Assembly (NCBI GenBank): GCA_026989035.1
Contig: JALSKB010000202.1
Location: forward strand, 1-39,170
Direction of reading: 5' to 3'
DNA: 39,170 nucleotides
From: Saprospiraceae bacterium
GTDB lineage: Bacteria; Bacteroidota; Bacteroidia; Chitinophagales; Saprospiraceae
Position 1 is the stretch's first letter; each line of letters opens with the position of its first letter. The translations under genes were made by a program, and so were the position numbers. Below are positions 1 to 39,170 of the stretch, piece by piece. The notes under the pieces were generated by a model. That model did no database searches. It saw only the letters and a list, made by a program, of their open reading frames with translations, and had not been told where the DNA came from.

Positions 1-120
1 CAGCAGGTGTGAACCTGCTGCTGCCATTTGGCCCTGCGTTTTGTTTTGCTGTCATTGTCTTCTTTAGCCTTGAGTATAAAATCCTCGGGCTGGCGGGAGG
101 GCCCCTAGTTGCAGCGGGTG

Positions 121-183
121 TCAACCCGCTGGTTCCATTTTATATCAACCCGCTGGTTCCATTTTATATCAACCCGCTGGTTC
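121..183. repeat. 24-bp tandem repeat, about 2.6 copies
   Basis: Two identical 24-bp units at 121-144 and 145-168 are followed by the first 15 bases of a third at 169-183. Each unit starts with TCAACCCGCTGG, which is also the right arm of the hairpin at 112-131, so the array looks like expansion from one arm of that hairpin. There are no unique spacers, so this is not a CRISPR array. Confidence 0.85.
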
Positions 184-347
184 ATGCTGGTAGCCTTGGC
201 CAGGCCTTGAGTTTTTGCTTCTTTTGGATCAAACCAAAAGAAGAGACTTTACCTTGGAGTGAAACCATGCACTTTTGCAAAAAAGTGCTTTTTGAGGATA
301 GGTTCCGTCACGTCGATCACGATCGTCACGCTGATCACGTCCGTTAC

Positions 348-419
348 GGTTAATTGGGTTAATCGGTTAAATCGGGTTAATCGGGTTAATCGGATCAATC
401 GGGTTAATCGGTTAACCGG
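348..419. repeat. 9-bp tandem repeat, consensus GGTTAATCG, about 8 imperfect copies
   Basis: Units at 348, 357, 365, 375, 384, 393, 402 and 411 match GGTTAATCG with zero to two changes; one unit is a base short and one extra G lies between units. The array lies just beyond the 3' end of rluB. It resembles a simple slippage array. The repeated Arg-Leu-Thr peptide it encodes on the minus strand is not a plausible protein. Confidence 0.8.
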
Positions 420-454
420 AGGAAAGGATTTACTTGTTTTTCCGATTCTCCCGT

Positions 455-1369
455 TCATTTTACGTGTAGCAAGTGTTTTAACATGATGACCTCTTTGGGC
501 GTGAGGTGGCGAAAGCGCCCTCGAGCTAGGTTTTTTTTGGTGAGGTTGGCATAGAAGGTGCGATCCAGGCGTTTGACTTGATAGCCCAGGGATTCAAAGA
601 TGCGTCGCACGATGCGGTTTTTTCCCATGTGCAGGACTATGCCGATCTCGTTTTTGTCTTTGCCATCCACGTAGGCAATTTCATCGACTTGTGCGATGCC
701 GTCTTCCAGCTCGAGCCCTTCAGCTATTTTGAGTAAATCGTTTTTGGAGAGAGGTTTATCTAAGACGACCTGGTAGGCTTTTTTAACCTTGTGTTTGGGG
801 TGAGATAGCTTTTGAGCCAATTCGCCGTCGTTGGTGAGTAGGAGCAGGCCGGAAGTGTCTCTGTCCAGCCGACCTACGGGGTAGATGCGTTCCTTGATTT
901 TATCTTTAAAGAGATCCATGACCGTTTTTCGGCCTTTTTCGTCTTGGGCGCTGGTGATGAGGCCACGCGGTTTGTTAAGCAAGATGTATATTTTTTGTTT
1001 TTCCAGTTTGAGGAGTTTTCCTTTGTAGCTTACGCGATCGCGTTTTTTGACGGGGAAAAAGGGTTCTTTGACGACTTGGTTGTTGACTTCAATCAGGCCT
1101 TGTTTGACCAATTCTGCTGCTTTGCGTCGGGAGCAGAGGCCGCTGTGGGCGATGTATTTGTTGAGGCGTATGGGCCAGGTTTCGGTTGTGTGTTTTCTGC
1201 CTTTCGGCAAATGTTTGTCAGCCTGAGGGCTCGTTTGGTACTTTTTCTTTTTGGCGCTTGACTGGGGTTTGTTTTTTTTGCGGTCTATGGGTTTTTCTGC
1301 TTGTTTGATGTTGTAGTGGTTGGTTTTGTTTTTTCGCTTTCTGTTTTTAGAAGGGGATGTCTTCATCAT
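455..1369 (-). CDS. rluB: 23S rRNA pseudouridine synthase, RsuA/RluB family
   Basis: Converts a specific uridine of ribosomal RNA to pseudouridine in the cytoplasm. The 304-residue product has a lysine- and arginine-rich N-terminal extension (about residues 1-65), then an S4 RNA-binding domain (about 67-115). The catalytic domain follows, with the family motif GRLDRDTSG at about 166-174, in which D169 should be the catalytic aspartate. RsuA-type enzymes are usually near 230-290 residues, so the basic tail accounts for the extra length. The start codon overlaps the 3' end of dnaB by 23 bp and two adjacent ATGs (1369, 1366) are possible; the overlap suggests cotranscription and perhaps translational coupling with dnaB. 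Within this family RluB, RluE, RluF and RsuA cannot be separated with certainty by eye; RluB is the most likely. Confidence 0.85.
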   Translation of the reverse strand: MMKTSPSKNRKRKNKTNHYNIKQAEKPIDRKKNKPQSSAKKKKYQTSPQADKHLPKGRKHTTETWPIRLNKYIAHSGLCSRRKAAELVKQGLIEVNNQVVKEPFFPVKKRDRVSYKGKLLKLEKQKIYILLNKPRGLITSAQDEKGRKTVMDLFKDKIKERIYPVGRLDRDTSGLLLLTNDGELAQKLSHPKHKVKKAYQVVLDKPLSKNDLLKIAEGLELEDGIAQVDEIAYVDGKDKNEIGIVLHMGKNRIVRRIFESLGYQVKRLDRTFYANLTKKNLARGRFRHLTPKEVIMLKHLLHVK

Positions 1370-2870
1370 CGTTCATTTTGGAGGGTTTGATGATGACGTT
1401 GGCCGAGTCATCGGTTGGCATGAAAATTTGGCTTGGGAAGTCGTCGAAATTGGTGTCGTCGAGTTCTTCGAAGCGAGTATATTCGGAGATCCACTTGAGG
1501 CGAATGGTATCGGCGCTGCCGTGCCTGTTTTTAGCGAGGATCAGTTCTGCGACACCTTTGGTAGGGCGTTGTTCTTCGTCTTCTTCGATTTTATAGTATT
1601 CTGCGCGATAGAGGAACATGACCATATCGGCATCTTGTTCGATGCTGCCCGATTCGCGCAGGTCGGAAAGTTGGGGGCGTTTTGCTCCGCCTCGGATTTC
1701 GACGGCCCGGCTGAGTTGCGACAGGGCGATGACGGGGATATTCAATTCTTTGGCCATGCCCTTGAGTGATCGGGAGATAGCGCTTACTTCTTGTTCTCGG
1801 TTGCCGCGCTGGGCTTCCGGGCTGCTGCCCATGAGTTGGAGGTAATCTATGATGACCAGTTGGATGTCGTACTGGGATTTGAGGCGGCGGCATTTGGCTC
1901 GGAGTTCAAAGATGTTGAGCCCGGGGGTATCGTCTATGTAGATGGGGACGTCGCCCATTTGCGACATGGCCTGCTCCAATTGGTTCCACTCCTCATCGGA
2001 GAGTTTGCCTGAGCGCAGTTTTTCGGAGGAAATATTGGCCTCCATGGAGATGAGGCGCTGGATGAGCTGGACATCCGACATTTCCAGGGAGAAGAGTGCT
2101 ACGGGTTTTCCGTAATCGATGGCTGCATTGCGGGCCAGCGTCAGGGCAAAGGCCGTTTTACCCATGGCGGGTCGTGCTGCCAGGATGACCAGGTCGGAAG
2201 CTTGCCAACCCGATGTTCGGCGGTCGAGGTCGGCAAAGCCCGTGGGAACGCCGGTGAGGCCGTCTTCCTTATCTTTGAGCATTTCGATGTCGCGCAGCGC
2301 TTGGCTCAGTATCGTTTTCATATCGCGTACGCTGCGACGGAGGTTTTGCTCGGTGATGGAGAAAAGCTCTCTTTCGGCTTCATCCATGAGTTCAAAGATG
2401 TCGGTGGTATCTTCGTAGGCGTGCTGTATGATTTTGGTAGAGACCCTGATGAGCTCGCGTTGGATGAATTTTTGCGAAAGCAGACGGGCGTGGTATTCCA
2501 GGTTGGCCGATGAAGTAACCTTCATGGTTAGCTTGGTCAGGTAGGCAGGCCCGCCTACGGCTTCCAGTTCTCCGGAGCTTTTGAGCGCTTCGGTTACGGT
2601 GAGTAAGTCGATGGGGCGGGTTTCGTTGAAGAGCTTTCGCATGGCCTGGAAAATGGCCTGATGCGTTTCCAGGTAGAAGGTTTCGGGGTGGAGAATGTCC
2701 ACCACTACAGCCATGGCATCGCGTTCGAGCATGAGGGCACCCAACACGGCTTCTTCCAGCGGTATGGACTGGGGAGGAACTTTGCCGAAAACGAAATCGG
2801 CCATGCCCTCTTCCGGTCGGAGGGAAGGTCGTTTGCTGTATTTTTTGTTGCTGTTCTTTTTTTCCGGCAT
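1347..2870 (-). CDS. dnaB: Replicative DNA helicase DnaB
   Basis: Hexameric ATP-driven helicase that unwinds DNA at the replication fork and recruits primase. The N-terminal domain (about residues 30-135, opening with PLEEAVLGALMLE) is joined by a linker to the RecA-like motor (from about 200). The motor carries the Walker A motif ARPAMGKTA near 231-240, the LVIIDYLQLM Walker B strand and the later SDLRESGSIEQDAD segment. I start it at the ATG at 2870, giving 507 residues, the usual size; the frame stays open to 3356 but that extra stretch is low-complexity and unlike any DnaB. No Shine-Dalgarno sequence is visible. It leads a two-gene unit with rluB and faces away from the cyclophilin lipoprotein gene. 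No intein is present. Confidence 0.95.
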   Translation of the reverse strand: MPEKKNSNKKYSKRPSLRPEEGMADFVFGKVPPQSIPLEEAVLGALMLERDAMAVVVDILHPETFYLETHQAIFQAMRKLFNETRPIDLLTVTEALKSSGELEAVGGPAYLTKLTMKVTSSANLEYHARLLSQKFIQRELIRVSTKIIQHAYEDTTDIFELMDEAERELFSITEQNLRRSVRDMKTILSQALRDIEMLKDKEDGLTGVPTGFADLDRRTSGWQASDLVILAARPAMGKTAFALTLARNAAIDYGKPVALFSLEMSDVQLIQRLISMEANISSEKLRSGKLSDEEWNQLEQAMSQMGDVPIYIDDTPGLNIFELRAKCRRLKSQYDIQLVIIDYLQLMGSSPEAQRGNREQEVSAISRSLKGMAKELNIPVIALSQLSRAVEIRGGAKRPQLSDLRESGSIEQDADMVMFLYRAEYYKIEEDEEQRPTKGVAELILAKNRHGSADTIRLKWISEYTRFEELDDTNFDDFPSQIFMPTDDSANVIIKPSKMNDDEDIPF

Positions 2871-2941
2871 TTTGGAAGCTGATTGGGTAAAGCCAGCGAG
2901 TACATGTACTTGTGATGAGCTGTCTGGTTCTTTCGACACTA

Positions 2942-2973
2942 CAAAGCTAAGTCTTTTTGGCGAAAGCCGTAAA
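2942..2973 (-). promoter_or_regulatory. Candidate Bacteroidota-type promoter of dnaB-rluB
   Basis: Read on the minus strand, TTTA (2973-2970) is followed after 20 nt by TAGCTTTG (2949-2942), matching the Bacteroidota pattern TTTG-N19-21-TAnnTTTG with one change in the upstream box. It would give a leader of about 65 nt. The 13-bp iterated motif occupies the spacer. Confidence 0.4.
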
Positions 2974-3202
2974 GAGCGGTGTAGCATTTGCACTGTTTTG
3001 AGTGTGGAAAAGCCGGCCGGCCAAAGTGGATAAGTCTGCCCGCTCCTTTGTTCTTGAGCAACTTGCAGGCTCATGGGGAAGTGGTTTGGGGTGTGTCGGC
3101 ATCCCGAATTTCGCTTGCTCGGCCCGTTTGCGAGCTTAGAAGCGTTCCGCGGCTTTTGTTTTTTTTCTTTGGCAGGGTGTGTGCGGATATTGTGGAAAGT
3201 TT

Positions 3203-3235
3203 TTTGACTTGCTGCGGAGATTTTTTCTACTTTTG
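3203..3235 (+). promoter_or_regulatory. Candidate promoter of the HEAT/cyclophilin gene
   Basis: TTTG (3203-3206), 21-nt spacer and TACTTTTG (3228-3235) match the Bacteroidota vegetative promoter pattern. The predicted transcript would have a leader of about 100 nt before the ATG at 3343. Confidence 0.45.
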
Positions 3236-3342
3236 GACGGCGAGAGGTTTTGAACAGATAGGGCGGAGGTTTTTGCGAGCTTGAAATCCGAGCGAATGAG
3301 GCATCTTTACCGAAGAATAATTTTTCAGAATTTGGCAATACC

Positions 3343-5382
3343 ATGGAGAAAAGCACTTACTACCTTCTTGGAAAAAAAGCTTGGGCCTGTTTGTTTTTTC
3401 TTTTATTGAGCTTTGCTGCCTGCATGCCTCCTCAGCCCGAGGCCTTTAAAGGCGATGAGTTGAATGTGGCCGATCCGCAGATTCGCCACATTTTAGATCT
3501 GCAGGATCGTCGCCAGGCGGACAGCCTGTATCCATACTTACAGCTTGAAGACCCCAACTTGCGCTTTGCCGCGGCCAGGGCTTTGGCTTCTGTGCGGGAG
3601 GATGAGGCCCTACCTCATTTGTTGCCTTTGCTTGAGGATGAAGTGTTGGAAGTGCGTACGGCTGCTGCTTATGCCGTGGGGCAAATCGGTTCTTCGGAGG
3701 CTTTGCCGGCTTTGGCAGAAGCTTTTGTGCGGGGAGATACTTTGCGCCATTTTGCCGTTTTTCACGCTGCTTTGCTGGAGGCAGTGGGCAAATGTGGAGA
3801 TGAAAAGTACTTAAAGTATCTGGCTACGATTCAGACTTATCGTCCCGCGGATACGCTTTTGCTATTGGGGCAGGCTCGGGGCATTTACCGCTATGCTTTG
3901 CGGGGCATGGTTTTGCCGGAAGGCACGGCTTGCATGCTGCGTTTGTTGGAGTCTGAGTATCCCCCGGAAGTGCGTCTCATGGCAGCAAATTATTTGCATC
4001 GCGCTCAGTCGTTGAAGCTCGGCAAACATCTCGATGCTTTGCTCTACGCCTTGAAAGATTCCAATCCCTATATACGCCAATGCGTGGTTACGGCTTTGGG
4101 CAAAACCCAAAAGGAAGAAGCTTTGCAGGCCCTTCGGACAGTTCTCGAAGGTGATTCGGATTATCGGGTGCGTTGTCGAGTATTGCAAGCCCTTTCTTTT
4201 TTTGATTACGAGCAAGCTTTTCCGTTGGCATACCTGGGATTACGCGACGCCAACCCTCATGTGGCGAAGTGTGCTGCAGATTATTTTTATTTGAAGGGCA
4301 ACAAGGACGATGCTAAATTTTATTGGCGGTTTGCCAGAGACAGCCTTTCGGCAAATGCTGCCAAATGGAGGCTGTACGCTGCGGCGGAAAAGCATTTACC
4401 CTATTTTTTCGGCACCAGTCACGGCCGCATTTTGTGGGAGTTGAAAACGGCTTTCAAGCTGGCGGAAGACCCCTATCTGCGTGCGGCGGTCATTCGCGCC
4501 ATGGGGGCTTTTTACAAGAACTATCGCGAAGTTTATCATTTGGCGAAAGCCGACCCCCACCCGGCTGTTCGAACGGCAGGTGTTCAGGCTTTGGGAGCAT
4601 GTATGCGGGTCAGGAAGTTTGATCGGGCTTTTCGCCCCCATCCCGAGCGCGTGCGCAAAGAAGTGACTACCTATTTGGCGGAAGCCCTGCGTTCGGGTGA
4701 TGTAGGTATGATGACGGAAGCTGCTAACCTTTTGGCTGATGAGTCGCTTTTTTTCAAGGAAACTTTTGCCGATAGCCTGTATCTGCTGGAGCGTGCGCTC
4801 AAAGGCCTGCATCTGCCTCGAGAGATAGAAACCCGCTATGCCCTGGAAAAAGCACTGGCTTATCTACAAGGCCAAACGCCTCCTACTCCGCAACCGCCGC
4901 CTTTTAACCATCCCATAGATTGGGACGCCCTGCTGAAACTGGGTGATAAACCGCATGTGGTGCTCTATACGTCCAAAGGTGAGATTGAACTGGAATTGTG
5001 GCCCCGCCTTGCGCCCGGCAGCGTGCTCAATTTTTGCCAATTGGTCGAAAACAACTTTTATCAGGGAAAGGCTTTTCATCGGGTTGTGCCGAATTTTGTC
5101 ATTCAGGGGGGCTGCCCCCGGGGAGATGGTTATGGCAGTTTGGATTATTCCATTCGCACCGAAGTGCCCAGGCTGTACTACGATGCAGAGGGCTATCTGG
5201 GGATGGCTTCGGCCGGCCCCGATACGGAATGTACCCAGTTTTTTATTACCCATTCTCCCACTCCTCATTTGGATGGAAAGTACACTATCTTTGGGCGCGT
5301 AATGAAAGGCATGGAAGTTGTACATGCGATAGTGCAGGGCGATGTCATCGACCGAACTGCGCTGGTTTTAAGACAAAAGTGA
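3343..5382 (+). CDS. HEAT-repeat lipoprotein with C-terminal cyclophilin peptidyl-prolyl isomerase
   Basis: A 679-residue envelope protein. The N-terminus has a hydrophobic segment ending in a lipobox (SFAAC, C27), so it is probably lipid-anchored. Residues about 45-500 form a series of HEAT-like helical repeats (recurring LRFAAARALA and VRTAAAYAVG patterns), a protein-binding solenoid. Residues about 538-679 are a cyclophilin domain with FHRVVPNFVIQGG and TQFFIT, the catalytic FHR and substrate-groove residues. The tryptophan that binds cyclosporin in human CypA is histidine here (TPHLDG). The likely role is folding or scaffolding of exported proteins, with the solenoid choosing clients; that is inference. 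The gene is followed 8 nt later by gcvT on the same strand. Two copies of the 13-bp motif lie inside it (4343-4355 and 4539-4551). Confidence 0.85.
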   Translation: MEKSTYYLLGKKAWACLFFLLLSFAACMPPQPEAFKGDELNVADPQIRHILDLQDRRQADSLYPYLQLEDPNLRFAAARALASVREDEALPHLLPLLEDEVLEVRTAAAYAVGQIGSSEALPALAEAFVRGDTLRHFAVFHAALLEAVGKCGDEKYLKYLATIQTYRPADTLLLLGQARGIYRYALRGMVLPEGTACMLRLLESEYPPEVRLMAANYLHRAQSLKLGKHLDALLYALKDSNPYIRQCVVTALGKTQKEEALQALRTVLEGDSDYRVRCRVLQALSFFDYEQAFPLAYLGLRDANPHVAKCAADYFYLKGNKDDAKFYWRFARDSLSANAAKWRLYAAAEKHLPYFFGTSHGRILWELKTAFKLAEDPYLRAAVIRAMGAFYKNYREVYHLAKADPHPAVRTAGVQALGACMRVRKFDRAFRPHPERVRKEVTTYLAEALRSGDVGMMTEAANLLADESLFFKETFADSLYLLERALKGLHLPREIETRYALEKALAYLQGQTPPTPQPPPFNHPIDWDALLKLGDKPHVVLYTSKGEIELELWPRLAPGSVLNFCQLVENNFYQGKAFHRVVPNFVIQGGCPRGDGYGSLDYSIRTEVPRLYYDAEGYLGMASAGPDTECTQFFITHSPTPHLDGKYTIFGRVMKGMEVVHAIVQGDVIDRTALVLRQK

Positions 5383-5390
5383 AAAGCCGA

Positions 5391-6491
5391 ATGAAAACCA
5401 CGCCACTGACTGAAATCCATCGGGCACTGGGGGCTCGCATGGCGGAATTTGCCGGTTATGAAATGCCCATCTCCTATGCCGGCATACGGGAAGAACACCT
5501 GGCGGTACGGCATGCCGTGGGGGTGTTTGATGTCTCTCACATGGGAGAATTTATCGTAAAAGGGCCCGAGGCCTTGAAATTGGTGCAGCGGGTTACGTCG
5601 AACAATGCCGCCAAATTGGCTCCGGGTCGAGTGCAGTATTCCTGCTTGCCCAATGAAGAGGGGGGCATAGTGGACGACCTGCTGGTTTACCGGCTTTTTG
5701 ACGACCAATGTGCAGAGGGCGAAGAGGCTTTTATGTTGGTGGTCAATGCCTCCAACATCGAAAAGGACTTTGCCCATATTCAGAGATACAACAATTTTGA
5801 TACCCGTCTCATCGACATTTCCGACCAAAGTGGCTTGCTGGCCGTGCAGGGGCCGCGAGCGACGGAAGCTCTGCAAACCTTGACGGATGTGCCTTTGGCA
5901 GATATCGCTTATTACCATTTTGTCAAAGGGCGTATGGCAGGTATAGACAATGTGCTGATTTCGGCTACGGGCTATACGGGTGCAGGTGGCTTCGAGCTTT
6001 ATGTGGCCAATGAAGAGCTGCCGGCTTTATGGGAAGCCGTTATGGAAGCCGGTAAACCCTATGGTATAGAACCTGCAGGCTTGGGTGCGCGGGATACCCT
6101 GCGGCTCGAAAAAGGGTATTGCCTTTACGGCCATGAAATAGACGACAAGACTTCTCCTATCGAAGCCGGTTTGTCCTGGATTACCAAACTCAAAAAAGGA
6201 GATTTCGTGGGCAGGGAAGCTATCTTGCGCGTAAAAGAAGAAGGTACCCAACAGCAATTGGTGGGTTTTAAAACAGAGGGAAAACGCGTGCCTCGTCAAG
6301 GCTATACCTTGTTGGATGAAAGCGGCCAAGCCATAGGCCGTGTAACTTCCGGAACACTTTCGCCTTCTTTGAATATGCCCATTGGCATGGGCTATGTGCC
6401 GCCGGCTTTCGCCAAATCGGGAACAGCCATACAAATCGATTTGGGGCGCAAACAGGTTGCTGCAGAGGTGGTCGAGCTTCCCTTTGTATAG
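5391..6491 (+). CDS. gcvT: Aminomethyltransferase, glycine cleavage system T protein
   Basis: Transfers the methylene group from the aminomethyl-lipoyl arm of GcvH to tetrahydrofolate, releasing ammonia, in glycine catabolism and one-carbon supply. I start it at the ATG at 5391 (366 residues, the normal length); the longer open frame upstream only shadows the previous gene. Typical features are VFDVSHMGE near the N-terminus, the NEEGGIVDD loop with D95 or D96 as the likely catalytic aspartate, and GARDTLRLEKGYCLYGHEID in the second domain. The C-terminal GcvT beta-barrel domain is complete. The other glycine-cleavage genes are not in the window. It sits 8 nt after the cyclophilin gene and converges on the HMA gene with a 14-nt gap. 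A 13-bp motif copy lies at 6404-6416. Confidence 0.93.
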   Translation: MKTTPLTEIHRALGARMAEFAGYEMPISYAGIREEHLAVRHAVGVFDVSHMGEFIVKGPEALKLVQRVTSNNAAKLAPGRVQYSCLPNEEGGIVDDLLVYRLFDDQCAEGEEAFMLVVNASNIEKDFAHIQRYNNFDTRLIDISDQSGLLAVQGPRATEALQTLTDVPLADIAYYHFVKGRMAGIDNVLISATGYTGAGGFELYVANEELPALWEAVMEAGKPYGIEPAGLGARDTLRLEKGYCLYGHEIDDKTSPIEAGLSWITKLKKGDFVGREAILRVKEEGTQQQLVGFKTEGKRVPRQGYTLLDESGQAIGRVTSGTLSPSLNMPIGMGYVPPAFAKSGTAIQIDLGRKQVAAEVVELPFV

Positions 6492-6505
6492 AGAAGAAAT
6501 GCCCC

Positions 6506-6724
6506 CTACTTATCGAGCAACTGTGCTTCATAGCCGGCTTCTTCCACGGCTTCTATGATGGCTTGAGCTTGTAGCCCTTCGCTGCCTTCTACGGTGAGAA
6601 TTTTGTCCGGATGATTGGTATCAACTTCCCATTTTTCGATTTGCGGGACGTCAGCTAAAAAACCTTGGACAGCGCGTACACAGCTGCCGCAGTTGATGTT
6701 GGTCTTGAATTGAAAGGTGGCCAT
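6506..6724 (-). CDS. Small heavy-metal-associated (HMA) domain protein, CopZ-like
   Basis: A 72-residue single-domain protein of the ferredoxin-like HMA fold, likely a cytoplasmic soft-metal (probably copper) carrier. The metal site is CGSC (C12, C15). The residue two before the first cysteine, usually methionine in MxCxxC, is asparagine here (NINCGSC). The end EAVEEAGYEAQLL is the usual last helix and strand of the fold. It is transcribed away from ccoI, the copper-transporting ATPase of the oxidase locus, so handing copper to CcoI is a reasonable guess but not shown by the sequence. A candidate -7 box TACCTTTG lies on the minus strand at 6841-6834, without a clear upstream box. Confidence 0.8.
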   Translation of the reverse strand: MATFQFKTNINCGSCVRAVQGFLADVPQIEKWEVDTNHPDKILTVEGSEGLQAQAIIEAVEEAGYEAQLLDK

Positions 6725-7187
6725 AGCTCGAAAAGTTGTGCTTGGTTTGCAAAAATTTTGGCTCGTATCTAAACGTCCTAAAATTTGTGCTTCAAATTTG
6801 CTTTACCTCAAAGCTCTTGAGAGCGAGGTGATGCAAAGGTATGGGATTTCCCTGTTTTGAGGAGGTTTGGAGCAAAGGAGTTTGGATTGTGCAGACATGC
6901 CAAGCCTCGCTTTTGGGGTAAATCCCTTATATACTCATAGCGAAGTGGTTTGGGAGGCGCCAGCCTCCCAAACTCCCTATTTTTTGCCTGTTTGCGAGAC
7001 GTAAATATCCCAAACCATTTCGGTTTGGGTATCTATGACGAAAATCACTAAAAAGCCCTATCTTGCTTCTTAATTTTGCGTCGAGAAGTTTCTTGTGCAA
7101 TGGAAGAACGTTGAATCGCGTATTGGCAAGCATATCTTGGACTGAGGTAGATGGTTGAAGCGCGCGAGACACACAAATACCGCCTCT
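6725..7187. other. Divergent intergenic region between the HMA gene and ccoI
   Basis: 463 bp without a gene. It contains an imperfect dyad around 6798-6827 (CCTC and GCTCT facing AGAGC and GAGG), a minus-strand TACCTTTG box (6841-6834), copy 1 of the interspersed two-hairpin element (6931-7030), and a plus-strand TAATTTTG box (7071-7078) that could serve ccoI although no TTTG lies at the right distance upstream. A TTG-initiated extension of ccoI from 7155 is possible but less likely than the ATG at 7188. Confidence 0.6.
6931..7030 (+). repeat. Interspersed two-hairpin element, copy 1
   Basis: Aligns without gaps to 31015-31114, with 79 of 100 positions identical. Hairpin A has perfect 11-bp arms at 6948-6958 and 6963-6973. 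Hairpin B has 8-bp arms at 7009-7016 and 7022-7029. The outer segments 6942-6955 and 7008-7021 are also complementary to each other with one mismatch, so a second, exclusive fold is possible. It lies upstream of ccoI on the plus strand. Confidence 0.85.
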
Positions 7188-9719
7188 ATGGTGAGTAAAC
7201 CGACAAAGGAGGGTAAAGAAAAGGCAATCACGGAGCCTTTGGTCTGTGCTCATTGTGGTGAAAGTTGCCCCAGTGATGACATCACCTTGGGCGACAAACA
7301 CTTTTGTTGCCAAGGCTGCAAGATGGTTTATGAAATCTTGAATGAAAACGACCTCTGCCGTTATTACGAATTGGATGAAAAGGCCGGAGTCAGTTTGCGC
7401 GGGCGTCGTTTGGAGCAATACGGCTACCTGGACGAGCCCGATATTCGGGAGCAGCTGTTGGATTTTACCGATGGCCAACGCAGTGACGTTCACTTTTATC
7501 TCCCTCAGATGCACTGTGCCTCTTGTATCTGGTTGTTGGAAAACCTCTATCGGCTCAGCGAGGGGATACGGCGTTCTACGGTCAATTTTCCGCGTAAAGA
7601 GGTCAGCATTACTTTTGACGAAAGTAAAATTAGCTTGCGCCAGTTGGCCGAATTGCTGGCTTCCATAGGATATGCTCCACTCATTCAACTCAGCGATCTC
7701 AAAAGTGAAGAAGAAAAGCGACCCGTTGTGGATCGCCGTCTTTATTTTCAGCTGGGCGTAGCGGGTTTTGTTTTTGGTAATGTCATGTTGCTGAGTTTTC
7801 CGGAGTACTTAGGCCTTTCCGGAGAGCTGGTCAATCCCCTTTTTGTCAGTTGGGTTAGTTGGCTCAATATAGCATTGAGCACCTTGGTGGTGTTTTACAG
7901 CGGTCGTGACTATCTTCGCTCTGCCTGGGTAGAGTTAAAACAGGGGCATCTCAACATTGACGCTCCCATTTCTCTGGGTATTCTCGCCTTATACGGGCGT
8001 AGTCTTTACGAGATTCTGAGTCATACCGGCGCCGGATACTTGGATTCTCTGGCAGGTTTGCTTTTCTTTTTGCTCGTTGGCAAATGGTTTCAACAGCGCA
8101 CCTACTACCGCCTTAGCTTTGATAGAGACTATCGCTCTTATTTTCCCATAGCGGCCTCGGTGAGAGAGGGGGATGAAGAGCGCAGCCTTTCGGCAAATAA
8201 ATTGGAGCCTGGGATGACGGTGGTTCTTCGGCATGGGGAGTTGGTTCCGGCCGATGGTATCTTGCTCAAGGGTGAAGCTCTTATTGACTACAGTTTTGTT
8301 ACCGGAGAATCGGAGCCTGTGCGCAAATACACCGGAGATAAGCTCTATGCCGGCGGGCGGCAGATTGGTTCGACCATTGAGATGACGCTGACCAAAAAGG
8401 TTTCGCAAAGTTATCTGACCAGTTTGTGGAATGAAAGCGCTTTTGATAAGAAGCAACAGAGCAAAACGAAGTTCCTGGCCGATCGCATCGCTACGTATTT
8501 TACCCTTACCGTTCTTTTGTTGGCCGGCGCAACGCTGGTGTATTGGTTGCCTCGGGATTTGGCCCTGGCCTTTAATGCTTTTACTGCTGTGCTCATTGTT
8601 GCTTGTCCTTGTGCCGTTGCTCTTTCGGTGCCTTTTACCTTTGGAAATAGCCTGCGCAAGTTGGCCCAAAGGGGTTTTTTTCTAAAAAACGTGCACGTTT
8701 TGGAGCAGATGAGTGAGATTACGGCCATTGTTTTTGACAAAACGGGCACACTGACCAGCAGGGAAGAGGCCGAAGTGCATTTTCACGGGCAACCGCTCAG
8801 TTTGGAAGAAAAGATTTTGCTCTATACCTTGGTCAATCAATCGGTGCATCCGGTCAGTAAGCAGATTGCGTCCTGGTTGTTGCGCGCAGAGGAGCCCGGA
8901 AAAATGAAAGCGCTGAAAATTCAGCAGTTTAGGGAACTTACCGGAATGGGTCTTGAGGGGATGGTTTCCGGCCGGCAATTGCATGTGGGGTCGCAGGCCT
9001 TTTTGCGCACTGTTTTGGGTGCTCAGTTTGCAGAAGGGGAGAGCGAGGAGGGCAAGAGCGTTTACTTCAGTTTAGATGGGCATGTGAGGGGGTATTTCAG
9101 CCTGAACAACCGCTTGCGCCCGCATTTGGAAGGCATTTTGCGAAAGCTAAAAGGGCGATATGCCTTGTCTTTGCTTTCCGGGGATAACGAGCGCGAAAGA
9201 GTTCGGTTTGAGCAGCTTTTTGGAGCAGAGGCCACTTTGCGTTTTCGCCAAAAGCCCAAAGACAAGCTGGCTTTTGTACAAAAACTTCAGGCTGAAGGCC
9301 ACAAAGTGCTTATGTTGGGTGATGGTTTGAACGATGCCGGTGCGCTGAAACAAAGCGATGTAGGTGTGGTTTTGGCGGATGATACCAACAACTTCACCCC
9401 AGCCAGCGATGGCATTATGGATGCCCGTTTGTTTTCTCTTTTTCCCGATTTTTTGCCCTTTGCCCGTAACAACTTGCGGTTGGTTTATGCGGCCTATCTG
9501 TTGGCTTTGCTGTACAACATCATTGGTTTGAGCTTTGCCATGAGGGCGGCTTTGACGCCCGTTGTGGCGGCTATTCTCATGCCGGCCAGTTCGGTGAGCA
9601 TAGTTCTTTTCGGCGTGTTCAGCAGCAATTTGTTGGCTCGTCATCTCTTTGGGAGAATGGAAAAGCAGCGCTTTGCAGACCCCCAAAAAAGAAGGGTCAA
9701 AGACCGAATAGATTTTTAA
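7188..9719 (+). CDS. ccoI: Copper-transporting P-type ATPase of cbb3 oxidase biogenesis (CcoI/FixI)
   Basis: An inner-membrane P1B ATPase that moves copper across the membrane for the CuB site of the cbb3 oxidase. From the ATG at 7188 it has 843 residues. An N-terminal cysteine-rich metal-binding domain (C20xxC23, C40, C41, C44) typical of CcoI is followed by an HMA domain with C110xxC113. Then come membrane helices, TGES, the ion-binding CPC motif (473-475), the phosphorylation site DKTGT (D517), SVHPVSK, and the hinge motif GDGLNDA (D712). All catalytic motifs are intact. The position at the head of the cco genes supports the assignment over a general copper exporter. A TTG start at 7155 would add 11 residues. 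A 13-bp motif copy lies at 8185-8197. Confidence 0.93.
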   Translation: MVSKPTKEGKEKAITEPLVCAHCGESCPSDDITLGDKHFCCQGCKMVYEILNENDLCRYYELDEKAGVSLRGRRLEQYGYLDEPDIREQLLDFTDGQRSDVHFYLPQMHCASCIWLLENLYRLSEGIRRSTVNFPRKEVSITFDESKISLRQLAELLASIGYAPLIQLSDLKSEEEKRPVVDRRLYFQLGVAGFVFGNVMLLSFPEYLGLSGELVNPLFVSWVSWLNIALSTLVVFYSGRDYLRSAWVELKQGHLNIDAPISLGILALYGRSLYEILSHTGAGYLDSLAGLLFFLLVGKWFQQRTYYRLSFDRDYRSYFPIAASVREGDEERSLSANKLEPGMTVVLRHGELVPADGILLKGEALIDYSFVTGESEPVRKYTGDKLYAGGRQIGSTIEMTLTKKVSQSYLTSLWNESAFDKKQQSKTKFLADRIATYFTLTVLLLAGATLVYWLPRDLALAFNAFTAVLIVACPCAVALSVPFTFGNSLRKLAQRGFFLKNVHVLEQMSEITAIVFDKTGTLTSREEAEVHFHGQPLSLEEKILLYTLVNQSVHPVSKQIASWLLRAEEPGKMKALKIQQFRELTGMGLEGMVSGRQLHVGSQAFLRTVLGAQFAEGESEEGKSVYFSLDGHVRGYFSLNNRLRPHLEGILRKLKGRYALSLLSGDNERERVRFEQLFGAEATLRFRQKPKDKLAFVQKLQAEGHKVLMLGDGLNDAGALKQSDVGVVLADDTNNFTPASDGIMDARLFSLFPDFLPFARNNLRLVYAAYLLALLYNIIGLSFAMRAALTPVVAAILMPASSVSIVLFGVFSSNLLARHLFGRMEKQRFADPQKRRVKDRIDF

Positions 9720-9745
9720 CTTGCTGGTCTTCAGCCGAGTAAAAA

Positions 9746-9759
9746 GTGATAAAAATCAG
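9746..9759. promoter_or_regulatory. Candidate Fnr/Crp-family operator upstream of ccoS-ccoNO
   Basis: GTGATAAAAATCAG matches the Fnr consensus TTGAT-N4-ATCAA at 8 of 10 fixed positions, with the core TGAT-N4-ATCA intact. A second, looser inverted repeat (ATGA-N6-TCAT) follows at 9768-9781. The box is centred about 65 bp upstream of the predicted start of transcription. Control of cbb3 genes by Fnr/FixK proteins is known in Proteobacteria; its use here is inference. Confidence 0.45.
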
Positions 9760-9783
9760 TAAAATTTATGATGCAAGTCATGC

Positions 9784-9812
9784 TTTGCCCCAAAATCGAT
9801 TGAATACCTTTG
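9784..9812 (+). promoter_or_regulatory. Candidate promoter of ccoS-ccoNO-ccoQ-ccoP
   Basis: TTTG (9784-9787) and TACCTTTG (9805-9812) fit the Bacteroidota pattern, though the 17-nt spacer is two short of the usual 19-21. Transcription would start near 9818, giving a leader of about 13 nt before ccoS and allowing the oxidase structural genes to be expressed separately from ccoI. Confidence 0.45.
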
Positions 9813-9831
9813 CGTAACCAATGTCGCGACC

Positions 9832-9999
9832 ATGTTAATCATGCTCTTCCTCATCATGTTGAGTTTAATTTTGGCCCTGGGCTTTTTGTTGGCCTTTTTC
9901 TGGGCTGTAAGGACAGGGCAATTTGATGACGACTATACCCCCTCTGTACGCATTCTCCTCGACGACGACCAACCTAAACGAGATAACCAAAAGGATTGA
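9832..9999 (+). CDS. ccoS: Cytochrome cbb3 oxidase maturation protein CcoS
   Basis: A 55-residue gene. One membrane helix (about residues 2-24, rich in Leu, Ile and Phe) is followed by FFWAVRTGQFDD and RILLDDD, the hallmark sequence of CcoS. CcoS is needed for insertion of heme b and copper into the oxidase; its mechanism is not settled. The start is the ATG at 9832; the ATG at 9821 is in another frame. The stop lies 5 nt before the ccoNO start codon, so the two are surely cotranscribed. Because it is so short it is easily missed in annotation. Confidence 0.93.
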   Translation: MLIMLFLIMLSLILALGFLLAFFWAVRTGQFDDDYTPSVRILLDDDQPKRDNQKD

Positions 10000-10004
10000 C
10001 TTCT

Positions 10005-12128
10005 ATGGCACAACTCGAACATTTTAGTTATGACAACAAAATAGTGCGAAGCTTCGCCTTGGCAACTATTCTCTGGGGCGTAGTGGGTATGACGGTGGGT
10101 CTGTGGATCGCCTTTGCCTTGATTTTCCCGGACATGAACCTGGATACGCCCTGGATGACTTTCGGGCGCATTCGTCCTTTGCACACCAATGCTGCCATTT
10201 TTGCCTTTGTAGGTAACGGTATTTTCATGGGAGTTTACTATTCCTTGCAGCGTTTGCTAAAGACCCGCATGTTCAGCGATTTTCTCAGTAAGCTGCACTT
10301 TTGGGGATGGCAGCTCATCATCGTAGCGGCAGCCTTGACACTGCCCCTGGGAAAGATGGGCGCTCACGAATACGCCGAATTGGAGTGGCCCATAGACATT
10401 GCCATTGCCGTGGTATGGGTAGTCTTTGGCATCAACATGTTCGGCACCATTCTCAAGCGTCGCGAACAACACCTCTATGTAGCCATTTGGTTCTACATCG
10501 CTACCTGGGTGACGGTAACCATGTTGCACATTGGTAACAACCTGGAATTGCCGGTAAGCCTCTGGAAGAGCTATCCGGTTTTTGCCGGTGTGCAAGATGC
10601 CCTCGTACAATGGTGGTACGGGCACAATGCCGTAGCTTTCTTTTTGACGACGCCTTATCTGGGCTTGATGTATTACTTCTTGCCCAAGGCTGCTAACAGG
10701 CCGGTTTTTTCTTATCGTCTGTCTATCGTGCACTTTTGGGCCTTGATTTTCATTTACATTTGGGCCGGGCCGCACCACCTGCTTTATACCTCTTTGCCCG
10801 ATTGGGCACAGTCTTTAGGTACGGTTTTCTCTGTCATGTTGATTGCGCCGTCCTGGGGCGGGATGCTGAACGGTCTGTTGACCCTGCGCGGAGCCTGGGA
10901 TCGCGTACGCCAGGATCCCATTCTCAAATTCATGGTCGTTGCCGTTACGGCTTACGGTATGTCCACTTTTGAAGGGCCTATGCTCTCTATCAAGTCGGTC
11001 AACGCCATCAGTCACTTTACAGACTGGACCATCGGCCACGTGCACATAGGCACTTTGGGCTGGAATGGCTTTCTCACCTTTGGCATTTTGTACTGGTTGA
11101 TCCCGCGTTTGTACAACACCAAATTGCACTCCGTTTCTTTGGCCAATGCTCATTTCTGGATAGGTACGTTGGGCATTCTGTTCTATGCCATTCCGCTTTA
11201 CGGAGCCGGCTGGACACAAGCCTTGATGTGGAAGCAGTTTAATCCTGACGGGACTTTGGTTTATCCCAATTTTTTGGAAACGGTAACTCAGATTCTGCCC
11301 ATGTATGCCATGCGAGCTTTTGGCGGCACACTTTATTTGACCGGAGTGCTCATAATGGTTTACAACCTGGTGAAAACCATGGGAGCAGGTGCTTTTATCG
11401 GCGATGAAGAAGCCGAAGCACCAGCCTTGCAGCCGCATGTTGCTCACGGTAAAGAATACTGGCACAAATGGATTGAACGCAAGCCCGTTCAAATGCTGAT
11501 TGTTTCCTTGATTGTAGTTCTCATAGGTGGGATTGTAGAGATTGCGCCTATGCTCTTGGTCGAAGACAATGTGCCTAAGATAGAATCTGTCAAGCCTTAT
11601 ACGCCCCTGGAACTGGCCGGGCGAGACATTTACATACGGGAAGGTTGCCTGGCTTGTCATTCTCAGATGATTCGTCCCTTCCGTTCGGAAACGGAGCGCT
11701 ATGGCGAATATTCCAAATCGGGAGAATACATTTACGATCGTCCTTTTCTTTGGGGTTCCAAGCGTACAGGTCCGGATTTGCACCGCGTAGGAGGAAAATA
11801 CAACCATGCTTGGCATTACAACCACATGATGGACCCCACCAGTACCTCGTCGCAATCTATCATGCCTAGATACAGCTGGTTGCACGAAAACATCTTGGAT
11901 GCTTCGGATATCCCGGCAAAAATCAGGGTGTTGCAAAAGCTGCATACGCCCTATCCCAAGGGATACGATAAAATTGCGCTGAAAGATCTGGAAAAACAGG
12001 CGAAGAAAATTGCCGGTGAGTTGCGTGAACAATTGGGAGAAGATTTGGATGACCCGAATCTTGAAAAACGCGAGATCATTGCCCTTATCGCCTATTTACA
12101 ACGATTGGGAACGGACCTTTCCAAGTGA
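10005..12128 (+). CDS. ccoNO: Fused cbb3-type cytochrome c oxidase subunits I and II (CcoN-CcoO)
   Basis: Catalytic core of a high-affinity terminal oxidase that reduces oxygen to water at the inner membrane. The 707-residue product joins the 12-helix CcoN part (about 1-470) to the CcoO part (about 485-707). In CcoN, histidines in HTNAAIFAFVGNG, WWYGHNAVAFF, AGPHHLLYT and WTIGHVHIGTLGWNGF are the expected ligands of the hemes and CuB. CcoO has one membrane helix and a c-type heme site CLACH at 548-552, followed by the usual SQMIRPFRSE. Separate ccoN and ccoO genes are the rule in Proteobacteria; the fusion is common in Bacteroidota. The start is the ATG at 10005; a TTG at 9996 overlapping ccoS is less likely. 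Confidence 0.95.
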   Translation: MAQLEHFSYDNKIVRSFALATILWGVVGMTVGLWIAFALIFPDMNLDTPWMTFGRIRPLHTNAAIFAFVGNGIFMGVYYSLQRLLKTRMFSDFLSKLHFWGWQLIIVAAALTLPLGKMGAHEYAELEWPIDIAIAVVWVVFGINMFGTILKRREQHLYVAIWFYIATWVTVTMLHIGNNLELPVSLWKSYPVFAGVQDALVQWWYGHNAVAFFLTTPYLGLMYYFLPKAANRPVFSYRLSIVHFWALIFIYIWAGPHHLLYTSLPDWAQSLGTVFSVMLIAPSWGGMLNGLLTLRGAWDRVRQDPILKFMVVAVTAYGMSTFEGPMLSIKSVNAISHFTDWTIGHVHIGTLGWNGFLTFGILYWLIPRLYNTKLHSVSLANAHFWIGTLGILFYAIPLYGAGWTQALMWKQFNPDGTLVYPNFLETVTQILPMYAMRAFGGTLYLTGVLIMVYNLVKTMGAGAFIGDEEAEAPALQPHVAHGKEYWHKWIERKPVQMLIVSLIVVLIGGIVEIAPMLLVEDNVPKIESVKPYTPLELAGRDIYIREGCLACHSQMIRPFRSETERYGEYSKSGEYIYDRPFLWGSKRTGPDLHRVGGKYNHAWHYNHMMDPTSTSSQSIMPRYSWLHENILDASDIPAKIRVLQKLHTPYPKGYDKIALKDLEKQAKKIAGELREQLGEDLDDPNLEKREIIALIAYLQRLGTDLSK

Positions 12129-12134
12129 AACCGT

Positions 12135-12161
12135 TGGGGCAGGGGTTCAACCCCTGCCCCG
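12135..12161 (+). other. Perfect GC-rich hairpin between ccoNO and ccoQ
   Basis: Arms 12136-12145 and 12151-12160 (GGGGCAGGGG and CCCCTGCCCC) pair perfectly around a TTCAA loop, whose outer T and A can pair as well. No T run follows, so it is not a standard terminator. It lies 7 nt after the ccoNO stop codon and could protect the 3' end of the upstream message or lower expression of downstream genes. Confidence 0.7.
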
Positions 12162-12177
12162 GCATAACAACGAACTC

Positions 12178-12375
12178 ATGTTTAAATTTTTGCTCCAGGG
12201 TGAAGACATCAATTGGATGGCGGTGTTCGGGCTGATTACTTTTGTTTTGCTCTTCATCGTCATCGTGCTGGTAGCCTTCTTCAGAGATTCTGCTTTTATG
12301 AATAAAATGGCCCGTATGCCATTGGAAGAAGATGATGCTCAAACAGCTCATGTCGATCAAAACCACCCGGAATAA
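12178..12375 (+). CDS. ccoQ: Small cbb3 oxidase subunit, CcoQ-like
   Basis: A 65-residue protein with one membrane helix (about residues 12-36) followed by a charged tail. Size, topology and position between ccoNO and ccoP fit CcoQ/FixQ, the accessory subunit that stabilises the oxidase; sequence conservation in this family is weak, so the name rests mainly on position. The start is the ATG at 12178, just after the hairpin; the frame is open farther upstream but only over the end of ccoNO. The stop lies 40 nt before ccoP. Confidence 0.7.
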   Translation: MFKFLLQGEDINWMAVFGLITFVLLFIVIVLVAFFRDSAFMNKMARMPLEEDDAQTAHVDQNHPE

Positions 12376-12415
12376 GACCCAGGTACACTCACCACCTCAA
12401 CAAAAGAAACAAAAC

Positions 12416-13381
12416 ATGAAAATCAAAAACTGGACATTCTTTGGAATATTCACCGGCCTCTTGGCCTCTCCTATAGTAAGCTTTGCCCAGGAAACGGCAA
12501 ACAATGGTGAAGCAGGTTTGGACAGCAATACGGATTTGGTTAAGTGGCTGATTATAACAGCGGCAGTTATTATCATCATCGCGGTCTTGGCACTTTTCAA
12601 GGTGCTCAACAGCATGCTCAAGCTCCAGGAGATTGAGGCTCTGCGCCAAATGGGTATGGAAGAAGCCGCCCAAAAAATAGCTGCCGAACGTCGTATCCCC
12701 TGGTGGCGCCGCCTCATGGAACGCTGGACAGATGCCGTACCCGTTGAGCAGGAAAAAGACGTTCTCTTCGACCACGACTTTGACGGCATACAAGAGCTCG
12801 ACAATAAACTTCCGCCTTGGTGGCTGGCCCTTTTCTATGTGACCATCGGCTTTGCTGTAGTTTATATGTTTTACTATCACTTCCTGGGTATAGGGCCTGG
12901 TTCTCAGGAGATGTATCAGCAAGAAATGAAACAAGCCGAAATGGCCATAGCAGAGTACAAGGCTGCTCATGGTACCGGTGTGGATGAGACTAATGTTACC
13001 TTGCTCGACGGAGAAACCGATTTGGCCGTTGGGCAAACCGTTTACCAAACCCATTGTGTCGCTTGCCACGGTACACAGGGGGAAGGGGGGATAGGCCCCA
13101 ACTTCGCCGACAACTACTGGATTCATGGCTGCGACATCAAAGACCTTTTCAAAACCATCAAGTTTGGTGTTCCTGAAAAAGGGATGTTGGCCTGGAAGGA
13201 CCAGCTCAAGCCCGAAGAAATTCAAAAAGTCGCCAGTTTTATCCTCGTGAAGTTGAACGGCACCAACCCGCCCAATGCGAAAAATCCGCAAGGAGAGCCT
13301 TGCGATGCCAAAGCTGCAGCTGAGTCCGGAGAAGGAGAAGAACCGGCAGACACCTCTTCTACAACAGAGGTGGAAAACTAA
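12416..13381 (+). CDS. ccoP: cbb3 oxidase subunit III, mono-heme CcoP
   Basis: Membrane-bound cytochrome c that passes electrons to the oxidase core. The 321-residue product has a hydrophobic N-terminus ending in FAQE that may be a signal peptide or helix, then helices at about 43-63 and 139-160. A periplasmic cytochrome c domain follows with a single CVACH heme site (C214-H218) and the distal methionine probably in EKGMLAW. Proteobacterial CcoP normally carries two such sites; only one is present here. The end is low-complexity and rich in Glu, Ala and Ser. I start at the ATG at 12416; the 28 codons upstream overlap ccoQ. A strong hairpin follows 15 nt after the stop. Confidence 0.9.
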   Translation: MKIKNWTFFGIFTGLLASPIVSFAQETANNGEAGLDSNTDLVKWLIITAAVIIIIAVLALFKVLNSMLKLQEIEALRQMGMEEAAQKIAAERRIPWWRRLMERWTDAVPVEQEKDVLFDHDFDGIQELDNKLPPWWLALFYVTIGFAVVYMFYYHFLGIGPGSQEMYQQEMKQAEMAIAEYKAAHGTGVDETNVTLLDGETDLAVGQTVYQTHCVACHGTQGEGGIGPNFADNYWIHGCDIKDLFKTIKFGVPEKGMLAWKDQLKPEEIQKVASFILVKLNGTNPPNAKNPQGEPCDAKAAAESGEGEEPADTSSTTEVEN

Positions 13382-13396
13382 AAAACTAAATGGAGA

Positions 13397-13432
13397 AGTG
13401 GTGCCCGGGTCTAAAAGACTGCGGGCACCACT
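13397..13432 (+). terminator. Strong hairpin after ccoP (possible terminator or mRNA-stability element)
   Basis: Arms 13397-13407 and 13422-13432 form a perfect 11-bp stem (AGTGGTGCCCG and its complement). Its 14-nt loop can form a second small stem, GTCT-AAA-AGAC. No T run follows. It divides the oxidase structural genes from ccoG-ccoH, where a 151-nt gap would allow partial termination or processing. Confidence 0.55.
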
Positions 13433-13532
13433 CATGTGCTTGTAAACCCTCAACTGCGTTTGGTTTAATCTACTTCAAAGAGGTTGATCTGCTTTTCAAA
13501 GCAGAACCACAACAACACAATGCAACAAGAAG

Positions 13533-14978
13533 ATGTCAACCATTAAACAAACGCAGCCGCCTCAGGGCGAATCATTCAGAGATCACATCTCTACCGTAGA
13601 TGAGAAATCGGGAAAGCGAATTTGGGTTTATCCCAAAAAACCCAAAGGGCGTTTTTACCGTTGGCGTACCTGGTTAAGTTGGGTGCTGTTGGGCTTTCTG
13701 TTTCTAGCGCCTTTCATTAAAGTCAATGGGCATCCACTGCTCTTGTTCAACATCATTGAGCGCAAATTCATTCTCTTTGGTGTGCAATTCCTGCCTCAGG
13801 ATTTCCACCTTTTTGTCTTTGCCGCGTTGACAGCTATCGTCTTCCTCATTCTCTTCACGGTGATTTACGGACGCATTTTTTGTGGATGGGTTTGTCCCCA
13901 GACCATTTTCATGGAAATGGTCTTTAGGAAGATTGAATACCTTATCGAAGGCGATGCCAAGGCCCAAAAGCGTTTGGCGAAAGCCCCCTGGACAGCTGAA
14001 AAAATTTTCAAGAAAACTTTGAAAATCGGCATCTTTTTTCTCATTGCCGTTCTCATCGCCAACGTTTTCCTCTCTTACATCATTGGCGTAGATCAGGTGC
14101 TAAAAATCGCTTCGGAGCCCATTAGCCAACATGTCGGAGGTTTTATCGCCATGTTGCTCTTTTCTTTCGCGTTTTTCGGGGTTTTTGCCTACATGCGGGA
14201 GCAGGTTTGCATTGCCATTTGCCCCTACGGTCGCTTACAAGGGGTTATGATAAACCAGGATACCGTTGTCATTGCTTACGATTTTGTTCGCGGAGAACCG
14301 CGAGGCAAGCTTCGCAAAGGGCAGACCGATAGCGACACCCAAAAACAGGGGGATTGCATCGATTGTAAACTCTGCGTGCAGGTTTGCCCTACGGGTATAG
14401 ACATTCGCAACGGTACTCAGCTGGAATGCATCAACTGTACGGCTTGCATAGACGCTTGTGATGCTGTGATGGACAAAATCGGCAAGCCGAGGGGGTTGAT
14501 TCGCTACGATAGCTACAACGGCATTGTCAGAGGAGAGAAGAAAATCTTGACGCCTCGCGTCATTGCTTATACCGTGGTTTTGGGTTTGCTCATCCTGGGG
14601 AATATCCTTTTGCTCAGCAACCGAAGCCAGGTAGAAACGCTTTTGTTGCGTGCTCAGGGTCAGCTCTACCAACACGTGGATGAAAACTACATCAGCAATT
14701 TGTACACCTATGAGGTGATCAATAAGACGGAAAAAGCAATGCCCGTTACTTTTCAACTCGCTGAAGGTGATAGGAAAAAAATGTCGGGCGTGCGTTTTCG
14801 CATTGTGGGAGATAAACAACCCGTCGCAGAACCCGGGAAAGCGGTTAAAGGCGTTTTGTTTATCGATATTCCCGCGGATCAACTTCAATCGAGAAAGACT
14901 GTTCTCCATATAGAAGTGTTGTCTAATGGAAAAATTGTCGATCGGACGAAGACGACTTTTCTGGGACCCATCAAATGA
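13533..14978 (+). CDS. ccoG: Cytochrome c oxidase accessory protein CcoG (FixG/RdxA)
   Basis: A membrane iron-sulfur protein needed for cbb3 assembly; CcoG has been linked to reduction of copper for the oxidase. The 481-residue product has N-terminal helices and the family motif FCGWVCPQ. Two 4Fe-4S cluster motifs are C275xxC278xxC281xxxCP and C299xxC302xxC305xxxC309, the last helix is at about 345-365, and a C-terminal immunoglobulin-like periplasmic domain typical of FixG follows. All cluster cysteines are present. It is separated from ccoP by 151 nt with a hairpin and from ccoH by 48 nt with another. A 13-bp motif copy lies at 13973-13985. Confidence 0.94.
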   Translation: MSTIKQTQPPQGESFRDHISTVDEKSGKRIWVYPKKPKGRFYRWRTWLSWVLLGFLFLAPFIKVNGHPLLLFNIIERKFILFGVQFLPQDFHLFVFAALTAIVFLILFTVIYGRIFCGWVCPQTIFMEMVFRKIEYLIEGDAKAQKRLAKAPWTAEKIFKKTLKIGIFFLIAVLIANVFLSYIIGVDQVLKIASEPISQHVGGFIAMLLFSFAFFGVFAYMREQVCIAICPYGRLQGVMINQDTVVIAYDFVRGEPRGKLRKGQTDSDTQKQGDCIDCKLCVQVCPTGIDIRNGTQLECINCTACIDACDAVMDKIGKPRGLIRYDSYNGIVRGEKKILTPRVIAYTVVLGLLILGNILLLSNRSQVETLLLRAQGQLYQHVDENYISNLYTYEVINKTEKAMPVTFQLAEGDRKKMSGVRFRIVGDKQPVAEPGKAVKGVLFIDIPADQLQSRKTVLHIEVLSNGKIVDRTKTTFLGPIK

Positions 14979-14981
14979 AAA

Positions 14982-15024
14982 ATGCGGCTTGGGCTGTCAA
15001 GTCCAAGCCGCATAAAGCGTTTTT
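14982..15024 (+). terminator. Hairpin with T run between ccoG and ccoH
   Basis: A perfect 11-bp stem, arms 14982-14992 and 15003-15013, encloses a 10-nt loop. It is followed by AAAGCG and five Ts. It begins 3 nt after the ccoG stop and ends just before the ccoH start at 15027. Because ccoH clearly belongs with ccoG, it is more likely a leaky terminator or processing site than a full stop. Confidence 0.55.
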
Positions 15025-15026
15025 CC

Positions 15027-15470
15027 ATGAAAATTCAATTCCACTGGGGTACGGGCATTGCCTTGGTTTTTGCTCTTTTTGTTTTCAGCTTGGTCTTTGC
15101 CGTCATCAAATCCACCACCATAGATCATTCGCTGGTGCGAGATGACTACTATAAAGAAGATGTGCACTACCAGGAGAAGAAAGATAAGATGGCGCGCACC
15201 CGTCAGCTGGGTGAAGCGGTGGGTATCCAATACCTGAAAGATCAGGGACTGCTCATGCTTTACTTCCCTCGCAGCATGGAACCCGAGGGCGAAGTACAAC
15301 TCTATCGAGCTTCCGATGCCTCCTTGGATCGCCGCTTTCCCCTTGAAGTGGATAGTTCGGGCATTCAACTGGTGCCGGTACGCAGCTTACAAGCCGGTTC
15401 TTGGACCGTCAAAGTCGATTGGAAGGCTCACGGTCAGGCTTATTATATGGAAAAGAACATCTACTTCTGA
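15027..15470 (+). CDS. ccoH: FixH/CcoH family protein of cbb3 oxidase assembly
   Basis: A 147-residue membrane protein with one N-terminal helix (about residues 8-29) and a periplasmic beta-rich domain, the arrangement of FixH/CcoH, which stabilises late assembly intermediates of the oxidase. The sequence DDYYKEDVHYQEK after the helix is the typical conserved stretch. The start is the ATG at 15027; the frame opens 15 codons earlier within the hairpin, which is unlikely to be translated. The next gene starts one nucleotide after the stop, so the two must be cotranscribed. Confidence 0.9.
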   Translation: MKIQFHWGTGIALVFALFVFSLVFAVIKSTTIDHSLVRDDYYKEDVHYQEKKDKMARTRQLGEAVGIQYLKDQGLLMLYFPRSMEPEGEVQLYRASDASLDRRFPLEVDSSGIQLVPVRSLQAGSWTVKVDWKAHGQAYYMEKNIYF

Positions 15471-15471
15471 G

Positions 15472-16170
15472 ATGCTGCTCTGGACGGCTTTTACCATCGG
15501 TTTATTGGGTAGCGTACATTGCGTGGGTATGTGTGGCCCCATTGCTTTGGCCCTGCCTTACGGCAAACAAAGCCGCGCTTTGGCCGTGTTCAACGCCTTG
15601 CAATACAACTTGGGGCGGGTTTTTACTTACATGCTTTTGGGCTTGCTTTTCGGATTTATCGGTCAGGGTGTTTTTTTGGCAGGCTATCAATCGGCCCTGT
15701 CTGTCGTTTTGGGTTTGCTGATGTTCTTCCTGGCTTTCTTTTCGCTCAACCTGGAAAAGTATCTGGTACACAGTTCTTTCTTTGGTCGCGCTTTGCAAAA
15801 GCTCAAAACCTCTTTGGCCCGTTTGCTCAAGGTAGATAGCAGGCCTTCCTTTTTTCTCATCGGTTTGCTCAACGGCTTGCTGCCTTGTGGCTTGGTGTAC
15901 ATGGCTGTAGTCGGAGCCGTATCAACGGGAAATGTGCTCATGGCCTCCTTGTATATGGGGCTTTTCGGTTTAGGAACCTTGCCTTTGATGCTGGCTACCT
16001 CTTTGGCAGGCCATTTGGCCAGTTTGCGCTTCCGCAAATACTTGCAGCGATTGCTGCCTCTGCTGCTGGTGACCATGGGAGTTCTCTTTCTGCTCAGGGG
16101 GCTCAACTTCCACCTTCCGGCAGATTTTTATCTCTGGGATGCCTTACACGACCCGCCTATGTGTCATTGA
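15472..16170 (+). CDS. SafE/DsbD_2-type membrane protein of the cbb3 locus
   Basis: A 232-residue protein with about six membrane helices. The N-terminus carries HCVGMCGP (about residues 16-23) and the second half repeats the pattern with GLLPCGLVY. This belongs to the DsbD_2 group often labelled sulfite exporter TauE/SafE, whose members beside cco or cytochrome genes are thought to handle copper or thiols. Position as last gene of the cbb3 locus, one nucleotide after ccoH, supports a role in oxidase copper supply; sulfite export is unlikely. The C-terminus is His/Met-rich (DPPMCH) and may bind metal, which is inference. It converges on the RND operon, with a terminator hairpin between them. 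Confidence 0.8.
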   Translation: MLLWTAFTIGLLGSVHCVGMCGPIALALPYGKQSRALAVFNALQYNLGRVFTYMLLGLLFGFIGQGVFLAGYQSALSVVLGLLMFFLAFFSLNLEKYLVHSSFFGRALQKLKTSLARLLKVDSRPSFFLIGLLNGLLPCGLVYMAVVGAVSTGNVLMASLYMGLFGLGTLPLMLATSLAGHLASLRFRKYLQRLLPLLLVTMGVLFLLRGLNFHLPADFYLWDALHDPPMCH

Positions 16171-16174
16171 AAAA

Positions 16175-16216
16175 GAGAGCCTCAGCCCGGAACTAACTCA
16201 GCAGCCCGGGCTGAGG
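16175..16216 (-). terminator. Hairpin terminator at the end of the RND operon
   Basis: Arms 16180-16190 and 16206-16216 pair perfectly over 11 bp with a 15-nt loop. Read on the minus strand, the stem is followed by CTCTC and five Ts, so it fits a rho-independent terminator for the adaptor gene. It may also stop transcripts arriving from the cco side. Confidence 0.7.
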
Positions 16217-16227
16217 AGCAAGTGACC

Positions 16228-17460
16228 TTACTGGTCGTGCTCCATCTCTCCTTTCTTCATCTCGGAAAACAGGTAATAGGCACTGTTCAGGGCAATTTCC
16301 GTTTCTTCGGGTAAGGTGTTGAACAATTTGACAGCTACCCATCCATCTACGCGAATGCCGGGTACGGCTTCTACCGGATAGAACTGCCACTCACCTTTTT
16401 CATCAGCGGGCTTTTTGGCGGTAAAGAAAAAGTAGCGGTTGCCATCCCGTACCAGGGCTTCTTCCGGAAGGGCATAGGTCTTTTCATCTTCAGTGATGAT
16501 GCGAGCACGAACGTAAGTGCCCGGAATCAGCAAGTCCCGTTTGTTTTCAATTTCCGCATGCATGTGCAGGGCTTTGGGGTCTTCTTCAAAAGCCTTGCCA
16601 ATGGCGTGTATGGTCGCTTCCAATTCTTCATCGGGCAAGGTCTCAATGTAGAATTTGACGCGCTGCCCCTCTTTGACCTTGTACATGTCTTTTTCAAAGA
16701 CCATGATGTCCACGTGGATGCGCTCGTTGTTGACGATGTCGAACATAGGCGTTTCCGGCTGAACATACTGCCCCATGGTTATCAGCACTTTTCTGACGTA
16801 ACCGGGTACGGGGCTTAATACGGGAATGCTCTGATAGAACTCGTTTTTTTGTACCCGTTCGGGATTCATGCCCAGCATGCGAAGGCGGGCTTCCAAGCCC
16901 TTTAGCTCAGCTTCCAGGGCAGCCCGGGCAGCTTTAGCTTCTTCGAAGACTTTGGCGGAAGCCACCTTTTTCTCATACAACTCCTTTTGCCGGAGATACT
17001 CCTGCTCCAAAACCGGCAGGCGATGCCAGCGGTCGAGGTAGTCCATTTGGAGCTGCAGCAAATCGGGGTGGCGCAAACGCGCCAGGACCTGCCCTTTTCG
17101 CACCTTATCGCCTTCTACCACTTCAATGGAGGCTATGCTGGCTCCAATCAAAGGCGTAACCAAGGCCTGGTTTTGGGGAAAAAGGTCCAGCTCTCCGGAG
17201 GCTTCCACATAAGAGCTCATGTTGCGCATGGGCATAGGGCCTGTTTTGATGCCCAGAATTTCTACCTGCTTTGCACTGAGGTGAACTTCTTCGGCTTCTT
17301 CTGCATGTTGGCCTTCCTTTGCTTCAGCAGGAGTCTCGATTTTTTTACCCGAGGCTGCTTCACAGGAAGACAAAAAGAGGCTGCCTCCCAAGAGTAGGAA
17401 GAAGGCCAGGTTTAGGAAAAATTGAGCAGCTAAGGCTCGGAAATTTATGTTCGTTTTCAT
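16228..17460 (-). CDS. Heavy-metal RND efflux adaptor lipoprotein (CzcB/CusB type)
   Basis: Periplasmic adaptor that bridges the inner-membrane RND pump and the outer-membrane channel. The 410-residue product has a lipobox (FLSSC, C33) and should be anchored to a membrane. The order is typical: a barrel-sandwich half (LVTPLIGASIASIEVVEGDK), a helical hairpin at about 135-195, the returning lipoyl-like half (SPVPGYVRKVLITMGQYV), and beta-barrel domains. The linker at 36-60 is rich in Glu, Ala and His (QHAEEAEEVHLSAKQ) and might bind metal. The gene follows the pump gene by 12 nt. The metal cannot be read from the sequence. Confidence 0.88.
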   Translation of the reverse strand: MKTNINFRALAAQFFLNLAFFLLLGGSLFLSSCEAASGKKIETPAEAKEGQHAEEAEEVHLSAKQVEILGIKTGPMPMRNMSSYVEASGELDLFPQNQALVTPLIGASIASIEVVEGDKVRKGQVLARLRHPDLLQLQMDYLDRWHRLPVLEQEYLRQKELYEKKVASAKVFEEAKAARAALEAELKGLEARLRMLGMNPERVQKNEFYQSIPVLSPVPGYVRKVLITMGQYVQPETPMFDIVNNERIHVDIMVFEKDMYKVKEGQRVKFYIETLPDEELEATIHAIGKAFEEDPKALHMHAEIENKRDLLIPGTYVRARIITEDEKTYALPEEALVRDGNRYFFFTAKKPADEKGEWQFYPVEAVPGIRVDGWVAVKLFNTLPEETEIALNSAYYLFSEMKKGEMEHDQ

Positions 17461-17472
17461 GGTGATTTTGTT

Positions 17473-20400
17473 TTAGAGACCCAACAAATACTCCAAGTCG
17501 ATTTGCGCCTGGTGGTAGCCGTTGAGGGCGTTCAGGTAATCCAGTCTGATTTGGAGAGCCTGGCGGGCATTTTGAAAAAATTCCACGTAGTCGATAGCTC
17601 CGGCAGAGAAAGCAGTCTGAGCCGTTTGCATGATCAAATCGGCTTGAGGCAGGGCCTGCTCCCGATAGTAGTGCAGGCTGCTTTCGTATTTACGTAGAGC
17701 TTGCAGAGCTTTTTCGTAGGTGGTGAGCAGTGTGCTTTGCATATAGGCAGCTTCTGTCTCGACTTGTTGTCGTTCGAGTTCGAGCATCTGTAAACGGGCT
17801 TTGTAGGGTTTTCCAAACAAGGGTACGGAAACCCCCATTTGCACAGCCGAAAAGCGGTTTGTCCAATCGGCTATTTCTCTACTTGCGGTCTCAGTGCCCA
17901 AATGAGATTGGTTGAAATAGCCCAGGGAAAAAACCGGCTTGCGGGCAGCCCGCTCTATGGCTAAACGGGCTTCAGCAACGGCTATGCCGTCTTGTGCATA
18001 GCGCAAAGAGGGATTGGCAAGTAATTGGGTTGAGTCAACCGGCAGGCTCGCTTCTCCGTCCATGAGAGCCGGAGGTGTAAAGTGAGCGTCATGTCCTGCC
18101 CCGGTAAGCAGGCGAAGCTCCTGCTCCGTCATAGCGATGTCGGCTCGTAGCATTTGAACAGCATTGCTCACTTCCATTTTGCGGGTTTCGGCAGCGGCTT
18201 TCGCCAAATAGCCGGTTTCTCCCGTTTGATAGCGCAAATTGGCTGCTCGGAGAAACTCGCCGTACAAACTGTCTTGTCGCAAGAGCTGTCTTTGGCGCTC
18301 TTGCAAATAGCTCAGGCGATACCAAGCTCGTTTGATGTCGCGGCGCAAATCGTTTTCGGTCATTTCCAAAAGCCTGTACTCCTGTTGAGCGCGTTTGGAT
18401 ATCCACGCTTTGCGGGCTTTGTAATAGGCCGGTAGGGCGAACTCCTGATTTACTTCGAAAATCAAGTCGTTGCGATAGCTGTTGTATTGGCCGTATTGCA
18501 AGGAGAAAGAAGTGCCGGGCAAGAGGTTTGCTGTTTGGATTTCAGCCTGTCGGGCTTCAACGCCCAAACGCTTTGCCTGAACAAAGCCGTTGTTTTCTAA
18601 GCCCATTTGCAGCACTTCATCCAGGTCGCGCAAAACGGGGCTTGTTTGCTGGGCTTTCAATTTGCCGAAAGGCAAAGCAAAAAGCAGAAATATGGCTAAA
18701 GCCGAGCTGACTGTCTTCAAGTTGTTGCCTCTTGTCTGGCGGCTTTCAACCCAGCGATAAATGACAGGTAGAACGAACAAAGTCAGTAGGGTTGCCGTGA
18801 TCATGCCGCCGATAACTACTGTTGCCAAAGGGCGCTGCACTTCAGCCCCTGCAGAGGTGGACACGGCCATGGGCAGAAAACCCAGAACATCCGTCAAAGC
18901 TGTCAAGAGGATGGGGCGGATTCTCCTGCGAGCGCCTTGTCGGATGCGCAAGTTCAAATCACCTGCTCCTTTGCGCTTCAATTCGTTCCAGCCATTGATG
19001 AGCACCAGGCCGTTGAGTACGGCGACGCCAAAAAGGACGATGAAACCCACTCCGGCCGAGATGCTAAAGGACATGCCCCTGAGCCAAAGGGAAAACACGC
19101 CGCCTATGGCAGCCAGGGGAATGGTCAGGTAGATCATGGCCGTTTGCTTAAAGGATTTCAGCGCAAAGAAAATGAGCAGGAAAACCAAACCCAGGGCAAT
19201 GGGGACGACCAGCTGAAGACGGGCAATGGCGCGCTCAAAATTTTCAAAAGCGCCTCCATAGCGAATGTAGTAGCCGGGGGGCAGTGTGAGGTTTGCGTCC
19301 AATCTTTCCCGAATGTCCTCCACCACAGACTTCAAGTCTCTGCCCCGGATGTTTACACCGACGTAAATCCTGCGGTTGGTGTTGTCCCGACTGATTTGCA
19401 TGGGGCCGGGCAAGTAGTCTATCTGCGCTACCTCCTTGAGCGGCATTTGCTTTCCATTTGGCAGGTTGATGTACAACATTTGCAAATCCTCTATGCCCTT
19501 TCTATGTTCTTCATCCAGCCTGACGACCAAATCAAATCGCTTTTCCCCTTCAAAGATGACTCCGGCTTTACCACCGGCAAAAGCCGATTCCACCAAGGTG
19601 TTCAGTTCCCTGATGTTCAGGCCGTATTGAGCGAGCTTGTTGCGCTCGTACTTCACCGTAATCTGAGGCAAGCCGCTGGTAGCTTCGACCTTCATGTCCC
19701 CCACTCCCGGTATGCCGGCGATAATCTTGCTCATTTCTTCGGCCTTGGCTGCCAGCACATCCAGGTCTTCTCCAAACAGTTTTACGGCAATGTCTTCTCG
19801 TACTCCGGAGATCAACTCATTGAAACGCATCTCGATGGGCTGACTAAATTCGTAGGCCACGCCCGGAACCTGCTCAATGACTTTCTTCATCTTCTCAATC
19901 AACTCTTCTTTGGTCTCTGCGCTAACCCACTCTTCTTTGGGTTTGAGAATGACGAAGCAGTCTGCAAAATCCATGGGCATGGGGTCGGTGGGCAGGTCGG
20001 CCACGCCGATGCGGCTCAGGGCATGCTCAACCTCGGGGAAGTTGTCCATGACCAGTTTTTCCACCTTGGTGCTGGTCTCAACCATCTCGCTTAGAGAGCT
20101 GCCCGGTTTGAGGATGATGTGAAAAGCCAGGTCGCCTTCATCCAGTTGAGGAACGAATTCCCCCCCCATGCGGGAGAAAGTAAAAGCGGCAGCTGAGAAT
20201 AAAATCAAGGCTATGGAAATGACCACAGCCGGTTTTTTTAGGGCTTTCGCCAAAAACGGCTCATAGCGATCTTCCAGCCAATGCACGAAGCGATCTCCCC
20301 AAGAAGGTTTTTCCTTGGCTTTCATGTCTAAGAACCAAGCAGACATCATGGGTACATAAGTCAGGCAAAGAATCATTACACCCATCATGGCGAACATGAA

Positions 20401-21840
20401 GGTCAATGCCATAGGCTTGAACATCTTGCCCTCTACGCCCTGTAAAGCCAAGATGGGAATGAAGACAATCAAAATGATCAATTGGCCAAAAAAGGCGGAG
20501 TTCATCATTTTGGAAGAAGCTTGAAAAGCCGTTTTGTCCTTTAAAGCCTGGTCGAGCTTTCCGCCTTTTAGCAATTTTTGGTGCAACAGAAAAACCGTGC
20601 TCTCGACGATGATGACGGCTCCGTCCACAATGATTCCAAAGTCTATGGCACCCAAGCTCATCAAATTGGCCCAGACATCGAAGAAGTTCATCATGATGAA
20701 GGCAAAGAGCAAAGAAAGCGGGATGGTCGAAGCGACAATGAGGCCACCCCTCCAGTTGCCCAGCAGGAAGATTAGGACGAAGATGACGATCAGCGCTCCT
20801 TCCAGGAGGTTGTTGCTTACCGTGGATGTGGTGTTGGCAATGAGTTTGCTTCGGTCGAGAAAGGGTTCAATGCGCACGCCCTCGGGCAGAGATTTTTGGA
20901 TTTCCTGCATGCGCTCCTTTACCGCTGTAATCACCTCATTCGAGTTTGCTCCTTTGAGCATGAGTATCATGCCACCCACGGCTTCGCCCCGACCGTCTTT
21001 TGTAACGGCTCCGTAGCGTATGACTTTGCCATAGCGCACCTGAGCTACGTCCTTAATCGTGATGGGCCTGCCGTTGATGTTTTTCACCACGATGTTTTTG
21101 AGGTCTTCGAGATTGCGTGCCAGTCCTTCGCCCCGGATGAAATTGGCCTGGTGGTTTTTTTCGATATAGGCCCCACCGGTATTTTGGTTGTTGTCTTCCA
21201 GCGCTCGAAATACATCGGAAATAGTCAGGCCGATGGCACGCAATTCATCGGGGTTGACAGCTATCTCGTATTGCTTTCTGTAGCCACCAAAGCCATTGAC
21301 TTCTACCACACCGGGGACCATGGCCATTTGTCTGCGCACGATCCAGTCTTGGATGCTGCGCAGATCAACAGCGGAGTACTGCTCTTGATAAGCAGAATCC
21401 ACTTCCAGGGTGTACTGCAAAATTTCACCCAAACCCGTGGATATGGGGCCGATAAAAGGTTCGCCAAAACCTCGGGGAATTTCCTCTTTGACTTCAGTGA
21501 GCTTTTCGGCAACCAGCTGGCGCGGAAGATAGGTGCCCATTTTGTCTTCAAAGACTACGGTTACCACCGACAAACCAAAGCGGGAAATGGAGCGAATTTC
21601 AATGACCCCCGGTAAGTTGGCCATGGCTACTTCTACCGGATAAGTTACGAATTGCTCAATGTCTTCCGTCCCTAAATTGGGAGCCAGGGTGATGACTTGC
21701 ACCTGATTGTTGGTGATGTCGGGCACAGCATCCAAAGGAACTTGTGTCATGCTCCACAGACCCCCTCCGATCCATGCCAGGATGAGCAAGCCAATGATGA
21801 GCTTGTTCCTTATGGAAAAGGAAATGATTTGATCAATCAT
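17473..21840 (-). CDS. CzcA-type heavy-metal RND pump fused to a TolC-family outer-membrane domain
   Basis: A 1455-residue protein. Residues 1-1035 form a complete RND pump of the heavy-metal (HME) group, exporting metal ions from the periplasm or cytoplasm by proton exchange. Residues about 1065-1455 are an outer-membrane efflux (TolC/CzcC) domain with its two long coiled-coil halves. The proton-relay helix reads DFGIIVDGAVIIVE (D400, D406, E413), the pattern of CzcA-like pumps for Co, Zn, Cd or Ni, not the AIGxMVDAA pattern of CusA. The junction (about 1040-1062; 18720-18655) holds a signal-peptide-like stretch ending in KLKAQQ. The gene precedes the adaptor. Copies of the 13-bp motif lie at 18196, 18661 and 20242. 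Confidence 0.92.
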   Translation of the reverse strand: MIDQIISFSIRNKLIIGLLILAWIGGGLWSMTQVPLDAVPDITNNQVQVITLAPNLGTEDIEQFVTYPVEVAMANLPGVIEIRSISRFGLSVVTVVFEDKMGTYLPRQLVAEKLTEVKEEIPRGFGEPFIGPISTGLGEILQYTLEVDSAYQEQYSAVDLRSIQDWIVRRQMAMVPGVVEVNGFGGYRKQYEIAVNPDELRAIGLTISDVFRALEDNNQNTGGAYIEKNHQANFIRGEGLARNLEDLKNIVVKNINGRPITIKDVAQVRYGKVIRYGAVTKDGRGEAVGGMILMLKGANSNEVITAVKERMQEIQKSLPEGVRIEPFLDRSKLIANTTSTVSNNLLEGALIVIFVLIFLLGNWRGGLIVASTIPLSLLFAFIMMNFFDVWANLMSLGAIDFGIIVDGAVIIVESTVFLLHQKLLKGGKLDQALKDKTAFQASSKMMNSAFFGQLIILIVFIPILALQGVEGKMFKPMALTFMFAMMGVMILCLTYVPMMSAWFLDMKAKEKPSWGDRFVHWLEDRYEPFLAKALKKPAVVISIALILFSAAAFTFSRMGGEFVPQLDEGDLAFHIILKPGSSLSEMVETSTKVEKLVMDNFPEVEHALSRIGVADLPTDPMPMDFADCFVILKPKEEWVSAETKEELIEKMKKVIEQVPGVAYEFSQPIEMRFNELISGVREDIAVKLFGEDLDVLAAKAEEMSKIIAGIPGVGDMKVEATSGLPQITVKYERNKLAQYGLNIRELNTLVESAFAGGKAGVIFEGEKRFDLVVRLDEEHRKGIEDLQMLYINLPNGKQMPLKEVAQIDYLPGPMQISRDNTNRRIYVGVNIRGRDLKSVVEDIRERLDANLTLPPGYYIRYGGAFENFERAIARLQLVVPIALGLVFLLIFFALKSFKQTAMIYLTIPLAAIGGVFSLWLRGMSFSISAGVGFIVLFGVAVLNGLVLINGWNELKRKGAGDLNLRIRQGARRRIRPILLTALTDVLGFLPMAVSTSAGAEVQRPLATVVIGGMITATLLTLFVLPVIYRWVESRQTRGNNLKTVSSALAIFLLFALPFGKLKAQQTSPVLRDLDEVLQMGLENNGFVQAKRLGVEARQAEIQTANLLPGTSFSLQYGQYNSYRNDLIFEVNQEFALPAYYKARKAWISKRAQQEYRLLEMTENDLRRDIKRAWYRLSYLQERQRQLLRQDSLYGEFLRAANLRYQTGETGYLAKAAAETRKMEVSNAVQMLRADIAMTEQELRLLTGAGHDAHFTPPALMDGEASLPVDSTQLLANPSLRYAQDGIAVAEARLAIERAARKPVFSLGYFNQSHLGTETASREIADWTNRFSAVQMGVSVPLFGKPYKARLQMLELERQQVETEAAYMQSTLLTTYEKALQALRKYESSLHYYREQALPQADLIMQTAQTAFSAGAIDYVEFFQNARQALQIRLDYLNALNGYHQAQIDLEYLLGL
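18661..18676 (+). repeat. Representative of the 13-bp iterated motif TTTGSCGAAAGSC (13 copies)
   Basis: Form TTTGGCGAAAGCC occurs at 2956, 4539, 13973 and 26957 on the plus strand and at 6404, 18196 and 20242 on the minus strand (leftmost base given). Form TTTGCCGAAAGGC occurs at 18661 and 35633 on the plus strand and at 1199, 4343, 8185 and 32449 on the minus strand. The copy here and that at 32446-32461 extend to a perfect 6-bp stem around GAAA. Near relatives lie at 26485-26500 (TTTCCC-GAAA-GGGAAA), 34581-34592, and as TTTTGCGAAAGC near 2469, 9127, 33658 and 36013. Confidence 0.85.
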
Positions 21841-21994
21841 TGTTGTTTTTTATTTGTTTGCAAGATTGCTGCTGCGGTTGAGTGTTGCAGGGTTAACCTG
21901 CTTGTCTCCAAGGCAGCTAATCAGTACATAGTTCGAATTGTGAATCAGGCCGTGAGAAAAAATGGGCCTGGAGTAAAGAGCGCTTTAAAACAGC
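21841..21994. other. Gap inside the RND operon with weak inverted repeats
   Basis: 154 bp between the small secreted protein gene and the pump gene. It holds a short GCAGG/CCTGC hairpin near 21887-21901 and a CAGGCC/GGCCTG inverted repeat near 21946-21970. No TAnnTTTG box is visible upstream of the pump, so the pump probably relies on the promoter at 22519. Confidence 0.4.
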
Positions 21995-22513
21995 TCAAAG
22001 CATGGCGGGGAAACAGGGAGGACCTCGTCTGGAAACAGATGAGGCAAAAAGAGCGGAGTTACGCTCTTTGGGAGGAAAGGAGAAAGTTGCTTCCGGCCGG
22101 TTTGCAGCAAAGAGGATATCGAAAACTTCCTCTTTGAACAATAGGGGCAGGAGTAAATTTTTAGATGAATGAATTGAACAAAGCCTGGGTTTGAGCCAGG
22201 GGGAAGGGAGCAATTGGGCGTCCAAATCGCATCCACCGTCCGGGTCGTGTAGCTCTATGAGGTACTCAAAGAGAAACTCCCAGAAGCTTGCCGGCGCAGA
22301 ATCGCTGATCTGAAGTAAAAAGCGTTCTACATCGAGTAGATGAAATTCCGATAAGTGATGCAGAAGGAGGTGGTCGCTGCTGTTGTTTTGTTCTGTGATT
22401 TGTAAGTGACAGGCATGTTCGCTCTCTCTTTCGTAAAAGAGGAAATTGTGTGCATAGCCCGAAAAATAGACAAGCAGCAAAAAAGAAGAAAGTATGAAGC
22501 GACGGAGCTGCAT
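21995..22513 (-). CDS. Hypothetical secreted protein heading the RND operon
   Basis: I do not recognise a family. The 172-residue product starts with a clear signal peptide (basic start, hydrophobic residues 6-20, cleavage near YAH). The mature part is rich in His and Leu early on (DHLLLHHLSEFHLLDVERF), with an Asp-rich loop HDPDGGCDLD in the middle and a Pro-rich end. Histidine, cysteine and acidic residues in a secreted protein in front of a metal pump suggest metal sensing or buffering in the periplasm, but this is inference. It has its own promoter match right at the start codon (22519-22548). The last part, with SVSRRGPPC, could be less conserved. The reading frame is open and consistent over its full length. 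Confidence 0.6.
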   Translation of the reverse strand: MQLRRFILSSFLLLVYFSGYAHNFLFYERESEHACHLQITEQNNSSDHLLLHHLSEFHLLDVERFLLQISDSAPASFWEFLFEYLIELHDPDGGCDLDAQLLPSPWLKPRLCSIHSSKNLLLPLLFKEEVFDILFAANRPEATFSFPPKERNSALFASSVSRRGPPCFPAML

Positions 22514-22518
22514 GGGTG

Positions 22519-22548
22519 CAAAGATACTAAATTTTTGTAAGTGCGAAA
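22519..22548 (-). promoter_or_regulatory. Candidate promoter of the RND operon, abutting the start codon
   Basis: On the minus strand, TTTC (22548-22545), an 18-nt spacer and TATCTTTG (22526-22519) resemble the Bacteroidota promoter. Only 5 nt separate the box from the ATG at 22513, so the transcript would be leaderless or nearly so. Confidence 0.5.
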
Positions 22549-22756
22549 GTCGGGCAAGAACTGGTGAAAACTTACTTCTTGAGGCCCAAAGGGCCGGAGC
22601 GCTTGTTCGAAGTATTAACGAAATTGGTCAAACTGAAATTTTAGGGCATTTTGTAGGCAAAGGAAGGATCTGTTTGGCGAAAAAATGCGACCTTTGTGTC
22701 CGCTTTACGGCAAGTTCAGTAAGGCGCCATGTATTAACCAAATAAACCAAGCCAAA

Positions 22757-23311
22757 ATGAAGATTAAAAAGAGAATTTTGGGTATAGGACAGACCTTTCC
22801 CGAATTCAAAAAACAGGCAGTAGTCTCTACGGAACCGGGCAAAGAGTTCAAAGAAATAAGCTCCGATGAACTGAGGGGCAAGTGGTTTGTGATGTTTTGG
22901 TGGCCCAAGGACTTCACCTTTGTGTGCCCTACGGAAATTGAGTCTTTCAACAAGCATTACGACGACTTTGCCCAACGCGATGCGGTTCTTCTGGGAGCTT
23001 CTACCGACTCGGAATTCGTACATCTGGCCTGGCGCAGGGAGCACCCTGGTTTGCGCGAGCTGCGTTTTCCCATGATTGCAGATACCTCTAAATCGCTGGC
23101 CAATGATTTGGGCATACTCGAAGCCAATGAAGGCATAGCTTATCGAGCTACGTTTATTGTGGATCCCGAAGGCATCATTCGTTGGGTGAACCTCAACGAC
23201 CTGAGTGTGGGGCGCAATGTCCATGAAGTCGTGCGCGTGCTGGAAGCCCTGCAAACCGGAGAGCTTACTCCCTGCGACTGGGAGCCGGGCCAACCGACAC
23301 TTCAAGTGTAA
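22757..23311 (+). CDS. Peroxiredoxin, AhpC/Prx family, 2-Cys
   Basis: Thiol peroxidase that reduces hydrogen peroxide and organic hydroperoxides in the cytoplasm. From the ATG at 22757 it has 184 residues. The peroxidatic cysteine C57 lies in DFTFVCPTEI and the resolving cysteine C173 in LTPCDW near the C-terminus, so it is a typical 2-Cys enzyme. The motif is TPCDW where AhpC has EPCP. No AhpF or thioredoxin gene is adjacent, so the electron donor is unknown. It is divergent from the RND operon; the 243 bp between holds a GACCTTTG at 22689 that is one base off a -7 box. An earlier in-frame start would add 24 unlike residues. The gene ends in a strong terminator hairpin. Confidence 0.9.
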   Translation: MKIKKRILGIGQTFPEFKKQAVVSTEPGKEFKEISSDELRGKWFVMFWWPKDFTFVCPTEIESFNKHYDDFAQRDAVLLGASTDSEFVHLAWRREHPGLRELRFPMIADTSKSLANDLGILEANEGIAYRATFIVDPEGIIRWVNLNDLSVGRNVHEVVRVLEALQTGELTPCDWEPGQPTLQV

Positions 23312-23314
23312 AAA

Positions 23315-23347
23315 AGATAGGGAAAGTTTTATCACTTTCTCCTATCT
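23315..23347 (+). terminator. Terminator hairpin after the peroxiredoxin gene
   Basis: AGATAGG (23315-23321) pairs with CCTATCT (23341-23347) and GAAAG (23322-23326) with CTTTC (23335-23339), with one bulged T and an 8-nt loop. An A run precedes the stem. The right arm contains most of the TATCTTTG box of the tRNA promoter. Confidence 0.7.
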
Positions 23348-23350
23348 TTG
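23343..23350 (+). promoter_or_regulatory. Candidate -7 box of the tRNA gene
   Basis: TATCTTTG is an exact TAnnTTTG match, 25 nt before the first base of the tRNA. No clear TTTG lies 19-21 nt upstream. The box overlaps the terminator of the preceding gene. Confidence 0.5.
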
Positions 23351-23375
23351 CCTTTCGAAAGCTCTTTAAGAGCGC

Positions 23376-23449
23376 GGTCCCATAGCTCAGTTGGTTAGAG
23401 CAACTGACTCATAATCAGTAGGTCGCAGGTTCAAGTCCTGCTGGGACCA
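23376..23449 (+). tRNA. tRNA with CAU anticodon (Met or lysidine-modified Ile2)
   Basis: The 74-nt sequence folds into a full cloverleaf: acceptor stem 23376-23382 with 23442-23448, D arm from 23385, anticodon stem 23403-23407 with 23415-23419, anticodon CAT at 23410-23412, T stem 23425-23429 with 23437-23441, discriminator A at 23449. CCA is not encoded. The first pair is G-C, so it is not an initiator. The acceptor has C4-G69 and C5-G68, which favour lysidine synthase recognition in E. coli tRNA-Ile2, and the GGTCGC-AGGTTCAAGTCC part resembles Ile2 more than elongator Met. Ile2 is therefore a serious alternative. Confidence 0.95.
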
Positions 23450-23462
23450 CATAAAGACAAAC

Positions 23463-23492
23463 ACACAGGCTGTGCGCAAGCGCAGCCTGTGT
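23463..23492 (+). other. Hairpin between the tRNA and holB
   Basis: Perfect 10-bp arms 23463-23472 and 23483-23492 enclose TGCGCAAGCG, which can itself fold in another register. It lies 13 nt after the tRNA and 15 nt before holB. With no T run it could mark the processed 3' end of the tRNA transcript or shape the holB leader. Confidence 0.55.
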
Positions 23493-23507
23493 TGTATAGC
23501 ACGCATC

Positions 23508-24647
23508 ATGAACTTTAAAGCAGTCCTCGGCCAAGAGAAAGTCAAAGAACAGTTGCGCAACATGCAGGCAGAGGGGCGCATGCCCCATGCCATCTTGTTG
23601 GAAGGCCCCGCCGGCAGCGGAAAGTTGCCTTTGGCCTTGGCCTTGGCTCGATTTCTGCTCTGTGAAAAGCCCGAAAAAGAAGATTGTTGCGAACAGTGTC
23701 GGGCTTGCCGAAAAACGGCGGAGTATGTTCATCCCGATTTCCATTTCAGCTTTCCCGTAGTCGGTAGCAAAGCCACCAGTGACGATTTTTTGCCTATGTG
23801 GCGAGAGGCTTTGAAGCAAAGTCCATACATGAGTTTGCACGATTGGCTGCAACGGATCGGGGCAGAAAACAAGCAGGGCAACATCAACAAAGAAGAATGT
23901 GTGCTCATCTCTCGCAAGCTGAGTTTTCAGCCCTATGAAAGCGACAAGAAAGTCATGCTTATCTGGATGGCGGAAGCTCTGGGTAAAGAGGGCAACCGCT
24001 TGCTCAAACTCATTGAGGAGCCGCCCCACAACACCCATTTTATTCTCGTGGCTGAAGAAGCAGAAGCCCTCCTCAGTACCATCCTGTCTCGCTGTCAACG
24101 CCTGAGCCTCAATCGCCTTTCAACGGAAGAACTTAGTCAAGGACTGGAAAATCGAGGCGTGCCCAAGGCAAAAGCGGAAGAAATAGCCCTCTTGGCAGAC
24201 GGAAATTTTCGCTTAGCTTTGCAGTGGGCTTCGGAGGCCGAAGAAGAAGAGGGCAAGCTCTTCGTGGAATGGCTCCGCAAGTGCTATGTGGGTAAAGTGC
24301 CCGAATTGATAGGGTGGTCGGAAAAGCTGGCTGCTCTCGGGCGAGAACATCAAAAACATCTGCTGCAGTACGGACTGGAGTTTGTCCGACAAATGCTACA
24401 CGGGAGAATGAGTGGAGGCCAAATACCTGTTCGCCTTCCGGCAAATGAAAAACAGGCCGCAGAACGCTTAGCTCCTTTGCTCACCTTTGGGCAACTGGAG
24501 GAATTGAGCCAACTGCTGAACAACAGCTTTCACGGCATTCAACGCAATGCCTATGCCAAAGTACTCTTTCTCCATGCCTCTTTGAGCATTCATCGCATCA
24601 TGAAAAAGAGCGCAACAAAAGACCTGAAAGCTAAAGGGTATAGGTGA
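23508..24647 (+). CDS. holB: DNA polymerase III subunit delta' (clamp loader)
   Basis: Part of the clamp-loading complex that places the beta sliding clamp on primed DNA. The 379-residue product from the ATG at 23508 opens with FKAVLGQEKVKEQL and has an AAA+ fold with a P-loop-like GPAGSGKL (about 30-37). A zinc-binding group CCEQCRAC (about 63-70), an LLKLIEEPP strand and the sensor-1 STILSRCQR follow. The last third is the oligomerisation domain. Delta' is distinguished from DnaX by lacking the long tail. It is followed by ricT after 60 nt, the same pairing as holB and yaaT in Bacillus and many Bacteroidota. Confidence 0.9.
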   Translation: MNFKAVLGQEKVKEQLRNMQAEGRMPHAILLEGPAGSGKLPLALALARFLLCEKPEKEDCCEQCRACRKTAEYVHPDFHFSFPVVGSKATSDDFLPMWREALKQSPYMSLHDWLQRIGAENKQGNINKEECVLISRKLSFQPYESDKKVMLIWMAEALGKEGNRLLKLIEEPPHNTHFILVAEEAEALLSTILSRCQRLSLNRLSTEELSQGLENRGVPKAKAEEIALLADGNFRLALQWASEAEEEEGKLFVEWLRKCYVGKVPELIGWSEKLAALGREHQKHLLQYGLEFVRQMLHGRMSGGQIPVRLPANEKQAAERLAPLLTFGQLEELSQLLNNSFHGIQRNAYAKVLFLHASLSIHRIMKKSATKDLKAKGYR

Positions 24648-24707
24648 ATCCTCCTTTGCAGACCTTGAAACCTCTCGGTAGCAGCGCAGCGTCAAAATAT
24701 AGCAAAC

Positions 24708-26039
24708 ATGAGTTGTCTGGGATGTAGTGTAAAAACCAAAGACGGCACCCCCTTGGGCTGCCGACAAAACGGCGGATGCCACGGGGGGTGTAACCGCCTC
24801 AATACCTTTGATTGGCTTAGCTTGAACGGCATAGCCGATGTGGAAGATGAGGGTATCGTGGAAATCAGTTTCCACAACGGTACGCGTAAAGAATTTTGTA
24901 CCCGACCCGCCCGTCTACAAGTCTTTACCGGAGACCAGGTTGTCGTGGAGAGCAAGTCCGGCAGAGACATAGGCTGTATTACCCTCTCGGGAGAACTCGT
25001 CAGGCTTCAAATGAAGAAAAAACGCGTTTCGCCCGAGCGCGTTAAACACAAAATTTTGCGCAAAGCAACCGAACGAGACCTCGAAATTCTCCAACAGGCC
25101 AGGGAACGAGAACATCCCACTTTGCTCAAAGCGCGCATCATAGCCCGAAGCCTCAACCTCGATATGAAAATCGGTGATGTGGAATACCAGGCCGATGGAC
25201 GTAAAGCTACTTTCTATTACACCGCCGACGGACGTGTGGACTTCAGGGAATTAATACGCCACTATGCCCGAGAATTTCGCGTAAAAATTGAAATGAGACA
25301 AATCGGGGCGCGTCAGGAAGCCGGCCGCATAGGTGGTATCGGCAGCTGTGGCCGTGAACTCTGCTGCTCCAGCTGGCTGACTACCTTCAAAACCGTCTCT
25401 ACCGCAGCAGCCCGATACCAAAGCCTGGCTATCAACCAAGCTAAATTGTCGGGGCAATGCGGTCGCCTCAAGTGCTGCCTCAATTTTGAGCTGGATACCT
25501 ATATGGAAGCGCTGAAAGACTTCCCCAAGGGGGCTGAAAAACTGAAAACCCAACAGGGCACTGCAGTTCTTTTTAAAAGGGATATCTTCGAAGGCCTCAT
25601 GTACTACGCTTATTCGAATTCCCGTGCTCCGAGCAATAAGGTCTATACCTTGACTATAGAACAGGCCAGAGAAGTCTGTGAAATGAACAAACGGGGCGAG
25701 CTGCCGGAAGATCTCGGCGATTTTGCCTTTGTAGAGGAAGACTCCATCGAAGAAGAAGACATTGGTTTCGACAGCATCAATGATGTGGTGGAACTGCCTC
25801 CCGAAGAACGCAGAAAGCGGCGAAACAAACGCAACAGGGGGCGCAGAAATCGGCAAAACAGGTCGGCTAATCGTCAAAAACAAGGCAAGCCCAAAGAGAA
25901 GGAGCGAAAAAAAACAGAAGGTGAAAATTCTAAAAAGGGGAAAGTGCCTGTGGGCAAGTCGAAATCCAAGAACAGAAAGAAGAACCAGCGCAACAGCGGT
26001 ACCAAGCGGAAAAAAAATGGCGACAAGAAAAAAGAGTAA
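24708..26039 (+). CDS. ricT: PSP1-domain protein RicT (YaaT)
   Basis: A 443-residue iron-sulfur protein; in Bacillus the Ric complex affects RNA processing with RNase Y, but its role in Bacteroidota is not settled. The N-terminus is Cys-rich (C3, C6, C18, C24, C28), an extension typical of Bacteroidota. The PSP1 domain spans about 85-290 and carries two CxxxxCC groups, C214..C219-C220 and C251..C256-C257, which fit cluster ligands. The tail from about 365 is disordered, first acidic (EEDSIEEEDIGF) and then very rich in Lys, Arg and Asn, likely binding RNA or ribosomes by charge. It lies between holB and lpd on the same strand. Confidence 0.88.
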   Translation: MSCLGCSVKTKDGTPLGCRQNGGCHGGCNRLNTFDWLSLNGIADVEDEGIVEISFHNGTRKEFCTRPARLQVFTGDQVVVESKSGRDIGCITLSGELVRLQMKKKRVSPERVKHKILRKATERDLEILQQAREREHPTLLKARIIARSLNLDMKIGDVEYQADGRKATFYYTADGRVDFRELIRHYAREFRVKIEMRQIGARQEAGRIGGIGSCGRELCCSSWLTTFKTVSTAAARYQSLAINQAKLSGQCGRLKCCLNFELDTYMEALKDFPKGAEKLKTQQGTAVLFKRDIFEGLMYYAYSNSRAPSNKVYTLTIEQAREVCEMNKRGELPEDLGDFAFVEEDSIEEEDIGFDSINDVVELPPEERRKRRNKRNRGRRNRQNRSANRQKQGKPKEKERKKTEGENSKKGKVPVGKSKSKNRKKNQRNSGTKRKKNGDKKKE

Positions 26040-26111
26040 GCGCTGTCTTCCTTTCCACGAAATGATCTTGACTTTCCTTTTGAGGAAACGATTACCAGAA
26101 AAACAACTTCC

Positions 26112-27518
26112 ATGCAAACATTTGATTTGTTGATTATAGGATCCGGTCCCGGGGGCTATGTGGCTGCCATACGAGCTGCTCAATTGGGTATGAAAACGGC
26201 TTTGGTGGAACGCTATAACACCCTGGGAGGCACTTGCCTGAACGTGGGTTGTATTCCCTCCAAGGCTTTGCTGGATTCTTCCGAGCGTTACCATGAAGCT
26301 CAAACGACGTTTGAAGAACACGGTATTGGTGTCGGTCAGCTCAAGCTCAATTTGAGCAAAATGATCGAGCGAAAAAATGCCGTGGTTAGCCAGACTGTCA
26401 GTGGCATTGACTACCTGATGAAGAAAAATCGAATTGAGGTGTTTCACGGCCACGCAGCTTTTGAAAATGATAAAACCGTACGCATTTCCCGAAAGGGAAA
26501 AGAAGATCAGCTCGTGCAAGCTGAAAGATTTATCATCGCCACCGGTTCAAAGCCCAAAGTGCCGCCTTCTTTTCATTACGACAAAAAGCGCATCATTACT
26601 TCTACCGAAGCGCTGCAACTGGATAAACTGCCCAAGCAATTGCTGGTGGTAGGTGCCGGTGTTATCGGCTTGGAGCTGGGTTCTGTCTTTGCCCGTCTGG
26701 GAACGGAAGTAACTGTTATCGAATATCTCGACAGGGCTTTGCCGACCATGGACAAAGACTGTAGCAAAGAAATTTTGCGTCCGCTCAAAAAGCTGGGGAT
26801 GAAGTTTCTCTTCAATCACCAGGTGCATGAGGCAAAAACCCAAGGGCGCAAAGCCGTTGTTGCCTTGCAAAAGCGGGAGGGGGGAGAGCCTTTCCAACTT
26901 AAAGCCGATTACTGTTTGGTGGCCATTGGAAGGCGTCCTTATACCGATGGGCTTCATTTGGCGAAAGCCGGATTGAAAACCGATGAAAGGGGGTTTATCC
27001 CCGTCAATGAAAAACTGCAAACGGCAAAAGAACACATCTACGCCATAGGAGATGTTGTCGGTGGAGCTATGTTGGCTCACAAAGCCGAGGAAGAAGGGGT
27101 TTTCGTCGTCGAACAGCTTGCCGGCCAGCAGCCTGCCCTGCACTACGACCGCATACCTTCCGTGGTTTATACCTGGCCTGAAGTGGCTTCTGTGGGCCGT
27201 ACCGAGGAAGAGCTCAAAAAAGCAGGCATACCCTACAAGGCGGGAAAATTTCCTTTTCGCGCTTTGGGACGTGCCCGCGCCAGTGGCGACTTGGATGGTA
27301 TGGTGAAAGTGCTGGCACACAAAGAAAATGATGAGATATTGGGAATTCACATCGTAGGTGCCCGGGCTGCCGACCTCATCGCCATGGCCGTTTCTTTGTT
27401 GGAATACCGAGCCTCTGCCGAAGACGCTGCACGCATGACCTATCCCCATCCCACTTTTGCCGAAGCCTTAAAAGAAGCTGCTTTAGCTGCCTGGGACGGG
27501 AAGCCACTTCACATTTAA
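26112..27518 (+). CDS. lpdA: Dihydrolipoyl dehydrogenase (E3)
   Basis: FAD enzyme that reoxidises the dihydrolipoyl groups of 2-oxoacid dehydrogenases and of GcvH, passing electrons to NAD. The 468-residue sequence has the FAD-binding GSGPGGYVAAIRAAQLG. The redox-active disulfide lies in GGTCLNVGCIPSKAL (C42, C47), the NAD-binding site in GAGVIGLELGSVFARLG, the second FAD motif in IYAIGDVVGGAMLAHKAEEEG, and the catalytic His-Glu pair in the C-terminal HPTFAEALKEA. Nothing is missing. The E1 and E2 partners are not in the window. pyk follows 9 nt after the stop, so the two are probably cotranscribed, tying pyruvate formation to its oxidation. A 13-bp motif copy lies at 26957-26969 and a related hairpin at 26485-26500. 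Confidence 0.95.
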   Translation: MQTFDLLIIGSGPGGYVAAIRAAQLGMKTALVERYNTLGGTCLNVGCIPSKALLDSSERYHEAQTTFEEHGIGVGQLKLNLSKMIERKNAVVSQTVSGIDYLMKKNRIEVFHGHAAFENDKTVRISRKGKEDQLVQAERFIIATGSKPKVPPSFHYDKKRIITSTEALQLDKLPKQLLVVGAGVIGLELGSVFARLGTEVTVIEYLDRALPTMDKDCSKEILRPLKKLGMKFLFNHQVHEAKTQGRKAVVALQKREGGEPFQLKADYCLVAIGRRPYTDGLHLAKAGLKTDERGFIPVNEKLQTAKEHIYAIGDVVGGAMLAHKAEEEGVFVVEQLAGQQPALHYDRIPSVVYTWPEVASVGRTEEELKKAGIPYKAGKFPFRALGRARASGDLDGMVKVLAHKENDEILGIHIVGARAADLIAMAVSLLEYRASAEDAARMTYPHPTFAEALKEAALAAWDGKPLHI

Positions 27519-27527
27519 ACACATTCC

Positions 27528-28967
27528 ATGAAAATCGAAGACAGACAAAGTACCAAACTCATCAGCACCTTGGGCCCTGCGTCCCAAGGGTACGATGTCA
27601 TGCGGGAACTGATTTATTCCGGTGTAGATATGTTCCGCTTTAATTTTTCACACGGTGACCACAGTACTCATCAGGAAAACATACAAAAGGTACTTGGCAT
27701 CAATAAGGAGTTGGGAACACATGTGGGCATCATTGCCGACCTCCAAGGACCTAAGCTCCGCGTAGGAAAAATGCCGGAAGGAGGCTTACAACTTGTGGAA
27801 GGCGAAACGGTTACTTTCGTAAACTGGGAGAGAGAAGTGGTTGACAAAGACACCATTTACATGAGCTATGAGCGTTTTGCCGCTGATGTCCATCCCGGTG
27901 AAAAAATCCTGCTCGACGACGGCAAAATTATTCTCCAAGTACAACAAACCAACGGCAAAGACAGCGTACAACTCAAGGTATTGGCCGGAGGTGTCTTGCA
28001 TTCCAACAAGGGGGTTAATTTGCCTGAAACCCGGGTTTCTTTGCCCTGCCTTACGGCAAAAGATTTGGAGGACCTGGATTTCATTCTCCGTCAACCCGTC
28101 AACTGGATTGCCCTGTCTTTTGTGCGCTCACCGCAAGATATCCTCGATTTGAAAGAGCGCATTGCCGCTAAGAGGCACCCGGCCAAAGTCATTGCCAAAA
28201 TTGAGAAAAGTGAGGCTGTCGCAGCTCTGGATGAAATCATAGAAGCTGCCGATGCCGTTATGATTGCCCGCGGTGATCTGGGTATAGAGTTTCCTTTGGA
28301 ACGCCTGCCGGCACTGCAAAAAGAAATCATTCGCAAGTGTCGCGACAAGGCTCGCCCCGTGATTGTAGCCACCCAAATGATGGAGAGCATGATCAGCAAC
28401 CCCACGCCTACGCGGGCCGAGGTGACAGATGTAGCCAATGCCGTGCTCGACGGAGCGGACACCGTTATGCTGAGTGGCGAAACGGCTATAGGCAAATACC
28501 CCGTAGAAGTTGTGCGGGCCGTGAATCGCATCCTTACCGAAGCTGAAAAGTACATCACTTCTTTTGAGCAATATCGCCCTTATCCCGATCAAAGTTCTCC
28601 GACTTTTTTATCTGATGTTATTTGTTATAGCGCTGTAAAGACAGCTGAAGACATCGGCGCCAAAGCCATTATCGGCATGACGGTTTCCGGCTATACGGCT
28701 TTCAGCGTTTCCAGTTATCGTCCGGAAGCAAAAATCTACATCTTTTCTGCCGAACGCCACATGCTGGCAACGCTCAACCTCGTTTGGGGCGTACGCTGTT
28801 TTTTCTATGACAAGCTCACTACTACGGATGAGACTTTTGAAGACGTTCAAAACATTTTGAAAGGAGAAAAGCTCATTCAAAAAGGAGATGTCATCATCAA
28901 TACGGCTTCCATGCCTATTTACCAACGCCAGCGAACCAACATGCTCAAGGCAACGGTGGTAGATTGA
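27528..28967 (+). CDS. pyk: Pyruvate kinase
   Basis: Last step of glycolysis: phosphoenolpyruvate plus ADP gives pyruvate plus ATP, in the cytoplasm. The 479-residue product has the A domain start KLISTLGPAS, the B domain at about 73-170, and the signature VIAKIEKSEA with catalytic K224 and metal ligand E226. MIARGDLGIEF (D250 binds metal), ATQMMESMI and the LSGETAIGKYP segment are also present. The C domain is complete. It lies 9 nt after lpdA. The C-terminal Bacillus-type extra PEP-utilising domain is absent. Confidence 0.96.
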   Translation: MKIEDRQSTKLISTLGPASQGYDVMRELIYSGVDMFRFNFSHGDHSTHQENIQKVLGINKELGTHVGIIADLQGPKLRVGKMPEGGLQLVEGETVTFVNWEREVVDKDTIYMSYERFAADVHPGEKILLDDGKIILQVQQTNGKDSVQLKVLAGGVLHSNKGVNLPETRVSLPCLTAKDLEDLDFILRQPVNWIALSFVRSPQDILDLKERIAAKRHPAKVIAKIEKSEAVAALDEIIEAADAVMIARGDLGIEFPLERLPALQKEIIRKCRDKARPVIVATQMMESMISNPTPTRAEVTDVANAVLDGADTVMLSGETAIGKYPVEVVRAVNRILTEAEKYITSFEQYRPYPDQSSPTFLSDVICYSAVKTAEDIGAKAIIGMTVSGYTAFSVSSYRPEAKIYIFSAERHMLATLNLVWGVRCFFYDKLTTTDETFEDVQNILKGEKLIQKGDVIINTASMPIYQRQRTNMLKATVVD

Positions 28968-29022
28968 AAGGGGTGTGGGCAAATGGCGTTGAACCTTTCC
29001 GTGTAATTCTCCCCCGAGTTTT

Positions 29023-29056
29023 TTTGTAGAGGTGTGGTTCCTTTTGCCTATCTTTG
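29023..29056 (+). promoter_or_regulatory. Candidate promoter of the ABC-F gene, abutting its start codon
   Basis: TTTG (29023-29026), a 22-nt spacer and TATCTTTG (29049-29056) lie with only 5 nt between the box and the ATG at 29062. This argues against the upstream in-frame GTG at 29032 and predicts a leaderless or near-leaderless message. Confidence 0.5.
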
Positions 29057-29061
29057 TCTTC

Positions 29062-30927
29062 ATGAACTATCTGGCCTTGGAGCACGGCACGTTGACTTAC
29101 GGGGATAAGGTTCTTTTTCAAGACATTTCCCTGCGGGTTAACAAGGGAGAAAAAGTGGCTTTGATTGCTCGCAATGGGGCGGGCAAGTCCACTTTGTTGC
29201 GTTTGCTCATAGGTGAAGTGCAAGGTGAGGGCGAGCATTTTCGCTTGCAATTGGCGAAGAGTGTGCGCTTGGGGTATTTGCCTCAAGAACCCGTTTTTCA
29301 TCAGGCTTGGACGGTTTTAGATGCCGTTTTTGAGGGAGAGGCTCCTGCTTTCCGAGCTTTGCGTGCTTATGAGGAGGCCCTGTTGCACAAAGAAAACGAA
29401 AAGGCTCTGCAGTGGGCTTTGACTCAAATGGATGAGACGGGAGCTTGGGATTTGGAGGCACGTGCGCGTGAAATACTCTACAAATTGGAGATTCGCGATT
29501 TGGAAGCTGTTGTAGGGCAGCTTTCAGGGGGGCAGCGCAAGCGGGTGGCTTTGGCTCGTTTGATTTTGAGCGATCCGGATTTTCTGATTTTGGATGAGCC
29601 GACCAACCACCTGGATTTGGATATGATCGAGTGGTTGGAAAACTACCTTTCCAGATCGAAGTTGACTTTGTTGTTGGTAACACACGATCGCTTTTTTCTC
29701 GAACGCGTATGTGATCGCATTGTGGAATTAGACGGGGGGCAACTGTACAACTATTCGGGAAATTATTCCGATTTTTTGGAAAAGAAACTGGCCAGACATG
29801 AGAACGAGCTCGTCGTGCTCGACAAGACCCGCAAGCTGATGAAAAGAGAATTGCAGTGGGTGCGACGTATGCCTAAAGCACGAACGACGAAGTCTAAGGC
29901 CAGGCTTCAAAAATTTGAAGAAATAAAAGAAGCGGCTTCTAAAAAAATAGAAAAGCAAACCGTTAGTATCGATATCAAGGCTGCCCGCCTGGGTAGTAAA
30001 ATTCTGGAAGCTCACTACCTGACTAAACATTTTGGTGATCAGGTAATTGTAGAAAATTTTAACTACAAGTTTCGGAAGGGAGAACGAGTGGGTGTGGTAG
30101 GTCCCAACGGCTGTGGTAAGACGACCTTCCTACGCCTTTTGACCAAGCAGCTGCGCCCTGACAGCGGTAAGGTAGTTGTTGGTGGCACCGTTAAATTCGG
30201 CTATTACGGTCAAGAGGGTTTACTGTTGGAGAAAGATAAGCGCGTCATTGATGTTGTCACGGAGGTGGCGGAATACATTCCTCTGGAAAAAGGTCGAAAA
30301 CTGACGGCACCGCAATTGCTGGAGCGCTTTCTCTTTTCTCGTGAGCAACAGCAGGTTTACGTTTCACAGTTGAGTGGAGGGGAAAAAAGGCGTTTGCACT
30401 TGCTCGAAGTGCTCATGCAAAATCCCAACTTTTTGGTTCTCGATGAGCCGACCAATGATTTGGATATCGTTACGCTCAATGTTTTGGAAGATTTTCTGTT
30501 GGATTTTCCTGGTTGTGTTTTGATTGTTACCCATGACCGCTTTTTTCTGGATAAAGTGGCCGACCATCTATTCGTTTTTGAGGGGGAGGGCCGCATTAAG
30601 GATTTTAACGGGCGCTATTTGGATTATCGGGAGCAAAAAAACAAGGAGGTGCTTGATGCTAAGCGAGAACAGAAAGCGGAAGACTTGAAAAAACAGCAAG
30701 CTGCTCATCAATCGGAAACGGATCAACTGAGCTATCAACAGCGAAAGGAAATCCGCCGCCTTGAGCAGGCTATTGCGCGTTTGGAGGAGAAAAAGCAGCT
30801 CATTGAGCAGCGCTTTAGCGAGCCGAATTTAAATCCTGAGCTTATAGCCGATTTGTCGCGTGAGCTGGAAGAGCTTCGCCGCCAAATTGAAGAAAAAGAG
30901 GCGGCCTGGATGTCTTTGGTGGGTTGA
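29062..30927 (+). CDS. ABC-F family ATP-binding protein, Uup-like
   Basis: A soluble twin-ATPase protein without membrane domain; ABC-F proteins act on ribosomes, and the Uup group affects translation or ribosome assembly. From the ATG at 29062 it has 621 residues. The first ABC domain has NGAGKST, LSGGQRKRVALA and ILDEPTNHLDLD. A charged linker at about 235-320 follows. The second domain has GPNGCGKTTF, LSGGEKRRLHLLE and VLDEPTNDLDI. The C-terminal coiled coil (about 535-621, rich in Glu, Lys and Gln) is the mark of Uup. Both domains look catalytically intact. EttA and resistance-type ABC-F proteins lack such a C-terminal coil. It has no close partner genes. Confidence 0.88.
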   Translation: MNYLALEHGTLTYGDKVLFQDISLRVNKGEKVALIARNGAGKSTLLRLLIGEVQGEGEHFRLQLAKSVRLGYLPQEPVFHQAWTVLDAVFEGEAPAFRALRAYEEALLHKENEKALQWALTQMDETGAWDLEARAREILYKLEIRDLEAVVGQLSGGQRKRVALARLILSDPDFLILDEPTNHLDLDMIEWLENYLSRSKLTLLLVTHDRFFLERVCDRIVELDGGQLYNYSGNYSDFLEKKLARHENELVVLDKTRKLMKRELQWVRRMPKARTTKSKARLQKFEEIKEAASKKIEKQTVSIDIKAARLGSKILEAHYLTKHFGDQVIVENFNYKFRKGERVGVVGPNGCGKTTFLRLLTKQLRPDSGKVVVGGTVKFGYYGQEGLLLEKDKRVIDVVTEVAEYIPLEKGRKLTAPQLLERFLFSREQQQVYVSQLSGGEKRRLHLLEVLMQNPNFLVLDEPTNDLDIVTLNVLEDFLLDFPGCVLIVTHDRFFLDKVADHLFVFEGEGRIKDFNGRYLDYREQKNKEVLDAKREQKAEDLKKQQAAHQSETDQLSYQQRKEIRRLEQAIARLEEKKQLIEQRFSEPNLNPELIADLSRELEELRRQIEEKEAAWMSLVG

Positions 30928-31014
30928 TTGATGGGGAAAAACGCTTAGGGCTGTTTGCGGTTTTAAGAGGTTTTCCTCGGTAGAAACTATTGTTTGACCA
31001 TTTTGTACAGATGC

Positions 31015-31114
31015 ATATTCATGACGAAGTAGTTTGGGAGGCTAACGCCTCCCAAGCTACCTATCTTTGGCTCGTTTGCAAGTTACAAATATCCCAAACC
31101 ACTTCGGTTTGGGG
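31015..31114 (+). repeat. Interspersed two-hairpin element, copy 2
   Basis: Gap-free match to 6931-7030 with 79 of 100 positions identical. Hairpin A has 9-bp arms, 31033-31041 and 31046-31054. Hairpin B has 8-bp arms, CCCAAACC and GGTTTGGG, around ACTTC at 31093-31113. The outer arms are again complementary with one mismatch. It ends 17 bp before the ridA start codon, so it would be transcribed as the leader of that gene. Confidence 0.85.
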
Positions 31115-31131
31115 GTAAATGTTGTCGATTT

Positions 31132-31554
31132 ATGAAGGAAAAGCAAATTCATGCCTCTTCTGCACCTAAGCCGGTAGGCCTTTATCCCCATGCCCGTCGT
31201 GTGGGTAATTTGTTGTTTTTGTCAGGTATAGGCCCACGTGATCCGGAGACGAATGAAGTGCCGGGTTTGAAGCGTACGGCTTCCGGCAATTTCGAGCATT
31301 TTGATTTTGCCGCTCAGTGTCATGCTGTGTTTGAAAATGTGAAACGCGTTTTGGAGGCTTCCGGTGCATGCTGGGAAGACTTGGTGGATATCACGGTTTT
31401 CCTCACCGATATGCAGCGAGATTTTCAGACTTTCAACAAGATTTATTCCGAGTATTTTCCACAAGGCGGGCCTTGTCGGACGACTGTGGGCATTAGCGCT
31501 TTACCTACGCCCATAGCCATTGAGCTGAAGTGCATAGCGGTATTGTCGGGTTGA
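31132..31554 (+). CDS. RidA (YjgF/YER057c/UK114) family protein
   Basis: A small trimeric enzyme family that hydrolyses reactive enamine and imine intermediates. The 140-residue product keeps the key arginine R116 in PCRTTVGISALP and the glutamate E131 in IAIELKCIAV, which hold the substrate carboxylate and the catalytic water, so imine deaminase activity is likely. The segment SGIGPRDPETNEVPG differs from canonical RidA (SGQIPxDP), and relatives with this form include 2-aminomuconate deaminases of tryptophan breakdown. No other pathway gene is near, so the substrate stays open. It converges on folC with 7 nt between the stop codons. The interspersed element ends 17 bp upstream. Confidence 0.88.
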   Translation: MKEKQIHASSAPKPVGLYPHARRVGNLLFLSGIGPRDPETNEVPGLKRTASGNFEHFDFAAQCHAVFENVKRVLEASGACWEDLVDITVFLTDMQRDFQTFNKIYSEYFPQGGPCRTTVGISALPTPIAIELKCIAVLSG

Positions 31555-31561
31555 TGTTCTT

Positions 31562-32854
31562 TTACACGACTTCTGCAACGACGAAGGTGCTACCGCCCAC
31601 GAAAACCAAGTCTTCTTTTTGAGCTTTGTTTTTGGCTGCCTGCAGGGCGGCTTTGACGGAGGGGTAGCTGTTTCCGTGTAGTTGATATTTTTCTGCCAAT
31701 TTTTTCAGTTTTAAGGCGTCCAGGCCTCGTGGTACATTGGGTTTGCAGAAGTAATACTGTGCATCTTTCGGGAAAAGAGGGAGTACGCGGTTGCTGTCTT
31801 TGTCAAAGACCATGCCCAATACGATGTGCAATTGTTTGTATTCCATTTGCCGCAAGGCAGACAAGACGGCTTGCAGGGCTGCTTCATTGTGGGCACTATC
31901 GCAGAGGATATCCGGATTTTGCCCTATCCATTGCCAGCGTCCCTGATAGGCCGTCAGTTTGTGGAGCTCGGGCCATGCCATCATGAGGGTAGGCATGACG
32001 AGGGTGGGCAGTGCCTGCATGTCTTCCAGTATAGTTAGGGCCATGGTAGCTGTTCGCACGTTGTTGAGTACAAACGGTCCTTGTAGTTCTACCTCCAGAC
32101 GGGCATAGAAATGGCCGCTTTCTTCGATATCCAAAATGGTGAGCTTGTCTTTGTTTTGTTCCAGGATTTGAGCTTGGATAATTTGGTCGGCGAAGTAAAT
32201 GGGTGCATTTTTTTCTTCGGCTATGAGGTGGAAGATGCGGTCTGTTTCCGGTTTGGATTCGCCGATGACGACGGGAACACCTTCTTTGATGATGCCGGCT
32301 TTTTCTCCGGCGATTTGCGCCAGGGTATTGCCCAGGAAATTTTGGTGATCGTAGCTGATGTTGGTGATGACACTGAGGAGAGGAGTGATGATGTTGGTAG
32401 AATCCAGTCTGCCTCCCAAGCCGGCTTCGATAACGGCTATGTCGGTTTGCCTTTCGGCAAAAGAGAGGAAAGCCAGGGCAACGGTGATTTCAAAAAAAGA
32501 GGGCCGGATGGTTTCTATTAGGCCTTTGTTTTTTTGTACAAAGCGGACGACTTCTTCTTTGGAAATTTTTTGGCCGTCGATTTTGATGCGTTCTCGAAAA
32601 TCGTTGTAGTGAGGGGAGGTGTAAAGGCCTGTTTTGAGGCCGGCTCGTTGGAGAGCGGCTGCTATGAGGTGTGAGACTGTGCCCTTGCCGTTGGTTCCGG
32701 CTATGTGGATAGCAGTGAGTTTTTCGTGGGGGTTACCCAGCGCTTTAAGAAGCAGCTGGATGTTTTTCAGGTCTTTTTTAAAAGCTTTGGGGCCTTGCCG
32801 CTGGTACATGGGCAGTTGGGCAAAGAGGTAGTCCAGTGTTTCGCTATAGGTCAT
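31562..32854 (-). CDS. folC: Folylpolyglutamate synthase / dihydrofolate synthase
   Basis: Adds glutamate to dihydropteroate and further glutamates to tetrahydrofolate, keeping folates in the cell. The 430-residue sequence is a Mur-ligase-type enzyme: P-loop AGTNGKGTVSH (K57), the SPHYNDFRERIKIDG loop, EAGLGGRLDSTNI, NISYDHQNFLG, and CDSAHNEAAL in the C-terminal domain. These are all usual FolC signatures. Whether it has both activities cannot be told by eye. The start at 32854 gives the normal N-terminus and lies 4 nt after a -7 box, so the message would be leaderless. It converges on the RidA gene. A 13-bp motif copy lies at 32449-32461. Confidence 0.94.
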   Translation of the reverse strand: MTYSETLDYLFAQLPMYQRQGPKAFKKDLKNIQLLLKALGNPHEKLTAIHIAGTNGKGTVSHLIAAALQRAGLKTGLYTSPHYNDFRERIKIDGQKISKEEVVRFVQKNKGLIETIRPSFFEITVALAFLSFAERQTDIAVIEAGLGGRLDSTNIITPLLSVITNISYDHQNFLGNTLAQIAGEKAGIIKEGVPVVIGESKPETDRIFHLIAEEKNAPIYFADQIIQAQILEQNKDKLTILDIEESGHFYARLEVELQGPFVLNNVRTATMALTILEDMQALPTLVMPTLMMAWPELHKLTAYQGRWQWIGQNPDILCDSAHNEAALQAVLSALRQMEYKQLHIVLGMVFDKDSNRVLPLFPKDAQYYFCKPNVPRGLDALKLKKLAEKYQLHGNSYPSVKAALQAAKNKAQKEDLVFVGGSTFVVAEVV

Positions 32855-32858
32855 GTTG

Positions 32859-32890
32859 CAAAGTTATTGCAAAAAAAAATGCCGGGCAAA
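32859..32890 (-). promoter_or_regulatory. Candidate promoter of folC, overlapping a terminator
   Basis: On the minus strand, TTTG (32890-32887), a 20-nt spacer and TAACTTTG (32866-32859) match the Bacteroidota consensus well. The TTTG box lies mostly in the loop of the terminator at 32880-32899 and the -7 box ends 4 nt before the ATG. Confidence 0.6.
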
Positions 32891-32899
32891 AGCCCGGCA
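32871..32899 (-). terminator. Rho-independent terminator of the coiled-coil protein gene
   Basis: On the minus strand, an 8-bp perfect stem (arms 32899-32892 and 32887-32880, TGCCGGGC) with a TTTT loop is followed by nine Ts (32879-32871). This is the clearest intrinsic terminator of the window. It begins 5 nt after the stop codon of the upstream gene. Confidence 0.88.
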
Positions 32900-32904
32900 C
32901 TTTT

Positions 32905-33627
32905 TCAGTAGCGTTCGCGTCGTTCTTGGCGATCATCTCGTCGTTCTCGAGCATCTTCTTTGCTTTCTCGGATGTCTTCACCCAGTTCCCGGGCTAAGGC
33001 TTGGACGGATTTTTCCATGAGGTGTTGAAATTCGTCCAGGAGTTTGAGTTTGTGCATGGGGTTTTCTCCGGGGAGTTTTTTTGTGGTGAACTTGTAAGCG
33101 AGCAGGGTGTTACGGATTTCAATCATGCGGTTGAGGCGTTGGGTTGCTTGTTGGCGATCTCTTTTATCGTCGGCCAGATCGCGGCGGTCGTCGCGTTTAT
33201 CGGCGCGGTCATTTCGGAGGTCACGGGCATCATCCAAGGCGTCGCCCCGTGGATGGCGGGCATCGCGGCGATCGCGAGCCAACTCGGCCCTGTCTCCGGC
33301 CAATTCTCTTTGGCTTTGTTGCACTTCTGCTTTTGCTTGATTGAGGTAGGCTTGGGCCTGGGCGATTTCGCGTTCCATGTCGGAGAGTAAATCGCGTTTT
33401 AGGGCGCGCACACTGGCCAGGTCTCCCAGTCGCCATGCTTCGTAGATCCTGATGCGTTTCTTGTTGAATGCAGCCAATTCCTGGCGATCACGGCTGAGCA
33501 TGCTTTGATCTCGACGGATTTGACGGGCATCTTGCATCGCTTCGCGTGTGTTTTGAGGCACTTGAGCAAATGTAGGATAGGCTGCGAAAAAGGCAAAGCT
33601 CAGATAGAGAAAAAAAAGTGACTTCAT
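32905..33627 (-). CDS. Hypothetical secreted Arg/Asp-rich helical protein
   Basis: No family recognised. The 240-residue product has a signal peptide (residues 1-21, cleavage near TFAQ) and then appears to be almost entirely helical. Residues about 105-165 are dominated by Arg-Asp patterns (DRRD, DDRRDLADDKRDRQQ), giving alternating charges typical of a stable single helix or a coiled coil. The tail repeats the theme (REDARERRDDRQERRE). There is no cysteine and no obvious active site. A role as a periplasmic spacer, chaperone of the Spy or Skp kind, or binder of charged polymers is possible but unproven. It has its own strong terminator. A TTTTGCGAAAGC variant of the 13-bp motif lies upstream at 33658-33669. 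Confidence 0.75.
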   Translation of the reverse strand: MKSLFFLYLSFAFFAAYPTFAQVPQNTREAMQDARQIRRDQSMLSRDRQELAAFNKKRIRIYEAWRLGDLASVRALKRDLLSDMEREIAQAQAYLNQAKAEVQQSQRELAGDRAELARDRRDARHPRGDALDDARDLRNDRADKRDDRRDLADDKRDRQQATQRLNRMIEIRNTLLAYKFTTKKLPGENPMHKLKLLDEFQHLMEKSVQALARELGEDIRESKEDARERRDDRQERRERY

Positions 33628-33731
33628 TTTTGCGGGATTTTGGATGAAAAGTTTTTATTTTGCGAAAGCCAAAATAAGAATCGAAAGATGAACGCAAAGT
33701 AAGGCTCTTTTGGTTTCCTGTAAAGATTCTT

Positions 33732-33746
33732 TCAACCATTGGTTGA
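33732..33746. promoter_or_regulatory. Inverted repeat upstream of the arginyltransferase-like gene
   Basis: TCAACCA and TGGTTGA flank a single T, a perfect 7-bp dyad 84 bp before the start codon at 33830. It could be a repressor site; there is no independent support. Confidence 0.25.
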
Positions 33747-33829
33747 TGTTCTTCAACGGCTTACACTTTGGAATATATGTAAAACAACTCCTTGGACTTG
33801 TTTAGATTCGGATTGTTTAAAGAGGTGTC

Positions 33830-34912
33830 ATGCAAACGGTGATACGCAGATTAGATCACATCTTCCCTTGGGAGCTGGATTTGTATTTGGCTCGGGGCTG
33901 GTATCGCATGGGGCAAGGCATCTACACCTGTTCGCTTTTGTGGGGTGACTTGGGGCAAACGCCGGTGATTTGGTTGCGCCTTCTTTTGGAAGGCATGTCT
34001 TTTAACAAGCGTCAGCGCAGGCTGATGCGCAAAAATAAGGAGCGATTCAGGATAGAAATCCGCCCTTTTACTTTTTATGAAGAGCAAGAAATTTTGTTTG
34101 AGCTTTACAAAGCTTCTTTTGATGGCGTTTTAGCCGAAAGCTTTAAGCACCAGGTAAATGGTGGAAGTGATTGTAATGTTTTTGATAGCATGGAGGTTGC
34201 TATTTACGACGATGATCGCTTGGTAGCTTTTAGCCTGTTTGATTTGGGCTGGATGAGCGCGACCAGCATTAGTGGTATCTATCATCCGGATTATGCTGCG
34301 TATAGCCTGGGTTATTATACCATGCTGTTGGAGATTGAATATGCTCTGAGCCACGGTAAACTCTTTTACTATCCGGGTTATGTAGTGCCGGGTATTCCCA
34401 AATTTGATTATAAGCTGCGCATAGGAAAACAAATTGAGGGCTTTTTGCCGTCTGAGGAACGGTGGATACCCTATGAGCGTTTTCCGCATGAGGCCTTATT
34501 GCCCAATCTCATCATCAAGCAGCTTTGTCTGTTGCATGAAGAGTTGGCCGCTTTGGGCTTGCAAGTTCGTTTGCTACCTCGCTTTCGGCAAACTTTTAGC
34601 GGGCCTTGTGGTTTGTTCGTCGAATCTGTAGAATACATGCATTCCTTTTTTTGGATGCCTTGGCTGTTGGTCGTAGGTTCTCCCGAGGAGGAAAAAGAGT
34701 TTTTTGTCGTGAGTTATTACCTGACTAAAAGCTGTTTTTACGTGCAACGAGTTGGAAGTGCCCATGGAGAACTTCAGGACTGGGATATTACCAGAAAAAT
34801 TGTAACCCGGGTCATCCCGGAAAAGCATGAACAGAAGGAAATCGTCGAACAATGTCCGGAACCTTTGGAATTTAGCCATCTAAAAGAGTTGATAGCCTTT
34901 TTGCAGCAATAG
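33830..34912 (+). CDS. Arginine-tRNA-protein transferase-like (ATE/BPT fold) protein
   Basis: A 360-residue protein related to the GNAT-like C-terminal domain of arginyl- and leucyl-tRNA-protein transferases, which add an amino acid to protein N-termini to mark them for degradation. The stretch SGIYHPDYAAYSLGYY followed by FYYPGYVVPGIPKFDYK (about 148-195) matches the family core, where tRNA transferases have YYxGFYIxxCPKMxYK. The basic segment FNKRQRRLMRKNKERF (58-73) is also typical. The N-terminal cysteine pair of eukaryotic ATE1 is absent. The last 120 residues are not recognised. True transferase activity is not assured. It lies before uvrC with a 60-nt gap containing a remnant of the interspersed element. 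Confidence 0.65.
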   Translation: MQTVIRRLDHIFPWELDLYLARGWYRMGQGIYTCSLLWGDLGQTPVIWLRLLLEGMSFNKRQRRLMRKNKERFRIEIRPFTFYEEQEILFELYKASFDGVLAESFKHQVNGGSDCNVFDSMEVAIYDDDRLVAFSLFDLGWMSATSISGIYHPDYAAYSLGYYTMLLEIEYALSHGKLFYYPGYVVPGIPKFDYKLRIGKQIEGFLPSEERWIPYERFPHEALLPNLIIKQLCLLHEELAALGLQVRLLPRFRQTFSGPCGLFVESVEYMHSFFWMPWLLVVGSPEEEKEFFVVSYYLTKSCFYVQRVGSAHGELQDWDITRKIVTRVIPEKHEQKEIVEQCPEPLEFSHLKELIAFLQQ

Positions 34913-34914
34913 TT

Positions 34915-34950
34915 ATACTCGTGACGAACTGGTTTGGTATATGTATGAGC
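34915..34950 (+). repeat. Remnant of the interspersed two-hairpin element
   Basis: The first 25 bases match the left end of the element (20 of 25 identical to copy 1). What follows, TATATGTATGAG, resembles the outer right end of copy 1, so the inner ~75 bp appear deleted between the two GGTTTGG arms. It lies 22 bp before the uvrC start, in the same orientation as the full copies. Confidence 0.55.
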
Positions 34951-34972
34951 GTCTTTTTATGCCTTGCCGAAT

Positions 34973-36772
34973 ATGACCTCTGAAGATTTTAAAAAGATAG
35001 CAGACGATTTACCTGTTTTGCCCGGGGTTTATAAATTCCTCGATGCTGAAGGAACAGTGTTGTACGTGGGTAAGGCCCGGCGGTTAAAACAACGCTTGAG
35101 CTCCTATTTCACCTCTATGGAGAAGCATGCGGCTAAAACGCGCATTATGCTGCGCAAGGCAGTACGTATAGAATACGTGATTGTAGATACCGAGGCTGAT
35201 GCCCTCTTGCTCGAAAACAGCTTAATTAAAAAGTATCAGCCGCGCTATAACCTCATGCTAAAAGACGGCAAGTCGTATTCCTACATCTGCATCAAAAAAG
35301 AGCGTTTTCCCCGAGTTTTGATTACCCGTAAAGTTGTAAAAGATGGCTCGGTTTATTTCGGCCCCTACACTTCCAAGGCGCGGATTAAAACCATGTTGGA
35401 GCTACTGAGGCGCCTGTTTCCTTTGCGGAGCTGTTCGTACAACTTGTCTGAGAAAAATATTAAATCGGGTAAGTTTAAACTCTGTTTGGAGTATCACATT
35501 AAAAACTGTAAAGGGCCTTGTGTGGGCCTGGAAAGCGAAGAGGAATACCATGAGAAGATAGAGCAGATTAAAAATATTTTGCAAGGGCATTTTGCACAGG
35601 TGAAAAAACATTTCACTGCGCAAATGCAAGCATTTGCCGAAAGGCTGGAGTTCGAAAAAGCCCAGGAAATCAAGCTCAAGCTTCAAGCTTTTGAAGATTA
35701 TCAATCGACATCAACAGTCGTCAGCCCGAGCATACGAGATGTGGATGTGTTTTCCATTTGCTCGGACGAAACCCATGCTTATGTAAACTATTTGAAAGTG
35801 GTGCATGGGGCTGTGATACATGTCTATTCTCAAGAATTGATTAAAAACCTGGATAACGAGGAAGGCGATTTGCTGGCTTTTGTCATACCCGAAATCCGCG
35901 AGAGGTTTAATAGTATAGCGCCTGAAGTTTTGGTCAGTGCTCCTCTGCCTTTGAAAATGACGGACTTTCGCGTAGTAGTCCCCAAAATCGGAGACAAAAA
36001 AAAGCTGTTGGAGCTTTCGCAAAAAAATGTCCGCTTTTTCATGCTGAATCAGCAGAAATCCAGAGCTTCTCAACAACGTAGGCAAATTTCTTCGGAGCGC
36101 ATTTTACGCACTTTGCAAAAGGATTTACACTTGCAGGAACTGCCCTTGCACATAGAGTGTTTTGACAACTCCAACATCCAAGGGAGTGAACCCGTTGCTG
36201 CTTGTGTAGTGTTTAAAAATGCACGACCTTCTAAAAAGGACTATCGGCACTTTAACATCAAAACTGTGCAGGGCCCGGATGACTTTGCCAGCATGGAAGA
36301 GGTGGTGTACAGGCGTTACAGAGGGGTGCTGGAACGAGGGGAGCCTTTGCCGCAATTGGTGCTCATAGACGGAGGTAAAGGGCAGTTGAATGCTGCTTTA
36401 AAAGCCATAAAGAGACTGGATCTGGCAGAGCGCATAGTTTTGGTAGGTATAGCCAAGCGCTTGGAGGAGTTGTTTTTGCCGGGCGATTCGATTCCCTTGT
36501 ACCTGGATAAAAAGTCGGAAAGCCTGAAGCTGTTACAACAATTGCGCAACGAAGCTCACCGCTTTGCCATTACCTTCCACAGGGACCAACGCAGCCGCAG
36601 ATTTACGCGTACGGCCTTGACGGAAATTCCCGGCGTGGGGGAAAAAACGGCTCAAAAACTGCTGAAGCACTTCGGCTCGCTTAAACGGCTGAAAACGGCT
36701 TCGGAGGAAGAGCTGGAAGCCGTAGTGGGAAAAGCCCTGGCCTTGAAATTGATAAAAGCTTTTGAGGTGTAA
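34973..36772 (+). CDS. uvrC: Excinuclease ABC subunit C
   Basis: Nuclease of nucleotide excision repair that cuts on both sides of a DNA lesion after UvrAB loading. From the ATG at 34973 it has 599 residues. The GIY-YIG domain (LPGVYKFLDAEGTVLYVGKA, about 15-34) makes the 3' cut. A UVR motif with FEKAQEIK at about 225 binds UvrB. The RNase H-like domain (HIECFDNSNIQGSEPVAACVVF, then LVLIDGGKGQLNAA) makes the 5' cut, and the tail has helix-hairpin-helix motifs (IPGVGEKTAQKLLKHFGSL). All parts are intact. A TTG at 34964 would add three residues. No Shine-Dalgarno sequence is seen. A 13-bp motif copy lies at 35633-35645. Confidence 0.96.
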   Translation: MTSEDFKKIADDLPVLPGVYKFLDAEGTVLYVGKARRLKQRLSSYFTSMEKHAAKTRIMLRKAVRIEYVIVDTEADALLLENSLIKKYQPRYNLMLKDGKSYSYICIKKERFPRVLITRKVVKDGSVYFGPYTSKARIKTMLELLRRLFPLRSCSYNLSEKNIKSGKFKLCLEYHIKNCKGPCVGLESEEEYHEKIEQIKNILQGHFAQVKKHFTAQMQAFAERLEFEKAQEIKLKLQAFEDYQSTSTVVSPSIRDVDVFSICSDETHAYVNYLKVVHGAVIHVYSQELIKNLDNEEGDLLAFVIPEIRERFNSIAPEVLVSAPLPLKMTDFRVVVPKIGDKKKLLELSQKNVRFFMLNQQKSRASQQRRQISSERILRTLQKDLHLQELPLHIECFDNSNIQGSEPVAACVVFKNARPSKKDYRHFNIKTVQGPDDFASMEEVVYRRYRGVLERGEPLPQLVLIDGGKGQLNAALKAIKRLDLAERIVLVGIAKRLEELFLPGDSIPLYLDKKSESLKLLQQLRNEAHRFAITFHRDQRSRRFTRTALTEIPGVGEKTAQKLLKHFGSLKRLKTASEEELEAVVGKALALKLIKAFEV

Positions 36773-36908
36773 GGGCCTGTCTGCAACATGGAAATCTCCG
36801 TTGGTCGAGTATTTTCTCTCTTTAGCCGAAGCTTTTGCCCTGTTTTTCAAAATTTGGTATTTTTATGCATCTTTAGAAAGTTTTTTGTAATTAAAATCCA
36901 ACGACCTA

Positions 36909-37727
36909 ATGGACCAAAAGAAGTTGATTTCATCCGGTGTAGTCGTCTTTGTGATTCTCATCGTAGTTTTAATCTTGGCCAGCTTTACTTTCCTCACCAT
37001 AGACGCCAATGAACGGGGAGTTTTGTTTAAGCGCTTTGGAGGAGGCTTGGACAAAGAACACATCTATGAGCCGGGATTTCACGTCATAGCTCCTTGGAAC
37101 AGCATCTATCTCTATGACATTCGGGAAAAACAAATAGAAGAGAGCATGACGGTGCTGTCGAGCAATGGCTTGAACATCAAACTCGATGTTACGGTACGGG
37201 TGAATCCCATCTACAACAAGATTGGAGATTTGCACGAAAAGTTCGGACCCCACTACATGCAATCTCTGGTGCGTCCGGAGGTGCGCTCTGCCGTGCGCAA
37301 AATCATTGGTCGTTACAACCCGGAAGAGCTCTATTCTACCAAGAGAGATGAGGTGCAAAATCTGATTCAGGAAGATCTGAAGAAGGAGTTGGAAGCCAAT
37401 TTCGTAGAGTTGCGTGCGACGCTTATCCGAGACATCGAGTTGCCGGAGAAGGTTAAAACAGCCATCGAGGAAAAAATTGAAGCCGAACAGCTGGCTCTCA
37501 AGTATGAGTACATCCTGGAACAGGAACGCAAGGAGGCCGAGCGCAAAATCATAGAAGCCAAAGCTAAAGCTGAATCCAACCGCATTTTGAACGCCAGCCT
37601 CTCTTCCAATATTTTGCGAGACAAGGGCATTGAAGCAACCATCAAGCTGGCAGAATCGCCCAATACCAAAGTCATTGTAGTGGGGAGTGGCTCAGATGGC
37701 TTACCCTTGATCTTGGGCGGGCAGTAA
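36909..37727 (+). CDS. Prohibitin-like SPFH/Band 7 membrane protein
   Basis: A 272-residue protein with one N-terminal membrane helix (about 8-30) and an SPFH domain (about 30-190). A charged coiled coil (about 190-235, EQERKEAERKIIEAKAKAE) and a short Gly-rich tail follow. Prohibitins form large rings in the membrane and in bacteria influence membrane organisation and protease access. The order and length match bacterial prohibitin homologues rather than HflK, HflC or stomatin. FtsH or NfeD partners are not adjacent. The small lipoprotein gene follows 50 nt later and may be cotranscribed. Confidence 0.88.
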   Translation: MDQKKLISSGVVVFVILIVVLILASFTFLTIDANERGVLFKRFGGGLDKEHIYEPGFHVIAPWNSIYLYDIREKQIEESMTVLSSNGLNIKLDVTVRVNPIYNKIGDLHEKFGPHYMQSLVRPEVRSAVRKIIGRYNPEELYSTKRDEVQNLIQEDLKKELEANFVELRATLIRDIELPEKVKTAIEEKIEAEQLALKYEYILEQERKEAERKIIEAKAKAESNRILNASLSSNILRDKGIEATIKLAESPNTKVIVVGSGSDGLPLILGGQ

Positions 37728-37777
37728 AGGCTTCTTGAAAGGCTTTAAACTTTTTTGTTCATATAAACCATCTCATC

Positions 37778-38320
37778 ATGTACATCCGAATCGCTTTTCT
37801 TTTTCTTGTGCTCGGGTCTTTGCTTGTGCCGTCTTGCAAGAAAGACAAGAATGGACCGGGTTCTGCAAACGACTTGCCTTTGGGAACTTTGCAGTTCAAG
37901 GCAGACGGGCAGGAGTACTCCTTCAGCGGGCTTTTTGGTCAGAATATAGAACTGCCGGACAATGGCAATTTGCTGAAGGATTTTGCTATTATTGCATTAG
38001 ATGTGACAACCCAAGACCAATTTGACTTACATGTTCATTACGCCAATAGCCCTCCTCCGAAGGCTGGTGTTGCCTATGAGATCAGTGATTTGGATTGTGA
38101 GATGGTTAGCAATATTATTTGCCCGTCCTTTATTTTCATTCAGGGCGGTACGAACGCTTACATTTCTGACATCATGGGAGGCAAAGCGTATGTCAAGTTT
38201 TCTGTTTTGGAGTTGAACGGAGGTGAGGCTACAGGGGAATTTACGGGAACTTTGCTAGAAAACAATGCCGGCAATGGTGTGGAAATAACAGAGGGCTTGT
38301 TCCACGTTAAGGTCTTGTAA
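37778..38320 (+). CDS. Hypothetical lipoprotein
   Basis: A 180-residue predicted lipoprotein: the signal sequence ends in LLVPSC (C20), and the basic KKDKN that follows is usual for Bacteroidota lipoproteins. The rest appears beta-rich: short strands, Gly and Asn turns, and an ending (EGLFHVKVL) typical of small beta-sandwich proteins. LQFKADGQEYSFSG near residue 40 resembles the openings of many small Bacteroidota lipoproteins of unknown function. There are two further cysteines (DLDCEMVSNIICPS) that could form a disulfide. No function can be assigned. It converges on the DUF547 gene with an 11-nt gap. Confidence 0.8.
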   Translation: MYIRIAFLFLVLGSLLVPSCKKDKNGPGSANDLPLGTLQFKADGQEYSFSGLFGQNIELPDNGNLLKDFAIIALDVTTQDQFDLHVHYANSPPPKAGVAYEISDLDCEMVSNIICPSFIFIQGGTNAYISDIMGGKAYVKFSVLELNGGEATGEFTGTLLENNAGNGVEITEGLFHVKVL

Positions 38321-38331
38321 AAAGTTTTGTT

Positions 38332-39111
38332 TTAACGGCAATCGTTTAACTGCCAGTGATAGGGCAGATATTCTATGCGGGCATGCTCTTCGACGGGTAT
38401 GCCTGCATGTTTTTTGATGAAGCTGCGCAGGTCGGGTTGTTTGAAATCAGAGGAAAACCAGGAAAAGATGGAAGAGATTTGCAGCAGCTCGGGGCGAACT
38501 TTGTTGCGCAGGGTATCCGTTAGAAAGTTGTGCATGCTTGCATCCAGTTGTTCGTCTAATTGCTCGGGCTTGTAAGCCCGGCGGGCGAGCTTAGGGCAGG
38601 AAACGGAAGCACAGTTGATGGCAGCATGAATGCGGGCATCTCCAAACTTTTTTCTGAGGATGTTGTGCTCTATTTCGTTGAGGTCATAGCTGTGCCCGCC
38701 TATTTGAATAAATCGAATGTCCCAGGTGGAATTGATGAAAGACCAGCCCGGGCTAATGTCTTTGATGCTTTTTAAGGGGTAGTGCCGGCAAATGAGTAGA
38801 AGGGTGTAAGCGTTGTAGGCATTGATCCAGTAAGCCATTTGCTCCTCTCTGCTCCAGCGCACTTCATCCGGAGGGTGGTTTTCGAGCACTTGCAAATAGG
38901 CCTTGAGAGAAAGGGTATCTTCTTGCAGGTTGGCGTAGTCCACCTGGCCGGACTTATCTACGTACTTTTGCAGCAGGGCCTCAAAGAGTTCGTGGGTAGG
39001 CGGCTCGGCTTTTGACCGATAGTGCGAGGGGCTGCAGGCATTGAAAGAAAGCGCCAAAAAGAGCAAGAAGAGGTGCAAACAAATCTTGCCGTTTAACTTG
39101 CTCACCTTCAA
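38332..39111 (-). CDS. DUF547 lipoprotein
   Basis: A 259-residue envelope protein of the DUF547 family, function unknown, found widely in Bacteroidota. The signal sequence ends in a lipobox (SFNAC, C26). The family core YWINAYNAYTLLLI lies at about 92-105, followed by IHAAINCASVSCPKL at about 163-177, whose histidine and paired cysteines are conserved and suggest a papain- or transglutaminase-like site; this is inference from pattern. The start is uncertain: no ATG is available, and the frame begins with TTG at 39111 or GTG at 39105, while the frame is open to the window edge. It converges on the small lipoprotein gene. Confidence 0.85.
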   Translation of the reverse strand: MKVSKLNGKICLHLFLLFLALSFNACSPSHYRSKAEPPTHELFEALLQKYVDKSGQVDYANLQEDTLSLKAYLQVLENHPPDEVRWSREEQMAYWINAYNAYTLLLICRHYPLKSIKDISPGWSFINSTWDIRFIQIGGHSYDLNEIEHNILRKKFGDARIHAAINCASVSCPKLARRAYKPEQLDEQLDASMHNFLTDTLRNKVRPELLQISSIFSWFSSDFKQPDLRSFIKKHAGIPVEEHARIEYLPYHWQLNDCR

Positions 39112-39170
39112 GGAGCTTATACACTTTTGAGTGTTTGAGCTTTGGCACCTTGAGCATACAGTCGGACGAT

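Follow-up and report, generated by a model that had tools for sequence, protein, structure and literature searches.

Retained hairpins with replaced sequences at the gene junctions of a Saprospiraceae cbb3 oxidase operon: candidate 3'-end caps

Gene organization and hairpins at the cbb3 locus

The window analysed here is a stretch of 39,170 nt from a Saprospiraceae bacterium (assembly GCA_026989035.1, contig JALSKB010000202.1, positions 1 to 39,170 of the forward strand). It holds a row of genes for a cbb3 oxidase and its accessory proteins (Table 1) that, judging from strand and spacing, appears to form a single operon. The small protein in the ccoQ position has no Pfam match and is 60% identical to a reading frame at the equivalent place in a sister species. 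The promoter-like call upstream of ccoS is based on TTTG/TAnnTTTG, which we take to be the Bacteroidota consensus; a pattern search of the window gave six matches of the TTTG-N17 type against 1.68 expected, and none to the assumed consensus in the ccoP-ccoG gap.

Table 1. Genes, hairpins and other features of the cbb3 locus
Feature	Position	Strand	Basis
Promoter-like TTTG-N17-TACCTTTG upstream of ccoS	9784..9812	+	Pattern search
ccoS (FixS)	9832..9999	+	Pfam PF03597
ccoNO fusion (COX1 + FixO)	10005..12128	+	Pfam PF00115, PF02433
Hairpin 1, ccoNO-ccoQ junction, 14 pairs, no T tract	12133..12163	+	RNA fold
ccoQ-like small protein, 65 aa	12178..12375	+	Position and sister-species counterpart
ccoQ-ccoP gap, 40 nt, without hairpin (internal control)	12376..12415	+	
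ccoP	12416..13381	+	Pfam FixP_N, Cytochrome_CBB3
Hairpin 2, ccoP-ccoG junction, 16 pairs, one bulge, no T tract	13397..13432	+	RNA fold
ccoG	13533..14978	+	Pfam Fer4_18, FixG_C
Hairpin 3, ccoG-ccoH junction, 14 pairs	14982..15013	+	RNA fold
T run TTTTT in ccoH leader	15020..15024	+	
ccoH (FixH)	15027..15470	+	Pfam PF05751
DsbD_2-family membrane protein, final gene of row	15472..16170	+	Pfam PF13386
Hairpin 4, convergent gap after final gene, 11 bp	16180..16216	.	RNA fold

The initial annotation had placed stems at 12136, 13397 and 14982, and all three are there, each with a perfect Watson-Crick core of 11 bp. Hairpins 1, 2 and 3 fold with -29.6, -27.2 and -26.6 kcal/mol (z -4.85, -4.87 and -5.69), and for each of them none of 200 shuffles was equally stable. 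They begin 4, 15 and 3 nt past the stop codons of ccoNO, ccoP and ccoG, and the leaders of the next genes, 14, 100 and 13 nt long, stay outside the stem. The same annotation counted three gaps with one hairpin each. Three hairpins were indeed found, but counted from ccoNO the row comprises five junctions, and neither the ccoQ-ccoP gap nor the 1 nt junction between ccoH and the next gene holds a hairpin. The T run ascribed to the third hairpin is also present, but it lies six bases off the stem and two before the ccoH ATG, and so is not positioned like the tail of an intrinsic terminator. An intrinsic (Rho-independent) terminator has a GC-rich stem with a U tract immediately after it, an arrangement that hairpins 1, 2 and 3 all lack. 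Hairpin 4 (z -4.3) has a T tract on neither side.

Two possible identities were rejected. In the window, covariance models at gathering score match only a tRNA at 23376-23449, which leaves no known Rfam family for the hairpins, and the 25-base core of stem 1 occurs nowhere else in the genome even when up to 3 mismatches are allowed, which leaves no repeat family for that stem.

Hairpins at the same junctions in relatives

Comparison with related species, which had been proposed as a check, showed that these gaps hold stems there too, with differing sequences. In the sister species each of the three gaps contains one hairpin, unrelated in sequence to those of the window, with fold z of -5.3, -4.0 and -4.4; z varies with the stretch folded, and with gap limits taken from the gene caller it was -2.9, -5.9 and -2.6. 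We then counted strong folds (z<-3 for the initial 120 or 150 nt of each gap) across loci of the window's family, after removing 20 of 189 records as near-duplicates and excluding L003, which duplicates the contig of L084. Gene calls came from a home-made dicodon scorer; start codons in the relatives were assigned by rule, as was ccoQ wherever BLAST had missed it, which introduces error into gap lengths. A strong fold follows ccoNO at 34/87 loci, ccoP at 32/91 and ccoG at 15/66, against 3/69 after ccoQ and 3/47 after ccoH, so that the three hairpin-bearing junctions of the window account for 81/244 and the other two for 6/116 (Fisher p 4e-10). Each hairpin is absent from most family loci, the ccoNO-ccoQ hairpin from 53 of 87, and is therefore dispensable. 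Among cultured Bacteroidota, Larkinella arboricola (L078) has the ccoNO-ccoQ fold, and Rufibacter sp. XAAS-G3-1 (L079) has folds at both ccoNO-ccoQ and ccoP-ccoG.

Placement at the ccoNO-ccoQ junction is regular. The 50 hairpins there begin a median of 5 nt (IQR 3-9) past the stop codon and end 18 nt (15-24) ahead of ccoQ, with a median of -26.3 kcal/mol. This fairly constant distance to ccoQ, and the rarity of hairpins where genes nearly touch (median gaps of 5 nt between ccoQ and ccoP and 1 nt between ccoH and its neighbour), would be expected of a translation insulator, in which the stem keeps terminating ribosomes off the next start, or keeps an A-rich leader open, so that each gene starts independently. 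We consider this very improbable, since ccoNO-ccoQ gaps of 20-40 nt carry no strong fold at 18 of 87 family loci and the gaps are shorter still at another 25.

Replacement of sequence and inheritance of presence

In the pairs L188/L193 and L011/L247 the ccoNO genes are 86-87% identical at the DNA level, yet the stems differ. In the closest pair seen (L236/L237, 95% ccoNO identity) the stems are similar rather than swapped. The one alignable pair (L013/L016) favours retention of structure over sequence: read by eye, it has two changes on both sides of a base pair and none that breaks one. In relatives the same junctions often still hold a hairpin of new sequence, a pattern that argues for a structural role in the mRNA.

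In a tree built from 84 members of the family, presence at the ccoNO-ccoQ junction shows at least 18 changes (in shuffles a mean of 26.1 and a minimum of 19), presence at ccoP-ccoG 20 times (24.8, 19) and presence at ccoG-ccoH 11 times (13.6, 10). There is some inheritance at the first junction, whereas the second and third show hardly more than chance would give. Co-occurrence of hairpins across junctions gave odds ratios of 5 to 11, not significant with independent pairs on a tree.

Frequent switching of this kind would also be produced by inverted repeats that a mutational or mobile process creates and that survive, functionless here, wherever a gap has room. Many long stems consist of periodic arms of 7-8 nt repeats, which are dispersed in some genomes (one octad type reaches 206+203 matches in a single genome), and this build looks more like a repeat process than fine tuning. 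The pair L086/L236, with a 14 nt gap without a hairpin in one and a 63 nt gap with a hairpin in the other, fits the same explanation. A functionless origin does not readily account for the bias among junctions, for the distance of about 5 nt from the stop codon or for the orientation of the arms relative to the gene: G outnumbers C on the 5' arm in 29/33 untied cases at ccoNO-ccoQ, 38/42 at ccoP-ccoG and 16/19 at ccoG-ccoH (of 37, 51 and 25 hairpins), which is not expected of a strand-neutral DNA palindrome. Nor does it agree with the uniqueness of stem 1 in its genome or with the gap-size comparison beside 23 named loci, where 19/46 cbb3 tandem gaps of 40-160 nt reach z<-3 against 1/37 other tandem gaps of that size (odds ratio 25). 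Above 160 nt the contrast between cbb3 and other gaps at these loci is gone (2/15 vs 2/27). Taken together, we regard tolerated repeats as quite unlikely to be the explanation.

The ratio of G-U to A-C mismatches served as a test for a sense-strand role. In cbb3 stems it was 27:18, which is not significant (p 0.23). In tandem gaps of the window's own genome it was 9:0, a count that still includes the window's cbb3 gaps and a dispersed element, and the ratios were 7:3 at atpG loci and 2:2 at sdhB loci.

Termination and the hairpin background of the genome

We also weighed leaky internal termination, in which some of the hairpins halt polymerase and fewer polymerases reach ccoQP and ccoGH. In a 522 kb sample of the window's own genome, 31 of the 181 tandem gaps measuring 20-1000 nt hold a stem of at least 10 bp, where shuffles give about 0.5; 8 of the 31 are occupied by an unrelated dispersed element. 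Such stems cluster in convergent gaps (14/33, counting gaps of at least 20 nt) relative to divergent ones (6/52), as terminators would. With the dispersed-element gaps removed, 5 of 12 convergent-gap hairpins have no T tract, which suggests that termination in this genome may do without it. The ccoP-ccoG hairpin of the sister species ends in CTTTTT and is a good terminator of the intrinsic type, and internal terminators low in U with long GC-rich stems have been described in R. cellulolyticum (PMC9045158).

Against this, T tracts follow only 2/50 hairpins at ccoNO-ccoQ (8/50 at ccoP-ccoG and 2/25 at ccoG-ccoH), and the eight bases after the ccoNO-ccoQ stem are rich in A (214 A and 81 T of 399). 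A strong stop at this junction would sever ccoQ and ccoP, which encode subunits of the same enzyme, and the lack of a promoter match between ccoP and ccoG is a weak sign that transcription arrives at ccoG by read-through of hairpin 2. We judge leaky termination to be unlikely.

Hairpins in other operons

Hairpins are not peculiar to cbb3 genes, and their background frequency varies from operon to operon. Among tandem gaps of 40-600 nt, strong folds were found in 88/191 at cbb3 loci, 22/44 around atpG and 10/38 around sdhB, the latter two sets comprising the best-scoring 30 loci among 58 and 59 genomes that had a match. Immediately upstream of atpG, where the neighbouring gene is presumably atpA, the junction is itself rich in hairpins (13/29 tandem junctions; 6 short, 3 unscored), and a device specific to cbb3 operons was rejected on this ground. 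Upstream of sdhB, next to what we take to be sdhA, the count is 5/27 (8 short, 1 unscored). Presence at ccoNO-ccoQ and presence at atpG were not significantly associated by genome (p 0.30, 14 genomes). COX3, matched in just 4 of 61 genomes, was dropped as a control operon.

A proposed model of swappable 3'-end caps

The structural role is most likely capping of the upstream piece of mRNA. We propose that the hairpins act in the sense-strand RNA as swappable intercistronic caps that protect the upstream message at its 3' end, in the manner of the stem-loops of selective RNA processing and stabilization (SRPS), a reading to which we give an even chance. An endonuclease would cut the operon message past the hairpin, within the A-rich leader that stays unpaired, and 3'-to-5' exonucleases would halt at the stem. 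The upstream piece (ccoNO, ccoNOQP and so on) would then outlast the downstream piece, and transcript levels could fall stepwise along the operon. Selection would maintain a strong stem at its place rather than its letters, so that stems could be swapped freely.

The roles suggested in the initial annotation, namely RNA processing, protection of 3' ends or partial termination, are compatible with the position of the hairpins, their lack of T tracts and the gene-oriented arms. Its proposed outcome, more CcoNO than assembly factors, does not fit hairpin 1, because that hairpin parts ccoNO from the oxidase subunits ccoQ and ccoP. An effect of the hairpins on subunit ratio is a prediction of the capping model.

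More broadly, and tentatively, the family of the window may use a punctuation that tolerates turnover, in which strong hairpins arise continually, some of them from inverted arrays of 7-8 nt repeats whose upstream arm is G-rich, and are exchanged yet kept at particular operon junctions, where they would serve as 3' caps free of sequence constraint. Selection would keep position and strength while the element is replaced even within a genus. We think it unlikely that this wider picture holds.

Conserved RNA elements are usually detected through sequence or alignment covariation, and junction hairpins would be missed because the hairpin is retained while its sequence is replaced. If the hairpins do cap message ends, close relatives offer natural on/off and strong/weak variants at a single junction, and whether stem strength sets the subunit ratio becomes directly testable.

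Relation to known systems

Several described systems share features with the cbb3 hairpins. A survey of 40 genomes found stable stem-loops enriched at the 3' side of genes; its abstract mentions no comparison of individual junctions across species (PMC1590033). The HRC-8-4 motif, set beside the cbb3 hairpins here by its description, is likewise a structured RNA that usually lies between ccoP and ccoG, separating ccoNOQP from ccoGHIS, but it is described as found only in Rhodobacterales and is likened to riboswitches (PMC8632094). The low-U internal terminators of ABC importer operons resemble the cbb3 hairpins in having long GC-rich stems between genes and weak U tracts; there, as described, termination was studied experimentally (PMC9045158), whereas 48 of 50 ccoNO-ccoQ stems have no T tract. 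In E. coli, RNA structures protect upstream operon segments from 3' exonucleases, as we infer here, although the structures described lie mostly within coding sequence and are often conserved (PMC5927463), whereas the cbb3 hairpins sit in gaps and turn over.

The closest parallel is with the SRPS stem-loops of the cip-cel operon of C. cellulolyticum. According to the account of that operon, orthologous stem-loops are partly conserved in sequence and processing sites have been mapped (PMC4423207), whereas cbb3 stems at one junction are often wholly different between relatives. Of the 33 stem-loops at processing sites reported there, 28 have no U run and 27 lie at 3' processing sites (PMC4423207). 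The cbb3 hairpins are of the same description, being stable stem-loops downstream of a gene in a putative operon and mostly without a U run. Like the cbb3 hairpins, the cip-cel stem-loops are placed directly downstream of particular operon genes, are linked to subunits of protein complexes and differ among species (PMC4423207).

Hairpins in the cbb3 gene row

The window comes from a draft genome of 3.12 Mb. In it ccoS, the fused ccoNO, ccoQ, ccoP, ccoG, ccoH and a DsbD_2-family gene follow one another in this order, all on the plus strand. Assignments are from Pfam except for ccoQ, which has no Pfam match and was assigned by position and similarity. The initial annotation had reported three different hairpins in three gaps of this row, perhaps tuning subunit ratios. 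Their presence was borne out by RNA fold strength, expressed as z relative to shuffled sequence. The window's cbb3 genes have four tandem gaps of at least 40 nt; exactly the three that were named had z<-3 (a strong fold), and the three hairpins were far more stable than shuffled sequence. A fourth hairpin lies 3' of the last gene of the row, and hairpins are absent from the ccoQ-ccoP and ccoH-next gene junctions of the window. Stem 1 is present as a single copy in its genome.

Positions of features in the window
Feature	Positions	Location
Dispersed element	6930-7022	upstream of P-type ATPase gene
Core of dispersed element	6949-6972
Promoter-like match	9784-9812	directly ahead of ccoS
Hairpin 1	12133-12163	after ccoNO
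Hairpin 2	13397-13432	after ccoP
Hairpin 3	14982-15013	after ccoG
Hairpin 4	16180-16216	3' of last gene

The promoter-like sequence, TTTG-N17-TACCTTTG, is a good match to the Bacteroidota promoter consensus, so the ccoI-like ATPase gene upstream would fall outside the main unit. No match to this consensus occurs within the window's ccoP-ccoG gap.

The P-type ATPase gene listed in the table adjoins the cbb3 genes. The element upstream of it is ~95 bases long, with a palindromic core (TTTGGGAGGC-N4-GCCTCCCAAA) and partly inverted ends (CGAAGTGGTTTGGGA and TCCCAAACCATTTCG). At one mismatch or fewer the core has 138 matches in its own genome, and a search of four relatives, including two congeners, gave zero; none of 17 copies in a sample of the genome lay within a called gene. 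The element resembles a MITE or REP-like family that has expanded in this species alone.

Recurrence at the same junctions in relatives

Loci were collected blind to hairpins. CcoG gave 80 named loci, the best-scoring among 588, and CcoP gave 30 out of 68 genomes with a match (own genome included); a further 80 stretches came from 165 genomes with a CcoG match. The analysed set of 189 records was reduced to 169 once near-duplicates were removed.

In the sister species, represented by the nearest named relative, Saprospiraceae isolate S144_25 (WGBN01000304.1, locus L003, 7,559 bases), the same three junctions each carry one strong hairpin of unrelated sequence (z -5.3, -4.0 and -4.4), as anticipated for stems that differ in sequence between related gaps. 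For the gaps as delimited by the gene caller, z was -2.9, -5.9 and -2.6. By eye, no strong stem was seen in its ccoQ-ccoP gap, and the stretch 3' of its last gene folded into no strong hairpin (z -0.1). The hairpin in its ccoP-ccoG gap resembles a terminator, with T bases after the stem, yet ccoG, ccoH and the next gene come directly after.

Strong folds by junction in the window's family and among the named loci (all junctions includes short gaps)
Junction	Family, all junctions	Family, gaps >=40 nt	Named loci, all junctions
ccoNO-ccoQ	34/87	34/44	16/68
ccoQ-ccoP	3/69	3/10	2/31
ccoP-ccoG	32/91	32/59	18/74
ccoG-ccoH	15/66	15/28	10/76
ccoH-next gene	3/47	3/5	0/64

The all-junction series is the fairer of the two, because a hairpin itself makes its gap longer. 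Many named loci come from outside Saprospiraceae, and those bearing hairpins include Larkinella, Pontibacter, Rufibacter, Spirosoma and Flexithrix. Around 23 named loci, strong folds occupied 19/46 cbb3 tandem gaps of 40-160 nt compared with 1/37 neighbouring ones; above 160 nt the counts were 2/15 and 2/27.

Hairpins at other gene ends

That the hairpin is a cbb3 invention is ruled out by the junctions upstream of atpG (13/29 strong folds; 6 short, 3 unscored) and sdhB (5/27; 8 short, 1 unscored), each from the 30 best-scoring loci. When every tandem gap of 40-600 nt is counted, strong folds were found in 22/44 at atpG loci, 10/38 at sdhB loci and 88/191 at cbb3 loci, so the background itself varies. 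In the window's genome, 16 of the 104 other, non-cbb3 tandem gaps of 40-160 nt had z<-3.

We also sampled 522 kb of this genome (404 called genes, 363 gaps), scoring stems of at least 10 bp in gaps of 20-1000 nt. Such stems occurred in 31/181 tandem, 14/33 convergent and 6/52 divergent gaps. After exclusion of gaps with the dispersed element, 23 tandem and 12 convergent hairpins were left, and in 9 and 7 of these, respectively, the stem end carries a T tract. Gene ends are thus generally hairpin-marked here, and lack of a T tract is not rare. Leaky termination at the hairpins is the main rival explanation, since low-U internal terminators are already known (PMC9045158) and the ccoP-ccoG hairpin of L003 carries a T tract.

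Placement, make and turnover of the stems

The ccoNO-ccoQ stems lie a median of 5 nt past the stop and 18 nt ahead of the next start, followed by A-rich sequence. Among untied cases the 5' arm has more G than C in 29/33 hairpins at ccoNO-ccoQ, 38/42 at ccoP-ccoG and 16/19 at ccoG-ccoH, as well as in 13/16 hairpins of atpG loci and 21/26 in tandem gaps of the window's genome. This shared bias indicates elements oriented by gene.

Stems can change between close relatives. Two pairs (L188/L193 and L011/L247) have ccoNO DNA 86-87% identical, yet their stems differ at the same spot; the close relatives L086 and L236 have a stem in one and none in the other, with a similar A-rich leader after the spot. 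Stems are similar in the closest pair seen, L236/L237 (95% ccoNO identity). Among 23 pairs at least 77% identical over 500 bases, folds below -2.5 were found in both members of 10, one of 6 and neither of 7. Gap identity in the 10 both-folded pairs was 0.41-0.76 versus a mean of 0.47 for random hairpin gaps (sd 0.11, max 0.68, n=200). Where stems could still be aligned (L013/L016), 2 of 13 base pairs were altered on both sides and 0 broken, by eye. A quick tree with 84 members of the family shows at least 18 changes in hairpin presence at ccoNO-ccoQ, fewer than with shuffled labels (mean 26.1, minimum 19); the 20 changes at ccoP-ccoG (shuffled 24.8) and 11 at ccoG-ccoH (shuffled 13.6) were close to shuffled values.

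A neutral repeat process behind the hairpins is the second rival. In 46 arms of at least 16 nt, letters recurred at distances 7 and 8 (match 0.467 and 0.489 versus 0.306 and 0.307 after shuffling), with a weak signal at 14 and none at the remaining distances from 2 to 14; the window stems are short and lack this repeat-array make. Long hairpins in the ccoNO-ccoQ gaps of L242, L245, L249 and others are inverted arrays of 7-8 nt repeats, which occur at cbb3 and atp junctions alike. One octad type is dispersed throughout four genomes of one genus (g19). Octad GTTGAGNNGTTGAG has 206+203 matches in G280 and 180+181 in G246 (reversed control 20-33), 80+80 in G125 and 70+58 in G199; two genomes from a different genus have just 1+0 and 10+1. 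Among the matches listed, many are opposed pairs less than 150 bases apart. Heptamer direct repeats (TAACTGA) are known in some Bacteroidetes (PMC4679880), and the part of that account considered contains no inverted octad hairpins.

Possible function

Among titles and abstract openings, with most subscription papers and all preprints outside the scope, we found no literature on such hairpins in Bacteroidota cbb3 operons; nor are they described in the parts consulted of the Flavobacterium psychrophilum transcriptome (PMC9723704) or the B. thetaiotaomicron map (PMC7366714). The hairpins are candidates for a 3'-end cap after RNA cleavage, a reading from sequence that fits where they sit, the orientation of their arms by gene, the lack of T tracts and the freedom with which their letters are exchanged. 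Capping of this kind is described for operons under selective RNA processing and stabilization (PMC4423207), and differential decay in E. coli is a further case (PMC5927463).
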